This document shows, piece by piece, positions 1-64,000 of a DNA stretch of 64,000 nucleotides (its first letter is position 1; each line of letters begins with the position of its first letter). Origin of the DNA: Bacillota bacterium (lineage in GTDB: Bacteria > Bacillota > UBA4882 > UBA8346); NCBI GenBank assembly GCA_029776205.1, contig JAKOTQ010000096.1:257771-321770 (forward strand), read 5' to 3'. Position numbers and translations under genes: made by a program. The notes below the pieces were generated by a model. The model saw only the letters and a list, made by a program, of their open reading frames with translations. It ran no database searches and was not told where the DNA came from.

Positions 1-28
1 GTGCTCAGGAAAACAGGATTGAAACCCA

Positions 29-2422
29 TCAGTTTGAAAAAACTTTATTCTCAGTTAACTGCATTACAATCACTGTCATGTCATCTTTAGGGAGCCCATC
101 TTGATTGATCTTGGCTAAATTCAACAAATATTCGCCGAGCGCTTCCGGGCCGACCACTTCTACTTTACTCAGTGCCCGTTTTATCCATTCATCATTTCCG
201 GAAGGATCCAATTTGCTGTCGACCACACCATCTGTAACCATCACCACCAAATCGCCTGGCATCAAATTGATGGTTGTTTTCTCAATATCCACTGTATTCA
301 AGATTCCGGCAGGCAACGATGTGGATTTGATGGTCCAAACTTCGCGGCCCCGTTTTACATACGTTGCTGCAGCACCGATCTTTAGGAATTCAGCAGCTCC
401 GCTGTAAAGATCGATCCATGCTAAATCAACCGTTGCAAAAGACTCTTCCGGTGAACGCAACGACATCATGGAATTTACCATTTTCACAGCAAAGTTACGA
501 TCAATTCCAGTATCCAATAACTGTTCCAAAATCGTCACTGTCGAGTTGCTCTCCGATGCCGCCTTGCTGCCATGGCCCATACCATCACTTAGTATGGCTA
601 CAAAATATCCATCTTTCAGTTCATGAAGGGCATGACTGTCTCCGGAAAATTCGTTGCCGGCTTTTGGAAGTTTACATACCGTAGTTTTCACTTCATAGGT
701 CCGTTTAGGAATAAGACAATAAGCACATTCGTCTTTCCCCAGAGAGCATTTCTTTTCCCATACAATATATTCAAGTCCCAGCAAAGAACTGATAAATGGC
801 ACCATCACATGTTGACATTCATGTCTTTGATTACATTTACGCCGCTTCACATAGATTTCCAATCCATCTTCTCCAAAAGAACTGACTCCGATTTCTTTGA
901 CATATATACCAGCCCGGTTGAGACCACTTTTGATTTTCGTTTCCAATTCCGATCTAAAAATACTGTCTCGGGATATTTGCTTACCCAACTTTTGAACTAG
1001 CCCTGAGATTCCCTCCATTTGGCCGATGAGGTATTGAGTATGTTCTTCCAGTTTGCGTCTCCAATAATTATCTCCATGACAGCTTTCCAACAATTGATTT
1101 ATCGTATTAACCAATTTGAACTGTTGAAAACAATCTTTACTCAATCGCCCTTTCACGTGAGATGCATAAATCTCTCCTTGCAATTCAGCATGGGCGATCA
1201 AATCAAACAGTTCACGGTAAGTCTGATAAAAATTTTCTCCCCAACACTTTTCGTATCCCGTACAATGCTGACAGATTTGATTACAGACCTGATCCAATAA
1301 CGAATATAAATCGGTCCGGACCGGCGGAATACTTGCCTCACGTTCAGACAATGTCTTGGCTATCTCGGCAAACGCACTCGAGACTGCATTCAGACGAGTG
1401 GTAACCAAATCCTCCAACTGCATCTGCTTTTGCTCGGCTTCCTCTTTCGACGCAATCTCCGGAAAACAACCTGAAATGTGGGACAAATGATGACGCGGTA
1501 TCAAGATAAATCCCGCTAAACCCATGCCAACTGACCAGGCATGTCCGGCAATTTCTGCTTCGCCCCCCAGTTGAATCGTCAGAAGATAGAGACCGAGGAC
1601 ACCTCCGATAATCGTACCCCATCGGCCCAGTCCTCGCAAAAAACCGCCTAACATTCCGGGAATGGCATAAACTGCAATTAACATCAAAAAACTTCCAGCT
1701 GTAAGACTAAGTATCCAACCGATTAGGATCCCCATCATCGCACCTGCTCCTCCTCCACCTAAATAAGCAACTGCTGCCAAAAAGGTCACTGAAAGCATCT
1801 CTGAAATATTTACCGAATAAACGGTCAGATCTTGAGCCCCGCATATTCCCATCATTATCATGGCTAACAAAGAGCCTGACGCTAAAGTTGTACTTGTCAA
1901 GGGATAAGCTATATATTTAAATGCCATTTGATATACCTGACTCAAGAAAGCCACCAATAAACATTCGGCAAGGACAATAGTCAAGCTATTTCTTTCCGGA
2001 AAGATGAACGCGACCATCAGCCGCATTCCCAACCATAGTCCCGGTAAAAACCAGCGCTTTCGTTGTAACCATTCGGCTTTAACCCAGTATCGCACCCATT
2101 TATATATGAGCACTGACCCGGTTAACATCATTGCATGGACGTACTCTCCACAACTGACTATCCCCACCAAAAAACCGGATAACAGCGCCAATTCTTGAAA
2201 AAACGACAACTTCCTGGGATATAACGTGAAAGCGATCCCTGCTGGATAAAGACCATATCTTCCCAAAAAACGGCTCAGCAAAACAGCGATCAGAAAATTC
2301 TGTAAACCCTGGGATATTTCCCTAAAATGATCCGAGCGTCCGAAACTTTGAACAGATCCGCTCAAATTTGCTAGCAATTCCGTGAAAACCGGGTCTCTTA
2401 CCAATAACCATCGTCTTTGCAA
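29..2422 (-). CDS. spoIIE: Stage II sporulation protein E (SpoIIE), serine phosphatase
   Basis: 797 aa, close to the roughly 825 aa of Bacillus SpoIIE. The first 320 residues or so are a run of hydrophobic membrane segments, followed by a central region with a Cys cluster (QICQHC...CWG) and a C-terminal PP2C-type phosphatase domain. Metal-binding motifs are visible: DGMGHG at residues 613-618, VTDG near 730 and DDMT near 780. In the family, SpoIIE sits at the polar septum and dephosphorylates SpoIIAA to release sigma-F in the forespore. The start is read as TTG, preceded by a GGGGTGA ribosome site at 7 nt spacing; a GTG eight codons in is an alternative. It stands alone, with a Spo0A-like box upstream. 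Identity is clear; the exact start is less so. Confidence 0.95.
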   Translation of the reverse strand: MQRRWLLVRDPVFTELLANLSGSVQSFGRSDHFREISQGLQNFLIAVLLSRFLGRYGLYPAGIAFTLYPRKLSFFQELALLSGFLVGIVSCGEYVHAMMLTGSVLIYKWVRYWVKAEWLQRKRWFLPGLWLGMRLMVAFIFPERNSLTIVLAECLLVAFLSQVYQMAFKYIAYPLTSTTLASGSLLAMIMMGICGAQDLTVYSVNISEMLSVTFLAAVAYLGGGGAGAMMGILIGWILSLTAGSFLMLIAVYAIPGMLGGFLRGLGRWGTIIGGVLGLYLLTIQLGGEAEIAGHAWSVGMGLAGFILIPRHHLSHISGCFPEIASKEEAEQKQMQLEDLVTTRLNAVSSAFAEIAKTLSEREASIPPVRTDLYSLLDQVCNQICQHCTGYEKCWGENFYQTYRELFDLIAHAELQGEIYASHVKGRLSKDCFQQFKLVNTINQLLESCHGDNYWRRKLEEHTQYLIGQMEGISGLVQKLGKQISRDSIFRSELETKIKSGLNRAGIYVKEIGVSSFGEDGLEIYVKRRKCNQRHECQHVMVPFISSLLGLEYIVWEKKCSLGKDECAYCLIPKRTYEVKTTVCKLPKAGNEFSGDSHALHELKDGYFVAILSDGMGHGSKAASESNSTVTILEQLLDTGIDRNFAVKMVNSMMSLRSPEESFATVDLAWIDLYSGAAEFLKIGAAATYVKRGREVWTIKSTSLPAGILNTVDIEKTTINLMPGDLVVMVTDGVVDSKLDPSGNDEWIKRALSKVEVVGPEALGEYLLNLAKINQDGLPKDDMTVIVMQLTENKVFSN

Positions 2423-2470
2423 ACCGGTTCACCCCGCCAGCTATAGTTTTCCCAACTTTTACCTTTTATC

Positions 2471-2505
2471 AGTATATCATCAGCTACTTAAGGCCTTTGT
2501 CGATT
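2471..2505 (-). promoter_or_regulatory. Putative Spo0A-activated promoter of spoIIE
   Basis: Read on the minus strand, a -10-like TATACT (2471-2476) lies about 18 nt downstream of an inverted Spo0A box. On the plus strand the box reads TTTGTCGATT (2496-2505), one base off the core TGTCGAA. Bacillus spoIIE is transcribed from a Spo0A-activated sigma-A promoter, and this layout fits. Inferred from motif matching only. Confidence 0.45.
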
Positions 2506-2540
2506 CTTCAGTTTTTTTCTGAGAATTTTCTGATATATCC

Positions 2541-2575
2541 ACTAAAAAAAGCTACCCTTCAGTACCAGGTAGCGG
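2541..2575 (-). terminator. Rho-independent terminator of the ykvI-like gene
   Basis: On the minus strand the stem GCTACC/GGTAGC encloses an 11-nt loop and is followed by TTTTTTTAG. The stem overlaps the last codons of the ykvI-like gene. Confidence 0.75.
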
Positions 2576-3607
2576 CTTAAACATGACCATTACTAACAAT
2601 ACAAAACTTAAATAACCATAGATCGGATAACCATGTGCCACTAAATTAACAAAACCAATTTTGCCAATGGCAATACCTAAACCGGTAAGCAGGATAAGAT
2701 TCCATTCATAAGGCCACCGAATCAATGTCTCTAAGCGTTTCCCAAGGCCAAATAAGTTAGCTAAAAGTGTTGTTAACATCTCCCCCCAAAGAACTAAAAT
2801 ATACCCGAAAAATACCGGTTTTCCCAAGAATTTTGCTAGAACGACCATCGGTAGTTCAGCATGGCGGATTAATTGGAAATGACTTAATAACCCCAAAAAA
2901 ATCCACAGTGAAATGACTCCCAAGCCAATGGCTCCCACCCACCCGCCGATCATTAACAGCGACTGCCTGGCATAACGGCGTGACAGCGAAACAAGGACCG
3001 GCAAAGACAAAACCAGATTATAGGATGAAAATTGCAGCGCAGCCATTACCCATTGTCTGTTCTGCCCTGAAACCTCCGAAAGTTTACCGCCGCTATGGAT
3101 GGTAAAGAAAACAATCCCGATAGTGCCCAAAAACATCAAGGGAATGACTACCGTATTTATTCGCATTAATCCCGGCAAATCCCGAAAAAGCACGATTAAC
3201 GAGAGAACTGCCGAAATCACGACCCCTGACCAATATCCTAATTTCAATTCGGCGAACAGGGCGCCGCACCCGGCGAACATCACTCCAACCAGCATTAACA
3301 TGATCAGAAATATGGCAACATCAGCGATGATCAGCCATCCCGGCTTCAGAATATACCGGAGAAATTCTTGATACGAATCAGTCTTCAGTTCCGAACCAAT
3401 CCGAAATACCTTATCGATAAACACCCCCATGATAATAACAGTCAGCAAAATGCCAAATCCTCCGGAGATGCCAAACCTCCCAAAAAACTGTAAAATTTCC
3501 TGACCGGAAGCAAATCCGGCTCCGATCACAGTCCCAATGATTGTTGCAGCGATTCCAAATACATTCTCAATCTTCCCCAGATTAGATTTCACCAAAACCA
3601 CCACCAT
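2552..3607 (-). CDS. YkvI-family membrane protein (APC/LeuT-fold transporter-like)
   Basis: 351 aa from the ATG at 3607, overlapping the end of the upstream carboxypeptidase gene by 19 nt. The longer reading from 3655 adds 16 residues of out-of-frame carboxypeptidase sequence and is not preferred. The protein is almost wholly hydrophobic with about ten membrane segments. It begins with a glycine-rich broken helix (IGTVIGAGFASGQE) typical of the LeuT-fold YkvI family and related to amino-acid/Na+ symporters. Substrate is unknown. The tight overlap suggests cotranscription with the D,D-carboxypeptidase. Family call is good; transport function is inferred. Confidence 0.75.
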   Translation of the reverse strand: MVVVLVKSNLGKIENVFGIAATIIGTVIGAGFASGQEILQFFGRFGISGGFGILLTVIIMGVFIDKVFRIGSELKTDSYQEFLRYILKPGWLIIADVAIFLIMLMLVGVMFAGCGALFAELKLGYWSGVVISAVLSLIVLFRDLPGLMRINTVVIPLMFLGTIGIVFFTIHSGGKLSEVSGQNRQWVMAALQFSSYNLVLSLPVLVSLSRRYARQSLLMIGGWVGAIGLGVISLWIFLGLLSHFQLIRHAELPMVVLAKFLGKPVFFGYILVLWGEMLTTLLANLFGLGKRLETLIRWPYEWNLILLTGLGIAIGKIGFVNLVAHGYPIYGYLSFVLLVMVMFKPLPGTEG

Positions 3608-4779
3608 TGACGCCGGACTGGTTTCCTGACCACTAAATCGACTCCTTCCACCCATTGATCATGATAACGGTATCCGATAGACCCCACCGCCTGACCAGCA
3701 GCTAAGGGCGCCCTTAAAGGCTGATCAGGAAGCCGAAGCTGAGGTTTAATCGCCGTTTCTGCATCTTTTCGGACAACGGCCACTAAATTAGAGCGCGGAT
3801 AAACCGGTACTGTTTTCCGATTTCCTCCTCGAACCGAGACCCGCGCAACCGCTTGATTCGTTGTTGCTATCGTCCGAATGGTAAATGCCTCGAAACCATA
3901 TTCAAGCAATCGGGCACAATCAGACCATCGGTCCCGGGAGTTTAAAACCACCGCAATCAGCCGTTTGCCGTCCCGCACCGCTGATCCCACTAAACAATGC
4001 CCAGCTTCATTCGTGGTGCCGGTCTTGATACCGTCCGCTCCTTCAAAGTACCACAACAGGCGGTTGGTATTGCGAATCTCCACCTGTTTTTTCCGATCAA
4101 ACCATTCCAACGTCCCGGTTTTACTCCGGACTAATTTAGCAAAATAGGGATTCTCCATCCCGTAACGGGCAATTAACGCCAAATCCAGCGCCGTCGTATA
4201 GTGAGAGGGCGCCCGTAATCCATGGGGATTTTGAAAATTGGTTTGAAGTGCGCCAATTTCTTTTGCTTTAAGGTTCATCAACCGTACAAAGTCTTTAACC
4301 GAGCCACAGACTCCCTCGGCTACGGCCACACTGCCGTCATTTCCAGAACGAAGCATCATACCCTCTAATAGTTCTTTAAGAGTTAACCGATCTCCAGCTT
4401 TCAACCAAATAGTCGAACCGCCGGTTGCCGCTGCTTTTCGACTGACTTTAACTACTTGACTTAACCGCCCTTTCTCCAAAGCAACGATAGCTGTCATCAT
4501 CTTCGTCGTACTGGCGGGAGCTCTTCGAACCTCTGCATTTTTTCCATAAAGAACTGCTCCGCTTTGCGCTTCGATTAATACAGCGGCACTGGCCCCTATT
4601 TTTGGCCCCAGTCTATTATAATCAGGCAAAAAAACCAGAGGAGGAAATTGCGCCCGAATTTGATATGGCGAAGTCGAGGTTAACTGCAGCTGCCGATTCA
4701 CCGCGATCAAAATGAATAAACCAATCAACGCCACAACCAGCCATCTCATTTTCCGGCTGAGCAAAACAATAATCGTCAT
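3589..4779 (-). CDS. Serine-type D-alanyl-D-alanine carboxypeptidase (DacF/PBP5-like)
   Basis: 396 aa with an N-terminal signal-anchor (residues 11-27). The three penicillin-binding motifs of family S11 are intact: SxxK as STTK at 90-93, SxN as SGN at 145-147 and KTG at 252-254. A beta-rich PBP5-type C-terminal domain follows (about 300-390). The enzyme trims terminal D-Ala from peptidoglycan stem peptides outside the membrane. The start has GGAGGT eight nt upstream. It shares the minus strand with a GerM-domain gene and spoIIE, so a sporulation-cortex role is plausible. A second paralogue lies at 13066-14250. Which Bacillus Dac protein it matches functionally cannot be decided here. Confidence 0.9.
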   Translation of the reverse strand: MTIIVLLSRKMRWLVVALIGLFILIAVNRQLQLTSTSPYQIRAQFPPLVFLPDYNRLGPKIGASAAVLIEAQSGAVLYGKNAEVRRAPASTTKMMTAIVALEKGRLSQVVKVSRKAAATGGSTIWLKAGDRLTLKELLEGMMLRSGNDGSVAVAEGVCGSVKDFVRLMNLKAKEIGALQTNFQNPHGLRAPSHYTTALDLALIARYGMENPYFAKLVRSKTGTLEWFDRKKQVEIRNTNRLLWYFEGADGIKTGTTNEAGHCLVGSAVRDGKRLIAVVLNSRDRWSDCARLLEYGFEAFTIRTIATTNQAVARVSVRGGNRKTVPVYPRSNLVAVVRKDAETAIKPQLRLPDQPLRAPLAAGQAVGSIGYRYHDQWVEGVDLVVRKPVRRQWWWFW

Positions 4780-4844
4780 TTTAGTCGACCTCCACTAATG
4801 CATATGAGTGCCTGAAAACTTTCATGCACAGCCTAAAAAACACT

Positions 4845-4880
4845 ATAAAAAAACCACCCGTTAAAAAACGGATGGTTTTG
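4845..4880 (-). terminator. Rho-independent terminator of the GerM-domain gene
   Basis: Minus-strand stem AACCATCCGTT/AACGGGTGGTT with a short T loop, followed by TTTTTTATAG. It lies about 25 nt past the stop of the GerM-domain gene. Confidence 0.85.
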
Positions 4881-4903
4881 ATGAAAGATTCATCAACGAA
4901 AGC

Positions 4904-5479
4904 TTAAAAATTCACTCGTACAACTTCAGGATGATAACTAAAAGTTTGAGTCAAATCCACATGCCCGGCTAAAGATTCGACTTCTTCCCCTTCCACCATG
5001 AACTTGACATGATAAATATCCGGCAATTTCGTCAGCGTATTCACGATAGAGAGCACTGCCAAATATTCGCCTTCTGAGCCGACATTAAGTTCTGTCGCTT
5101 TTTGGTTCAAATTAACAATAGCCAATCCATCGTCCACCTGAACGCCAAGAACTTTCGCACCTTCAGGAAAGATCGATGTTGACGACGAATCGAAAGTAGT
5201 CGGCCCTTCCAAAACGGCATTCACTACCGCCTGATAAATATCGGGTTTGGCCTCCAACTCCCGGATCTCGGGTTGCAAAAACAATTGGGTTGCTGTCGAT
5301 TGAACATAAAACAATGCTACTCTTTCCCGGCTTAAATTTTGTTTCAACTCCCGATTGATGGCCTGTTCACGGCGGTATTCCCGACGCAAACTGTTAATCT
5401 CCAAACGACCAACCCAATAGCCAAGAGCAGCCGCCAGCAGGATAGATCCCACCAGCATGGGGATTAGATAACGACGCAT
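4904..5479 (-). CDS. GerMN-domain lipid-facing/secreted sporulation protein
   Basis: 191 aa. An N-terminal membrane anchor (residues 6-24) is followed by a charged, probably coiled stretch (28-52) and a GerMN domain (about 55-185), recognisable from ALFYVQSTATQLF, ALLEGPT-like AVLEGPT and the V-D-G-L-A-I-V-N-L strand. GerM of Bacillus is needed for sporulation and germination and carries two such domains; here there is only one. The protein is expected to be anchored and to face the outside of the membrane. It stands between the D,D-carboxypeptidase and the beta-barrel gene on the same strand but has its own terminator. Confidence 0.8.
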   Translation of the reverse strand: MRRYLIPMLVGSILLAAALGYWVGRLEINSLRREYRREQAINRELKQNLSRERVALFYVQSTATQLFLQPEIRELEAKPDIYQAVVNAVLEGPTTFDSSSTSIFPEGAKVLGVQVDDGLAIVNLNQKATELNVGSEGEYLAVLSIVNTLTKLPDIYHVKFMVEGEEVESLAGHVDLTQTFSYHPEVVRVNF

Positions 5480-5531
5480 CTCTCAACCCTTTCTCTCAAG
5501 TACATCCATGAACTTAAGATATTTTATTTTA

Positions 5532-6206
5532 TCAGAATTTATACTCTACCCCGATCCGGTACCGTAATTCCTGATCGTCCAAGTCATTGATATTTAACAC
5601 CCATTGGAGCCGTTCATTGGCTTGATATGCGAAATCGTAATCATGGAAAAACTCCCCTTCGATAAAGAGAACCGGCCGCAATTTTATGCTATATTTGTTA
5701 AACTGCCAGCTGAAATCGCCCCGAACAAACAGCTTTGCTTCATCGTCAGGATTAGATGTTCCAGAACCGGTATAACGCATCACTCCGGCATTGAGAAATT
5801 GATTCGCATACATTTCAATTTTGATATAAGCTTCATAATCCTCCTCGTTTTTCGCTTCATAATTGTAATTATAAAATCCGCTTAATTCCAGATTGGTTCC
5901 GAACGGAATCGTAAAATCAAACCCGCCGTAAGCCACTGTAGAACCGTCTTCATCATCATAACGCACGCCAAGTTGTAAGCCAAATTTATCGGACAAATCA
6001 TAATCGACCCCGGCACGGAAAACATGATCTTCATAATCGCCAACTAGATCTATTCGTTCAGACAGCTGATAACTCCCCTCGATCATGCTCTCATTGCCAA
6101 CCAAAGCTTTAACCGAACCCTTATAGTCATTTTCGGCTCCCCAGGAAACCGTAGATAAAAGCAACATCATCGAAAATGCAAGCATACCTACACCAATACG
6201 TTTCAT
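5532..6206 (-). CDS. Predicted outer-membrane beta-barrel protein
   Basis: 224 aa with a clear Sec signal peptide (about residues 1-24, ending VSWGA). The mature part has no hydrophobic helices. It is a series of alternating polar/non-polar, Tyr/Phe-rich strands separated by acidic turns, and the chain ends RIGVEYKF, with the C-terminal aromatic residue typical of Bam-inserted outer-membrane barrels. This supports a two-membrane cell envelope, which some sporulating Bacillota have. The ribosome site GGAGAT lies upstream. No specific porin family is recognised; a small secreted beta-rich coat protein is the alternative. Confidence 0.65.
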   Translation of the reverse strand: MKRIGVGMLAFSMMLLLSTVSWGAENDYKGSVKALVGNESMIEGSYQLSERIDLVGDYEDHVFRAGVDYDLSDKFGLQLGVRYDDEDGSTVAYGGFDFTIPFGTNLELSGFYNYNYEAKNEEDYEAYIKIEMYANQFLNAGVMRYTGSGTSNPDDEAKLFVRGDFSWQFNKYSIKLRPVLFIEGEFFHDYDFAYQANERLQWVLNINDLDDQELRYRIGVEYKF

Positions 6207-6381
6207 TTCTTATCTCCTTCCATTGCGTGACCTTACATAAGCATTCAACGTCAATTCATTGATTTAGTTTCGATAAACCGTTTCCATAAAAGCTTTATAT
6301 ATCTTCGTGATGAAAACAAAATCTCCTGTCACTTGACGTAAGTAATTCATGCCTATACAGTAAAAACCTGGGTAGAATTAA

Positions 6382-6416
6382 AGTTGACAGTTTACAGTTG
6401 ACAGGTGACAGGTGAT
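6382..6416. repeat. Heptanucleotide tandem array A (five units)
   Basis: Five consecutive degenerate 7-mers are seen directly: AGTTGAC, AGTTTAC, AGTTGAC, AGGTGAC and AGGTGAT. The array lies between the beta-barrel and LD-carboxypeptidase genes and is inverted relative to array B. Such arrays recur in other intergenic regions of the window. Confidence 0.85.
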
Positions 6417-6423
6417 AACCAAC

Positions 6424-6455
6424 GCAAAAAAAGGGGTCTGAATCAAAGACCCAAA
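6424..6455 (-). terminator. Rho-independent terminator of the LD-carboxypeptidase gene
   Basis: Minus-strand stem GGGTCT/AGACCC with a 7-nt loop, followed by a run of eight T. It sits between inverted heptamer arrays A and B. Confidence 0.85.
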
Positions 6456-6497
6456 CTGTCTGCTGTAACTGTCCACTGTTCCACCTGTCAACTGTCA
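6455..6497. repeat. Heptanucleotide tandem array B
   Basis: Read on the minus strand this is a chain of TGACAGT/TGACAGG-like units with some 6- and 8-nt variants. It runs into the 3' end of the LD-carboxypeptidase gene and supplies its TGA stop codon. It is complementary to array A across the terminator. Confidence 0.75.
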
Positions 6498-7423
6498 GCC
6501 GAGATAAACGGACTTTCTTTCAAATAGAGTATCCCTTCATCCATATCAACACTTACAGTTAACCCTTGTGGTAAGGTCCATTGGTCTTCTAAATGTCCGA
6601 TGGGAAAACCATAAGCTACTGGACAGCCCAGTCCCTCCAACCGTTCTCTGAATACAGCAACCAAATCGGCTTCCGTTTCACCGGGAATCGGGATGCTTTT
6701 CCCGATCACAATCCCACGAAGTCCATCCATAACCCCACAATAGATCAATTGTGTCAATAGCCGGTCCACCCGGTAAGCCGCCTCTTGAACCTCTTCGATG
6801 AAAAGCACACATCCGCTGAAATCCGGCAAATAACCTGTACCGGCCATGGCAGCTATCGTGGTTAAATTCCCTCCGAGTAATGGACCTTCCGCTTTTCCTC
6901 CCCGGATAACGATCAAACGCTGTTGTTTTCTCCCGGGCCATTTTAACGCTTCATCCCCCTGCATACCGGAGAGCATCTTCAAAGCACTCTGACGAGTAAA
7001 GTCACTGGCAAAAGTCGTCAGGACCGGCCCGTGAAAGGTGACCAGTTTCATCCGAGCCCAAAATGCAAGTTCTAAGGCGGTAATATCACTAAATCCCATC
7101 AATATTTTGGGTTTTTTCTCAAAGAAGCGGTAATTCAAACGAGAGAGCAGCCGAAGGCAGCCATATCCTCCCCTTAAGCACCAAACAGCAGCGATGGAAT
7201 CATCTTGCCACATCGATTCCAAGTCCAATTGCCGCGTTCGATCGTCCCCGGCTAGAAACCCACGGCCGGGTATTGCCGTTTTCCCAAGGATCACTTGATA
7301 CCCGGAGGAAACTAGATATTCCACATGTGCCTGATATTCTCTGCTGTCCTTCACTGGACTGGCCGGAGCGATGATGCCAATCCGAGAACCTGCGATCAAC
7401 GGCCGACTCTTTAATTTGACCAT
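6488..7423 (-). CDS. ldcA: Peptidase S66 family muramoyltetrapeptide (LD-)carboxypeptidase
   Basis: 311 aa from the ATG at 7423, chosen because AGGGGTGG lies just upstream; an in-frame start 15 codons earlier has no such support. S66 family features are present: the nucleophile Ser in GFSDIT (about residue 112), the GGNLTTI segment, an acidic IEEV and a C-terminal His in PIGHLEDQW. These enzymes cleave the L-D bond of murein tetrapeptides in the cytosol during wall recycling, or inactivate microcin-like peptides (MccF branch). There is no signal peptide. The last residues and stop codon lie within a heptamer array, so the native C-terminus may have been replaced. Confidence 0.85.
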   Translation of the reverse strand: MVKLKSRPLIAGSRIGIIAPASPVKDSREYQAHVEYLVSSGYQVILGKTAIPGRGFLAGDDRTRQLDLESMWQDDSIAAVWCLRGGYGCLRLLSRLNYRFFEKKPKILMGFSDITALELAFWARMKLVTFHGPVLTTFASDFTRQSALKMLSGMQGDEALKWPGRKQQRLIVIRGGKAEGPLLGGNLTTIAAMAGTGYLPDFSGCVLFIEEVQEAAYRVDRLLTQLIYCGVMDGLRGIVIGKSIPIPGETEADLVAVFRERLEGLGCPVAYGFPIGHLEDQWTLPQGLTVSVDMDEGILYLKESPFISADS

Positions 7424-7469
7424 GTACACCACCCCTGGACAAAAGACGGTTTGACTTGCCTCCACCATG

Positions 7470-7500
7470 TGAATGGTCTTCGAAAAACCGGTTCATAATA
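7470..7500 (+). promoter_or_regulatory. Sigma-G-like forespore promoter of the first ger operon
   Basis: TGAATG at 7470-7475 and CATAATA at 7494-7500 are separated by 18 nt. In Bacillus the sigma-G consensus is about TGAATA-N17/18-CATACTA, and gerA-type operons are sigma-G dependent. It lies 22 nt upstream of the gerA start. Motif-based inference. Confidence 0.55.
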
Positions 7501-7522
7501 AAGTTGATGCGGAGGTAAATCT

Positions 7523-9187
7523 ATGAAAAGAAACAATATATTTCGCAAACTGTTTCAATTAACATCAAATAAACCTGAATTTTCCCTTAATGCCGATAGT
7601 TTCAACCCGCCCCATAACCGACCGGCGGATTCCGGAGATGAAACCGGTGAATGTTTAACCACCAGTTTGGCCCATAACCGGAAAACACTGGAGTCCATCT
7701 TTGGATTACCCACCAACAAAGATGTGGTAATCCGCGATTTTACCATCACCAGTTTAAATAAGAAAGCTTTGATAATATATATAGACGGATTAAGTGACCG
7801 AAATGCTCAAAACTTCGCAGTACTCCAACCTTTAATGTTGTTAAGCCGGGGCCATCTGGAAACGAATGAACCCATCGATATAGCCTATGAACGGCTGGTT
7901 CCAGGGCAGCAAGTGGAAAAAACCAAAAAGCTCGAAGATGTAATCAACGGCATCCTGGAAGGCTCCAGCGCTTTATTGATCGATGGCTCAGCCGAAGCCA
8001 TGATCATTGAAACCAAAGGCTGGGAACACCGGGGCATTGATCGTCCCAGTAACGAACCGGTAGTTCGTGGTCCTCAAGAAGGGTTTAATGAAACCTTTCG
8101 GGCTAATACAGCCAGTGTTCGCCGTTATATTAAAGATCCGAAGCTTATCACAGAAATCATGCGGGTTGGCACACGAAGCCGAACCTTACTGGCACTTATG
8201 TATATTAAGGACATCGCCAACCCCGCACTGGTTAAAGAAGTTAAAAGACGGATTAAAAGTGTCTCGGAAACCACCGACTATATCGCCGAAACCGGCCAAT
8301 TGGAAGAGTTTATCGAAGATCATCCCCGTTCCCTGATGCCCCAAATGCTATCCACCGAACGTCCGGACCGGGTAGCCGCCCATCTCCGGGAAGGTTATGT
8401 GGCGGTCATGATGGCTAACAGTCCTTACGCACTAGTGCTTCCCACCAATTTTGCCATCTTTCTGCATGCAGCCGAGGATTACTATTTACGTTGGCCTTTT
8501 AGCAACTTCCTTCGGTTTATTCGTGCTATCTCCATCTTTATTGCCTTATTGTTACCGTCGTTCTATATTGCGGTGGTCAATTACCATCAAGAAATGATCC
8601 CTACCGATTTGATGCTAGCCATGACCGCTGCCCGGGAAGCCGTGCCCTTTCCGGCTTTAGTTGAAATTCTCTTTATGGAGTTTTCCTTTGAATTAATCCG
8701 TGAGGCTGGTGTCCGGGTCCCCAGCATTATCGGACCCACTATCGGAATTGTCGGCGCATTAATATTAGGACAGGCTGCCGTTTCTGCCTCCATTGTCAGT
8801 CCGATCCTGATCATCATTATTGCCATTACTGCGCTGGCATCCTTCGTCGTGCCCAATTATAATGCCACCTTCACCATCCGGATCCTACGGTTTCTCTTTA
8901 TTATCCTCGCCGGTTTCCTGGGATTCTTCGGAGTTTCATTTGGTGTTTTCCTAATTACCTTGCATATTGCCAACCTGAACAGTTTCGGCGTTCCCTTTTT
9001 AACTCCGATTGCTCCTTATCATCCTCAAAATAAAGACCGGGTGATCCGGCCTCGAGCTTATGACCAGCCAAAACGTCCGATTTTTTTAAGGCCTCTTGAC
9101 TGGATTCGGCAACGGGATATTTCCCGCCCTTGGGATAAACCCAGTTCATCAAGTTCGGATGAAGGAGATGACAATTATGAAGAATGA
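7523..9187 (+). CDS. gerAA: Spore germination protein, GerA family A subunit
   Basis: 554 aa. A soluble N-terminal half (to about 310) contains family-typical segments such as GFNETFRANTASVRR and ERPDRVAAHLREGYVAVM. A membrane half follows with about five hydrophobic helices, ending in the LNSFGVPFLTP signature and a basic tail. The A subunit forms, with B and C, a nutrient germinant receptor in the inner membrane of the spore. The ribosome site GGAGGT precedes the ATG. It is first in a gerA-gerB-gerC operon behind a sigma-G-like promoter. The germinant cannot be predicted. Confidence 0.95.
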   Translation: MKRNNIFRKLFQLTSNKPEFSLNADSFNPPHNRPADSGDETGECLTTSLAHNRKTLESIFGLPTNKDVVIRDFTITSLNKKALIIYIDGLSDRNAQNFAVLQPLMLLSRGHLETNEPIDIAYERLVPGQQVEKTKKLEDVINGILEGSSALLIDGSAEAMIIETKGWEHRGIDRPSNEPVVRGPQEGFNETFRANTASVRRYIKDPKLITEIMRVGTRSRTLLALMYIKDIANPALVKEVKRRIKSVSETTDYIAETGQLEEFIEDHPRSLMPQMLSTERPDRVAAHLREGYVAVMMANSPYALVLPTNFAIFLHAAEDYYLRWPFSNFLRFIRAISIFIALLLPSFYIAVVNYHQEMIPTDLMLAMTAAREAVPFPALVEILFMEFSFELIREAGVRVPSIIGPTIGIVGALILGQAAVSASIVSPILIIIIAITALASFVVPNYNATFTIRILRFLFIILAGFLGFFGVSFGVFLITLHIANLNSFGVPFLTPIAPYHPQNKDRVIRPRAYDQPKRPIFLRPLDWIRQRDISRPWDKPSSSSSDEGDDNYEE

Positions 9188-10274
9188 AATGAAGATTGGT
9201 CACCGTGAAGCCCTCACTTTACTCGTCACCCTCATGAGCGGCCAGGTTTTCTTATCAATGCCTCGAAATATGGCTCTTCTTGGCGATACCGCCGGTTGGA
9301 TGATTGTTCTTTTAGCCGGAATTTTCAGTCTCATCGGCTATTACTTTTTGGCTACACTCTTGGAAAAATATCCCGACCAAGATATCCTGCAAATCTCTCA
9401 GTTTATATGCGGAAAATTCTTAGGGACTATCATCGGCACCGTTTTTTTCCTCTTTTTCTTGACCATCTCTTCCCTGATGCTACGTCAATTTGCAGAAAGC
9501 TTCATCATTTCCATCTTGCCAAATACCCCCATCAGCGTCATCTCTCTCTTTTTTCTTTTTTTGCTGATATACGGAACATTGCAAGGCATCGAAACCTTAA
9601 CTCGTGTCGCTTGGTTTTTTGGCCCCTACTTATTGTTAGCCTTTATCATTACCATTGGTTTTTCCATGCCTTATGCTGATTTAGAACTGCTTCTTCCCAT
9701 TTTAGGCAAAGGGCCTCTTCCCATATTAAAACATTCTGCCTTACACACTTCATTGTTTTCCAATATTATTCTGCTCGGAATTATCGCTCCCAAAATCCGG
9801 GAACAAACGAAGACGTTCCGTACTGGATTATATAGTTTAATTTTAGCCATCGTCATTAACACGGTCGTTACTGCCGCCGTACTCATTACATTTAACTATA
9901 CATCAACATCCAAACTGGTTTTTCCCATATTTCAATTAACCCGTCTCATCACCCTGGGAGAGTTTATTCAACGTGTGGAAGCCATCTTTGTGTTTCTATG
10001 GTTTTTTACGGCAGCCATCTTAATGGGTGGTATGTTTTACGGCACGATCATCAGTTTCAGCCACAGTTTTGGCCTAAGCAACTATCGACCCTTAGTCTTT
10101 GCCATGGCGGTACTCATCTTCTGCATTAGCTTAATTCCGAATTCCATGACAGAAACCGTAAATTTGGATGCTTTTATCATCAGTAAATACTACCCTTTGA
10201 TCTCCTTCGGAATACCGTTATTGCTATGGATTGCCTCACGCTTTAAGAAGAAAGGAGATAACAGCAATGGGTAA
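9177..10274 (+). CDS. gerAB: Spore germination protein, GerB family (APC-type permease subunit)
   Basis: 365 aa from the ATG at 9177, which overlaps the end of gerAA by 11 nt and has GGAGAT just upstream. An in-frame extension to 9096 is not preferred. The whole chain is hydrophobic with about ten membrane helices, as expected for the endospore germination permease family, the B subunit believed to bind the germinant. It ends KKGDNSNG, and its stop overlaps the start of the truncated gerC copy that follows. Confidence 0.93.
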   Translation: MKNEMKIGHREALTLLVTLMSGQVFLSMPRNMALLGDTAGWMIVLLAGIFSLIGYYFLATLLEKYPDQDILQISQFICGKFLGTIIGTVFFLFFLTISSLMLRQFAESFIISILPNTPISVISLFFLFLLIYGTLQGIETLTRVAWFFGPYLLLAFIITIGFSMPYADLELLLPILGKGPLPILKHSALHTSLFSNIILLGIIAPKIREQTKTFRTGLYSLILAIVINTVVTAAVLITFNYTSTSKLVFPIFQLTRLITLGEFIQRVEAIFVFLWFFTAAILMGGMFYGTIISFSHSFGLSNYRPLVFAMAVLIFCISLIPNSMTETVNLDAFIISKYYPLISFGIPLLLWIASRFKKKGDNSNG

Positions 10275-10419
10275 AAAAGCATTCCTAACGATTTTACTCA
10301 CTGTTTTCGCTATCTCCGTCGGAGGCTGTTGGAATCGAAAAGAGTTAGAGAGTATGGGGCTACAGGCGTTACGGGCTGTCTCACACTTTAAGAAGAAAGG
10401 GGGTAAAACCAATGGGTAA
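10267..10419 (+). pseudogene. Truncated tandem copy of the gerC 5' end (50-codon lipoprotein-like ORF)
   Basis: This 50-codon ORF copies the start of the adjacent gerC gene: the MGKK start, a hydrophobic leader, the lipobox SVGGC and the C-W-x-R-K-E-L-E-S-M-G-L segment. It then diverges and ends in a copy of the gerB tail (HFKKKGGKTNG). The two units are offset by 145 nt (10235 onward and 10380 onward) with roughly 85-90% nucleotide identity by eye. Because 145 is not a multiple of three, the copy cannot read into the full gerC. It keeps a good ribosome site and an open frame, so a tiny lipoprotein might still be made. Most likely a non-functional relic. Confidence 0.75.
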
Positions 10420-11650
10420 AAAAACATTCCTAGCAATTTTACTCACTGTTTTCGCCATCTCCGTCGGAGGTTGCTGGGATCGAAAAGAACTGGAAAGCAT
10501 GGGGCTGGTCCAGACATTAGGATTGGACTTAGCAGAAAATAATGAAGTCATGGTCACCTGCATGATTGCTATCCCTTCCAAATTAGGTGCTACAGCTGAA
10601 GGGGGCGGCAGCGGCGAAGGCCCGGGCGTGTTATTGATCTCGATGAATGCGCCTTCCATCTATGAGGCCTTTAACCTGATGAACACCACTGTCAACCGGG
10701 AAGTTACCTTGCTTCAAAATCAGGCGCTGATTATCGGAGAGGATATAGCTAAATCCGGAATCAAACCGTGGATCGACAACCTGCTCCGTTTCCGGGATAT
10801 GCGGCGGACACTCTTAATCTTTGTCTGCAAAGGAAAGGCAGCAGATATTATGAAAATCCAACCCAAACTGGATCCCAATCCCGCTGAATATTTTCGGGAC
10901 CTGGTGATGACCTCGAAACGCACCGGGATGTTTCCCTTAACCAATCTCCACGATTTTATACGTCGTTATCAATCTTCAGCTCAAGAAAATTATGCGCCGC
11001 TCCTGATGGAATATAAACCATCGCAATCCAGTGAACCCCCGCCTCAGAGCAGCGAAAACGGCGAAAGCGGAAACGGAGAGAAACCCGAATCGGAAGAACC
11101 GACCGAAGTCCGAATTGCCGGAACAGCCGTCTTCAAATCCAATCGATTGGTTGGACACCTGGATTTATACGAAACCCAAGTATTACAGATCATTACCAAT
11201 CAATTTCAAGAAGCTTTCCTAACACTCCCCGATCCGTTACGAAAAGAAACCAAAATCACATTTCGTTTAACTAGATCGAAACCGACACGAATCAAATATA
11301 TCAAAAATGAAGTTCCCAGCTTCACCGTTGATATTTGGATGGAGGCCAGTCTGATCAGTATTGAAAGTACTATCGATTATACCACTCCCCAAATGGAAGA
11401 GTTCTTACGGCAAAAGATCGCCGCAGCACTTAGACACCGGATCGAAAAAGTAATTGAAAAGACACAGAACGACTTCCGATCCGACATCTTTGGATTTGGC
11501 CAAAAAGTGCGGCATAGCATGTTAACGACGACCGAATGGGAACGATACCGCTGGCCTGAAAAATATACCAAGTCTAAAGTCAATATCAATGTGCACGTCT
11601 TCATTCGACGAGTCGGTATTCAGTTCCAACCTCCAAAAATAGAACAATAA
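10412..11650 (+). CDS. gerAC: Spore germination lipoprotein, GerC family
   Basis: 412 aa. The signal peptide ends in the lipobox SVGGC with Cys at residue 21, then WDRKELE, the usual start of mature GerC proteins. The Ger(x)C domain fills the rest. An unusual low-complexity insert rich in Ser, Glu, Pro and Gly lies around residues 205-235 (SSEPPPQSSENGESGNGEKP). GerC subunits are lipid-anchored and needed for nutrient germinant receptor function. Start at 10412 is preceded by AAAGGGGG. The 5' end is partly duplicated immediately upstream. Confidence 0.93.
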   Translation: MGKKTFLAILLTVFAISVGGCWDRKELESMGLVQTLGLDLAENNEVMVTCMIAIPSKLGATAEGGGSGEGPGVLLISMNAPSIYEAFNLMNTTVNREVTLLQNQALIIGEDIAKSGIKPWIDNLLRFRDMRRTLLIFVCKGKAADIMKIQPKLDPNPAEYFRDLVMTSKRTGMFPLTNLHDFIRRYQSSAQENYAPLLMEYKPSQSSEPPPQSSENGESGNGEKPESEEPTEVRIAGTAVFKSNRLVGHLDLYETQVLQIITNQFQEAFLTLPDPLRKETKITFRLTRSKPTRIKYIKNEVPSFTVDIWMEASLISIESTIDYTTPQMEEFLRQKIAAALRHRIEKVIEKTQNDFRSDIFGFGQKVRHSMLTTTEWERYRWPEKYTKSKVNINVHVFIRRVGIQFQPPKIEQ

Positions 11651-11675
11651 TTAAATTAAAACGAAGTTTCTAAGC

Positions 11676-11718
11676 AATACTGCCGCTCCTAGCTCAAGTT
11701 AGAAGCGGCAGTATTTCG
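11676..11718. terminator. Convergent terminator between gerC and a small membrane-protein gene
   Basis: A strong stem, AATACTGCCGCT paired with AGCGGCAGTATT with a small mismatch toward the loop, lies in the 77-nt gap between convergent genes. T-tracts are weak on both sides. Confidence 0.6.
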
Positions 11719-11727
11719 CTGAAAATG

Positions 11728-11895
11728 TTAACCCCTAAGAAAAAGCAAATAAACTGGCAAAGCGATGATCGCTCCAACCAATACAATGACGGCTGCAAAC
11801 CCCAGATAATTTTTTTCTTTCAAAACCTCCAATCCATAAAGTACCGTATAACCCGCCACCAGCAAAACTCCAAGCATGATTAGGTACTGAGCCAA
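11728..11895 (-). CDS. Small two-helix membrane protein, function unknown
   Basis: Two hydrophobic helices joined by a short charged loop (LEVLKEKNY) and ending LLFLRG. I choose the TTG at 11895 (55 aa) because AAGGAG lies 9 nt upstream; a longer reading starts with TTG at 11943 (71 aa) but has no well-placed ribosome site. No family is recognised. It follows the terminator of the PG-binding/LysM gene, so it needs its own promoter, and it converges on gerC. Coding status rests on length, hydrophobicity and the ribosome site. Confidence 0.55.
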   Translation of the reverse strand: MAQYLIMLGVLLVAGYTVLYGLEVLKEKNYLGFAAVIVLVGAIIALPVYLLFLRG

Positions 11896-11947
11896 ATCCG
11901 GAACACTCCTTATAGAAATCATTTTTTCAATTATTTTCCCCAAGAAC

Positions 11948-11978
11948 CAAAAAATTAACCCGCCAAAAAAGGCGGGTT
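11948..11978 (-). terminator. Rho-independent terminator of the PG-binding/LysM gene
   Basis: Minus-strand stem AACCCGCC/GGCGGGTT with a six-T loop, followed by AATTTTTTGG. About 40 nt past the stop. Confidence 0.85.
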
Positions 11979-12014
11979 CGACGACTCCAGGAATACATCG
12001 CCGTCTTATGTTTA

Positions 12015-12965
12015 TTATTCAGCGTTAGGCCGACGATTTTCTAAAGGCTCCGCACGCTCTGCCAGTTCGGACAGGGGTAGATTAAAAGCCGCAGCCATCT
12101 GAATCTTTTCTTGGTGATCCGGGTCAACCCGGCCATTTTTGTGAAGGCGGCTCCCCAGAAAATGCACACAGAAATGGCCATTAAAATTATTGTCTTTAAT
12201 CGTTTGGCCCCCATGAGGCATCCCGTTGATAGAAGCTGCAATGTATTGATTCCGGATTTGAACGACAACCGGACGACGGGTCCAACTCCAACGGCCTCCA
12301 TAAATACTCAACATAACTTGGGTATCCCGTGCGGTCAACGGCTCAGCATCCGAATGATAATGACCCCCATGCCGTCGGACTTGAAAGGCACGGCCTGTAC
12401 GAAGGTCAATAATCCGAACGATCTCTCCGCGTCCCCACAACCGTTGAACAATCTCCCATGGAACCGCCTGAATTTCACCAAGACGTCCCCGGGAAGCCAC
12501 CGGAGCATTCTCTCTGGACACTGCAATTTGCAATTGCTGCCCAACAGCAACCTCTTCTTCGGAGAGGCTATTAGCAGCCATCAGTTCAGCCGGTGATATA
12601 CGGTACTTGGCTGCAATATCGGCCAATGTTTCCCCCGGCGCTACGATATGAGCAATCATTTTCGGTTTTTCTTGAATCGCTGTCTTCAACGTTTGCAATG
12701 TAACCGGGCCGATCTTGCCGTCAACTTTCAATCCATGTTCAGCTTGGAACCGTTTTACTGCTTCTTCAGTTACTTTCCCATAATATCCGGTCGGAGCTAT
12801 GCTCAAATATTTCAACTCATAAAGATAACTCTGAACCTCCCGCACCGGTTCTCCGCGGGAACCCAATTGCAACAACTGAAGAGCCCATACTGTTGAAAAG
12901 GCAGATCCTAAAGTTAAAAAGGAATAAAAAAGGATCCAGCTCCGCCATTTGCTTTTTTGCATCAT
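12015..12965 (-). CDS. Secreted cell-wall protein with PG_binding_1, LysM and a C-terminal catalytic-like domain
   Basis: 316 aa. Signal peptide (about 1-29), then a PG_binding_1 domain (about 32-92; LGSRGEPVREVQ, VDGKIGPVTLQTL), then a LysM domain (about 103-150; VAPGETLADIAAKYRIS). A C-terminal domain (about 165-300) contains GHFCVHFLGSRLH with conserved-looking His and Cys and a DPDHQEKI segment. The HFC segment resembles, but is not, the classical HGCVR-type active site of YkuD L,D-transpeptidases, so the catalytic role is open. Likely acts on peptidoglycan outside the cell, possibly in cortex processing. It has its own terminator; ATG at 12965 or 12962 follows AAGGACGG. Confidence 0.8.
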   Translation of the reverse strand: MMQKSKWRSWILFYSFLTLGSAFSTVWALQLLQLGSRGEPVREVQSYLYELKYLSIAPTGYYGKVTEEAVKRFQAEHGLKVDGKIGPVTLQTLKTAIQEKPKMIAHIVAPGETLADIAAKYRISPAELMAANSLSEEEVAVGQQLQIAVSRENAPVASRGRLGEIQAVPWEIVQRLWGRGEIVRIIDLRTGRAFQVRRHGGHYHSDAEPLTARDTQVMLSIYGGRWSWTRRPVVVQIRNQYIAASINGMPHGGQTIKDNNFNGHFCVHFLGSRLHKNGRVDPDHQEKIQMAAAFNLPLSELAERAEPLENRRPNAE

Positions 12966-13065
12966 CGCTCTGCCGTCCTTTCAATATTACATTTTTGTTA
13001 ATTTCTTGATTAAATCGCCAAATCCTTCAGACATTCACAACTTTAGTTATTTTTAGAAAAAACGC

Positions 13066-14250
13066 CTAATAAAGACGTTCAAAGCTTTCGTTTAATTTTT
13101 CAGTTTTTTTCGAAAATAAACTCTTGAAAAAATCCCGGATCCAACGCCATCCCTTCACCAAAAAATTGGCCTCCTCAACATTTTCAGCCGCATAAACCGG
13201 GGCTTGACCAATGATTTTACCTTCCAACACAGCGCTGACTGTCCCAATTCGGGCACCGGATTTAATTGGAAGTTTAATATTTTTATCCGGAGTAATTCGG
13301 GTAGTCACCACCAATTCCTTGCCCCGTTCCACCACTACGCCAAAATCGGAACGGAGTTGAACCGAAACCTGTTCCTGCTTAGCTCCTTTTATGTATACTC
13401 GTCCAATCACTTTTTTAGACTCAAAAACCGGTTTCCATTGGAAATTACGAAAACCATAATCCAATAACCTTTTGGTCTGAGCAACCCGGGCTGCATCGCT
13501 TTCCGCTCCCAATATCACGCTCAACAGCCGGAAATCCCCTTTTTTTGCAGTTGCCGCTAAACAATACTTAGCTTCAGAAGTATGTCCAGTTTTCAAACCA
13601 TCGGCACCACGATACACCCGGATTAGTTCATTGGTATTGCGAAGGATGAACTTTCCGTCCCGGAGGCTGTCCATCCAGATGGAAGTGAATTTCAGCACTT
13701 CCGGGTACTTTAACAGTTCTCTCGAGATGACGGCTAAGTCATAAGCACTGCTGTAATGTTCCGGATCCGGCAACCCGGTTTCATTGGCAAAATGCGTATT
13801 TTTCAATTTGAGCTTTTGGGCTCGATTATTCATAGCTTCAACAAAATCGATATCCGATCCGTAAAGATGTTCGGCAATGGCTGTGCTGGCGTCATTGGCC
13901 GAAACGACAGCGATCGCTTTAAACATCTCCCGTAGTGTCATTTCTTCGCCTTCTTTAAGATAAATCTGAGAACCGCCCATACCTGCCGCTGCTTTCGAAG
14001 TTACAATCTTTTCATCCCATCCAATCCGGCCGGATTCTACAGCTTCCATAATCAATAACATGGTCATCACTTTGGTTACACTGGCCGGCGGCAAACGCTG
14101 ATGTTCATTTTGTGCATAGAGGATTTTACCCGACACCGGATCCATCAAGATGGCCGCCTTAGCCTCAATCGAAAACGCCCACACCGGCCGGATACTTCCC
14201 ATGAACCCAACACTGAAGATCATCAGAAGCCATCCAATCTTTTTTACCAA
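13066..14250 (-). CDS. dacF: D-alanyl-D-alanine carboxypeptidase, DacF-like (sporulation)
   Basis: 394 aa with an N-terminal signal peptide ending near WAFS (residue 27). Family S11 motifs: SVTK at 57-60, SAN at 117-119 and KTG at 220-222. A PBP5-type C-terminal domain (about 265-360) and an amphipathic, basic C-terminal tail suited to membrane attachment follow. The start is a TTG with GGAGG eight nt upstream. The DacF assignment comes mainly from a sigma-F/G-like promoter just upstream; Bacillus dacF is forespore-expressed and controls cortex cross-linking. Unlike in Bacillus, no spoIIA genes follow. Confidence 0.88.
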   Translation of the reverse strand: MVKKIGWLLMIFSVGFMGSIRPVWAFSIEAKAAILMDPVSGKILYAQNEHQRLPPASVTKVMTMLLIMEAVESGRIGWDEKIVTSKAAAGMGGSQIYLKEGEEMTLREMFKAIAVVSANDASTAIAEHLYGSDIDFVEAMNNRAQKLKLKNTHFANETGLPDPEHYSSAYDLAVISRELLKYPEVLKFTSIWMDSLRDGKFILRNTNELIRVYRGADGLKTGHTSEAKYCLAATAKKGDFRLLSVILGAESDAARVAQTKRLLDYGFRNFQWKPVFESKKVIGRVYIKGAKQEQVSVQLRSDFGVVVERGKELVVTTRITPDKNIKLPIKSGARIGTVSAVLEGKIIGQAPVYAAENVEEANFLVKGWRWIRDFFKSLFSKKTEKLNESFERLY

Positions 14251-14290
14251 TCAAGACGCCTCCTACAAAGAATTTTCCACGGGATTATCT

Positions 14291-14320
14291 AAGTTTTCCC
14301 AAAAAGTTGGGAAAATATGA
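14291..14320 (-). promoter_or_regulatory. Sigma-F/sigma-G-like promoter of dacF
   Basis: On the minus strand, TCATA (14316-14320) and GGGAAAACTT (14291-14300) are separated by 15 nt, close to the sigma-F pattern GYATA-N15-GGNNANAMTR with one mismatch in each box. The -10 lies 41 nt from the TTG start. The same bases form a hairpin (GTTTTCCCAA/TTGGGAAAAT), an alternative explanation. Confidence 0.45.
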
Positions 14321-14400
14321 ACTGTTCGCGGCCAAACCCTTTTGAAGATCGAAAATTAAAATTTAGGAATTATTAAGAATGGTTTAAAAAAACCTAGGGT

Positions 14401-14445
14401 TGTTAATATATTGTTAAGAAACAAGTTGCACCGTCAATGGTATGA
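14401..14445 (+). promoter_or_regulatory. PhoP-box-like promoter of the DUF47-pit pair
   Basis: Two TGTTAA hexamers (14401-14406 and 14412-14417) are exactly 11 nt apart. On the opposite strand they read TTAACA-N5-TTAACA, the direct-repeat layout of Gram-positive PhoP boxes. A -10-like TATGAT follows at 14440-14445 with no good -35, as expected for an activator-dependent promoter. The boxes are on the non-coding strand, which weakens the case somewhat. Confidence 0.5.
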
Positions 14446-14511
14446 TTTATCCTGTGGGCATCTGTTTATATGTTACTAACTCTTATACTTATGGAAAAGG
14501 CAGGGAAAAGT

Positions 14512-15132
14512 ATGAAAATGGGTAAAAAGGAACCTTCATTCTTTGACTTATTTGTAGAAACCGCTCAAGCCACCTGTTCTGCTGCCCAAAAATTGGAGCA
14601 ATTAACCGACAATTTCACGGACATCCTCAGTCAAGTTCGCGAAATCGAAGACATGGAACATGAGTGTGACAACCAAGTCCATAAAATCCTCAACCAGCTC
14701 AATAAATCCTTCATCACTCCCATCGATCGCGAGGATATTTTCTTAATTGCCAAAGAAATTGATAATATCACCGATTCGATCGAGTCCACTGCTCATCGGT
14801 TCAGTATGTTGAACGTCACTTCGATCCGGGAGGAAGCCAAAGTCCTGGTCAAAATGATTGTACAAGCTACCATCGAACTTGAAAAACTCATGAATGAGTT
14901 GCGGAGCATGAAAGCCACTCCCACATTGAAAGAGAAGATTATCGAAGTCAATCGGATTGAAGATGAAGGGGACGTCATCTTCCGGAAAGCGATCAGTGAT
15001 TTATTCGCCTCCGAGCCCAACCCTCTCGAGGTTATCAAATGGAAAGAGATCTTCGAATACCTGGAAAATACTTTGGACGCCTGCGAAGATGTAGCCAATA
15101 TCGTCGAGGGCATTATCACGAAACATTCATAA
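14512..15132 (+). CDS. DUF47/PhoU-like accessory protein of a Pit phosphate transporter
   Basis: 206 aa from the ATG at 14512, preceded by AGGGA; two in-frame ATGs upstream (14470, 14491) are possible but less typical for the family. The all-helical DUF47 fold is evident from heptad-like, acid-rich segments such as IEDMEHECDNQVHKIL and VNRIEDEGDVIFRKAI, which carry the E/DxxxD-type metal-binding residues shared with PhoU. The protein is cytosolic and probably modulates the Pit transporter encoded 14 nt downstream. A PhoP-like box lies upstream. Confidence 0.9.
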   Translation: MKMGKKEPSFFDLFVETAQATCSAAQKLEQLTDNFTDILSQVREIEDMEHECDNQVHKILNQLNKSFITPIDREDIFLIAKEIDNITDSIESTAHRFSMLNVTSIREEAKVLVKMIVQATIELEKLMNELRSMKATPTLKEKIIEVNRIEDEGDVIFRKAISDLFASEPNPLEVIKWKEIFEYLENTLDACEDVANIVEGIITKHS

Positions 15133-15145
15133 ACGGAGGAATATT

Positions 15146-16132
15146 ATGCTCGGAATCGGCCTGATAACTGTCTTAGTTCTGATTTTAGCTTCCGAATACA
15201 TAAACGGTTGGACAGACTCTCCTAATTCCATTGCAACGGTCGTATCCACCCGGGTTTTGACACCCAAAACAGCTGTTATCATGGCTACCATCTGTAACAC
15301 TATCGGCGCTTTCTTCGGTGCGGAGGTTGCCAAAACCATCGGTACCGGCATCGTTAAGCCGGAAGCCATCAACCTGGTGACCGTCGGCGCAGCCATGGTC
15401 GGTATTGTGGTCTGGTCGATCATCGCTTGGTATTTTGGTCTGCCCACCAGCGAAAGCCATGCATTGGTTGCCGGATTGACCGGTGCCGGACTAGCCACAG
15501 CCGGGCCCTCGGTTCTGTTATGGTCCGGATGGGTTAAAGTGTTCACGGGCTTGGCCTTCTCCACCATACTTGGTTTTGTCGGCGGCTGGCTCATCGCCTG
15601 GCTGATCCGGAAGTTATGTGTAAGAATGTCCCGCCATGTCGGGCAAAAACTCTTCGCTTGGCTCCAAATCATCTCTGCCGGTGCAATGGCCTTAAGCCAC
15701 GGCAGTAATGACGGCCAAAAATTTATCGGTATGTTTACTCTGGCACTGGTTTTAGGTGGAGCCATACCGGAATTTCATGTTCATCCCCTAACTATTATCA
15801 TCTGTTCTGTTATTATGGGCCTCGGAACATCTACCGGCGGTTGGAAGATCATCAAAACCATGGGGCAAAAAATGGTAAAAATCGAACCTTACCAAGGTTT
15901 TGCCGCCCAAACGTCAGCTGCAGGATCCATCTTGCTCGCATCCGGTCTTGGAGTTCCTCTAAGTACTACTCATACTATCAACACCTCTTTAATGGGAGTA
16001 AGTGCAGCCAACCGGATTTCTTCAATTCGTTGGCCCGTGGTCGGTGAATTGGTGACTGCCTGGATATTAACCTTTCCTATCTGCGGCCTCATCGGTTATC
16101 TGATGGCTTTGCTATTCCAATTCATCTTCTAA
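15146..16132 (+). CDS. pit: PiT-family low-affinity inorganic phosphate transporter
   Basis: 328 aa, about ten membrane helices. Both inverted PiT signature regions are visible: GWTDSPNSIATVVSTRVL near the N-terminus and SHGSNDGQKFIG in the second half. The transporter moves metal-phosphate complexes with H+ or Na+ across the cytoplasmic membrane. GGAGGA lies 8 nt before the ATG, and the gene is the second of a two-gene operon with DUF47, the usual arrangement. In this family the first motif commonly reads GANDxxN; here it is DSPNS, so the subfamily is somewhat divergent. Confidence 0.92.
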   Translation: MLGIGLITVLVLILASEYINGWTDSPNSIATVVSTRVLTPKTAVIMATICNTIGAFFGAEVAKTIGTGIVKPEAINLVTVGAAMVGIVVWSIIAWYFGLPTSESHALVAGLTGAGLATAGPSVLLWSGWVKVFTGLAFSTILGFVGGWLIAWLIRKLCVRMSRHVGQKLFAWLQIISAGAMALSHGSNDGQKFIGMFTLALVLGGAIPEFHVHPLTIIICSVIMGLGTSTGGWKIIKTMGQKMVKIEPYQGFAAQTSAAGSILLASGLGVPLSTTHTINTSLMGVSAANRISSIRWPVVGELVTAWILTFPICGLIGYLMALLFQFIF

Positions 16133-16363
16133 TCCTCCCGTATAACCAATGATTCAATGGGCGGCTCGGATATTTCCGGCCGTTTTCTTTATTTACCCCC
16201 ACAACCCATTTCCCGCTCATGAATACAATCGTGCATCAGGTTCGACAGAGAGTTACGATCATGACCATTCACCCAGGTGAAACGTTGACTCCATCCTCTC
16301 AATATGTTATATTTTTCGTGTCCGAATATTTTGTATGCGAACTATTAACGAGAAGGTGACGCT

Positions 16364-16789
16364 GTGGAAGGCAACATCCCGCCCCTTTTTTGCCTCTTAC
16401 TCAAAAATACCTGGCAAAAGCTATCCCGATATTACAATCAGCTCCTTTCCAAATATGACTTGACCGTTCAAAAGGCGCTGCTTCTATTGGAAATACCGCC
16501 CGGTAGCGGTAAAAATCCGCGGTCACTCGCAAAAAGCCTTGATCTTGAAAATTCAAGCATGACCGGACTTTTGGATCGCATAGAAAAGCAAGGCCTTATC
16601 GAAAGGCAACGGGATCCCAACGACCGCCGGGGAATACTTATCTTTTTGACACCCCAAGGACTCGAAGCACGGCAGACCATTCACTCTTTAGTGGAAGAAC
16701 TGGACAATAAACTTCAGTCCGCTCTCTCCGCTGAAGAAGTTAAAATCTTCCGCAAAGTAATTTCCACGATCAACAAACAACTCTTATAA
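16364..16789 (+). CDS. MarR-family transcriptional regulator
   Basis: 141 aa from a GTG start with GAAGGTGA upstream. Winged-helix layout: a dimerisation helix at the N-terminus, recognition region SLAKSLDLENSSMTGLLDRIEKQGLI (given in part), then the wing ERQRDPNDRRGILIFLTPQG, a clear MarR signature. It sits 11 nt upstream of a fabF homologue on the same strand. In Gram-positive bacteria a MarR protein, FabT, controls fatty-acid synthesis genes, so a FabT-like role is plausible but unproven. Confidence 0.9.
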   Translation: MEGNIPPLFCLLLKNTWQKLSRYYNQLLSKYDLTVQKALLLLEIPPGSGKNPRSLAKSLDLENSSMTGLLDRIEKQGLIERQRDPNDRRGILIFLTPQGLEARQTIHSLVEELDNKLQSALSAEEVKIFRKVISTINKQLL

Positions 16790-16800
16790 AGTAGGTGATC

Positions 16801-18045
16801 ATGATGAAAAGAAGAGTCGTTATTACCGGTATCGGACTGATTACACCCCTGGGGCTTACCACCGCAGCCAACTGGGACGCGGCCATCCACGGGCGTTCGG
16901 GAATCGGGCCTATCACCCGTTTTGATACATCCCAGTTCGGCACGCGGATCGCCGGCGAGGTGAAAAATTTTGATCCAGCGGACTTTATTGAGAAAAAAGA
17001 GATTAAAAAGATGGATCGATTTATGCATTTCGCCATCGCCGCTACGGAAGAAGCCTTAACGGACTCCAGCCTGAAAATTACCCCGAATAACGCGGATCGG
17101 ATCGGAGTCGTGGTCGGCTCGGGAATGGGTGGATTGGAAACCTTAAGCCATAACGAAAATATCTTCAGCCAACACGGTCCGGGCCGTGTATCTGCCTTTT
17201 TTATTCCAGGTTGTGTGATCAATCTGGCTCCCGGGCAGATTTCCATTCGAACCGGCGCTAAAGGCCCGAACTTCTCGCCAGTATCCGCTTGCGCCACCGG
17301 AACCCACTCCATCGGAGAAGCCTATCATATTGTTAAACGCGGCGATGCTGACGCTATCATTTCAGGAGGTGCCGAATCGACCATTACTCCGCTGGCGATT
17401 GCCGGCTTTAGTAGTATGAAAGCACTTTCCACCTATAATGAACAACCTGAAAAAGCCAGCCGACCCTTTGATGCCAACCGTGACGGTTTTGTCATGAGTG
17501 AAGGCGCAGGAATCTTAATCCTGGAAGAACTGGAACATGCCAAAGCCCGGGGCGCCAGGGTCTATGCTGAAATTATCGGTTTTGGCATGAACAGTGATGC
17601 TTACCATATCGCCGCTCCTGTTCCCGATGGTTCTGGCGCCGCAAAATGCATGCAACTGGCTTTCCGTTCCGCCGGCCTCCAAGCCGAAGATGTGGACTAT
17701 ATCAACGCTCACGGCACTTCCACTCCGGCGAACGATGCCACCGAAACCGCTGCCATTAAAATGGCTTTCGGAGAACATGCGTCGAAACTCATGATCAGTT
17801 CTACCAAATCCATGACCGGCCATCTGCTGGGCGCCGCCGGCAGCGTGGAAACGGCCTTTACAGCGCTTGCCCTTTACCATCAGATCATTCCACCCACCAT
17901 TAACTATGAAACACCCGACCCAGCCTGCGATCTGGACTACGTCCCCAACCAGGCCCGAAAAGCCGATATTCAAGTGGCTCTCAGCAATTCCTTCGGGTTT
18001 GGTTCGACCAATGCATGTATCGCATTGAAACGATACGAGGAATGA
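16801..18045 (+). CDS. fabF: 3-oxoacyl-[acyl-carrier-protein] synthase II
   Basis: 414 aa. The thiolase-fold condensing enzyme shows the full C-H-H set: Cys 164 in SACATGTHS, His in NAHGTSTPAND and Lys/His in STKSMTGHLLGAAG. It elongates acyl-ACP with malonyl-ACP in type II fatty-acid synthesis. ATG at 16801 (or 16804) follows GTAGGTGATC. It is paired only with a MarR regulator, with no fabD, fabG, acpP or fabZ nearby, so this may be a regulated extra copy. A good terminator follows. Confidence 0.95.
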   Translation: MMKRRVVITGIGLITPLGLTTAANWDAAIHGRSGIGPITRFDTSQFGTRIAGEVKNFDPADFIEKKEIKKMDRFMHFAIAATEEALTDSSLKITPNNADRIGVVVGSGMGGLETLSHNENIFSQHGPGRVSAFFIPGCVINLAPGQISIRTGAKGPNFSPVSACATGTHSIGEAYHIVKRGDADAIISGGAESTITPLAIAGFSSMKALSTYNEQPEKASRPFDANRDGFVMSEGAGILILEELEHAKARGARVYAEIIGFGMNSDAYHIAAPVPDGSGAAKCMQLAFRSAGLQAEDVDYINAHGTSTPANDATETAAIKMAFGEHASKLMISSTKSMTGHLLGAAGSVETAFTALALYHQIIPPTINYETPDPACDLDYVPNQARKADIQVALSNSFGFGSTNACIALKRYEE

Positions 18046-18079
18046 TACGATATTTTATAATCTTTATAATCTCCTAAGG

Positions 18080-18112
18080 AAAAAGCCCGGAAATCCGGGC
18101 TTTTTTTGTTTG
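18080..18112 (+). terminator. Rho-independent terminator of marR-fabF
   Basis: Stem AAAGCCCGG/CCGGGCTTT with a short loop and a seven-T tract. The rest of the 18046-18353 gap is AT-rich leader without a recognised motif. Confidence 0.9.
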
Positions 18113-18353
18113 GAGAGAAAAACAAGGTATGAAGTGATAAAATATAAGAACTTTTTTACAAAAAATGTACAGAATTAACGTACCTGATTGAGTATAATTC
18201 TTCTAAAAAAGTCCTTTATCTTAACCGAAAATTTGATTGTCACAAGAATTTCCAAAATAAGGGCAGGAATATTGCGGAATACTCCGAAATCACTTTACAA
18301 TTTCCCCAATTTACCAGTTTTATTCTGTTTGTGTCTTAAAGGAGCGAATAATC

Positions 18354-20114
18354 GTGCCAAAAAAGACTGCCAAGATCCCGATCCGGGAATATTATCATTT
18401 ATTAAAATCCTACCTTAAACCCCAAGGCCGGATGGTTCTGCTGCTTACCGTTTTAATTTTGGGCAGCATCGGCAGTCAATTGCTTAATCCGCAAATTATG
18501 CGCTATTTCATCGATACCGCTACCCGGGGCGGAGATCCGCACATTCTGTTTTGGGCAGCCATCGCCTTCATGGGAGCCGCCCTCATCCAGCAAATCCTGT
18601 CGGTCAGTGCCACCTATGTCGGTGAGAATCTGGGATGGACCACTACCAATATGCTTCGCAAAGATTTGGTTAGCCATTGTCTCAGTCTGGATCTGGCCTT
18701 TCACAAACTTCACACACCAGGCGAGATGATCGAACGAATCGATGAAGACGTGACCTCCCTGGCCAATTTCTTCTCCCAATTTTCCATCCGGGTTCTCGGA
18801 AATATGATCATCATCATCGGGGTATTAGTCCTTCTTTATTTGGAAGATTTCCGGGCCGGAATAACCATCACGCTGTTTGTCATCACCACTTTATTTTCGG
18901 TTCAGCTGTTACGTGAAAAGATGATGGCTTACCAATGGGAGGCTCGTCAAGCCAGTGCCGAACTCTCCGGTTTTATCGAAGAAAGACTGGCCGGAACGGA
19001 AGATATCAAAGGAAACGGCGCCATTCCCCATACCATGCTCGGTTTATATAAAGCTATGCGTCACCGCAACCAAAAACAACTTCGGGCTAACTGTTATGCA
19101 ACCACCATTCGAATGACAGCCATCACCCTCCATTATCTTGGCATTGCATTGGCTTTATGGATAGGCATCCTATTGGCCCAAAAAGGGAAAAGCTCTATCG
19201 GAACCATCGTGCTCTTTGTCCTCTATACCGATTTAATTTACCGGCCGATCATGCAGATTACCCGCCAAATGGAAGATTTCCAGCAAGCCGGCGCCGGAAT
19301 CCAACGTGTCCAGGAACTTTTGCAGATGCGTTCGGAGATTCCAGACGGTGATGGGCCGGACCTGCCTCAGGGACCATTAGCTGTAACCTGGGATCAGGTA
19401 ACCTTCAGTTATACCGATGACAATGATTTGGTACTGAAAGGGATTTCTTTCGATTTACAACCCGGTGAAACCCTCGGTATCCTTGGCCGAACCGGCAGTG
19501 GCAAGACTACTGTGACCCGGCTTCTCACCAGGCTCTATGACTATAACGGAGGCACAGTACTACTCGGAAACATCGAACTCAAATCCACCCGGATAGCCGA
19601 TCTCCGCGACAAAATCGGTTTGGTCACTCAGGATGTTCAACTGTTTCACGCTTCCGTACGGGATAACGTGACTTTCTTTAACCCCAATATCACAGACGAC
19701 CAAATTTATCAAGTTTTTGAGGAAGTGGGCCTTACCCACTGGCTCCAATCATTACCCCAAGGACTAGATACCATTCTGACCGGAGGCGGCGGACTTTCCG
19801 CCGGCGAAGCCCAGTTGCTCGCTTTCTCCAGGGTATTCCTACGGAATCCTGGCTTGATCATCATGGATGAGGCCTCCTCCCGGCTGGACCCGGCTACCGA
19901 ACATCTGATGGAAAAAGCCATGGATAAGTTGCTATCCGGCCGTACCGGTATCATCGTTGCCCACCGGTTAAGTACCATTATGAAAGTTGATAAAATCTTG
20001 ATTCTAGAAGAGGGAAAGATTCGCGAATACGGTAAACGCACTGATTTGATGAATACACCGGATTCTCATTTCAATCACCTGTTAGCCACCGGACTGGAGG
20101 AAGTCTTAGCATGA
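18354..20114 (+). CDS. Heterodimeric ABC exporter, subunit 1 (canonical catalytic Glu)
   Basis: 586 aa from a GTG start with AAAGGAGCG upstream. Six-helix transmembrane domain (about 20-310) followed by a nucleotide-binding domain: Walker [10 protein letters not shown], signature degenerate as LSAGE, Walker [12 protein letters not shown] with the catalytic Glu, and H-loop VAHRLSTI. It overlaps the next ABC gene by 4 nt (ATGA). Pairing of a Glu-containing but LSAGE subunit with an LSGGQ but Glu-lacking partner is the hallmark of asymmetric heterodimeric exporters. Substrate unknown; lipids, peptides or drugs are usual. Confidence 0.93.
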
Positions 20115-21901
20115 AAAATTGGCATTGCCTCTTAAAATTAATTCAATTCCGTCCCGGATTGTTTTTCCTCAATACTCTTATCTATATCGTCATGTCCTTG
20201 ACGGAACTGGTTCCGGGACTGGCTATCCGGGAAATCTTGAACGTTTTAAGCAATAAAGCTCCCGCCACAGCCAGTCTCTGGACATTACTGGCTCTCATTG
20301 TCGGTTCAACCATTGGCCGGGCCTCCCTGATGATGGCCGATGTTTATACCAACTCCGTATTTCGTTTCTCCGGTGAATCGCTGTTGCGCAAAAACCTGAT
20401 CACCCAAATCTTCCGCCACCCCGGAGCCAAAGCATTATCCGGAACCACCGGTGAAGCCATCAGCCGCTTAATGGGAGATATTCGGGAGATTTTGATCAAT
20501 ATTGGTTGGGTTAACGAGCTTATTGGTTTATCGGTCTTTGCCGGTGTCGGTATCTGGGTGATGGCGAAAATCGACGCACGGATCACCTTATTCGTCTTTT
20601 TGCCGTTGGCTTTAGTCGTTCTTCTGGCCAACCTGGCCTCCAACAAAGCACTGCAATACCGGAGAGCCAGCCGCCGGGCAGCCGGTATTGTCATCGGTTC
20701 CATTGCGGAAATCTTCAATTCCGTTCAAGCCATTAAAGTGGCCAATGCCAATGAACATATTACAAAACACTTTGAAGGATTAAACGAAAACCGCCGGAAG
20801 GCTGTACTTAAAGACCGACTCTTTACCGAATTGCTAAACTCCATCTTTCAAAATGCGATCAATCTTGGAACCGGCCTTATCCTTCTGCTTGCAGGTGATG
20901 CCATGCGTTCCGGTACTTTTACGGTGGGCGACTTTTCCCTCTTCTTATTCTATCTCGGCCGGGTTACTGATCTCACCGGTCTGCTTGGTATTTTCATCGC
21001 CCGTTATAAGCAAACCCTAGTCTCCATCGAACGGATGCAAGCCTTAATCCCGGGGGCCAAACCCGAGGTGATGGTGGAGTTCGGCCCAATCTATTTCAAA
21101 GGGCCTTTCCCTTCCATCCCCCAACCCGAAAAAGCTGGCCTTAACCGGTTAAACACTTTAGAAGCTCAAGGATTGACTTATCATTTTCCCAGTACCGGCC
21201 GGGGAATATCCGATATCAGCTTCCAACTGAAAAAAGGTTCATTTACCGTCATTACCGGGCGGATTGGTTCAGGAAAAACCACGCTGCTCCGGGTACTGCT
21301 GGGATTACTTCCGAAAGACAACGGAGAGATTTATTGGAACGGCCAGCTTGTCACCGATCCCGGTTCATTCTTCGTCCCGCCCCGTTCAGCCTACACGCCC
21401 CAGGTTCCCCGTTTATTCAGCGAAAGCCTGCGGGATAACATCTTAATGGGTCTTCCCGATTCCCCTGGCAGTATTGACAACGCTATCTGGAGCGCTGTAA
21501 TGGAAAGCGACGTGACCGCGATGAAAAACGGCCTGAATACTTTGGTGGGGCCCCGAGGCGTTCGCCTTTCCGGCGGCCAGGTGCAGCGGGCCGCCGCAGC
21601 CCGGATGTTCATCCGTGAACCGGAACTCCTAGTCTTCGACGATCTCTCCAGCGCCCTGGATGTAGATACCGAACAACTCTTGTGGGAACGTACCTTTTCC
21701 CGGCCCGGCGCCACCTGCCTGGTGGTCTCCCACCGCCGTCCGGCCCTCCGCCGGGCTGACCAGATCATTGTCCTCAAAGACGGCAAGATCGAAGCCATCG
21801 GCCGTTTGGAAGCATTATTGGAGACCTGCGAAGAAATGCGCCTCTTATGGCAACAGGCAGCAGATGAGGAGAAAGATAAAACAGCAGAAAAATTGGCATA
21901 A
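20111..21901 (+). CDS. Heterodimeric ABC exporter, subunit 2 (degenerate ATP site)
   Basis: 596 aa. Transmembrane domain (about 15-310), then a nucleotide-binding domain with Walker [10 protein letters not shown], an intact signature LSGGQ, and Walker [13 protein letters not shown] in which Asp replaces the catalytic Glu. H-loop [11 protein letters not shown] is present. Together with subunit 1 one site is competent (Walker A/B of subunit 1 plus LSGGQ of subunit 2) and the other degenerate. Translationally coupled to subunit 1 by a 4-nt overlap. Last gene before the gene-free hairpin region. Confidence 0.93.
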
Positions 21902-22090
21902 TGGAATATCTAACTTGTAAGCTTCTGACTTATCTTTATACATTCATACATCAGAAAGATAACAATCCTTGAAACAGCTAAATAACCGGGATTAATGATC
22001 GAATATTAGCAGGCTTCAATTAACCCGTCAAAAAACCAGACTTTCTCTCAAAATAAAAAGTCAAATTATCGGCCTGTCGGCCTATCGGAG

Positions 22091-22524
22091 TGAGCTCAAT
22101 GAACGAGCTCTTTTTTCTTGAGGGTTGTCCGGCCAACCCTCAAACTCCCGCTGCCGGGGAGTGAGACTCCCCGGACCCCTGCAATCTCTTCGTCCTTCTT
22201 TCCTGATGAAAATTGAAGTCAATAATAACATTTCATCACATTTAGATTACCATAGTGTTCATTTATTCCAAATTGTATATAGCTTACAGAAAGACCTGAT
22301 ATTTTCCGGCGAGGAAGCCGGAACGCGGAATAGATACATGGATGTATCCTTGACGTCGGCATCAGAGCATCAACAAGCAAAGCCGCCAGGGATGGCAATT
22401 CCAGCGGAGTGGGACCCGCGGCCTGGATGGCCGTGGGATAATGGGGGTTTGGGGGATACTCCCCCAGGGGCGTCCGGCCACGCCCCTGATTCGGGAGGTG
22501 CAGGAGGGCGAACATCGCCTCCTG
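22091..22524. other. Dense cluster of GC-rich hairpins: candidate structured RNA or repeat element
   Basis: The 770-nt gap 21902-22672 has no convincing gene. Hairpins seen directly: 22091-22116 (GAGCTC stem plus TTTTTT, possibly the ABC operon terminator); 22118-22143 (10-bp stem TTGAGGGTTG); 22154-22174 (CCGGGGAGT/ACTCCCCGG, 3-nt loop); 22304-22323 (TTCCGGC/GCCGGAA); 22333-22348 (GATACAT/ATGTATC); 22415-22437 (CCCGCGGCC/GGCCGTGGG, one G-U); 22450-22466 (TGGGGGA/TCCCCCA); 22466-22487 (AGGGGCGT/ACGCCCCT); 22501-22524 (CAGGAGG/CCTCCTG with CG extension). GC content is well above the flanks. ORFs of 98-135 codons through it are stem-driven and not believable. No RNA family is recognised. Confidence 0.6.
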
Positions 22525-22625
22525 TTGGCTGACAAAGCAATTTCGTTCATTGAACTAACGGCAATCAAAGACCCAAAACCCACGATCGCAAAAACTAACT
22601 GGCCTATATCATGATTATGATTGAA

Positions 22626-22661
22626 ACAAAAAAGCCCCTCCTTTTCCAAGAAGAGACTTAT
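22626..22661 (-). terminator. Probable terminator of the DUF2569-like gene
   Basis: Minus-strand stem AAGTCTC/GAGGGGCTT with two G-U pairs, followed by TTTTTTG, 12 nt or so past the stop. Confidence 0.6.
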
Positions 22662-22672
22662 TAATTATCACT

Positions 22673-23230
22673 TCAATGGCCTTCATTCAATTTATCCGGA
22701 TAAAACAGTTGTCTGGCCTGTTTCGTACCTAAATAACCATACCATACACCAAACGCTAACAACGAACTCCAAATTCGAAAATTCATATTAACCAAAAGTC
22801 GCGTGATTTCTTTGGGCATCAGTTCTTTCATCAACCCTTTTTCAATAGCCGTCAAAATTACAGGTACCGTCACAAAAACCAAGGTCAATACGAATATCAG
22901 ATGAACCAATAAATAAATCCTGGACCATTCCAAACTGCGGGGCCTTAATTTATTCACCCGATACCCCAGAACAATCCCAGCTATGATAAGGAGGACCATC
23001 AGAATTTGATTCACCCGATAAATCAGATCAGCCATTGGATAATCCATTCGAGTCGAAAGCACATACAGATATCCAATCACCGGATTGCTATTTAATAAGG
23101 TTAACAAAGGATTGACAAACATTAACCAAATGACAAATACCAGCATCAAGCCGCCGACGCCGTTACGGTCCGCTTCCTCATAAAACTCTTCACATGACTT
23201 CTGGGGAATTTCAGCCGTGAGCCGACCCAT
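22673..23230 (-). CDS. DUF2569-like four-helix membrane protein
   Basis: 185 aa. After a polar N-terminus (residues 1-22) the chain has GVGGLMLVFVIWLMFVNPLL, similar to the start of DUF2569-type membrane proteins, and four hydrophobic helices in all, with a basic loop after the second (VNKLRPRSLEW). AAGGAGG lies 6 nt before the ATG. Function is unknown. The neighbouring hairpin cluster lies just downstream of its terminator. Family assignment is tentative. Confidence 0.65.
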   Translation of the reverse strand: MGRLTAEIPQKSCEEFYEEADRNGVGGLMLVFVIWLMFVNPLLTLLNSNPVIGYLYVLSTRMDYPMADLIYRVNQILMVLLIIAGIVLGYRVNKLRPRSLEWSRIYLLVHLIFVLTLVFVTVPVILTAIEKGLMKELMPKEITRLLVNMNFRIWSSLLAFGVWYGYLGTKQARQLFYPDKLNEGH

Positions 23231-23337
23231 GACGATCCTCCTTTTGATTAAAATCAGATTCTACCATTATTTTAACAAAAATAAGGAGGATTTTCTTTGA
23301 TAAATTACATTATTTCTTTAAATTATCATTTTTTGGC

Positions 23338-24117
23338 TCATTTCATTTCCCCGGGATAGCCTAATCTCCGAGAAATTTGCCCGGCCGTAGATCGCACCTT
23401 CTCCAGGATATCCGCATCTTTAACTGCCATCCCTTCATCATTGGCCGGACGGAAAATACCGATCGCTCCCAAGCATAACCGCTGATGATTGAAGACGGGT
23501 GCCGAAATCTCCCGAATACCGTTACCCATATCAATCTGGTTAAAGATATAGCCCTTTTCGCGAATCTGCTTCAGTTCTTCCCGTAATTTTCTGGAAGCTG
23601 CCGCATCTTTGACTAAACCGTATTTTTCCAATACCATTTCCTGCTCCGAAGCAGGCAAATAAGCTAATAACAACCGACCGGAATTGGTTTCATAAGCAGG
23701 TAAGGGAATTCCGGTTTGAATTCCGAACTGAATCATACCGGCTGGCCTCACCGCATCAGAATATATTACATCCTGTTGAGATAAAACCGCCAAATATACC
23801 GATTCCTGAACCTCTTCCGCTAATACCTGCATCACCTCTAACGCCGTAGGACGCAGAGATACGTTTTGCAACGCAGCATTTCCAATAAGAAATGCTTTAA
23901 GCCCCAAGCGATAATGCCCCGTTACCGGTTCCCGTTCCACAAAACCGCTGCTGCATAAAGTATTGAGCAAACGGTGCACAGTACTTAAGCTCATGTGGGT
24001 GATTTGTCCCAGACGAGTTAGCGGAAGCGGTGTATCGTGCTCCGCTAAAATTTCTAAAAGACGCAACGTTTTTTCAACCGCTTTAACCTTTATCGTTTTT
24101 TCCTCGGTACCTTTCAC
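23338..24117 (-). CDS. IclR-family transcriptional regulator
   Basis: 259 aa from a GTG at 24117; the open frame extends to 24162 inside gltD. N-terminal winged helix (about 10-75: [33 protein letters not shown]), then the IclR effector domain (about 85-255). Overlaps the 3' end of gltD by 35 nt, so it is very likely cotranscribed with the glutamate synthase genes. IclR proteins usually govern aromatic, glyoxylate or sugar-acid metabolism; control of gltBD would be unusual. The target is not shown by the sequence. Confidence 0.88.
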
Positions 24118-25585
24118 AAGAACCACCACCCATAAGGTATCGGTCGCATTCCCGGGCAGCATTGCGTCCTTCCCGGATTGCCCATACCACTAAACTTTGG
24201 CCCCGATGCATATCCCCGGCAGTAAAGATTCCGGGACGGCTGGTATGATATTGATCAGCCTCGGTTTTCACGTTGGATCGGCCATCTCGTTCCAGGCCCA
24301 GTTGTTCCAAGAGATAATCCTCAGGTCCAACAAACCCCATTGCCAAAAGGACCATCCCTGCCGGCCATACTCTTTCGGTTCCGGGAATTTCAGTGAAACG
24401 CCAACGATTTTGCTCGTCCTTTTCCCAGACGACATCCACCGTATGCACAGCTTTGAGGTTACCATCAGCATCTCCTTCAAAACGCTTGGTATTGATACAG
24501 TAATGACGCGGATCGGACCCAAAGCGATACATCGCTTCTTCCTGGCCATAATCAGCTTTAAAGACCTTTGGCCATTGGGGCCAAGGATTATCCGCCGTTC
24601 TTTCTTTCGGGGGCTGAGGTACAATTTCAAATTGATTAACGCTGCGGCACCCTTGACGTAAAGCTGTGGCCACACAGTCAGTTCCCGTATCACCGCCACC
24701 AATCACTATTACATCTTTATCCTTTGCCGACAGCGGCGGCTCCTCCGAATTTAGAAGGGCGCGGGTATTGGACTGAAGTAGCTCCATCGCAAAGTAAATC
24801 CCTTTAAGTTCCCGCCCCGGGATCGGTAGATCCCGCGGTTTTGTAGCTCCGCCGCATAAAACGACAGCGTCAAACTCTTCCACCAATTGATCAGCAGGAT
24901 AATCCTTCCCTACATCCACGCCAGTCACAAATTGGATGCCTTCAGCCTCCATCAGCTTCACCCGGCGCTCCACAATCCCTTTATCCAACTTCATATTGGG
25001 AATTCCGTACATCAGCAGTCCACCGATGCGGTCCGCCCGTTCAAAAACGGTAACCCAATGGCCTGCCCGGTTCAATTCCGCTGCACAGGCCAATCCGGAC
25101 GGACCCGATCCCACGACTGCCACTTTCTTCCCAGTTCGGAACTGTGGAGGCCGGGGAACGATCCAACCTTCAGCAAAAGCCTTGTCAATAATGGCACATT
25201 CATTACTTTTAATCGTTACCGGACGATCTCCATACCCTAACGTACATGAGCCTTCACACGGAGCCGGGCAAACCCTGCCGGTAAACTCGGGAAAATTATT
25301 GGTCGCTTCCAACCGCGCCAATGCCTCTCGCCAACGGCCGCGGTAAACCAAGTCGTTCCATTCCGGAATCAAATTATTCAGCGGACAACCCATCGCCAGT
25401 CCCTGATAGAGGATGCCAGTGTGGCAAAACGGAATACCACAGTCCATACACCGGGCGCCCTGAACACGCTGTTCAATCTCCGGCAGTTTGTTATGAAATT
25501 CGTTCCAATCTTTCAGCCTCTCTTCAACCGGACGATCTTCAGCCTCATACCGCCGGTATTCCAAAAAACCGGTTGCTTTCCCCAT
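24083..25585 (-). CDS. gltD: Glutamate synthase small subunit
   Basis: 500 aa. N-terminal Fe-S region with [12 protein letters not shown] and a downstream Cys set ([22 protein letters not shown]), an FAD-binding Rossmann motif ([19 protein letters not shown]) and an NAD(P)H-binding motif ([11 protein letters not shown]). It passes electrons from NADPH to the large subunit for conversion of glutamine plus 2-oxoglutarate to two glutamates. Lies 57 nt downstream of gltB, and its end overlaps iclR. Full length for the family. Confidence 0.96.
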
Positions 25586-25642
25586 ATTTACTCATACCTC
25601 CGTTCATTGTTGGCCATTCGCTCGCGAGGCCTTAACCGGCGC

Positions 25643-28600
25643 TTAATTGCCGCTCACCCGTTTCAAGTCTTCTTTATTTTGCTCAAAGGCCGCCATAAAG
25701 GCTTCGTCTCCGCTGAGCCCCGTTTTTTCAATGTTTTTCAATATCGATAACATCCGTTGATAATCATAGGGGATGACTTTGACAAACAACGGCAGATAAT
25801 CTTCCCAATGCTCCAAAATGGTCTTCGCTTTTAGACTACCAGTATACAGAGCATGACGCCGGATCATCTCTCTAACCGCTTCAATCTCTTCTTCATCTGT
25901 AAGAGATTCCAAGCTTATCATCTCCATGTTGCAACGTCCCGGGAAGCCACCATCTTCATTCAGGACATAAGCAATACCTCCGGACATTCCAGCACCAAAG
26001 TTACGCCCCGTTTCTCCCAGCACAACCACACGTCCGCCGGTCATATACTCACAACCATGGTCGCCAACACCTTCGACAACAGCATAGATACCGCTGTTTC
26101 GAACACAGAACCGTTCACCGGCCAGACCGCTGATATAAGCTTCACCGCTCGTCGCACCGTAGAAGGCTACATTACCAATGATCACATTTTGTTCTGCTAC
26201 AAATTTGGCTTCTTTCGGAGGTCGGACGATAATCTTACCTCCCGAAAGTCCTTTACCGATATAGTCGTTGGCATCTCCCTCCAACATCATGGTAATCCCC
26301 GACGGCAGGAAAGCTCCAAAGCTTTGTCCTGCCGAACCATAAAACTGCAGTTGAATCGTTCCGTCAGGCAATCCGGCAGAACCATATCGACGGGTGACTT
26401 CACTTCCGGTCAATGTCCCGACGGTCCGATGAATATTACAGATAGGCAACTTTGCCGTAACCTTTTCTCCGGACTCCAGCGCCGGTCGGACCAAAGGAAG
26501 GATTTCCCGCGCGTCCAAACTCTTTTCCAAGTGGAGATTTTGAGACTCCTGTTGGTAACCGGCAAACCCCGGCGGAGTCTCCGGACGGTATAACAAATTG
26601 GATAAATCCACTTTTCGGGTTTTCCAGTTCATCCCTTCGGAGTTGGGTTCCAGACAATCGGTCTGCCCGATCATCTCATTAACGGTCCTGAAACCGAGCT
26701 CCGCCATGATCTCCCGCAGTTCCTGAGCAATAAAATGCATCAAATTGACCACATACTCCGGTTTTCCTTTGAACCGTTTCCGAAGTTCTGGATTTTGCGT
26801 CGCAACGCCCACCGGGCAGGTATCTAAGTTACACACCCGCATCATCACACAGCCAAGAGCGACCAACGGCAAGGTAGCAAAACCAAATTCCTCAGCGCCA
26901 AGCAGTGCAGCGATGGCCACATCCCGGCCGGTCATCAGCTTTCCGTCGGTCTCCAAAACGACTCGGCTCCGTAAATCGTTGAGCAGCAATGTCTGGTGAG
27001 TTTCCGAAAGCCCCAGTTCCCAAGGAAGTCCTGCATGACGAATACTGGTCCGCGGCGAAGCACCGGTTCCACCGTCATATCCGCTGATCAGGATCACATC
27101 GGCACCGCCTTTGGCCACACCGGCTGCAATGGTCCCGACTCCCACCTCCGAAACCAGCTTGACGCTGATCCGGGCTTGAGGATTGGCATTCTTCAAATCG
27201 TAAATCAACTCCGCCAAATCTTCGATGGAATAAATATCATGATGCGGCGGGGGCGAGATGAGACCCACACCCGGCGTTGCATGTCGCACCCGGGCCACCC
27301 AAGGATAGACTTTACGTCCAGGCAGTTGGCCGCCTTCACCCGGCTTGGCACCCTGAGCCATCTTAATCTGGATTTCGATGGCATTCACCAAATATTCGCT
27401 GGTCACTCCGAACCGTCCCGAAGCCACCTGTTTAATGGCGCTGCACCGCGAATCCCCGGATTCATCTCTCCGGAAGCGGGCCGGATCCTCACCGCCCTCG
27501 CCGGTATTACTTTTACCGCCGATCCGGTTCATGGCGATAGCCAGGCACTCATGGGCTTCCTTACTGATGGAACCATAAGACATAGCTCCGGTCTTAAACC
27601 GTTGGCAGATAGATTCCACCGATTCAACTTCTTCCAACGGAACCGGTTGCCGGTTGCTTTTGAACTTTAACAACCCCCGTAACGTGTAAACCCGTTGGGT
27701 TTGATTATTAATCAACTCCGCGTATTCCCGATATAAGCGATAGTCATTATTCCAGCAAGCTTGTTGCAGTTTATGAATGCTTTCCGGATTATACAAATGA
27801 TACTCGCCGTTGGAACGCCATTGATACACTCCGCCGCTTTCGAGTGTTTCCGAGCCCGGCCGGGATGAAAATGCTTCCTGGTGACGCTCCAAGGTTTCCC
27901 GGGCGATCTCTTCCAATCCGATTCCTCCGATTCGGGAGGGAGTCCCGGTAAAATAAGCATCAATCACATGTTGATCTAAGCCGAGAGCCTCAAAGATCTG
28001 AGCTCCCTGGTAACTTTGGATGGTGGAAATACCCATCTTGGAGAGGACTTTAATGATCCCCTTCATCACCGCTTTGATATAATTGGTTTCCCCCTTCTTG
28101 CCATGGCGGGAATCCAAAAGTCCCTGCCGCATCAAATCTTCCAGAGTTTCAAAAGCAAGGTAAGGATTGATAGCCGTCGCCCCATAACCTATGAGCAGTG
28201 CAAAATGATGGACTTCTCGAGGTTCTCCCGATTCCACTACCAGACTGACCTGCGTCCGAAGTTTCTCCCGGATCAGGAAATGATGCAAACCGGATACTGC
28301 CAGCAATGCCGGTATGGCTGCCATCTTCTCGTTGACATCCCGATCGGAAAGGATCAGGATATTGGCTCCGTCAGCAATAGCCTGTTTAGCTGCTGCGAAG
28401 AGTCCATCCAAGGCCTCCTTCAATCCAACGGTCCCGTCTTTAGCCCGAAACAGGGTGGACAGCTTAACCGCTTTCAGTCCTGGTCGGTCTAATATGGCAA
28501 TTTTGGCTAAATCCTGATTGCTTAAAATCGGCTTTTCCAATTTGAGCTGACGGCAATTTTCCGGCCGGGTCTCCAGCAGATTGCCTTCAGTCCCAATATA

Positions 28601-30238
28601 CAACTCTGTACCGGTGACAATTTCCTCCCGGATGGCATCAATCGGAGGATTGGTCACCTGAGCAAACAACTGTTTAAAATAGTTATATAGAAGCTGGGGT
28701 TTTTCAGAAAGGACAGCCAGCGGAGTATCCATTCCCATAGCTCCAACCGGTTCTACCCCATCCTGGGCCATCGGCAGCAGAATCTTTTGAACATCTTCAT
28801 AGGTATAACCGAAAAGTTTCTGGCGTTTCACCAAACTGGAAGGATCCCCGATAGGTACTTTAGTTGCCGGAGGTAAATCCTGCAAACTAAGTAAATTATC
28901 CCGCAACCACTCACCGTACGGATATTCGGAAGCCAGTTTTTCTTTCAGCTCCGCATCATCGATGATCCGTTGCGCTTTTGTATCAATTAACAACATCCGC
29001 CCCGGTTGCAACCGTCCCTTAGACACAACCTTTTCCGGAGGAACCTCAACCACGCCGACTTCCGAAGCTAAAATGACTAAATCATCGGATGTCACATAAT
29101 ACCGGGCCGGCCGCAATCCGTTCCGATCCAACACTGCACCGACTACCGTCCCATCGGAAAAGGCCATGGCTGCCGGGCCGTCCCAAGGCTCCATCAAACA
29201 ACTGTGATATTCATAAAAGGCCCGTTTTTCAGGACTCATGCTCTCATGCTTCGACCAAGGCTCCGGAATCATCATCATCATGACATGAGGCAATGACCGG
29301 CCAGCCAATGTTAAAAACTCGAAACATTCATCAAACATGGCCGAGTCGCTGCCGTCACTGTTGATCACCGGTAACACTTTATCGATGTCTTCCCCGAAGA
29401 TCTCCGAGCGGAACATGGATTCCCTTGCCCGCATCCAGTTGACATTACCTCGCAACGTATTGATTTCACCGTTATGGATCAAATACCGGTTGGGATGGGC
29501 CCTTTCCCAACTGGGGAAGGTATTAGTGCTGAACCTGGAATGTACCAGCGCTAATGCAGACTCCATATCCGTATCCTTTAAATCCAGGTAAAAAGCAGGC
29601 AATTGGTCCGGCGTCAGCATCCCCTTATACACAATGGTCCGTGCTGAGAGACTGGCCACATAAAAACTTTTACCGCCAGCCATCCCTGAATACCGGATAG
29701 CTTTTTCAGCCCGTTTCCGAATCACATACAATTTTCGTTCGAAAGCCAAGTCATCCAGAATGGCTGGATCCCGTCCGATAAATATCTGCCGGATGTAGGG
29801 TTTCGAAAGACGGGCCCCTTCCCCGAGAGATCTATCATCCGTCGGAACAGTTCGCCAACCTAAAAACTTTTGGCCTTCTTCCCGTACGATATTCATTAAA
29901 ATCTTCTCACATTCCGCCCGAACCATCGGATCATTGGCCATAAACACCATACCTACGGCATAGGCACCCGGTTCTGGAATTTCAAACCCGTTTTCACGGG
30001 ACACTTTTTGAAAGAACCGATGCGGAATTTGGAGAAGAATCCCGGCTCCATCTCCGGTATCCGGATCTGCTCCCCGGGCTCCACGATGATCCAAATTAGA
30101 TAATACCGTCAGACCCTGCTTGATAATATCATGGGAACGTTCGCCTTTGATATTGACCACAAAGCCGATACCACAAGCATCATGTTCCCACTCCGGGTCA
30201 TAAAGTCCTTGTTTGGATGGAAAACCTATGTGTTTCAT
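25643..30238 (-). CDS. gltB: Glutamate synthase large subunit
   Basis: 1531 aa from the ATG at 30238, chosen because AAAGGTTG lies upstream and because it gives a typical short propeptide ending EHDACGIGF, with Cys 22 as the N-terminal nucleophile of the glutaminase domain. Order: class II glutaminase (about 22-420), central domain, FMN/3Fe-4S synthase domain ([28 protein letters not shown], given in part; Cys cluster [13 protein letters not shown]) and the GXGXG beta-helix domain near the C-terminus. An in-frame extension to 30310 lacks ribosome-site support. Preceded by a good sigma-A promoter at 30325-30353. Forms gltB-gltD-iclR. Confidence 0.96.
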
Positions 30239-30324
30239 GCGCTTCAACCTTTCTGGCCTACTCCGTTCATTAAACCGGAACACCGATTTTTTCGAATCGC
30301 GGAAATTCATTCCGTTTTTTAATC

Positions 30325-30353
30325 ATTGTATCGACTTCGCATGTTTGTGTCAA
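30325..30353 (-). promoter_or_regulatory. Sigma-A promoter of gltB-gltD-iclR
   Basis: On the minus strand TTGACA (30348-30353) and TACAAT (30325-30330) are separated by exactly 17 nt, about 87 nt upstream of the gltB start. Just upstream are direct repeats CATTAATGGCATTAAT (about 30373-30390) that could be an operator. Confidence 0.75.
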
Positions 30354-30451
30354 CTATTTTTACATATTTAAAACATTAATGGCATTAATATAACATGAAT
30401 ATTCTTTAATTTAAATAGCTGGACTCTCTTTTTCGCTTTGTCCATGTTGAT

Positions 30452-30498
30452 AAAACACGGTGTTTATTGTATACAGTGTATACAGAATAGTGTGTTTT
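30452..30498. promoter_or_regulatory. Symmetric TGTATACA operator-like element
   Basis: Two copies of the palindrome TGTATACA (30468-30475 and 30477-30484), one base apart, lie inside an outer inverted repeat AAAACAC...GTGTTTT. The whole is about 47 nt and lies between divergent gltB and the 54-codon ORF. This looks like a binding site for a dimeric regulator; the IclR protein encoded with gltBD is one candidate. Apart from this and the gltB promoter I see nothing else certain in 30239-30660. Confidence 0.45.
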
Positions 30499-30660
30499 GT
30501 TTTATTCTATACCTTACATTAACCTTACTTATATTAATGATATTGGCTTATCATTTTATTATCCGGGAATGTTACATTTTGGCGCCAAATCAATATACTG
30601 GTTATCAGGCATTACTCCGGTGAATCAACACCATATCACCGGTATCTACGGAGGGCACCG

Positions 30661-30825
30661 ATGTCGATTAAGATGTTAAAAATACACGGAAGGAACGACC
30701 GGATTTATCTATGCGCCTGCGAGGCAAATCAAGCCAATCCGGTCATTCAGCACGGCTGTACGCAGGAAATAACCAACCCGGAGTTCATTGAACGCTGGGT
30801 TCATTATCTGCGGTCTAAACACTGA
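30661..30825 (+). CDS. Short Cys-containing protein (54 aa), function unknown
   Basis: A 54-codon ORF too short for ordinary gene calling. ATG at 30661 has GGAGGG at good spacing; it ends TGA at 30825 and is followed at once by a strong terminator. Content: MSIKMLKIHGR, then YLCACEANQ with a CxC pair, a third Cys in QHGCTQE, and WVHYLRSKH at the end. Three Cys plus several His suggest a small metal-binding or redox protein. No family recognised. Upstream lie a CCGGTGA/TCACCGG hairpin (30618-30643) and the TGTATACA element. Coding evidence is the ribosome site, sensible composition and terminator. Confidence 0.6.
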   Translation: MSIKMLKIHGRNDRIYLCACEANQANPVIQHGCTQEITNPEFIERWVHYLRSKH

Positions 30826-30829
30826 CAAA

Positions 30830-30862
30830 AAAGAGACTGCCCATTGGCAGTCTCTTTCATTT
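30830..30862. terminator. Bidirectional terminator between the 54-aa ORF and the cupin gene
   Basis: Stem AAGAGACTGCC/GGCAGTCTCTT with a 3-nt loop; T-rich on the plus strand and, through the A run, on the minus strand. The genes on either side converge. Confidence 0.85.
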
Positions 30863-30881
30863 GTCTCAAACAATAGCGGTC

Positions 30882-31226
30882 TTAAGGTTGAAAAACTACA
30901 ATCAACAACATTTTAAAACGTTCCCGGGCCAACAACGCATGGGGAACATTGGCCGGCATTACGATGGCCTCGCCTTTTTTAACCCGATACACCTCAGTGC
31001 CGATGGTAATATCCGCTTCCCCGTCCAAGATATAGACCATGGCATCCCCCGTCGAAGCATGCGAACTAATCTCCTCTCCTTTATCGAAAGCAAACAAAGT
31101 CAGGCTTACGTTTTTCCCTTGCGAAAGGGTTCTGCTGACCACCTGCCCCTCCTGGTATTGCACCAACCCTTCCAAGAAAATGGGCTTGGCAAAATCGATA
31201 TTTTTGATTAACTTGTTTTCACCCAT
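30882..31226 (-). CDS. Small cupin-domain protein
   Basis: 114 aa from the ATG at 31226, with TGGAGG 9 nt upstream; the ATG five codons earlier overlaps that ribosome site. A single cupin_2 barrel fills the chain: SSHASTGDAMVYILDGEADITIG corresponds to motif 1 (the usual HxH is reduced to a single His) and PANVPHALLA to motif 2. Proteins of this size and pattern are common in anaerobic Bacillota with no known substrate. Stands alone. Confidence 0.85.
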   Translation of the reverse strand: MGENKLIKNIDFAKPIFLEGLVQYQEGQVVSRTLSQGKNVSLTLFAFDKGEEISSHASTGDAMVYILDGEADITIGTEVYRVKKGEAIVMPANVPHALLARERFKMLLIVVFQP

Positions 31227-31445
31227 GGCATAAACCTCCATTCCTTATCCGTAATAGAACCTCTGTCATCTGAAAATTATGTATGCGACATCAACCTGAC
31301 AACATCGAAAATCCTTTTTCATCATTTGCCATTAATTTCATTATATCCGTCCTCACGGAAAATTACAGCATCTTTCTTCCAATTTCAAATAATTTTCCCC
31401 GCTCATGGAGATAATTATCTTAAGTAAACTGAGGAAGGCAAACCA

Positions 31446-32903
31446 ATGAACGTCCGCAGCAAAAAATCAAATGAATTGAACATTATCCAATCCGTCATCC
31501 AAGAAGCCGGAAACCCCGCCGATCTTCGGATCTTGCCCTTCGGCAGGGAGTTATCCGTTTATTTGATCTATTTGAACAGTTTAATCCCTCTAGAAAAATA
31601 TCAGGATTTAATTGGACATCTTCCCCTGGACCGGCCCGACCGTGAACAATCCCGTCTGCCGATGAGACATGAAACCTTCCAAGCCGATCTCGGTATCACG
31701 GAAGCTGTTGCTAAGCTGCTGGCCGGCCATTTATTAATCGTCAAACCCGGTACCTCCGGCATCGCTGCCCTGGATGTTCAGGGCTGGCTTAAAAGGCAGC
31801 CTGAAGAACCCCAAACCGAACGGCTCATCCGCGGCCCCCGGGAAGGATTTGTCGAATCACTGGATGACAATATCGGAATGATCCGTCGTTGGATTCAAGA
31901 CCCCAACCTGAAAGTGGAAGAGATCGTCCTGGGGCGACGGACCAAAACCCGGGTCGCCGTCTTATATTTGGATGATGTGGCCCAGCCCCGTCTGGCGACG
32001 GAAGTCCTCCGGCGGTTGAAGGCCATTCACATTGACGGCGTATTGGAAAGCGGTTACATCGAACAACTTATTTCGGACCGCCGGACCAGCATTTTCCCGC
32101 TGACACAGGCTACCGAGCGTTCGGATAAAGCAGCATCGGCTATCTTGGAAGGACGGGTGGTGATCCTGGTCGACAAAAGCCCCTCTTCCGTCATTGTTCC
32201 GGTGACCATCAACGAAATGTACCAAACGCCGGAAGATTATTATTTCAATTTTTGGATCGGTAGTTTCTTGCGGCTCATCCGCTTGCTTGGCAACAACCTG
32301 GCCGTCGTCCTCCCCGGGCTGTACGTCGCTTTAGTTGCTTATCACCCGGAATTACTCCCGACACAGCTGGCACTCTCTATTGCCGGGACATCCTCCCGAG
32401 TCCCCCTGCCGCTCATCGCGGAAGTGCTGTTACTCGAAATTATGGTCGAAGTATTTCGTGAAGCCGGGTTACGCCTGCCGGGAGCAGTAGGACAAACCTT
32501 GGGAGTGGTGGCCGGGATCGTTTTAGGATTATCCGCTGTACAAGCAGGATTAATCTCACCGAGCACTTTGGCTGTGGTTTCCATTACAGCCATCGCTTCG
32601 TTCACCGGACCCAACTACTCGGTGGTCATCTCCTGGCGGCTGCTAAAGTTCATCATGCTCATCGCAGCGGCAATCTTAGGTTTGTATGGCATCGTTCTTA
32701 GCGGAATAGCCATTTTAGTACACGCCGCCGATCTCAATTCATTCGGTGTCTCGTACCTGGCTCCCTGGGCTCCGCTGCAATGGCGCACATTAAAAGACGG
32801 CCCCTTCCGGGCGCCCTTTTGGGCCCGGTTATACCGGCCGGAAACTTGGCGACCCCAGGATGAGCTGCGCAGCGGCGGCACCAAAAAGGAGGATGAACAT
32901 TGA
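31446..32903 (+). CDS. gerKA: Spore germination protein, GerA family A subunit (second operon)
   Basis: 485 aa, with a shorter N-terminal region than the first copy. GerA-family segments: REGFVESLDDNIGMIRRWI, ATERSDKAASAILEGRVVILVD, then a five-helix membrane half with SITAIASFTGPNYS and the DLNSFGVSYLAPWAP end signature. GAGGAAGG precedes the ATG. First gene of a second complete germinant-receptor operon with a different likely specificity; the symbol is by analogy only. No clear sigma-G promoter was found in 31242-31445. Confidence 0.93.
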   Translation: MNVRSKKSNELNIIQSVIQEAGNPADLRILPFGRELSVYLIYLNSLIPLEKYQDLIGHLPLDRPDREQSRLPMRHETFQADLGITEAVAKLLAGHLLIVKPGTSGIAALDVQGWLKRQPEEPQTERLIRGPREGFVESLDDNIGMIRRWIQDPNLKVEEIVLGRRTKTRVAVLYLDDVAQPRLATEVLRRLKAIHIDGVLESGYIEQLISDRRTSIFPLTQATERSDKAASAILEGRVVILVDKSPSSVIVPVTINEMYQTPEDYYFNFWIGSFLRLIRLLGNNLAVVLPGLYVALVAYHPELLPTQLALSIAGTSSRVPLPLIAEVLLLEIMVEVFREAGLRLPGAVGQTLGVVAGIVLGLSAVQAGLISPSTLAVVSITAIASFTGPNYSVVISWRLLKFIMLIAAAILGLYGIVLSGIAILVHAADLNSFGVSYLAPWAPLQWRTLKDGPFRAPFWARLYRPETWRPQDELRSGGTKKEDEH

Positions 32904-34012
32904 TGAATCAGGAAAAAACCGCCATTGGCCCTTGGCTTTTTTGGAGCCTTATCACGATCATCTGTTTTGGCTTTGGTTATATCAATACCAATACTTATAA
33001 CGTCGAAACCATGGGCGCCAACGGCTATTGGGCCATTCCCCTGGCCGCTGTGTGTACCGTTCCGGGCCTTATAGCCGTCTATTTCCTGATGAAACGATTT
33101 CCCAATCATAACGTGATCCAACAAGGCACGCTGATTATGGGCAATTTTTTCGGCCGGACGGCCGGTATCATCTACCTCCTCTTCCTACTGGTTTATTTTA
33201 TCGTATTTACCACCGATGTGGACATTCTCGTCCACAGTTATCTTTTGGACAGTACGCCTTTCTACATTCTCTGCGCGATTGATTTGATCATCACCGTTTA
33301 TCTGAGTACCCGGGGAATCGAGACCATCTCCCGCATCGCTTCATTTGTCATTCTTCCCTTGGTTACCATCGTATTTCTCCTGTTTTCCTTCATCATTCCG
33401 GAAATTCGTATTGACCGTTTAATGCCCATATTCGATTTTCGATTTAATTTCAAAAGCGTCGGTGGGCCCTCCATTCTGCACATCTTTTATCCCATGGGCC
33501 TTTGGGCTTTGATCACTCCGTATTGTCATGGTATTCATCAAAAAATCCCCAGGATGACACTGCTGGCTTTTTTGGTCTTAATCTGCCTTTTCCTTGTGGA
33601 CAGTATCGTAACCATCGGCATTTATGGCCATACATACATCAGCCAATTGCCCTATCCCAGCATTGAAGCATTTCGTACCGTGGAAATATCCTATATATTT
33701 ATCGAACAGGCAGGTCTGTTCGGTGTCATCGTTTTACTGGCCAGCACCATTATTAGCTCCGGATTTTCACTTTACGCCATCAGCCTAGGAATGTCCCAAG
33801 TTCTGGGCCTCTGGGATTACAAGCGATTTGTTTGGATACTGACACCCCTCATTTTCATCACCAATATTCATCTCGCCCATCCCGGTTTCATCAAGAGTCT
33901 AAGTCATTTATTCGCCAAACACGGATGGATGGTCATTTGGGGGTATCCCATTCTTCTTTCCATACTCGCTTTCATTTTCAAAAAGAAGGGAAAGACGACC
34001 CATGGTTCATAA
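32903..34012 (+). CDS. gerKB: Spore germination protein, GerB family (second operon)
   Basis: 369 aa from the ATG at 32903, which shares one base with the stop of the preceding gene; GGAGG lies 10 nt upstream. About ten hydrophobic helices, with the GerB-type LSTRGIETISRIASF segment in the middle. It should be the permease-like, germinant-recognising subunit of the second receptor. The gene overlaps the gerC start by 11 nt. Confidence 0.92.
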   Translation: MNQEKTAIGPWLFWSLITIICFGFGYINTNTYNVETMGANGYWAIPLAAVCTVPGLIAVYFLMKRFPNHNVIQQGTLIMGNFFGRTAGIIYLLFLLVYFIVFTTDVDILVHSYLLDSTPFYILCAIDLIITVYLSTRGIETISRIASFVILPLVTIVFLLFSFIIPEIRIDRLMPIFDFRFNFKSVGGPSILHIFYPMGLWALITPYCHGIHQKIPRMTLLAFLVLICLFLVDSIVTIGIYGHTYISQLPYPSIEAFRTVEISYIFIEQAGLFGVIVLLASTIISSGFSLYAISLGMSQVLGLWDYKRFVWILTPLIFITNIHLAHPGFIKSLSHLFAKHGWMVIWGYPILLSILAFIFKKKGKTTHGS

Positions 34013-35114
34013 GTTGTGGCTGTTTTTAGCATTGATCTTCTGCTTATCCGGATGTTGGGATCAGGAGGAAGTCAGTAAACGCGCCCTCGTGCTGGCTATG
34101 GGCCTGGATCAGGCCGCGGAGGGAAAGATCAAAGTCTCTCTTCAAATACCTATCGTGGAAGAACTGTTAATCGTCCCCAGCGGCGCTGCAGTTTCAGCCA
34201 AACCCTTCGCCTTGGTGTCCGCCGAAGGAAGCAGCGCTTTTGCAACGGTACCCGGACTCAACGCCAAAACTCAGACCAGCCTTTTCTTCGGGCAAATTCA
34301 AACGGTATTTATCAATACGGAGCTGGCCAGAAAGGGGCTCACCGGCCCCACCGACTTTTTGCGCCGCCATCCCACTGTCCCTCCGCAGGCATTTTTATTA
34401 TTAACGGAGCGGCCTGCCCATGAGATGTTGGAAGTAAGGTTAATCAGCAAACGAATACCGTCATATTCCACCGTGACTTTTTTCCATAGCAACAATAAAA
34501 AAGACCAGGTTTTCCCCCAGCGGATCTGGGAGTTTAACCGGAATATCCGTTCCCAAACGCAAGACGCATTCATTCCGTTAATTGAATACGATACCAAAGA
34601 AGAAACCTTTATCATCAAAGGCTTGGGCGTATTCGACGGCGACCGGCTGGCCGGAATATTGTCCGGCGAAGAAACCCGCATGGTCGGCCTGCTGACCGGC
34701 AAAACCCGGAATGCATATCTTAGTATCCCAACGGAACGATTTGGCCGTATTACCTTTCGAAAGGTGACCGCTGCGCCTAGGACAAAAATAGAACACAACG
34801 GTCATCAGTTGCTGTTTCGATTCCATGTCAATGCCCAAGGCTTCCTGGTGGAATCCACCCGAGGAATCACCCGGTTTACTCCGGAAGATTTGGAATGGAT
34901 TCAAACTAAAACTGCCCTCTATTTGAACCGGGAAATAAAGAAAGCCGTCCAACGCCTGCAAGCGTTAAACTCAGATATTTTAGCCTTAGGCGAAAAATAT
35001 CGGGCCCACTATCCCCGAAAATGGGACCCGGCGAATTGGAAACTGCTTTACTCAGAGGCCAAAATCGAAGTTTCCGTCAAGTTTACCGTCACCCGGAGCG
35101 GAACCATGCTCTGA
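34002..35114 (+). CDS. gerKC: Spore germination lipoprotein, GerC family (second operon)
   Basis: 370 aa. Signal peptide with lipobox LSGC, Cys at residue 18, then WDQEEVSKRALVLAMGLD, the usual GerC opening. The Ger(x)C domain follows to the C-terminus. Last gene of the second ger operon. It lacks the low-complexity insert found in the first GerC. Confidence 0.92.
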   Translation: MVHKLWLFLALIFCLSGCWDQEEVSKRALVLAMGLDQAAEGKIKVSLQIPIVEELLIVPSGAAVSAKPFALVSAEGSSAFATVPGLNAKTQTSLFFGQIQTVFINTELARKGLTGPTDFLRRHPTVPPQAFLLLTERPAHEMLEVRLISKRIPSYSTVTFFHSNNKKDQVFPQRIWEFNRNIRSQTQDAFIPLIEYDTKEETFIIKGLGVFDGDRLAGILSGEETRMVGLLTGKTRNAYLSIPTERFGRITFRKVTAAPRTKIEHNGHQLLFRFHVNAQGFLVESTRGITRFTPEDLEWIQTKTALYLNREIKKAVQRLQALNSDILALGEKYRAHYPRKWDPANWKLLYSEAKIEVSVKFTVTRSGTML

Positions 35115-35144
35115 AAAAACGGGCAGCCACTCCTTTTTAAAGCA

Positions 35145-35180
35145 AAAAGCGTGTCAAGAATTGACTCTTTGACACACTCT
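35145..35180 (-). terminator. Rho-independent terminator of the 288-aa hypothetical gene
   Basis: Minus-strand stem GTGTCAA/TTGACAC with flanking pairs, followed by GCTTTTTGC. Also lies past the convergent gerC gene. Confidence 0.75.
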
Positions 35181-35197
35181 TCGTCCAGCCTTGATTA

Positions 35198-36064
35198 TTA
35201 CATCTTTTCAAGCAGCTTAAAAAAATATGCCATGTTTTGCCTTAATAAATCCCGATTCGCCAATGTCTCTTGTTGGATGAGACGTTCCATATCCTTCAAA
35301 AACGAAGCCATCTCACTGCGATTAGCCTCTTGATACCGGTTTTCAATAGTAACCTGATTCAATCTGGCATTGATGGAATCCTGTTCTTGAAAATACCGCT
35401 CGCGCCATTCAGGATGCTCAGCCGCTCTTATGACAAAATCGACTAACGTCCGGGCCCAATCACCGCCCTGGATGATCTGTTCATGCAATTTCTTATAAGT
35501 CTCCGGCTCCACCAGGCGCATCAACTCACCATGATTAATATAATCTTCCGGAGCTCCTTCCGGTCTTTGGAACGGCGTCAGATAACTGACAGCCCCAGTG
35601 TCAGGATCAACAGTCCTAGTCTGGGCGATAGCCGCTATTTTGTCGATCGTCTCCAAAAACCGGGCTGCCCGATCGCCGCTTAAATAATGCTCAGCAAGAT
35701 ACCTGGCCTGAACCAACCCCATCTCCAGCAAAGCCGCCCGATCCTCGGGGTTTGCGATGGAACCATCCGGCATTAGGTTAGACTGGATGAGATAATTGAT
35801 CGCCTCTTTTACCTCAGGATCGAGCCCTTCCATCACTTCCTGCAATGATTGATAAATCTCAGCCGTCCCGTAGTATGGAAGTGTATGATGCTGAATAGCC
35901 TCATCTGCCAACCGCCTTCCTTCCGGGCTAATCTCTAAAAGGTCGCGGTACTCATGTTCAGTGATTTTTCCGTTGATAAATGGTGTTTCCGTTTTAAATT
36001 GATTCGCCAGAGCATTTTTCCGGTAAAGATTAATTCCAAGGTTATCAATGGATCGAATATTCAT
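35198..36064 (-). CDS. Conserved-looking hypothetical protein, mostly helical
   Basis: 288 aa from the ATG at 36064, which has GGAGGT 6 nt upstream; an ATG two codons earlier abuts the ribosome site. No signal peptide or membrane helix. Largely acidic and helical, with an N-terminal NIRSIDNLGINLYRKN segment and a C-terminal coiled-coil-like stretch (about 240-285). A D-P-D-T-G-A turn occurs mid-protein. No family recognised. Monocistronic, flanked by a ger operon and a decayed pyrophosphatase-like gene. Confidence 0.75.
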   Translation of the reverse strand: MNIRSIDNLGINLYRKNALANQFKTETPFINGKITEHEYRDLLEISPEGRRLADEAIQHHTLPYYGTAEIYQSLQEVMEGLDPEVKEAINYLIQSNLMPDGSIANPEDRAALLEMGLVQARYLAEHYLSGDRAARFLETIDKIAAIAQTRTVDPDTGAVSYLTPFQRPEGAPEDYINHGELMRLVEPETYKKLHEQIIQGGDWARTLVDFVIRAAEHPEWRERYFQEQDSINARLNQVTIENRYQEANRSEMASFLKDMERLIQQETLANRDLLRQNMAYFFKLLEKM

Positions 36065-36164
36065 GAACATACCTCCATGTATGTTATAGGATATATAGAA
36101 TATCGTCAGAATTGCCTGTAAGTTTACAGTAAAATTAATTCGCCTCTGTTTAACATTTAGGAAT

Positions 36165-36527
36165 TTACTCTACTACATTTTCCCGCGGAATAAAAATTTC
36201 CTTCATATAGGGCCCTTTATTATGGAACTGGTACACCAGTTCCTTCTCCTCAGGAGTACATCCGATCAAGAGTTTTATTTCAGAATCCCTTCGTTTTAAA
36301 TCCACGGTACAGATAACGGCATCAAGCCTTGGAGCAGGCTCGCTCCCTCTCTAGAGATCGATACCGCCGCCATCCATGGCAGTAGTATTGGAAAGATAGC
36401 CGTAATCAACCGGATAAACCTCGCCAAATTTCGGATGGACACTGCCCTTCGGCCGGTCAATAATCACTTCGGATTCAGCCACCAGCCGCTCAAACGCTTC
36501 TCAAAAATCCTTTGTATATTGATTCAA
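36165..36527 (-). pseudogene. Decayed inorganic-pyrophosphatase-like gene with two in-frame stops
   Basis: Read from a TTG at 36527 the frame stays open for 121 codons except for TGA at 36501-36503 (codon 9) and TAG at 36351-36353 (codon 59). Between and after the stops the translation is well-formed: VIIDRPKGSVHP, VYPVDYGYL, MDGGGIDL, then RGSEPAPRLDAVICTVDLKR and IKLLIGCTPEEKELV. This resembles the short (about 115 aa) inorganic-pyrophosphatase-family proteins of Clostridia, where a Trp is expected at the second stop (WRG). Both stops are one base from TGG. No frameshifts. Recent inactivation, or sequencing error, are the main options. Confidence 0.75.
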
Positions 36528-36717
36528 AGCATCACCTTTCTTTCTTTGCATAATTCAGTTAAACGCCCTACCGGGTTCCAACCGCCTTGCCTATAAAGGG
36601 AAAACACCCTCCATCGAAAATACTTTTCATTCATAAATATCGGCCGAAGTCACCTTTGGATTTACTGTAAAACAGAAGTCAGTCCCAGACTACAAATAAT
36701 ATCATCCGGAAATAAAT

Positions 36718-36750
36718 AAGCGCCCCTTGAGAAATCACGGGGCGCTTTGT
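36718..36750 (-). terminator. Rho-independent terminator of the aldolase gene
   Basis: Minus-strand stem GCGCCCC/GGGGCGC with a 12-nt loop followed by TTATTTATTT. Confidence 0.85.
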
Positions 36751-36789
36751 CAGGCTGGAATTCAATTTTCAGTCGTCAGTGATTAGAAT

Positions 36790-37443
36790 TCAACCGTTAA
36801 CAGCCTTAACTCCTTCCCAATCTTTCAGGAAGCGGTCGATACCAGCATCAGTCAATGGGTGTTTGGTCATTTGAATTAAGGTTTTATAGGGTACCGTTGC
36901 AATATGGGCTCCGGCTTTAGCAACTTCCGTCACATGCAGAGGGCTACGGATACTGGCTGCGATAATTTGGGTGGACATTTGCTGTACTCGAAAGACTTCG
37001 CTAATCTCGCGAATCAAGCTCAACCCGTCGGTTCCAATATCATCCAACCGACCGACAAAGGGACTAACATAGGTCGCGCCTGCACTAGCAGCTAGTAAAG
37101 CTTGGGCAGTGGAAAAGATCAACGTCACATTGGTCCTAATCTTTTCCTCAGTTAACACGTGGACGGCAGCTAATCCCTCAGGTGTCATCGGAATCTTAAC
37201 CACTATATTCGGATGCCACTCGGCAATCTGCCGGGCCTCCTCAATCATTCCCTGAGCTTCTAAACTAATAACCTCCGCACTGATAGGGCCGTCGACGATC
37301 TTCGCGATCTCCTGGATCACCTCTTTAAAATCCCGCCCCTCCCGGGCAATTAATGAAGGGTTAGTCGTCACTCCGGAGATGATTCCCATACGGTATGCTT
37401 TTTGAATTTCTTCAATATTCGCTGTATCGATAAAAAACTGCAT
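36790..37443 (-). CDS. fsa: Fructose-6-phosphate aldolase / TalC-type transaldolase
   Basis: 217 aa from the ATG at 37443 (GAGGAAGGG upstream); an in-frame start 12 codons earlier is not supported. Typical short transaldolase: [13 protein letters not shown] at the N-terminus, TTNPSL, and the Schiff-base Lys at residue 83 in [12 protein letters not shown]-barrel length matches the subfamily that includes E. coli FsaA/TalC and Bacillus YwjH. Whether it works as aldolase or transaldolase cannot be told here. Monocistronic with a strong terminator. Confidence 0.93.
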
Positions 37444-37556
37444 CTTTTTCCCTTCCTCATGTCTTGAAATCCATTTCAAAACCTATTCGTTACCTTCAAT
37501 ATAAACCAATCCCCCTGGGGAATCAAGCAAAAATGCTTTTTAACTTGAATTTTCCA

Positions 37557-37594
37557 ATTAAAAAACCAGGAATGGATCATTCCTGGTTTTCAAA
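37557..37594 (-). terminator. Rho-independent terminator of rubrerythrin
   Basis: Minus-strand stem AACCAGGAATG/CATTCCTGGTT followed by TTTTAATT. Confidence 0.9.
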
Positions 37595-37608
37595 GTTATG
37601 TCAAGCGA

Positions 37609-38163
37609 TTAGAACGATTTATATTGTTCGCCTTTCGTGCCACAGATCGGACACTTATCCGGTACTTCATCTAAAATCGTATGGCCGCAAACAGGACAGA
37701 TATTTACGGACTTAATGGAGATATCCTTTCCTTCTTTGGCCGCATTTTGAGCATCCTGGAACAGGCGGGCATGAATCTTCTCCGCTTCCAATGCAAAGTG
37801 GAAGCTTCGTTCGGCGCCTTTTTCCCCTTGGAAACGGGCTGCTTCCAAATACACCGGATACATTTGGTCAACCTCATGCAGTTCGCCGTTGATGGCCCCT
37901 TGCAAATTTTCGACGATGTTTTGCTCTCCGAACACTCCTCCGGCTGCTACAGTGTAGTCTCCGGTTTGGGTATCCAACTCCTTAAAATGATTTCCGGCAT
38001 GGACCTGTTCAGCATAGGCAATGCCCTTGAACAAACGGGCGATATTGGGAAAACCGTCTTTCTCCGCCAGATTTCCCCACAAAAGATACCGCATGTGAGC
38101 CATGCTTTCCCCGCCGTAGGCTGAACGTAAGAAATCAGCTGTCATTGCATTTTTAACCGACAC
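37609..38163 (-). CDS. rbr: Rubrerythrin
   Basis: 184 aa from a GTG at 38163, with AAGGAGGT 8 nt upstream. N-terminal ferritin-like diiron domain (about 5-140) with ExxH-type ligands (GGESMAHMRY, AYAEQVHAGNH, ALEAEKIHARLF) and a C-terminal rubredoxin-like domain with NICPVCGH and DKCPICGT giving the four Cys iron site. Rubrerythrin reduces hydrogen peroxide in anaerobes. This supports an anaerobic lifestyle. Single gene with its own terminator. Confidence 0.95.
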   Translation of the reverse strand: MSVKNAMTADFLRSAYGGESMAHMRYLLWGNLAEKDGFPNIARLFKGIAYAEQVHAGNHFKELDTQTGDYTVAAGGVFGEQNIVENLQGAINGELHEVDQMYPVYLEAARFQGEKGAERSFHFALEAEKIHARLFQDAQNAAKEGKDISIKSVNICPVCGHTILDEVPDKCPICGTKGEQYKSF

Positions 38164-38372
38164 AATACATACCTCCTTCAAATTTTACAACATTAATAGT
38201 ATGGTTAATTTCGCCATTTCATACTCAGGAATTGGATAAATTTTTCAAAAATGCGAACAGTTCATAACCCATCACCCTGCCTCCAAAACGGACACTGCCA
38301 ATATATTATGTTAAAATGTTATTGTAAATTAATTATTTGCACTTTACATTTTATGGGAGGTCTGGTTCACAA

Positions 38373-40646
38373 ATGAAGGAAAAGGAACGGATTGCCGAGA
38401 TTGAACATCTAAAACGAATCATGGAGGAAATCGACACTCAACTGGCCATCGCTTCCGAAACCTACACAACAACCCAGGCTGTGCTGGACCAAACCATCGC
38501 TGAATACTGGGATAGTATTTTTTCAGATGCTCAAGATGAAGCCCAGTTTATCGAGAACATCGCCAGGCAACGTATCCTCGCCGCAGCTTCCTACCGTCGC
38601 TATCACCAATTGACCAAATTACAGGAGTCTGCCTATTTTGCCCGTATTGACTTCCAAGAAAACCATCCCAAAGCCGATCCGGAAGCAATACCTATCTATA
38701 TCGGTGTTGCCTCTTTGACGAACCGGCAAACCCATACTCTGCTCATCTACGACTGGCGTTCTCCCATCGCTGGGATGTTTTATGACTTTGGACGGGGCCC
38801 TGCCTATTATCAGGCTCCCGGAGGAAAGATCTCCGGGACCATCACATTGAAACGGCAGTTTAAAATCGATCATGGTCGTATCATCTACATGTTCGACTCC
38901 GATTTGAAGATCGATGATGAAATGTTACAAGCACTGCTCAGTAAGAGCGCTGATTCGAAAATGCGCACAATCATCACCAGTATTCAACGGGAGCAAAACC
39001 TGGCCATCCGCGATGAAAAACATCGCATTCTGTTCGTGGAAGGTCCGGCCGGAAGCGGTAAAACCTCCATTGCTCTGCACCGGGTCGCCTATTTGCTCTA
39101 TCGGGAACGTCACTCCCTGACGGCGGAGAACTTTGTAATTTTCTCGCCCAACCGCATTTTCAGCGACTATATCTCCAATGTTCTACCGGAACTGGGAGAG
39201 GAAAATATCCAACAAATGATGTTCCAGGATTATCTCCTACAAGCTTTATCCCCTATCAGCGACAATGTGGAGGAACAGGAGTATCAATTGGAATATCTTT
39301 ATCAACGGACGGACGACCCCGACTACCTCATCCGTTCGAGCAGCATCGCCTTTAAATCGTCTCCTCAATTTGCATCCATCATTCACCGGTATCTTGAAGC
39401 CATTGAGGCGGAGATCGCTGCTTTACCCGATCTGACGCTTGAAGGCCATCCAATCATCTCCCGGGACGAATGGGCTACCCTTTTCACCAAAACATTGACC
39501 TATCTTCCGATGGCCAAACGGTTGGCTCAATTAAGGCGAATGATATACGCACGGTTACGCCCAATCATCCGCCAGCTTCGTGAAGATGAAGCAGTACATA
39601 TTGCAACGCACACCGAAGAAGTCAATGAACGAACCATTAAAGCCTTGGCCCGTCTCAACGTCAGAAAACGAATGGAGCCATTTTATAATACTTTACAAAA
39701 CCGGACAGAACTGAATCCATTGTACCTCTACCGAAAACTCTTCGCCGATCAGGCTTTGATGCAACGCTTAGCCGGAGATGAAACGATTCCAGCTGAGTGG
39801 TCATCCATTTGTCAAATAACCTTAGAAGCCATCGATCATAATCAAATTCTTTATGAAGATGCTCTGCCGCTTCTCTTCTTTCAAGGAACCTTGGAAGGTT
39901 TTTCGGCGTTCAGCGATATCCGGCATCTGGTTATCGACGAGGCTCAGGATTACACTTTATTTCATTACGAAATCTTAAAACGGCTCTTCCCCAAATGTTC
40001 CTGGACCATTTTGGGAGATCCGGCACAATCCATTCATCCTTATTTACATACCGCCGATTTTGACACAGCAGCCCGTATACTCGCCGACGAATCTGCCGAA
40101 ACAGGCGAGGATACCACGATTATTCAACTCTCGCGAAGTTATCGTTCAACCTACGAAATCCAACGGTTTGCCGAAGCGATCTTAGGAAAAAACACCGCCG
40201 AACCTATCCAGCGTTCAGGACGCCGTCCACTTTTAATCCAGGTTGGCGAGCTCAAAGATATGGAAATCGCCATCGTCCATCAAATCGATCATTTCCAACA
40301 CGAAGGCGGAAAATCGATAGCCATTATCTGTAAAACATTACAAGAAGCTGTTGCTGTTTTCGAAAAAATCAGCCAACACCTGGAGGTTCATCTCATCACT
40401 CCGGAGTCCATCGAATTCAAACGAGGTATCGTCATCGTTCCCGCTTACCTTGCCAAAGGCTTGGAATTTGACAGTGTTATCATTTACAATGTCAATGAGC
40501 AGATGTACCGCTCGGAAGCCGAACGAAATATCCTGTATACTATATGTACCCGGGCTCTTCACCAACTGACTTTAATATATTACGGGAACCTTTCCCCGTT
40601 ACTTACCGGGATCGATCCCCAAACCTATGATACTAGCCGATACTAA
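38373..40646 (+). CDS. helD: HelD-like UvrD/Rep-family ATPase (RNA polymerase recycling factor)
   Basis: 757 aa from the ATG at 38373 with GGGAGG upstream. N-terminal coiled coil (about 1-60) of the kind that enters the RNA polymerase secondary channel in HelD, then a split superfamily-1 motor: Walker A GPAGSGKTS (about residue 230), motif II IDEAQDY (about 525) and C-terminal motifs IQLSRSYRST and VPAYLAKGLEFDSVIIYN. Length is near that of Bacillus HelD (774 aa). HelD removes stalled RNA polymerase from DNA; some members confer rifampicin tolerance. Stands alone. Confidence 0.88.
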   Translation: MKEKERIAEIEHLKRIMEEIDTQLAIASETYTTTQAVLDQTIAEYWDSIFSDAQDEAQFIENIARQRILAAASYRRYHQLTKLQESAYFARIDFQENHPKADPEAIPIYIGVASLTNRQTHTLLIYDWRSPIAGMFYDFGRGPAYYQAPGGKISGTITLKRQFKIDHGRIIYMFDSDLKIDDEMLQALLSKSADSKMRTIITSIQREQNLAIRDEKHRILFVEGPAGSGKTSIALHRVAYLLYRERHSLTAENFVIFSPNRIFSDYISNVLPELGEENIQQMMFQDYLLQALSPISDNVEEQEYQLEYLYQRTDDPDYLIRSSSIAFKSSPQFASIIHRYLEAIEAEIAALPDLTLEGHPIISRDEWATLFTKTLTYLPMAKRLAQLRRMIYARLRPIIRQLREDEAVHIATHTEEVNERTIKALARLNVRKRMEPFYNTLQNRTELNPLYLYRKLFADQALMQRLAGDETIPAEWSSICQITLEAIDHNQILYEDALPLLFFQGTLEGFSAFSDIRHLVIDEAQDYTLFHYEILKRLFPKCSWTILGDPAQSIHPYLHTADFDTAARILADESAETGEDTTIIQLSRSYRSTYEIQRFAEAILGKNTAEPIQRSGRRPLLIQVGELKDMEIAIVHQIDHFQHEGGKSIAIICKTLQEAVAVFEKISQHLEVHLITPESIEFKRGIVIVPAYLAKGLEFDSVIIYNVNEQMYRSEAERNILYTICTRALHQLTLIYYGNLSPLLTGIDPQTYDTSRY

Positions 40647-40671
40647 CTGGACCTCCGGCAACGGTCGGTTC

Positions 40672-40700
40672 TTGACATTCTTTGGATTTCAGATTACCAT
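40672..40700 (+). promoter_or_regulatory. Sigma-A-like promoter of the lacI-family gene
   Basis: TTGACA at 40672-40677 and TACCAT at 40695-40700 with a 17-nt spacer. Downstream, before the start codon, TTAAC and GTTAA form a 22-nt inverted pair (about 40714-40735) that could be an autoregulatory site. Confidence 0.5.
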
Positions 40701-40767
40701 TTGTTCATGAAAGAATGATACGTTAACTACTCTATTTTCGTTAAATACGTCCTGAAGAGAGGTACCG

Positions 40768-41775
40768 ATGGAAAAATATCGTAATGTTTCCAGTAAAGAC
40801 GTTGCCAGAGAAGCAGGAGTCTCTCAGGCAACGGTATCCTATGTATTAAACAATGTACCGGGAATCAAGATTAAACCGGAAACCCGTCAAGCTGTTTTGG
40901 AGGCGGCCAAAAAGTTAAACTATTTACCGAACCTGAATGCCCGGAGTATGCGGTTGAAAAAATCTATGTCCATTGCCGTTGTATCCAAAAAAAACGTTTC
41001 CAGCTACGGTTTTATCAAAATCCTGGAAGGCATTAAAGACGCGATGATTCCCCGCGATTATTCGATTACATTCTGCTTTAGCAAACTTCAGGATAACGAA
41101 ACTGCCCAACATGTCCAATATTTTCTGTCCAACCGGATTGACGGAATCATTTTTGTCATGACCAATCCTCCCCGAAAGCACTGCCAATACCTGGCCGAAA
41201 AACATATCCCCTTTGTCGTGATTTCTCACCAATTCCAAGAAGATGACTTCCATCGGATTAAGAACGATATGGAGTCCGCCGTCCGGGAAGCCCTTACCGA
41301 TCTTCGTTCCAAGGGCCACGAAACCATTGGATTTTTCGGAAACGGCATCGGCAATTTTGAAGACCGCCGCTATGCAACATTCCATAAAATGATGGAAGAA
41401 ATGCAGTTCAAATTGGATCCGTCCTTGATGATCAAAATGCCGGACTCTGACGAAGCCGAATCAGCTATTGCACATTTTTTCAATACCCGTTCATCCTTGC
41501 CTGATGCAATAATCTGTGAAGCACCCGGCATTGGGTTCCGGTTATTGCGGTACTTGGCCAAAACAGGGATCCGTGTCCCCGAAACATTGTCCATCACAGC
41601 ATTTGGTACGTCCAAGTTTTCACCGCTGACTTATCCGGCGCTCTCTGCCATTGAAAGTCCCCTTTACGAAATGGGATACAGTGCAGCCGAAATGCTATTT
41701 AACATCATGAGCGGACAACCCACCGATAACTTAGTCGTCCTCAAATGGCAATATGTCAAACGGGAATCGAGCTAA
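40768..41775 (+). CDS. LacI-family transcriptional regulator
   Basis: 335 aa. N-terminal LacI helix-turn-helix (SSKDVAREAGVSQATVSYVLNN, given in part; about residues 8-30) with hinge region LPNLNARSMRLKKS, then a periplasmic-binding-protein-like effector domain (about 65-330). AGAGAGG precedes the ATG. No sugar transporter or catabolic gene lies nearby, so its regulon must be elsewhere or it is self-regulating. A strong terminator follows. Confidence 0.93.
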   Translation: MEKYRNVSSKDVAREAGVSQATVSYVLNNVPGIKIKPETRQAVLEAAKKLNYLPNLNARSMRLKKSMSIAVVSKKNVSSYGFIKILEGIKDAMIPRDYSITFCFSKLQDNETAQHVQYFLSNRIDGIIFVMTNPPRKHCQYLAEKHIPFVVISHQFQEDDFHRIKNDMESAVREALTDLRSKGHETIGFFGNGIGNFEDRRYATFHKMMEEMQFKLDPSLMIKMPDSDEAESAIAHFFNTRSSLPDAIICEAPGIGFRLLRYLAKTGIRVPETLSITAFGTSKFSPLTYPALSAIESPLYEMGYSAAEMLFNIMSGQPTDNLVVLKWQYVKRESS

Positions 41776-41802
41776 AGATGGCGCGAAAAGGCTGTATGTA
41801 TA

Positions 41803-41835
41803 TATAGTTCACAATACACAGCATACAGGCATACA
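41803..41835. repeat. Heptanucleotide array C
   Basis: Degenerate 7-mers AGTTCAC, AATACAC, AGCATAC and AGGCATA, then CACC, just after the LacI-family gene. Confidence 0.6.
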
Positions 41836-41856
41836 CCGTCTGAACGTAATAAAAAC

Positions 41857-41888
41857 AGGAGACTCTGCAACACAGAGTCTCCTTTGAT
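41857..41888 (+). terminator. Rho-independent terminator of the lacI-family gene
   Basis: Stem AGGAGACTCTG/CAGAGTCTCCT, loop CAACA, then TTTG. Confidence 0.85.
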
Positions 41889-42026
41889 ATTTACCGTATC
41901 CAATTATAGCAGTGGAGTTTATAACAGAACCCAGTACACTGAGTATTGCCGTCTACGGTGAAATGCACACTGTAGACTTTAGCTCGGAATCAAAGCTCTC
42001 CTGTTTACTACCTCCCCGCTCCTTTT

Positions 42027-42153
42027 CCTAAAAACCTATACCCAGCACCTAGAACCTAGTACCCCATACTCGAATAATAATCTAACACCGTGAACTATGT
42101 ACTGTGCACTAAAACTATAACAATAAACTGTCGCCTGTCAACTGTAACTGTCA
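42027..42153. repeat. Long degenerate heptanucleotide array D
   Basis: About 127 nt can be written as 7-mers: CCTAAAA, ACCTATA, CCCAGCA, CCTAGAA, CCTAGTA, CCCCATA, CTCGAAT and so on, passing into GTGAACT, ATGTACT, GTGCACT and then CTGTCGC, CTGTCAA, CTGTAA, CTGTCAA. The last unit contains the stop codon (minus-strand TGA, 42151-42153) of the RluA-family gene. The 41776-42150 gap otherwise holds the terminator, array C and a GTCTAC/GTAGAC hairpin (about 41952-41978). Confidence 0.75.
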
Positions 42154-42828
42154 ATTATTTATATCAAACTCCGTCCACGGAAATTCCTTTGGAGGCTGCG
42201 AGGTAAAGGAAACCGATTCACGGCTAACCGGATGAATGAAGCCAACCTCAACAGCCCATAGTGCCAATTGCTGGCCAGGACGGTTGACATGGATTCCATA
42301 CTTTTGGTCCCCAAACAACGGATGGCCAATGGCCGCCATCTGTGCCCGTATCTGATGGGAACGCCCTGTATGTAGCCTAATCTTTACCAGGCTTAAACTT
42401 TCCTCCGTCTCCAACGTTTCATATTCTAAAACCGCTTTTTTAGCTCCTGCCGTCTCTTCAGGAACCACCGCAACTTGATTTTTTGCCGTATTTTTCAAAA
42501 GATAATGAGTAAGCTGCTGACTCTCCCGAGGCCTGCCATGGACCACCGCCAGGTAAATTTTGCGGAAACGGTTTTCCCGCACCTGTTCCGATAAACGGCC
42601 AGCCGCTTTCGAGGTCTTAGCCAAGACCAGGACTCCGCCAACCGGCCGATCCAGGCGATGAACCAATCCTAAATAAACATTTCCCGGTTTTTGATACTTC
42701 TGTTTGAGATAATCCTTCATCCAAGTCAATAGATCCCGATCCCCGCTGCTGTCAGCCTGCGTTGGTACATTGACTGGTTTTTCCACCACCAACAGATGGT
42801 TGTCTTCAAAAATAACCCGAGGTTCCAT
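42151..42828 (-). CDS. RluA-family 23S/tRNA pseudouridine synthase
   Basis: 225 aa from the ATG at 42828, which overlaps the stop of the methyltransferase gene by one base; GGGAGG lies 4 nt upstream. The RluA catalytic motif HRLDRPVGG with the nucleophilic Asp is intact (about residue 63), with the family's TGRSHQIRAQMA and HPLFGDQKYG further on. No S4 domain. Isomerises uridine to pseudouridine in rRNA or tRNA. The coupled methyltransferase suggests a shared RNA-modification operon. The C-terminus ends at the junction with a heptamer array. Confidence 0.92.
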   Translation of the reverse strand: MEPRVIFEDNHLLVVEKPVNVPTQADSSGDRDLLTWMKDYLKQKYQKPGNVYLGLVHRLDRPVGGVLVLAKTSKAAGRLSEQVRENRFRKIYLAVVHGRPRESQQLTHYLLKNTAKNQVAVVPEETAGAKKAVLEYETLETEESLSLVKIRLHTGRSHQIRAQMAAIGHPLFGDQKYGIHVNRPGQQLALWAVEVGFIHPVSRESVSFTSQPPKEFPWTEFDINN

Positions 42829-43691
42829 TAGGCCTCCCACCGGGCACAGGACCCGCAAGGAACCACCAGGCCCGAAGCAGCCACCGGTAGTCCGATCTCG
42901 TCAAAGGTAACCTTTCCTCCATATTGACGCTGTACAAGCATTTGCAGAATATTCCCCATCACACTGGGAGTTAATCCATCCGTATAACTATTAATCAGGA
43001 AAAAAAGCGGATCATCGGAAAGAACCTTCACACACTCGCTAACTAGGTTAAAAAGCTCGGTTTCGATCTTCCACACCTCGCCGTTGGGACCTCGCCCAAA
43101 GGACGGCGGATCCATGATAATGCCTTCATATTTACGGTTCCTCCGCTGTTCTCTTCTGACAAATTTCAGAACATCATCGACAATAAACCGTACCGGACGT
43201 TCCCCCAAACCGGAAAGAGCTAAGTTTTCTTTGGCGAGGGTTACCATTCCCTTAGCAGCGTCCACATGACAAACTTCGGCGCCGGCGGCAGCAGCTGCCA
43301 CTGAAGCTCCTCCGGTATAGGCGAATAGATTTAAAACCCGAACCGGTTGCGGCCGGGAGGTAATTTTGGCGGTAATCCAATCCCAATTTACAGCCTGTTC
43401 AGGGAAAATACCGGTATGTTTAAAACCCATCGCCCTTAAGTAGAAGGAAAACTTGCCATAACTGATGGTCCAACGCTCCGGCATTTGGGTCCGAAATTCC
43501 CAATGTCCGCCCCCTTTGTCGCTGCGATGATACCAAGCGTCCACCTTCTCCCAAACCGACTTATCTTTCGAGGCCGGCCAAATAATATGGGGATCAGGCC
43601 GCCGCAAATAAAACCGGCCCCAACGTTCCAACCGCTCTCCGTCCCCGGCATCGATCAATTCATAATCTTTCCATTCAGTCGCTATAAACAT
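42828..43691 (-). CDS. Class I SAM-dependent methyltransferase, RlmI/RlmK-like
   Basis: 287 aa. N-terminal segment of about 95 residues with GFKHTGIFPEQAVNW, then a Rossmann fold: VLNLFAYTGGASVAAAAAGA (motif I), HVDAAKGMVTLAKENL and the catalytic IMDPPSFGRG (motif IV, DPP[S/Y/F] type). These features match the RlmI-like cytosine/guanine rRNA methyltransferase group, though the PUA domain of RlmI is lacking. Translationally coupled to an RluA-type synthase. Substrate not determined. Confidence 0.88.
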   Translation of the reverse strand: MFIATEWKDYELIDAGDGERLERWGRFYLRRPDPHIIWPASKDKSVWEKVDAWYHRSDKGGGHWEFRTQMPERWTISYGKFSFYLRAMGFKHTGIFPEQAVNWDWITAKITSRPQPVRVLNLFAYTGGASVAAAAAGAEVCHVDAAKGMVTLAKENLALSGLGERPVRFIVDDVLKFVRREQRRNRKYEGIIMDPPSFGRGPNGEVWKIETELFNLVSECVKVLSDDPLFFLINSYTDGLTPSVMGNILQMLVQRQYGGKVTFDEIGLPVAASGLVVPCGSCARWEA

Positions 43692-43728
43692 CCTACTGTC
43701 CTCTCATTTATGGTTCATCATTGTTTAC

Positions 43729-43760
43729 AGTAACAGTGTTCAGTATTAGGCATGTGGTAC
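43729..43760. repeat. Heptanucleotide array E
   Basis: Degenerate 7-mers GTTTACA, GTAACA, GTGTTCA, GTATTAG, GCATGTG just upstream of the methyltransferase gene. Confidence 0.55.
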
Positions 43761-43827
43761 GATGATTCCATCTTAAAACTTAAGTCTTTTTACTTTTCCC
43801 TTAATCCTTTACACGTTTCCCTTATAA

Positions 43828-43848
43828 ACTGTCAACTGTCAACTGTTT
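43828..43848. repeat. Heptanucleotide array F
   Basis: Two exact copies of ACTGTCA followed by ACTGTTT. Short but regular, and of the same TTGACAG family as arrays A and B when read on the minus strand. Confidence 0.75.
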
Positions 43849-43921
43849 GTCCCTTTCCGCCCTCAATCTTAACATCAGAACCCTGATGCGTCAATAAATT
43901 AGTCTCCCCAAAACAGCCTGA

Positions 43922-43967
43922 TTTCAACGATTTTAAAAACATGATATAATATCGGTGGTAATACCAC
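43922..43967 (+). promoter_or_regulatory. Promoter with a perfect operator palindrome, topoisomerase B-subunit gene
   Basis: TTTCAA (43922-43927), 17-nt spacer, TATAAT (43945-43950), then GTGGTAATACCAC (43955-43967), a perfect 6+1+6 inverted repeat across the expected transcription start. The 5' leader to the start codon at 44148 would be about 190 nt. GntR-family regulators often bind TGGT-N-ACCA-type sites; the regulator here is unknown. Confidence 0.6.
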
Positions 43968-44147
43968 GAAATATTGGCCAACCTCAATTCCTTCTTTAAA
44001 AATGAGCAGTATTACGGTAATTTACGTCATCGTCTCAAGTCTCATCGGTTAGTCGGCCATGCTCCTCGGTTTTTTTGTAGCTGTTACCAATTCAATTAAC
44101 TCGTGAATCTAAAACATCCACTAAATCACTTAAAGGCAGGTATCAAC

Positions 44148-46127
44148 GTGGCAAAATCAAAAGGCACAACGGTTTATGGCAATGAAAGCATTTCTTCATT
44201 AAAAGGAGCTGACCGGGTTCGGCTCAGGCCTGGAGTTATCTTCGGCTCCGACGGGATCGAAGGCTGCCAGCATTCAGTCTTTGAAATCCTCTCCAACTCC
44301 ATCGATGAAGCCCGGGAAGGATTCGGAAACCAAATCAACGTCATTCGCCATGCCGATCATTCCATCACCATTCAGGACTTTGGTCGCGGCATTCCGCTGG
44401 ATTATAATCCCAAAGAAGAGCGGTACAACTGGGAACTGGTCTTTTGTGAGCTCTATGCCGGCGGTAAGTACCAGAACAACTCCGGTGAAAACTACGAGTA
44501 CAGTTTGGGATTGAATGGGTTGGGAGCCTGTGCCACCCAGTACAGCTCCGAATATATGGATGTTACGGTATATCGGGACGGATATAAATATCAACTCCAT
44601 TTTGAAAAAGGAATTAACATCGGAGGATTAAAAAAAGAAAAAACCGACCAGACAGAAACCGGCACCACCATCACTTGGCGTCCGGATCTTGAAGTATTCA
44701 CGGATATTGATATCCCGCTTTCCTATTTTCAAGATACCTTGAAAAAACAGGCAGTCGTCAACGCTGGTCTCACCTTTAACCTGTTCGACGAAGCCAGCGG
44801 GGAACGTTTTACGTACTACTATGAAAACGGTATTGTAGACTATGTTCGGGAAGTCAACAACGATAAAGGATTTACCGAAGTACAATACTTTGAAACCTCA
44901 ACCCGTGGCCGCGACCGGGAAGACAAACCGGAGTACAAGGTAAAAATTGAGATCGCTTTCTGCTTTAACAATGAAATTAATCTTTTAGAATATTATCATA
45001 ACTCCAGCTTCTTGGAACACGGCGGCGCTCCTGACAAAGCCGTCAAAGCCGCTTTGGTTTACGCCATTGATAAATACATCAAAGCCAACAACAAATATAA
45101 TAAAGACGAATCTAAAATCACTTTTGCTGATATTCAGGACAGTTTGATTCTGGTCACCAACTCATTTTCAACTATGACCAGCTACGAAAATCAAACCAAA
45201 AAGTCCATTACCAATCGGTTCATCCAGGAAGCAATGACTGAATTTTTCAAAGAACAACTGGAAGTATACCTCATCGAAAATAAAGCCGAGAGCGACCGAA
45301 TTATCGAGCAAGTCCTCATCAATAAACGCAGCCGAGAAACAGCTGAAAAAACCCGGATCAACATTAAGAAAAAACTTTCCGGCAACATTGACATCTCCAA
45401 CCGGGTTAAAAAGTTCGTAGACTGCCGAACCAAAGATATCAATAAACGTGAAATTTATATCGTAGAAGGAGATTCGGCTTTAGGTGCCTGTAAACTGGGA
45501 CGGGATGCCGAGTTTCAAGCCATTATGCCTGTCCGCGGTAAAATCCTGAATTGCCTTAAAGCAGATTATGACACTATCTTCAAAAGCGAGATTATCGTCG
45601 ACCTTTTGAAAGTATTGGGCTGCGGCGTTGAGATCAAGTCCAAACACAACAAGGAGCTAAATACCTTCGATCTCAATAACCTTCGCTGGAATAAGATTAT
45701 CATTTGTACCGATGCTGATGTGGACGGCTTCCAAATCAGGACCCTGATTCTAGCTATGCTCTACCGACTGGTACCCACCTTGATTCAAGTCGGCAAAGTT
45801 TATATCGCTGAATCACCCTTGTATGAAATCACCACCAAAAATAAGAGTTACTTTGCCTACTCGGATAAAGAGAAAAACGAAATCATCGCTAAGCTGGATG
45901 GAAAATACACTATCCAACGCTCCAAAGGATTGGGTGAAAACGAGCCGGAGATGATGTGGCTGACAACTATGAATCCGGAAACACGCCGTTTGATCCAGGT
46001 CGTTCCCGATGACATCGTCAAAACCGAAGAATATTTTGATATGCTCCTTGGAGACAACCTTCAGGCCCGGAAGAACTTTATCGAAGAAAACGGATATAAG
46101 TATTTGGATATGCTCGACTTGTCGTAA
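44148..46127 (+). CDS. Divergent type IIA topoisomerase B subunit (GyrB/ParE paralogue)
   Basis: 659 aa from a GTG at 44148, which has GGCAGG upstream; an in-frame GTG at 44103 does not. GHKL ATPase domain: FEILSNSIDEA, DFGRGIP, GLNGLGACATQYSS (usual form GLHGVGAS) and the switch Lys loop SYENQTKKSIT. Toprim domain: IVEGDSALG, PVRGKILN and TDADVDGFQIRTL, with acidic residues intact. Sequence is clearly apart from housekeeping GyrB. Additional gyrase-like pairs of this type occur in Clostridia. Its partner A subunit lies 2.3 kb downstream; a terminator follows this gene, so the two are not simply cotranscribed. Confidence 0.9.
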   Translation: MAKSKGTTVYGNESISSLKGADRVRLRPGVIFGSDGIEGCQHSVFEILSNSIDEAREGFGNQINVIRHADHSITIQDFGRGIPLDYNPKEERYNWELVFCELYAGGKYQNNSGENYEYSLGLNGLGACATQYSSEYMDVTVYRDGYKYQLHFEKGINIGGLKKEKTDQTETGTTITWRPDLEVFTDIDIPLSYFQDTLKKQAVVNAGLTFNLFDEASGERFTYYYENGIVDYVREVNNDKGFTEVQYFETSTRGRDREDKPEYKVKIEIAFCFNNEINLLEYYHNSSFLEHGGAPDKAVKAALVYAIDKYIKANNKYNKDESKITFADIQDSLILVTNSFSTMTSYENQTKKSITNRFIQEAMTEFFKEQLEVYLIENKAESDRIIEQVLINKRSRETAEKTRINIKKKLSGNIDISNRVKKFVDCRTKDINKREIYIVEGDSALGACKLGRDAEFQAIMPVRGKILNCLKADYDTIFKSEIIVDLLKVLGCGVEIKSKHNKELNTFDLNNLRWNKIIICTDADVDGFQIRTLILAMLYRLVPTLIQVGKVYIAESPLYEITTKNKSYFAYSDKEKNEIIAKLDGKYTIQRSKGLGENEPEMMWLTTMNPETRRLIQVVPDDIVKTEEYFDMLLGDNLQARKNFIEENGYKYLDMLDLS

Positions 46128-46152
46128 ATACTATCTCATGCTAATTTCGCAG

Positions 46153-46183
46153 CAGAGCATCGCAACAACGATGCTCTTTTTTC
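46153..46183 (+). terminator. Rho-independent terminator after the topoisomerase B-subunit gene
   Basis: Stem GAGCATCG/CGATGCTC, loop CAACAA, then six T. Confidence 0.9.
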
Positions 46184-46288
46184 ATTGCCTTTCTCTTTGG
46201 CCTCCGTTTTTTATCTCATATCTTGTATTCTCTCACCATAAACTTTTTTAGATAATCTTTACTCAACCAATCCAGGCGGAGGACGATC

Positions 46289-47095
46289 ATGTTCATCATT
46301 CTAATCAAAAGGAAATTATTTGTACGATGGATGCTGATAGGTATATTATTTTCCCTGGCCATGGGCGGATTGAGTTTAGCTGTCATTGAGGTTGCATCCA
46401 AAAAGCCCCGCCATTATTTCGAAAAACGTGGAGAAATCGTCTGGGAATTGTCAATGCCCCACAAAGCAATAGCCATCACTTTCGATGACGGGCCAAGCCC
46501 GTCCTTTACCCGGCAAATTATGGATTTATTCAGCCATTATGGAGGCTATGCCACTTTCTTTGTTACCGGTTCCCAAGTGGAAAAATTCCCGGAAGTTCTC
46601 CAAGAAATCGTCCGCCGCCATCACGAAATCGGCAATCATCTTTACCATCACCGCCCGATCCCTTTATTAAGCGAATATCACTTATACCTGGAATTGCAAA
46701 AAACCCATCAGCTGGTCCAAAAGCTCACCGGAATCACCATCCGACTCTTCCGGCCCATCAATGGTTTCTATGACGAAAAAGTTGTCCGAGTGGCCCGTTC
46801 CATGAATTATCAGGTCATTATCTGGAGTCAGGACAGTCAGGACTGGTCCAAAAAAGACGGAAAAGAGATTGCAGCCAATATTCTCAAACATATCCGTCCT
46901 GGGCAAATCCTGCTCTTTCACGATCAAGGCGGCAACCGCACCAATACGGTGGATGCCCTAAAAATTATCTTGCCAGAACTGGCCGCCCAAGGATATCACT
47001 TCATCACTGTATCGCAAATGATAAAACTGAGCCAGCATCCTTCGACAACACCGGTCTTGAAAAATCCGGCCGGCGCTGATGAATTGAAAAGATGA
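46289..47095 (+). CDS. Polysaccharide deacetylase (NodB-type), membrane-anchored
   Basis: 268 aa. N-terminal signal-anchor (about 10-31), then a NodB domain with motif 1 TFDDGPSP, motif 2 as NHLYHHRP (the H-x4-H zinc pair), motif 3 RLFRPINGFYD (usually RxPxG; here RPING) and motif 5 LLFHDQGG. These enzymes remove acetyl groups from peptidoglycan or chitin-like sugars outside the cell; PdaA/PdaB homologues act in spore cortex. GGAGGA precedes the ATG. Placed between the two topoisomerase genes. Confidence 0.88.
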   Translation: MFIILIKRKLFVRWMLIGILFSLAMGGLSLAVIEVASKKPRHYFEKRGEIVWELSMPHKAIAITFDDGPSPSFTRQIMDLFSHYGGYATFFVTGSQVEKFPEVLQEIVRRHHEIGNHLYHHRPIPLLSEYHLYLELQKTHQLVQKLTGITIRLFRPINGFYDEKVVRVARSMNYQVIIWSQDSQDWSKKDGKEIAANILKHIRPGQILLFHDQGGNRTNTVDALKIILPELAAQGYHFITVSQMIKLSQHPSTTPVLKNPAGADELKR

Positions 47096-47185
47096 TCATG
47101 ACAAACCAGTACTGTTTACGATATGATTATTATTAAGCAGAATTATACGTTACACCATGAAAAAACTCGTTGTACTGGTGATAAC

Positions 47186-48370
47186 ATGAAATTTGCTCAA
47201 AAAACCGCTCATCTTTCGTCAGCGATCTTTGCTCAACTCAAAACCAAAAAAATTGAACGACTGGCTTCCGGTAAAGAAGTAATGGATTTCAGCATCGGAA
47301 CGCCGGATCTGCCGCCACCCCGTCACGTTATTGATGTCATTCGGCAGGAGATTGAAAATCCCGACAATTATAAGTACGCCATCAAAGACCTTCCAGAATT
47401 GACCGAAGCCGTCATCGGCTGGTATCAAAAACGCTTCGGCGTCTCTTTGGAACCGGAGGAAATCACCTCACTTTTCGGCTCTCAGGAGGGATTGGGACAC
47501 ATAGCCCTCACCCTGGTGGATCCCGGAGATGTGGCGCTGATTCCTGATCCCGGCTATCCCATATTTCATGTAGGCCCTATGATCGCTGGAGCCCGTCTCT
47601 ATAAAATGCCGCTGCTTCGGGAAAACCATTACCTGATTGACCTGGACCGTATCGAGTCAACCGTCGCGCACCAGGCCAGACTGATGATCGTCTCCTATCC
47701 CAATAACCCCGTCACAGCAACGGCTCCTCCCGAATTTTATGAAAAATTGATTTGGTTTGCTAAAAAGTATGATATTGCGATCATTCACGATAACGCCTAT
47801 TGTGAACTGATCTTTGACGGCCCGCCGGGTGGAAGCATCTTGAATATTCCAGGTGCTAAAGATATCGCTGTCGAATTTAATTCACTATCCAAATCATACA
47901 ACCTGACCGGATGCCGGCTCGCCTTTGCCGTTGGAAACCGTGAAATGATCGGCCATCTAAAGAATTTAAAGTCTCACTTGGACTATGGGATCTTTTTGCC
48001 GTTGCAAAAAGCAGCCATTGCTGCCATTTCCGGGCCTCAAGACTGTATCAGGGAGACCGTCCAGATCTATCGCCGCCGCCGGGATATACTTATTGACGGC
48101 TTAGTTTCACTGGGATGGAAAGTAGACAAGCCCCCGGCCACCATGTTCGCTTGGGCCCCCCTTCCTGACGGATATCAATCATCCATGCATTTCGCCCTGG
48201 AACTGATGGATAGAACTGGCGTCCTTGTCGTTCCGGGAAGTAGTTTCGGCGATTTGGGCGAAGGATTTGTCCGATTTGCCCTTGTCCAGCCCGAAGAAGA
48301 AATTAAAAAAGCCTTAGCAGCGATCAAGGCCAGCGGCATGATTAGCAGAACGCAAGTTACCAACACCTAA
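47186..48370 (+). CDS. Class I/II PLP-dependent aminotransferase (DapL-like)
   Basis: 394 aa from the ATG at 47186 with GGTGAT upstream; the open frame reaches back to 47123. Fold-type I features: IGTPDLPPPRHV, SYPNNPVTA, and the PLP Lys in SLSKSYNLTGCRLAF. The pattern is closest to LL-diaminopimelate aminotransferase and related alanine/aspartate aminotransferases. No lysine biosynthesis genes are nearby, so substrate is open. Lies 90 nt after the deacetylase and 84 nt before the topoisomerase A-subunit gene. Confidence 0.88.
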   Translation: MKFAQKTAHLSSAIFAQLKTKKIERLASGKEVMDFSIGTPDLPPPRHVIDVIRQEIENPDNYKYAIKDLPELTEAVIGWYQKRFGVSLEPEEITSLFGSQEGLGHIALTLVDPGDVALIPDPGYPIFHVGPMIAGARLYKMPLLRENHYLIDLDRIESTVAHQARLMIVSYPNNPVTATAPPEFYEKLIWFAKKYDIAIIHDNAYCELIFDGPPGGSILNIPGAKDIAVEFNSLSKSYNLTGCRLAFAVGNREMIGHLKNLKSHLDYGIFLPLQKAAIAAISGPQDCIRETVQIYRRRRDILIDGLVSLGWKVDKPPATMFAWAPLPDGYQSSMHFALELMDRTGVLVVPGSSFGDLGEGFVRFALVQPEEEIKKALAAIKASGMISRTQVTNT

Positions 48371-48454
48371 GCAACCAAAAGCGAACTCGACAAGTGCCTT
48401 AAAATCAAATAAAATATGTACGGAAACTCATCATTCAAGCCGGAGGCAATATTT

Positions 48455-50641
48455 ATGGCGCCAAATAAACCCATTCAGCAAAATATCGTCAATACTCTGG
48501 AAGAAAATTATATGCCGTATGCGATGAGCGTTATCGTCTCCCGGGCTATCCCTGAAATTGACGGCTTCAAACCGTCTCACCGCAAACTGCTGTATACCAT
48601 GTATAAAATGGGACTGCTTACAGGAAATCGGACCAAATCTGCCAATGTAGTGGGTCAGACCATGAAACTTAATCCCCACGGCGATATGGCAATTTACGAA
48701 ACCATGGTTCGGATGACCCGAGGCCACAATGCCCTTCTACACCCCTTTATCGACTCCAAAGGTAACTTCGGTAAGCAATACTCAAAAGATATGCAATTTG
48801 CCGCTCCGCGGTATACTGAAGTCAAACTGGAAAAGATCTGCGAGGAACTTTTCCGGGACTTGGATAAAAACACCGTCGACTTTGTCGACAACTATGACGG
48901 TACCCTCAAAGAACCCACTCTGCTTCCAACGACTTTCCCCAACATTCTGGTCAATGCGAATCAGGGAATTGCCGTCGGAATGGCCAGCAATATGTGTAGT
49001 TTTAACCTGAAAGAAGTCTGCGAAGCTACCATTCAGTTTATTCAGGATGAAAACGTGGCCATTGAAAATTATTTGATCGCCCCGGACCTGGCTTCCGGCG
49101 GCCAATTGATATACAACGCTAAAGAAATCCTGAATATTTACCGTACCGGCCGTGGCGGATTCAAACTTCGGGCCAAATATCGCTATGATAAAGAAAACAG
49201 TTGCATCGAGATTTACGAAATCCCTTATACAACCACTGTGGAGGCGATCATCGACGCCATTATTAATTTGGTGAAAGCCGGAAAAATCAAAGAGATCCTC
49301 GATGTCCGTGACGAAACCGATTTAAATGGCCTCAAAATCACATTGGATATCCGAAAATCAGCCGATCCCGACAGTATTATGAATAAACTGTTCAAACTCA
49401 CGACTTTACAGGATACCTTCAATTGTAATTTCAATATTTTGATCGAAGGCCGTCCCCGGGTCATGGGGATTCGGGAGATTCTTTCGGAATGGCTGAAATT
49501 CCGGATGGGCTGTATCAAACGTCAACTTTTATTCGATATCGAACAAAAGAGTAAAAAACTTCACTTACTCTTGGGATTGGAAAAAATTTTACTGGATATC
49601 GATAAAGCCATTAAGATTATCCGGGAAACCGAGCGGGAAGCGGACGTAGTCCCCAACTTGATGGACGGTTTCGGAATCGACCAGGTTCAAGCCGAATTTA
49701 TCGCTGAAATCCGGCTGCGTAATTTGAACAAAGAATATATTTTAAACCGGGTCAGCGAAATCGAATCATTACAGAATGAAATCGCCGATTTGGAAGAAAC
49801 CTACCGTCATGACGATAAAATTAAAAAAATTATCATCAAACAGCTGAAAGAAATCGCCAAAAAATACGGCCAGCCCCGCCGCACCGAAATCATTCACGAA
49901 GACGATGTCGAAGAAATTACCAAAGAACATTTAATCGAAGATTACAATCTTCGCCTGTTCCTTACTGAACATAACTATTTGAAGAAAGTATCTTTGGTAT
50001 CACTCCGGGCCAATCCGGAACACAAGCTAAAAGACGATGACCGAATCATCCAGGAAATAGAAACCCACAACAAAGCCGATCTGTTGCTCTTCTCCAACAA
50101 ACACGTTGTCTACAAACTGAAGGTCTATGAAATCAACGACTGCAAAGCAAGCCAACTGGGCGAATATCTCACCAATCTGTTGGGACTGGATAACGACGAG
50201 AAGATTATTTATCTGGTGGCAACCGATAATTACCAAGGATATCTTTTATTTGCCTTTGAAAACGGCAAAATGGCCAAGATTGATTTACAAAGCTACGCTA
50301 CAAAAACAAACCGTAAAAAGCTGGCTAATGCCTATTCGGATTTGTCACCGTTGGTACGCATCTTCTTCCTGGAACAAGATGTAGAATTGGTCGCATTCAG
50401 CAGCATCCAAAAAGTTCTCATCTTCCACACGCAAAACATTAATGCCAAGACCACCCGGGATTCCCAAGGCGTTCAAGTTCTCAAAGGCAAAAAAGGCAGT
50501 CGGATGATCGCCGTTAAAACCCTAGATGAAGTTAACTTCACCGACCTTGATTATTATCGGACCAAAAACATCCCGGCTGTCGGCTGTTATCTCAAAGATG
50601 AGGATAAGGAAGAACGCCAAGCCAATCTCTTTGAAATATAA
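48455..50641 (+). CDS. Divergent type IIA topoisomerase A subunit (GyrA/ParC paralogue)
   Basis: 728 aa from the ATG at 48455 (GGAGG upstream). Breakage-reunion domain with catalytic Tyr in APRYTEVKL, followed by a long coiled-coil arm (about 340-480) and a beta-pinwheel C-terminal domain. The position of E. coli GyrA Ser83/Asp87 reads HGDMAIYE, so Met replaces the Ser and Glu the Asp of the quinolone contact. The canonical GyrA-box (QRRGGKG) is not seen; the corresponding region has NRKKLANAY. That argues for relaxation/decatenation rather than gyrase-type wrapping. Partner of the B subunit at 44148-46127. Confidence 0.9.
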   Translation: MAPNKPIQQNIVNTLEENYMPYAMSVIVSRAIPEIDGFKPSHRKLLYTMYKMGLLTGNRTKSANVVGQTMKLNPHGDMAIYETMVRMTRGHNALLHPFIDSKGNFGKQYSKDMQFAAPRYTEVKLEKICEELFRDLDKNTVDFVDNYDGTLKEPTLLPTTFPNILVNANQGIAVGMASNMCSFNLKEVCEATIQFIQDENVAIENYLIAPDLASGGQLIYNAKEILNIYRTGRGGFKLRAKYRYDKENSCIEIYEIPYTTTVEAIIDAIINLVKAGKIKEILDVRDETDLNGLKITLDIRKSADPDSIMNKLFKLTTLQDTFNCNFNILIEGRPRVMGIREILSEWLKFRMGCIKRQLLFDIEQKSKKLHLLLGLEKILLDIDKAIKIIRETEREADVVPNLMDGFGIDQVQAEFIAEIRLRNLNKEYILNRVSEIESLQNEIADLEETYRHDDKIKKIIIKQLKEIAKKYGQPRRTEIIHEDDVEEITKEHLIEDYNLRLFLTEHNYLKKVSLVSLRANPEHKLKDDDRIIQEIETHNKADLLLFSNKHVVYKLKVYEINDCKASQLGEYLTNLLGLDNDEKIIYLVATDNYQGYLLFAFENGKMAKIDLQSYATKTNRKKLANAYSDLSPLVRIFFLEQDVELVAFSSIQKVLIFHTQNINAKTTRDSQGVQVLKGKKGSRMIAVKTLDEVNFTDLDYYRTKNIPAVGCYLKDEDKEERQANLFEI

Positions 50642-50651
50642 GGAGGTTACC

Positions 50652-51089
50652 ATGAAACGACTGTACCGGATCAAAAACAAGGGAAAAATCGGCGGCGTCT
50701 GCGCCGGACTGGGAGAATATCTGGATGTGGATCCGAACATTATTCGCATCATTATGCTCCTTCTCATGTTCAGCGGTCCCGGAATCATCCTTTATTTGCT
50801 CATGATGATTGCGCTTCCCGAAAAAGAGGCGTCAAATCCGCCTATCTCAGAGACATCAACGGAGGAACCATACGAAGAGGAGCCCGTCATCGATGTCCCG
50901 GCATCGGACCACTCTACTTCAGCCGACGCAAACCTCTGGATCGGTTTTGGATTGATCATCGTCGGCGGATTGTTCCTCTTACGTAATTTCGGGTTTAATT
51001 GGTTTAATTGGATTTACTACCGAACAATCTGGCCTATCCTCCTCATAGCTGCCGGTATTTATATCCTGTTCCGGAAAAATAAAAGTTAA
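50652..51089 (+). CDS. PspC-domain membrane protein
   Basis: 145 aa from the ATG at 50652 (AGGAGG 6 nt upstream), 10 nt after the topoisomerase A-subunit gene and so probably cotranscribed. N-terminal PspC domain (about 1-60) with KIGGVCAGLGEYLDVDPNIIRI and one membrane segment, an acidic linker (63-90) and two more hydrophobic segments resembling the LiaF/LiaI N-terminal region. PspC-type proteins take part in envelope stress responses. No phage-shock partner is present. Confidence 0.88.
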   Translation: MKRLYRIKNKGKIGGVCAGLGEYLDVDPNIIRIIMLLLMFSGPGIILYLLMMIALPEKEASNPPISETSTEEPYEEEPVIDVPASDHSTSADANLWIGFGLIIVGGLFLLRNFGFNWFNWIYYRTIWPILLIAAGIYILFRKNKS

Positions 51090-51198
51090 GAATGATTTCG
51101 CGAATGGATCAGAATGATGGAATGACGAAGGCACACCATGTGTGCGCCATCCAAAAAATATGACTATAGCAGCTTAGAGAGTTATCAAATAATACAAA

Positions 51199-51226
51199 AA
51201 GGGAAGGCTTTTCGCCTTCCCTTCAT
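51199..51226. terminator. Bidirectional terminator between pspC and gap
   Basis: Stem GGGAAGGC/GCCTTCCC; TTTTTG follows on the minus strand (gap side) and TTCATTATT on the plus strand. Confidence 0.85.
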
Positions 51227-51240
51227 TATTGTATTCAGCC

Positions 51241-52263
<1,023 letters not shown>

Positions 52264-52317
52264 CTATATTTATTTATATTTTTAAGTAAAAACATTAAAA
52301 CGAAGCTGTCCGGCTAT

Positions 52318-52404
52318 TTGTTAAAGTTTTAACATGCATGACGCCGACATTAAGACTCTTAAGAAATTCACTTCAATTTTATATAATATCGAAGGCATTT
52401 TCAA
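52318..52404 (-). promoter_or_regulatory. gap promoter region with a Rex-like operator
   Basis: Minus-strand TTGAAA (52399-52404) and TAAAAT (52376-52381) are 17 nt apart. Downstream, TTGTTAA-N4-TTAACAT occupies 52318-52335, matching the clostridial Rex site TTGTTAA-N4-TTAACAA at 13 of 14 fixed positions. Rex is the NADH-sensing repressor of fermentation and central-carbon genes. Nothing else is recognised in 52252-52508. Confidence 0.6.
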
Positions 52405-52508
52405 GATAATTACTTTGATTGACTCAAATTTTTAACAAAATTCCATATCAATATGTATCTCCTGGAAACATATATATTTAGTGCATTCAGAACCAACTGG
52501 AGGATAGG

Positions 52509-53774
52509 ATGAACAACCAAGACAGGCTTCCTCATGTTCTTCCGGAGATGCTAACTCCGGATTTTTGGACGAACCGGCTTTCCAGTCCCTCCTCACTTCT
52601 GTTGACCCCGCAGGAAATTCAAACGTTTAATCAAATGATCCGTCAACGCTTGCCGGAAAAAGTTGTTGACCTTGCGAGTTATCCCCGAGAAATCGATGGT
52701 AATACGCTGTTTACATGGCTCTCCCAAATCCCGTTTCCGGCAAAAGCATATGATGCTTCGGGGCGACCACTGTCCGTTACGTTTCTTAACAAACTGAAAG
52801 AAAATATCAATCTCGCAAATCTTCCCGGGCAAATTACCGTTACATACGGAGCCACGGTTCACCATAGCGATCTACGCTTCTTCCCCACCGATCAACCGGC
52901 TTTCACCGCCCCTAACGATACCCGGTTTGATCGATGGCAGGCAACGGCTGTCAATCCCGGCGAACCTTTGCTCATTCTCCATCAAAGCCTGGATGCCCAA
53001 TGGTTTTATGTTCAAACCGAATATTACCGGGGCTGGATCCCAGCCCGATATTTAACCCGTTTTTCCTCGCAGTCCGACTGGTTAAGCTATCTCCACCATT
53101 CACCCTTTTTAACTGTCATTGGACCCGGTCTCGAATTAACCATCCCATCCGAATCGGGCAGCAAAACATTACGTTTTGAAATGGGAGCCAAAATCAGAAT
53201 ACGTCCCATATCGGGTTTCTCCCAAAACTACTTGGGCTTTGTCCCAACGGATGAAAACCGCATGCCTCTAACGTTTCCCATCGCCACTTCGCCGGATCTG
53301 ATCTTCGGTTACCTTCCATACACCGAGGACCATCTGTTTCGGCAGACTTTTAAAATGCTCGGTCAACCCTACGGCTGGGGCGGGCTTGATCTCCATCCCG
53401 ATTGTTCCAGTTTTATCCGAAATTTATACCGTTGTTTCGGATTTAATCTCCCTAGAGATTCCCGGGATCAAGCTCAATGCAGTCCAAAAACCGTTCTATT
53501 GAGCCATTTGCCGCCAAACCAAAAAAGCAAAGTTCTGTCCGCATTGCCTGCAGGAACTTTGCTCCATCTAGATGGCCACATTATGGTATATCTTGGTACG
53601 TCTGGCCAGCGCCATTATGTGATTCACGCTTTGTCTGCTTATCAGAAGCCTGGCCACCGGAGGTGTCCACAAAATATTTACCTCATGGCAGTAACCATCA
53701 GCGATCTGAGCTTGCGCCGCTTGGATGGCCAGACCCTCCTCAACGCTTTAACTTCCGCCATTTTACTCCGGTAG
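52509..53774 (+). CDS. SH3-domain C40 (NlpC/P60) endopeptidase without signal peptide
   Basis: 421 aa. N-terminal region (about 1-110), two SH3-like segments (about 115-190 and 200-265), then an NlpC/P60 domain: catalytic Cys in HPDCSSFIRN (about 301), His in DGHIMVYLG (about 358) and a third polar His in YVIHAL. Resembles YkfC-type gamma-D-glutamyl-diamino acid endopeptidases. There is no export signal, which suggests cytosolic murein-peptide recycling. GGAGGATAGG precedes the ATG. Converges on cheB with a 13-nt gap. Confidence 0.87.
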   Translation: MNNQDRLPHVLPEMLTPDFWTNRLSSPSSLLLTPQEIQTFNQMIRQRLPEKVVDLASYPREIDGNTLFTWLSQIPFPAKAYDASGRPLSVTFLNKLKENINLANLPGQITVTYGATVHHSDLRFFPTDQPAFTAPNDTRFDRWQATAVNPGEPLLILHQSLDAQWFYVQTEYYRGWIPARYLTRFSSQSDWLSYLHHSPFLTVIGPGLELTIPSESGSKTLRFEMGAKIRIRPISGFSQNYLGFVPTDENRMPLTFPIATSPDLIFGYLPYTEDHLFRQTFKMLGQPYGWGGLDLHPDCSSFIRNLYRCFGFNLPRDSRDQAQCSPKTVLLSHLPPNQKSKVLSALPAGTLLHLDGHIMVYLGTSGQRHYVIHALSAYQKPGHRRCPQNIYLMAVTISDLSLRRLDGQTLLNALTSAILLR

Positions 53775-53787
53775 ACATGGATTTGAT

Positions 53788-54810
53788 TCAACTCAAGGCA
53801 GCCATAATCCGTTCCGGTATTTTACTGAGAGGAACTTGTTCACATACAGCCCCCAGCTCCATCGCAACCTTCGGCATGCCATAAACTACACATGACTGTT
53901 GATCCTGGCCAATGGTGAAAGCGCCGGCATTCTTCATTTTTAACAAACCCTTTGCACCATCCGACCCCATACCGGTCAAAATCACACCAATGGCTTTCCG
54001 TCCGGCTTCGACAGCGACCGACTCAAACAAAACATCCACCGAAGGGCAATGTCCGCTGACCTTTTCTCCGGGAGCCACCTCCACTACATACTGGCCGTTT
54101 TTCCGCCGTAGCCGCATATGCCGATCTCCCGGCGCTATCAACACTCTCCCCGGATAAACCGGATCCATATGGGCTGCTTCTTTTACCTCCAAAGCACTGT
54201 GATTGTTTAACCGGTCTGCAAACATTTTGGAGAAAACCGGAGGAATATGTTGAACGATCACCATGCCCGGCATTTCCAAAGGAAAGGATTTGATGAGCCC
54301 TGCCAGAGCCTCCGTACCTCCGGTAGATGCACCGATGGCAATCACCATGTTTCGATCAAATTTATCTTTATGAGAAATCTGGGGACCGCGGTTTTCTTTC
54401 CAACGTCCTACATTAGCCGTTGAAGCAATTTTTATTTTCACAATCAGCTCAGCAATCATGGAATCCAAAGCCTGCCCGGTACGGACATTCGGTTTGGTTA
54501 CAAAATCCACTGCCCCGGCAGATAACGCATCAAATACACTTTCACTGACTGCACTGACCATTACCACCGGCAGGGGATATTGGGGCATCAGCTTCCTTAA
54601 AAATTCGATCCCGTTCATCCGAGGCAATTCGACATCAAGGGTCATCACATCCGGTTCATACTTTAGAATCATATCCCGGGCCTGATAGGGATCGGCAGCT
54701 GTTCCCACCACATGAATCGCCGGATCCGATTGCATAGCCTTGGCCAACGTTTCCCGAAACAGCAATGAATCGTCCACAATGAGTACTTTTATCTGCCGCT
54801 TGATTTTCAA
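53788..54810 (-). CDS. cheB: Chemotaxis protein-glutamate methylesterase
   Basis: 340 aa. Receiver domain (about 8-125) with LIVDDS and the phospho-acceptor Asp in TLDVELPRMNG, then the methylesterase domain (about 155-335) with catalytic Ser in IGASTGGTEAL, His in VQHIPP and Asp in TGMGSDG. Removes methyl groups from chemoreceptors (and can deamidate Gln). On the minus strand downstream of cheR, 214 nt apart, last gene of the chemotaxis cluster. Confidence 0.96.
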   Translation of the reverse strand: MKIKRQIKVLIVDDSLLFRETLAKAMQSDPAIHVVGTAADPYQARDMILKYEPDVMTLDVELPRMNGIEFLRKLMPQYPLPVVMVSAVSESVFDALSAGAVDFVTKPNVRTGQALDSMIAELIVKIKIASTANVGRWKENRGPQISHKDKFDRNMVIAIGASTGGTEALAGLIKSFPLEMPGMVIVQHIPPVFSKMFADRLNNHSALEVKEAAHMDPVYPGRVLIAPGDRHMRLRRKNGQYVVEVAPGEKVSGHCPSVDVLFESVAVEAGRKAIGVILTGMGSDGAKGLLKMKNAGAFTIGQDQQSCVVYGMPKVAMELGAVCEQVPLSKIPERIMAALS

Positions 54811-55024
54811 ACCATCACCACTTTCTAAAGAATCAACCTCGAATCTGCAATGGACAACTCACGCTAGGCAACGCCTGATTATCTCAACCCTTAAGCCATT
54901 GCACTTTCCCAGGAAACCAAAGGTTTTTACCACAAAAGCCAACCTCAAGCCAATTATACAATGCGGACTATCGATTGTACATCGTGGAATTTCAATCATT
55001 TTGATGTGCTAAACGTCCTTAGCT

Positions 55025-55837
55025 TTACTCTTTCCGGTAGACTGCCGGCTTAACATACTTAAACTTCGTCTGCTCCCGATTGATGGATTCGGCATGGCCG
55101 ATAAACAAATACCCTCCCGGTTCCAGGTATTCGTAAAATTTATTGACCAGTTCACGCTTGGTTTCATTGTCAAAATAAATCATCACATTCCGGCAGAAAA
55201 TCACATGGAATCGCCGTTTAAAAGGATAAACGGGAGTATTCAAATTAAATTCCCTGTAAATCACTTCTTTTTTTATTTTATCAACGACTTGGTACTGCCC
55301 GTTCCCTGTAGGTTGAAGGTAGTTTCTGCGCCAACGTTCCGGGAGGACGGCCACCTGTTCAGAAGTATAAACGCCTTCAGAAGCTATTTTCAAAACCTTT
55401 CTGGAGATATCCGTGGCCAACACCCGGGTATCCCATAACCATTTTTTCTCCCCAAAAAAATCCTGGATGATCATAGCTAATGTATAGGGTTCTTCTCCTG
55501 ACGAGCAACCGGCGCTCCAAATTCGCAGATCTTTGTTCTTGGCCGCCACTGACCAGTAGGGCAATACTGTATCCCGGAAAAAATGAAAATGTTCAACTTC
55601 CCGCATAAAAAAGGTATGGTTGGTCGTTAACTTATTCAGTAAGTTTACTAAAGCCTCTCCGCTTTTATCCTCGATAACATAGTGGTAATATTCGGAGAAG
55701 CTATTTATATTCAGTGCCGTCAAAACATTTTGGAGCCGGCCTTCAATCAAATGTTTTTTCCCGGATAGGTCCAAACCGCAATAGGATTTGACATATGTCG
55801 CCAACTGATGAAATTCTTCGTCACGAATTGCAATCAT
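55025..55837 (-). CDS. cheR: Chemotaxis protein methyltransferase
   Basis: 270 aa from the ATG at 55837, with AAGGTGG upstream; a GTG three codons earlier is the alternative. Helical N-terminal domain then a SAM-binding fold with WSAGCSSGEEPYTLAM, VLATDISRKVLKIA and the FCRNVMIYFD motif. Methylates receptor glutamates for adaptation. The 450-nt gap 55838-56287 to cheW holds two CCGG-type hairpins (55918-55943, 56226-56256), a TATAAT-like box on the minus strand near 56170, and no gene. Confidence 0.95.
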   Translation of the reverse strand: MIAIRDEEFHQLATYVKSYCGLDLSGKKHLIEGRLQNVLTALNINSFSEYYHYVIEDKSGEALVNLLNKLTTNHTFFMREVEHFHFFRDTVLPYWSVAAKNKDLRIWSAGCSSGEEPYTLAMIIQDFFGEKKWLWDTRVLATDISRKVLKIASEGVYTSEQVAVLPERWRRNYLQPTGNGQYQVVDKIKKEVIYREFNLNTPVYPFKRRFHVIFCRNVMIYFDNETKRELVNKFYEYLEPGGYLFIGHAESINREQTKFKYVKPAVYRKE

Positions 55838-56225
55838 ATTAACCACCTTATTATCTGTTGCTTACCATTTTTGAAACTACCGAAGATTTTAATACCATCC
55901 CATCCATTTAGATCACCGCCCGGTTTCAACTTCGGAAACCGGATGGGCATCTTGTATCCTTATACCTGATAGGCTCGTGAAACATACCATCTTGTCCCAT
56001 TGATATTTTTCCAGGATACATCTAAAAACAGATTGTGGCCCAAGCCTTGATAAACACGGCAGTGAAAAAATGCTCTTTCCCCGATTTCATATTAAGTCTC
56101 AAATATGACCGCCACTCCATCCTAATCTTTATCAAGCATTTCCTCCATGATCTTAATTACTTCGGTGTATTATATCACCATAGAATTATCAATGCACTTT
56201 TAATAATTACTTATATTGGATATGG

Positions 56226-56256
56226 AACCCGGTTCCATAATTGAAACCGGGCGATC
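56226..56256 (-). terminator. CCCGG-type hairpin after cheW1
   Basis: GCCCGGTTTC/GGAACCGGGT-type imperfect stem about 35 nt past the stop. T-tract is poor, so terminator function is uncertain; it belongs to a group of similar palindromes in this cluster. Confidence 0.5.
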
Positions 56257-56287
56257 GAGCATACTTTCAAGGTTTTTTTCCCACACG

Positions 56288-56779
56288 CTAAATCTCACTT
56301 AATGCAGCCACTTCATCATCATTCAACAACTTTTCACAGTCCAGCAACAAAGTAACTTCATTACCGACCTTGCCGATGGCTTTAATATAACGGTTCTGGA
56401 CTTTATTCACCTGGGGCGGCGGTACAATATCCTCATCCGGGATAGTAAGCACTTCGGATACACTGTCCACGATCAACCCGATGGAAATCTCGCCGATATC
56501 CACCACAACCACACAGGTCCGGTCATTGTACTCTTTCGGCTCTTTGTTAAACCGCAGCCGGACATCCATCACCGGTATAATCTTGCCCCGTAAATTGATA
56601 ATCCCTTTGATATAAACCGGAAGCTCCGGAACTTCAGTAATCGCCTGAATCCCGATGATCTCCGTGACATACCGGATTTCGATGCCATAAACTTCATTCC
56701 CGACAACGAACGTGAGATACTTCCCTTTTTGCGTATCTTCCTCTTCCATCTCAATGTCTTTATCGAGTATTTCCGCCAT
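56288..56779 (-). CDS. cheW: Chemotaxis coupling protein CheW (copy 1)
   Basis: 163 aa. An acidic N-terminal tail (to about 18) precedes a single CheW beta-barrel domain: YLTFVVGNEVYGIEI, INLRGKIIPVMDVRLRF and GLIVDSVSEVLTIP are the family marks. It links receptors to the CheA kinase. AAGGAGAT precedes the ATG, 37 nt after cheA. The protein is 93% identical (152 of 163) to copy 2 at 59371-59862. Confidence 0.96.
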   Translation of the reverse strand: MAEILDKDIEMEEEDTQKGKYLTFVVGNEVYGIEIRYVTEIIGIQAITEVPELPVYIKGIINLRGKIIPVMDVRLRFNKEPKEYNDRTCVVVVDIGEISIGLIVDSVSEVLTIPDEDIVPPPQVNKVQNRYIKAIGKVGNEVTLLLDCEKLLNDDEVAALSEI

Positions 56780-56815
56780 GTTCTATCTCCTTCCCGTGCA
56801 TTATACTCCAAAGCT

Positions 56816-58858
56816 TTATGCCGTCATCATCTGTATCAGTCCCGGTATATCCAAGATCAAACTGATACTGCCGTCTCCTAATAACGTACATCCGGCAATT
56901 CCTTTGACCTTCTTGATATATTTAGGCAATGCTTTTACTACCACTTGTTGTTCGCCGAGAAGCTCATCCACGAAGAGACACAGGCCTTTTCCATTGCTTT
57001 CGACCATCGTCACGACCCCCTGGTCTATCCGGGTCACCTCGGTATGGACATTAAACAATTGATGCAGCCGGAGCACTGGATAACATTCACCCCGGATCAT
57101 GATCATCTCGTTCCCATCCGGATCGGTGATTAAATCTTCCGCCTTCATTTGGAAAGATTCCCGAATCGACGTCGTCGGTATCGAATACTGGGACTTACCT
57201 ACCCGAACCGTGATCCCGTCGATAATTGCCAACGTCAGCGGAATCTTCAACGTGAATACAGTCCCTACATCCGGAGTGCTGTCAATTAATACGGCTCCGC
57301 CGATCTCGTTGATCTCTTTAACCACCACATCCATCCCGACTCCACGGCCGGAAAACTCGGTGACTTCCTCCTTGGTGGAAAATCCCGGCAACAGAATAAA
57401 CCCGAACACATCCCTGTCACTAAGCTCCGACTCATCTTTCGTCAGCAAACCAAGGCGTTTGGCCTTCTCCAAAATCCGTTCCCGATTAAGGCCCCGGCCA
57501 TCATCCCGGATTTCTATCAAAACATCGCTCCCGGCGTTTTTAGCTTCCAGGGTAACCGTACCATACTCCGGCTTGTTTTTGCTCCGCCGTTCTTCAGCAG
57601 TTTCGATCCCGTGATCCATCGCATTCCGAATCAAATGCATCAACGGATCGGAGATATGTTCAATGATGTTCTTATCGACCTCGGTCTCTTCGCCCACCAC
57701 ATTCAAGCGAACTTCTTTCCCCAGTTTCCGGCTCATATCCCGGACGATCCGGTGCATCTTTTGGAAAGTGGCTGCAAGGGGCACCATCCGAATGGACATC
57801 ACCAGGTCCTGAAGTTCATGGGTGATCTTCCGCAACTGGCGGGCCGCTTTATAAAAATTGTCCAATGGCAATCCGTCCAATTCCGGATGGCGGGTAACCA
57901 TCGCTTCGGAGATGACCAACTCCCCCACCAAATCGAGTAACAAGTCTAATTTATTCACATTGACGCTGATGAGACTCTGTTTTACCCCTGCCTCACCATT
58001 GGATTGCTTGGTTTTCGGTTCGGATACTCTGGTCTCTTTGGTTTCTTTTTCAGCAACGGGCTGCGGAATTTCTCCGTCCAGATCGATAATGGGTTTTGAT
58101 TTTACCGTTTGCTTTCCCTCATCCTCGATACAAGTAAGGACAACCTCTTTCACAAATGCATTTTTCTCTAGCACCGTTTTCAACTGTTCCATATCCAAAT
58201 CCGATTGGAAGGTCAGTTTCAACCCCTGGCTTTTAATGAGATGAATCCCGTCCTCATCATCGATGAACGATTCCGGAACCGTTCGAATAGCCGTAGCATA
58301 TTGTTTAAAATCATTGATGAGCGCAAAGGACTGAACATCTTCAAAACCGCAACCCGGTTCGAAATGAATTACAGCTTCATATCCCGGGGCCTCAGGCCCC
58401 GGGTTGTCCGTTTCTTTCATAACGTTTTGTTCCTTAACCGGTTCATCTCCAGCCTTCAATTGAGCAACATACTGATGGAGGGTTGCAATAAGACTGCTGG
58501 CATCTCCGTCAACAGCCTGTTTACTTTCTGCACAGGCGATCTGGTCCTTGATAAAATCCACCGCTCCCAATACCAGATCGATAATTTGCGGAGTATCCAG
58601 CTGTTGGGGTTTATCTTCGCGCAGGATAAAGAAGAGGTCTTCCACCGCATGGGCCAATTCGGAAATATTCCGATACTGCATCAACGCTGCAGAACCTTTA
58701 ATGGTATGCATGATCCGGAAAACGGCATCGATGGACCCTTCAATCTGGTTGGTTTTTTCGCATTGTAGCAGCTCCTGCTCTAATTCCTCAAGCAATTGCC
58801 GGGTTTCAAAGATAAATAACTCAAACATTGAATCCCGTTGCGAATCATCGATCATCAT
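56816..58858 (-). CDS. cheA: Chemotaxis histidine kinase CheA
   Basis: 680 aa from the ATG at 58858 (GGGAGGGG upstream). Domains: HPt (about 5-110) with phospho-His 51 in MHTIKGSA; a linker containing NPGPEAPGY whose DNA is a perfect hairpin; a P2-like region (about 160-235); P3 dimerisation (about 285-345); HATPase with N-box LIRNAMDHG, DDGRGLN and GRGVGMDVV; and a CheW-like P5 domain. Phosphorylates CheY and CheB in response to receptors. No cheY, cheC or cheD in this window. Cotranscribed with cheW1. Confidence 0.96.
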   Translation of the reverse strand: MMIDDSQRDSMFELFIFETRQLLEELEQELLQCEKTNQIEGSIDAVFRIMHTIKGSAALMQYRNISELAHAVEDLFFILREDKPQQLDTPQIIDLVLGAVDFIKDQIACAESKQAVDGDASSLIATLHQYVAQLKAGDEPVKEQNVMKETDNPGPEAPGYEAVIHFEPGCGFEDVQSFALINDFKQYATAIRTVPESFIDDEDGIHLIKSQGLKLTFQSDLDMEQLKTVLEKNAFVKEVVLTCIEDEGKQTVKSKPIIDLDGEIPQPVAEKETKETRVSEPKTKQSNGEAGVKQSLISVNVNKLDLLLDLVGELVISEAMVTRHPELDGLPLDNFYKAARQLRKITHELQDLVMSIRMVPLAATFQKMHRIVRDMSRKLGKEVRLNVVGEETEVDKNIIEHISDPLMHLIRNAMDHGIETAEERRSKNKPEYGTVTLEAKNAGSDVLIEIRDDGRGLNRERILEKAKRLGLLTKDESELSDRDVFGFILLPGFSTKEEVTEFSGRGVGMDVVVKEINEIGGAVLIDSTPDVGTVFTLKIPLTLAIIDGITVRVGKSQYSIPTTSIRESFQMKAEDLITDPDGNEMIMIRGECYPVLRLHQLFNVHTEVTRIDQGVVTMVESNGKGLCLFVDELLGEQQVVVKALPKYIKKVKGIAGCTLLGDGSISLILDIPGLIQMMTA
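58383..58403. repeat. Perfect CCCGG-type hairpin inside the cheA linker
   Basis: Stem CCCGGGGCC/GGCCCCGGG, loop TCA, coding for the N-P-G-P-E-A-P-G linker of CheA. A related hairpin with a compensatory G-C to A-T change lies at 59941-59967. Confidence 0.8.
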
Positions 58859-58918
58859 TACCCCTCCCTGGCCTGACAAATCATCTTAGAACCTTCGGTC
58901 AAATTCCATCAACAGTGT

Positions 58919-58971
58919 CAATTGAGATTCTATAGTGAAAACTACCACAACACTGTGGTTAACCTTTCATA
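58919..58971 (-). promoter_or_regulatory. Conserved 53-nt leader element upstream of cheA
   Basis: Aligns without gaps to 62305-62357 upstream of the receptor gene (42 of 53 identical). On the minus strand it holds AAGGTTAACCAC, a CCAC/GTGG stem, then ATAGAATCTCAATTG. About 60 nt before the start codon. The rest of 58859-59370 holds a TTCGACA Spo0A-like box (59020-59026) and an orphan hairpin with T-tracts on both strands at 59177-59206 (GGTTACGA/TCGTAACC); no gene seen. Confidence 0.55.
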
Positions 58972-59176
58972 CCCATATGGAGTCAATATTTTTTCATTTT
59001 AATTATTTTATCGGAATATTTCGACATTAATTGATGATTTTTCATATTTTTGTTTGAATATTATATGTTTTAACGTTTTTTACCAGATAACATCCAAGTA
59101 AATATCCACCAGATACACTCACCAGGAATCTGCTGGAGTTTGATCCGAAAATTAACCTGGAGAATATTATATTAAA

Positions 59177-59206
59177 AAAGGTTACGAAGCAGCTCGTAAC
59201 CTTTTT
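59177..59206. terminator. Orphan bidirectional terminator-like hairpin
   Basis: AAAAGGTTACGA/TCGTAACCTTTTT, loop AGCAGC, between the cheW2 terminator and the cheA leader with no recognised gene on either side. Confidence 0.65.
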
Positions 59207-59336
59207 CTCCAATCCAAACCGGAAATATCCATATCTCATTTTCGTAGATTCCCTTTTTCACCATCACTTTGACAATGCCATCCTAGCTCGTCAATTACAA
59301 GAATTAACACTAGATATTTTAAACACAAAAAGCAGA

Positions 59337-59366
59337 CCCGGTTTCAATGACAGAAACCGGGTGATA
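59337..59366 (-). terminator. Terminator of cheW2 (CCCGG-type)
   Basis: Minus-strand stem ACCCGGTTTC/GAAACCGGGT followed by CTGCTTTTTGTGTTT, about 5 nt past the stop. Confidence 0.8.
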
Positions 59367-59370
59367 TTTA

Positions 59371-59862
59371 CTAAATCTCAGATAATTCAGACATTTCATC
59401 ATCTTTCAATAACTTCTCACAGTCCAGTAATAAACTGACTTTATTATCAACCTTGCCAATGGCCTTGATATAATGGTTTTGGACCTTATTCACCTGAGGC
59501 GGGGGCACAATATCCTCATCCGGAATGGTAAGCACCTCGGACACACTGTCTACGATTAACCCGATGGAAATATCCCCGATATCCACCACAACCACACAGG
59601 TCCGGTCATTGTACTCTTTCGGCTCTTTGTTAAACCGCAGCCGGACATCCATCACCGGTATAATCTTGCCCCGTAAATTGATAATCCCCTTGATATAAAC
59701 CGGAAGCTCCGGAACTTCGGTAATTGCCTGAATCCCGATAATTTCCGTAACATACCGGATTTCGATACCATAAACTTCATTACCGACGACGAACGTGAGA
59801 TACTTCCCTTTTTGCGTATCTTCCTCTTCCATCTCAACGTTTTTATCGAGTATTTCCGCCAT
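59371..59862 (-). CDS. cheW: Chemotaxis coupling protein CheW (copy 2)
   Basis: 163 aa, same domain layout as copy 1, differing at 11 residues that cluster at both ends (positions 8-9 and the last 35). In the middle, about 113 nt (56493-56605 against the matching part here) are identical, synonymous sites included, which suggests gene conversion. AAGGGG lies upstream of the ATG. It follows a cheA-like relic and the frameshifted receptor gene, so it may serve that receptor or be redundant. Confidence 0.95.
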   Translation of the reverse strand: MAEILDKNVEMEEEDTQKGKYLTFVVGNEVYGIEIRYVTEIIGIQAITEVPELPVYIKGIINLRGKIIPVMDVRLRFNKEPKEYNDRTCVVVVDIGDISIGLIVDSVSEVLTIPDEDIVPPPQVNKVQNHYIKAIGKVDNKVSLLLDCEKLLKDDEMSELSEI

Positions 59863-59879
59863 ATACTTACCCCTTTCTG

Positions 59880-59978
59880 AATTATTGCAATACCTAACAT
59901 CTCAAAACCATAACCAGATTCAAAATGAACCACGTAACGATAACCCGGGACCACTGGTCCCGGGTTATTCATTGCTAA
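59880..59978 (-). pseudogene. Relic of a cheA linker/P2 segment upstream of cheW2
   Basis: The minus strand encodes NNPGPVVPGYRYVVHFESGYGFE, matching NPGPEAPGYEAVIHFEPGCGFED of the CheA linker/P2 start, after which frame and similarity decay. The DNA includes a 12-bp perfect hairpin (59941-59967). It lies immediately before cheW2, as cheA lies before cheW1, so an old cheA-cheW duplication with cheA largely deleted is the simplest reading. A mobile palindromic element is the alternative. Confidence 0.6.
59941..59967. repeat. Perfect 12-bp CCCGG-type hairpin before cheW2
   Basis: Stem TAACCCGGGACC/GGTCCCGGGTTA with loop ACT, partner of the hairpin in cheA at 58383-58403. Confidence 0.85.
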
Positions 59979-60042
59979 TTACGCTTTATTTTTACGACCA
60001 GTTCAGCTCATGTTTTTAATTGGAGACAGAATGTTAATGGAA

Positions 60043-62224
60043 TCAATATTTTTCAAAATCTGTATCATTTAAGACAATACTCTCCTTGGGCGAAACCGCC
60101 GCCAATTGAACCGTAGGACGCAGGGAAGATAACTCTGCCCCATGCATATTTTTAATGCGGAATTTGCCAACCAACGTTTTGAGGTTCATAGCCTGGCTGG
60201 ACAACTCCTCACTGGCTGCAGCACTTTGTTCGGCAGTGGCCGTGTTGGACTGAGTGACCTGCGATACCTGAGCGATACCTTGGTTGATCTGGGCAATACC
60301 GGTGGCCTGCTCATTGGAAGCGATAGCAATTTCTCCGATCAAATCCGTGGTCTTAGCAACGCCCTCTACGATCTCATTTAATGCTACCGCTGTTTCATTC
60401 GCGATCTTCGTCCCGATTTCCGCCTTCTTAATGGACCCTTCGATCATGGCCGTCGTTTCTTTCGCTGCATTAGCTCTTCGGGCGGCTAAATTACGAACCT
60501 CTTCGGCCACCACCGCAAAGCCCTTACCGTGCTGTCCAGCTCGGGCCGCTTCAACCGCTGCATTCAAGGCCAAGATGTTCGTCTGGAAGGCGATCTCGTC
60601 GATGACTTTGATGATCTTGGCGATATTGGCCGACGATTGATTGATCTCTTCCATGGCCGAAAGCATCTCTTTCATCTGACTGTTCCCTTGTTCGGCTTTC
60701 TCTTTGGCATTGAGGGCCAGTTCATTCACTTGATTGGCGTTAGCCGCATTTTGACGGGTCTGGGCAGCAATCTCAGAGATGGATGCGGTAATTTCCTCTA
60801 CGGTACTTGCCTGTTCAGCGGAACCCTGCGACAAAGCCTGGCTGGAATCGGATACCTGACGGGAACCGGCTGCCACTTGTTCAGCAGCTTTGTTCAATTC
60901 AGTTAAGATCTCATTAAAGGACCGAATCACATGATTGAGCGATGTTTTAATATCGACGAAATCCCCTTGGTAATCACCGGCAATCTCCACATCCAAGTTA
61001 CCGTTGGCCATTTCCGTCAGTACTCTGGAGATATCGCCGATATACCCTTGAAGGTTTTCAATGGTCAGATTGAGCGAATCTTTAATTAAGGCATGGTCTC
61101 CCTGGTAATTCCCACGAACGGCTACCTGTAAGTTCCCTTTGGCCATCTCCTGGAGAACCTCGGAAGCTTCCGTCACCGGTTGGATCACCGCATCCAACGT
61201 TTGGTTGATGCCTTCGACAATCTGCCGGTAGCCTCCTTGGAAATGGTCTGCCCTGCCCCGAGTGCTCAATTGACCGGTGATGGCCGCCTGACTTAAGCGG
61301 ACTGTTTCAGATACCAGCCCATTTAAGGAATCAACCACCCGTTTTATACTTAAACTTTGAACATCCTTGTCAGAGCGTTCTTTGACGGTGACTGACGAAT
61401 CTCCGTTAAATCCGGTTCAAAATTTCAGCCTGTTCCCGAGTATTGTGAACCATGGCCTGAAATGCCTGATTCAGCTTACCAAGTTCATCTCTACTATCGA
61501 TCTCAATATCTACTTCAATATCACCGACAGCCAGCTTATCAGCAGCTTGACTCAGATTTTGAAGATTTCTAGTAATGTACCTGGTAATCACAACCGCCAC
61601 AAAAGCACCCAAGATACAGGATATAATACCTCCAAAGATCAACAACAGACGATTCATATCCTGCAGCTTTTTCAACGTTGCGCTGCGTTCATCCAAGAGT
61701 CCTTCTTCGATCTGTATACACATATCGATTAGCTGACGAACTTCTTGCAATTTTTTATTACCCAAGGCTTTACCTGCAAGTTCTATCAACTCATCCATAG
61801 AACCGTTACCTTTGGAAATCTCCCGACGCATCTCGATAGTACTGTTGACAAACTCTTCCCATTGCGTTACACCCACTTTAATCTGTTCCATCAATTCCTT
61901 TATTTCCTGAATTTCCGTTGTTTCGACGATCAACTTAAAATTAGATTCATAAGATTCTTTACCCGATTTAAATTGATCCAAAAGATTATCAGTGCCAGAC
62001 AATCTAAACCCGCGCTGAGCACTTTCCATTTCAGTCAGCGCCAATAACATACCATCCAGATAATCCATTATTTTATAGGTAAAAATATTCTCAGCCACAA
62101 CCTGTTCACATTGGGAAGTATTTATGAATACAATAGTCGACAAGATAACTAAAATCAAAAGTACTGCTCCAAATCCCAAAAACAATTTATTCCCTATTTT
62201 CAAATCTTTAAACCACTTGAACAT
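60043..62224 (-). pseudogene. Methyl-accepting chemotaxis protein gene split by a +1 frameshift
   Basis: Two open frames form one receptor. The first (62224-61406, ATG with GGAGGAG upstream) gives a membrane helix, a CHASE3-like helical sensor (about 30-185), a second membrane helix and a HAMP domain, ending EILNRI-stop. The second frame, entered one base later at ATTTAAC (about 61404-61410), reads [25 protein letters not shown], then two HAMP-like repeats and a methyl-accepting signalling domain with the hairpin-tip sequence [23 protein letters not shown] (in part). This is just where a receptor of this class would continue. A one-base insertion in ATT, sequencing error, or recoding at the stop are possible. 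Confidence 0.85.
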
Positions 62225-62304
62225 TGAAACTCCTCCTTGATGATGATCTCTCCCTGCTGTCACATTAAGTTTCTCCTTGAAATCAGTTTCTCTCACCTCG
62301 CCTG

Positions 62305-62357
62305 CAATTGAGATTCTATTGCAAAGGCTGCCACAGTAAGGTGGTTAACCTTCCATA
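62305..62357 (-). promoter_or_regulatory. Conserved 53-nt leader element upstream of the receptor gene
   Basis: Partner of the cheA element (42 of 53 identical, ungapped). The remaining 62225-62744 gap contains two Spo0A-like boxes in opposite orientation (TTCGACA 62474-62480; TGTCGAA 62496-62502, the latter within TTTTGTCGAATTT), heptamer-like sequence at about 62566-62600 and the YhcH terminator. Confidence 0.55.
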
Positions 62358-62684
62358 GTTAGAATTATTCGTACTTTTTCAAATTCACCGAACATCTGCC
62401 AGTACCCAGTTCATACTAATCATTCCCAGGATTTTGCTCATAGCCTTACCATCCAATCATTAAATCGATAATTTTCGACATTTGATAATGGATTTTGTCG
62501 AATTTTAATTGTTTCGTAATTGATTTGTAATGGTTTTCCTTGATATATACATACTTTCCACGATATTACCAGTTACAGTTAAGTACCGAATACTATGTAC
62601 CAGGTTTAAAAAGCTCCCATCATTTTAAGAAACTCATACATCTCATTCGTATTGTCATCCATTTAAAACTCACCGCAATGAAAA

Positions 62685-62710
62685 AACTCCCACACATGTG
62701 GGAGTTTAAG
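62685..62710 (-). terminator. Rho-independent terminator of the YhcH-family gene
   Basis: Stem AAACTCCCACA/TGTGGGAGTTT followed on the minus strand by TTTTTCATT. Confidence 0.9.
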
Positions 62711-62744
62711 TATACCTGCAACCGTTTTATCGGCCGTTGACAAC

Positions 62745-63275
<531 letters not shown>

Positions 63276-63324
63276 TCAGGAGATTAAACGAGTCGACTGC
63301 TGACAGTTATGTGTAGGGTAAAGT

Positions 63325-63352
63325 AGAAGACAGAATACAGAAGTCAGAAGAA
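63325..63352. repeat. Heptanucleotide array G
   Basis: AGAAGAC, AGAATAC, AGAAGTC, AGAAGAA in register, a second sequence class of 7-mer array. Confidence 0.8.
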
Positions 63353-63468
63353 AACTCATGCCTCACGCATCGTGCCTATTGAGACCTCACCCCTGCTCTC
63401 TCCTAAAGGAGAGAGATATCGGAGCCCGAAACTTTAGTTTTATAGTTGCGGAAGTTAGTCGGCCCTGA

Positions 63469-63540
63469 ATTGTACTGTGAACCGTGCACTGTGTACCCGT
63501 CCCGCTCCTGTCTCCCGACTCCTAAAAGCCAGGACCCATA
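63469..63540. repeat. Heptanucleotide array H
   Basis: Readable as GTACTGT, GAACCGT, GCACTGT, GTACCCG, then CT-rich units and CCTAAAA, GCCAGGA, CCCATAA, CCCC. Order and content resemble array D. Arrays G and H fill most of the 63219-63547 gap; an AGGAGAGAG-type hairpin lies near 63398-63416. Confidence 0.65.
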
Positions 63541-63547
63541 ACCCCTT

Positions 63548-64000
63548 TTATTTTTTCTCAAGTCCCGCTTTATAATAATTGATCAAGCTTCCGGCCAGAA
63601 TAACTTCCCGTTCATCAGCGCTCAGATTGGCCAGTTTTAATTGAACAGGAGCTTTACTGCCATCATCCTGAATAATATACCCGATAATCTCCTCTGCGCC
63701 GGACTGAACCGCCTCCCGGATTCCCGGAATAAACAGGTACTTATCCGGAACGATCTTGGACACATCTTCAGGGTCGATGGTAAAAGGAAGCATACCCCAG
63801 TTAATCAGGTTACTCCTATAACGTTTGGTCGCATACTCAACCGCAATATTCGCCCAGCCTCCCAGGACCTTTTGACAGGAAGCCGCCTGTTCCCGGGCAG
63901 AACCATCGCCAGGCTTCATTGCAAACACCAAGCTCCCAATCCCGGTCCGGCTTAACATAGTAAAGACTTCATCCATTGTCGGCTGGTCTTTCTCAATCAA
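63548..64000 (-). CDS. Aconitase-family hydratase, C-terminal part (cut by the window edge)
   Basis: 150 residues visible, no start codon inside the window. Content fits the swivel domain of aconitase/hydratase proteins: GDGSAREQAASCQKVLGGWANIAVEY corresponds to the substrate-binding GSSREHAA region (with Ala-Arg-Glu here), followed by YRSNLINWGMLPF. The N-terminal iron-sulphur domains lie beyond position 64000. Either a true aconitase or a related uncharacterised hydratase. In the usual numbering the REHAA His is Gln here, as in some hydratase-like relatives. Confidence 0.8.
   Translation of the reverse strand: MIEKDQPTMDEVFTMLSRTGIGSLVFAMKPGDGSAREQAASCQKVLGGWANIAVEYATKRYRSNLINWGMLPFTIDPEDVSKIVPDKYLFIPGIREAVQSGAEEIIGYIIQDDGSKAPVQLKLANLSADEREVILAGSLINYYKAGLEKK

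Follow-up and report, generated by a model that had tools for sequence, protein, structure and literature searches.

RNAs that sequester CsrA are known from Gammaproteobacteria, which do not have FliW. The published CsrA/RsmE site is a hairpin with a hexaloop of the form C-[ANGGAN]-G, the SELEX consensus of CsrA is RUACARGGAUGU, and a 2020 review left it undetermined whether FliW and RNA antagonists cooperate in any species (PMC7652899). Palindromic repeats of the REP/BIME kind form the GTAG and CGTC superfamilies (PMC3733652). The repeat described here, a copy of which lies in a 64,000-nt stretch of a Bacillota genome (the whole stretch is called the window below), shares features with both. 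As in CsrB/CsrC and RsmX/Y/Z, several hairpins with GGA loops lie on one strand together with unpaired GGA motifs, but the repeat occurs as many dispersed mobile copies rather than as one to three dedicated genes, is found in Bacillota with FliW, and gives no match to the Rfam Csr/Rsm models. CsrA is encoded in eight of the ten genomes of the family but was not found in the window's genome or its congener. CsrA antagonism is a property of those RNAs and, for the repeat, a candidate role.

Like REP/BIME sequences, the copies are dispersed intergenic palindromes of mosaic build, often in head-to-head pairs. However, no short-REP format tagged with GTAG or CGTC was recognised among them, their invariant part is the loops and not a tag, and the Y1/RAYT transposase (PF01797) is absent from the window's genome; CGTC REPs are likewise reported without a dedicated transposase.

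The hairpin cluster and its copies in the host genome

The segment at 22091-22524 (434 nt) is flanked by an ABC-transporter gene, whose end is at 21901 (+), and by the gene 22673-23230 (-), which matches DUF2569 below cut-off. The preliminary description, made from the letters of the window, had seen a gene-free cluster of nine stems with neither a believable ORF nor a recognised RNA class. No believable ORF overlaps the cluster in the ORF list, the proposed Rfam search, at gathering and relaxed thresholds, returned nothing relevant, and a tRNA/tmRNA scan found none. Of perfect stems at least 6 bp long, the segment contains seven that do not overlap, against a mean of 0.98 (sd 0.97, maximum 5) in 300 dinucleotide shuffles of it; two further stems read directly from the sequence, at 22451-22465 (GGGGGA-TAC-TCCCCC) and at 22415-22437 (with a G-U pair), bring the count to the nine claimed. 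The perfect stems are borne out, but the "several" loops of 3 nt come down to just two. The fold z-score relative to shuffles is about -5.6 on one strand and -5.8 on the other. With 53% GC the segment is indeed richer than its flanks (35-37%), but not uniformly, since an AT-rich spacer at 22190-22306 (29% GC) separates two GC-rich blocks. The cluster is also larger than first described, homology to the repeat reaching from about 22064 to 22540. Its parts and those next to it are the following, with the strand where one is assigned:

22064-22540: the whole copy, made of an inverted X-end module, an AT-rich spacer, and a complete type A core with the Y end
22064-22193 (-): X-end module, the 3' end of a type B unit in inverted orientation, 74-82% identical to copies C58, C66, C22 and C35 of the same genome
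22092-22116 (+): likely intrinsic terminator GAGCTC-AATGAAC-GAGCTC-TTTTTT, 3' of the ABC operon (terminator scan)
22118-22143: GC-rich hairpin TTGAGGGTTG/CAACCCTCAA, a covarying stem that reads AAAGGGGTTG/CAACCCCTTT in other copies
22154-22174: GC-rich hairpin CCGGGGAGT-GAG-ACTCCCCGG, in other copies CTGGGGACA..TGTCCCCAG
22194-22303: AT-rich spacer between the modules, about 29% GC
22303-22396 (+): stretch matched by the covariance model of B1 units only (25.7 bits, E 6.5e-7 in the 64-kb window)
22304-22323 (+): type A hairpin 1, TTCCGGC-[GAGGAA]-GCCGGAA; copies in the relative G006 are without the GGA
22333-22348 (+): type A hairpin 2, GATAC-[ATGGAT]-GTATC, agreeing with the CsrA SELEX consensus at 11 of 12 positions
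22385-22396 (+): type A hairpin 3, GCC-[AGGGAT]-GGC, GGA invariant in 13 copies, with compensatory changes in the stem
22415-22437 (+): type A hairpin 4, CCCGCGGCC-TGGAT-GGCCGTGGG, with one G-U pair, GGA invariant in 13 copies
22451-22465: GC-rich hairpin GGGGGA-TAC-TCCCCC (direct reading of the sequence)
22465-22488: GC-rich hairpin CAGGGGCGT-CCGGCC-ACGCCCCTG (stem scan)
22501-22540 (+): Y end, with hairpin CAGGAGG..CCTCCTG and terminal CCTGTTGGC, as in copies C4, C57 and C71
22632-22659 (-): terminator belonging to the adjacent gene on the minus strand; it lies beyond the element, and the congener G001 retains it

The left end of the window copy likely supplies the predicted terminator of the ABC operon (22092-22116). 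Its strong form is unique to this copy, other copies having CTCGTTCATTGAGCTC without the longer stem, and the congener has a terminator-like hairpin of its own at the corresponding place after its ABC operon.

A search of the host genome (G000; 2.73 Mb in 124 contigs, 99.4% complete) gave 22 further matches on many contigs, which makes 23 places with the window copy. The copies share separable modules, namely the X end, the inner part of type B, the type A core and the Y end, and elsewhere these stand in other orders (X'-B'-Y, A-Y and B'-A); in C4, of 85 bp, X' is joined directly to Y. The Y end is 91-94% identical over 44-61 nt in copies C4, C57 and C71. All 19 copies examined sit between larger ORFs, which may be convergent, tandem or divergent, and the orientation of the genes relative to the repeats is weakly biased (18 vs 10; convergent 9, divergent 4). 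The hairpin cluster is therefore one copy of a dispersed, gene-free mosaic repeat and not a single-copy RNA gene. Long poly-T palindromes (GGCGCCTTTTTGCGCCGCTTTTTTGGCGGTAAAAAAGCGGC or GTTACTTTTTGnnnCAAAAAGTAAC) close the type B units, as at about 1930-2000 of L066 and in relatives; L066 also carries a c-di-AMP riboswitch of the host genome at 6382-6516 (-) (Rfam RF00379, 101.7 bits).

Mobility and turnover of the repeat

At the orthologous site of the congener G001 the element is absent, and the flanking genes, which are 86% and 79% identical in nucleotide sequence between the two genomes, lie 142 bp apart rather than 720 bp. An 18-nt piece resembling the Y end, seen by eye, is left at this empty site. 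At other orthologous sites of the congeners the element is inverted (C4 vs C284), replaced by other modules (C54 vs C106) or shortened from 923 to 217 bp (C58 vs C36). The shared site at L063:2288-2372 and L045:1067-1193 holds the repeat in opposite orientations, by inversion in place or by re-insertion. A search of G001 with a 12-kb stretch around C71 gave short repeat matches only and no syntenic flanks. No convincing target duplication was found at the window copy; at C4 a possible 7-bp duplication, CAATAAT, read by eye, is suggestive.

In the relative G006 we found five related elements of 919-975 bp with 15-bp terminal inverted repeats (TIRs), CTCAACTTTCGCAGA at both ends with up to 1 mismatch, and with target-site duplications (TSDs) of 6-7 bp (TTATTTC, TTATGAT, TAAAAT, TTAGTA and AAGTCAA). 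Stretches of about 700 bp are 97-98% identical between some G006 copies, and the intact element L137 has no plausible ORF and no transposase inside. Because of these TIRs and target duplications, the repeats are MITE-like transposons, the content of which is two head-to-head hairpin arrays. The G006 elements resemble MITEs in being short, non-coding, bounded by TIRs and TSDs and present as near-identical copies, but they differ from them in their length (about 950 bp vs the usual 70-300 bp), in carrying arrays of conserved hairpins, and in that a search of the examined loci of the window's genome, whose copies are mosaics of greater age, did not find the TIRs. In G006, B1 copies (L130 at about 1070-1170, L136 and L137) carry within hairpin 2 another small palindromic element, with ends ATGCAACGACATTAT; it is a MITE nested in a MITE.

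Conserved structure and GGA loops

B1 units were gathered by iterated nhmmer, which gave 79 copies of at least 110 nt. An alignment of 37 copies supports a structure of 23 pairs, in which 92.5% of cells are paired and compensatory changes occur in 18 of the 23 pairs; no measure was equalled in any of 500 shuffles, and sliding the pairing partners by 1-3 columns left 40-55% paired. Counted on one strand, there are 64 G-T pairs against 21 A-C mismatches (the copies are related, and the counts not independent), and this excess marks the strand of the GGA loops as the folded strand. For the conserved units, then, the earlier hint of RNA-like pairing, drawn from a G-U pair and a bulge, gains ground, and the covarying stems proposed as a check are present.

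Since a covariance model built from B1 units only matches the type A core of the window, types A and B1 are, as judged by this model, related or of one shared architecture. The model finds matches in each of the ten genomes of the family as GTDB defines it (weak in G004) and seven copies in G017 of another family, in which the loops are kept and the stems are different. Among the other 18 genomes of the class, two have one weak match each. A weak match in G020 (L182, about 528-647, minus strand), possibly an RNA unrelated to the repeat, falls between genes in structured sequence that has GGTTCAGGAGGAACC and a long outer stem. No repeat matches came from viral contigs, plasmids or phages. Matches of the first pattern scan in an Accumulibacter contig (L030) and a Bacillota contig (L031) lie in coding-like sequence and were judged to be due to chance, and Accumulibacter matches to the B module, of only 18-23 nt, were judged meaningless. 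No conserved promoter was seen in the repeat units.

In the conserved units the GGA is about 98-99% invariant and the base before it varies freely. Across csrA-bearing genomes, 12 of the 960 cells of the five B1 GGA triplets deviate, against 21% in the other columns; in the csrA-less genus 2 of 144 GGA cells do so, against 10.6% in other columns (P 1.6e-5 if sites are independent). Loops 1 and 3 of B1 read C-A-N-G-G-A-N-G, with loop 2 looser at the A, and among the 79 copies one strand has 129 ANGGAN hexaloop hairpins and the other 0. In type A, the GGA of three hairpins is invariant in 13 copies from four genera; in hairpin 2 of these copies the A and the GGA of the loop are invariant and the N is free, while the stem changes from GATAC to GAGCC. 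Extra GGA and AGGAGG motifs, unpaired, are also found in the conserved units. A restriction-type site GGATG was considered and rejected, as neither loop 1 nor type A keeps the T.

Candidate CsrA sites and alternative explanations

One csrA copy each is found in eight of the ten family genomes, with fliW in the same genomes, and these carry 2-32 scored copies of the repeat each. Neither gene was found in the window's genome (99.4% complete) or in the congener G001 (85% complete), and both appear from the sequences to have been lost in this genus. Their absence from these two genomes and presence in the other eight suggests a loss of motility genes. In G009 the gene order is flgL-like gene, fliW, csrA and flagellin (names other than csrA and fliW were judged by the appearance of the translations). 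In csrA-bearing relatives, six flagellin leaders have an ANGGAN hairpin upstream of a GGAGG Shine-Dalgarno, an internal indication that the CsrA of this lineage may use ANGGAN sites. This succession, an ANGGAN hairpin and then GGAGG, likens the repeat to the B. subtilis-type hag leader, with its CsrA sites at the flagellin Shine-Dalgarno. The repeat, in contrast, is unattached to an ORF, and the ATG after GGAGG is not conserved across copies; the unit as a leader was rejected, as this ATG is not kept across genera. In the window, a perfect hairpin AACATAC-[ATGGAG]-GTATGTT at 36066-36085 (-) stands directly before the ATG of an ORF at 35198-36070 (-) without a Pfam match, with the GGAGG Shine-Dalgarno in its ANGGAN loop. 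By sequence this is a leader of the CsrA type, and the genome that carries it has no detectable csrA.

Our best reading of the repeat is a transposable array of candidate CsrA-type sites, CsrB-like in design. RNA from one strand of the A and B1 units would present C-[ANGGAN]-G hexaloops and further GGA and AGGAGG motifs as candidate sites for the CsrA family; in csrA-bearing relatives a transcribed copy could hold several CsrA dimers and act either as a sponge or as an untranslated region responsive to CsrA (transcription, CsrA binding and sponge function are what we infer here). We give this reading about an even chance, because the GGA is intact without csrA and the orientation bias is weak. 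The window copy is most likely a relic or repurposed, since csrA and fliW appear to be lost in its genus; its intact loops mean either that the loss is recent or that another factor keeps them, for example an enzyme that acts on a folded DNA strand.

Such an enzyme is central to a purely DNA-level explanation. REPs are thought to be recognised by RAYTs as folded single-stranded DNA or as cruciforms, and the GGA hairpins could in the same way serve a transposition enzyme, with no role as RNA. Mobility, shown by the TIRs and TSDs, agrees with this, as do the loops kept in the csrA-less genus and the copies in convergent, tandem and divergent gaps, and folding of one strand fits single-stranded DNA too. 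Nevertheless we find this explanation rather doubtful: the window's genome has no Y1 transposase, the hairpins do not include the TIRs by which the G006 elements are defined, and the A-N-GGA-N loops with their free N, the unpaired GGA and AGGAGG motifs and the match to the flagellin leaders resemble CsrA sites, features of which a TIR transposon has no need. That the hairpins act at 3' ends, in termination or mRNA stability as for many REP/BIME sequences, is improbable. The terminator-like hairpin at 22092-22116 and the excess of convergent over divergent settings (9 to 4) would suit it, but the strong terminator is confined to the window copy, several copies lie between divergent genes, and termination does not explain invariant GGA loops.

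The preliminary description had hesitated between a large ncRNA, a guide-RNA relic of an IS605-like element and a palindromic repeat. The strong fold in a gene-free interval had spoken for the first two, which now have hardly any probability left: they are contradicted by the copy number and by the lack of TnpB (PF07282, in none of the ten family genomes) and of TnpA (Y1, PF01797, absent from the window's genome), besides the congener site without the element and the failure to match Rfam. The palindromic repeat is the option that held, with dispersed copies, an empty congener site and TIR- and TSD-bounded elements in a relative; the proposed search for copies found them in the window's genome and in all ten genomes of the family.

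To our knowledge no CsrA-sponge RNA is known in the Bacillota lineage concerned, and dispersed repeats of CsrA sites are not described in the literature searched, which was partial and is no proof of novelty. We tentatively suggest that the element family may spread arrays of candidate CsrA-binding hairpins, CsrA being titrated by mobile DNA alongside FliW, and such a family could possibly be a mobile, multi-copy counterpart of CsrB in Bacillota. If true, a transposon would be spreading the binding sites of a global RNA regulator. With csrA, fliW and the repeat in the same genomes, the question of FliW and RNA antagonists becomes directly testable, and the csrA-less genus of the window provides a natural control for the fate of the sites once their presumed reader is gone.
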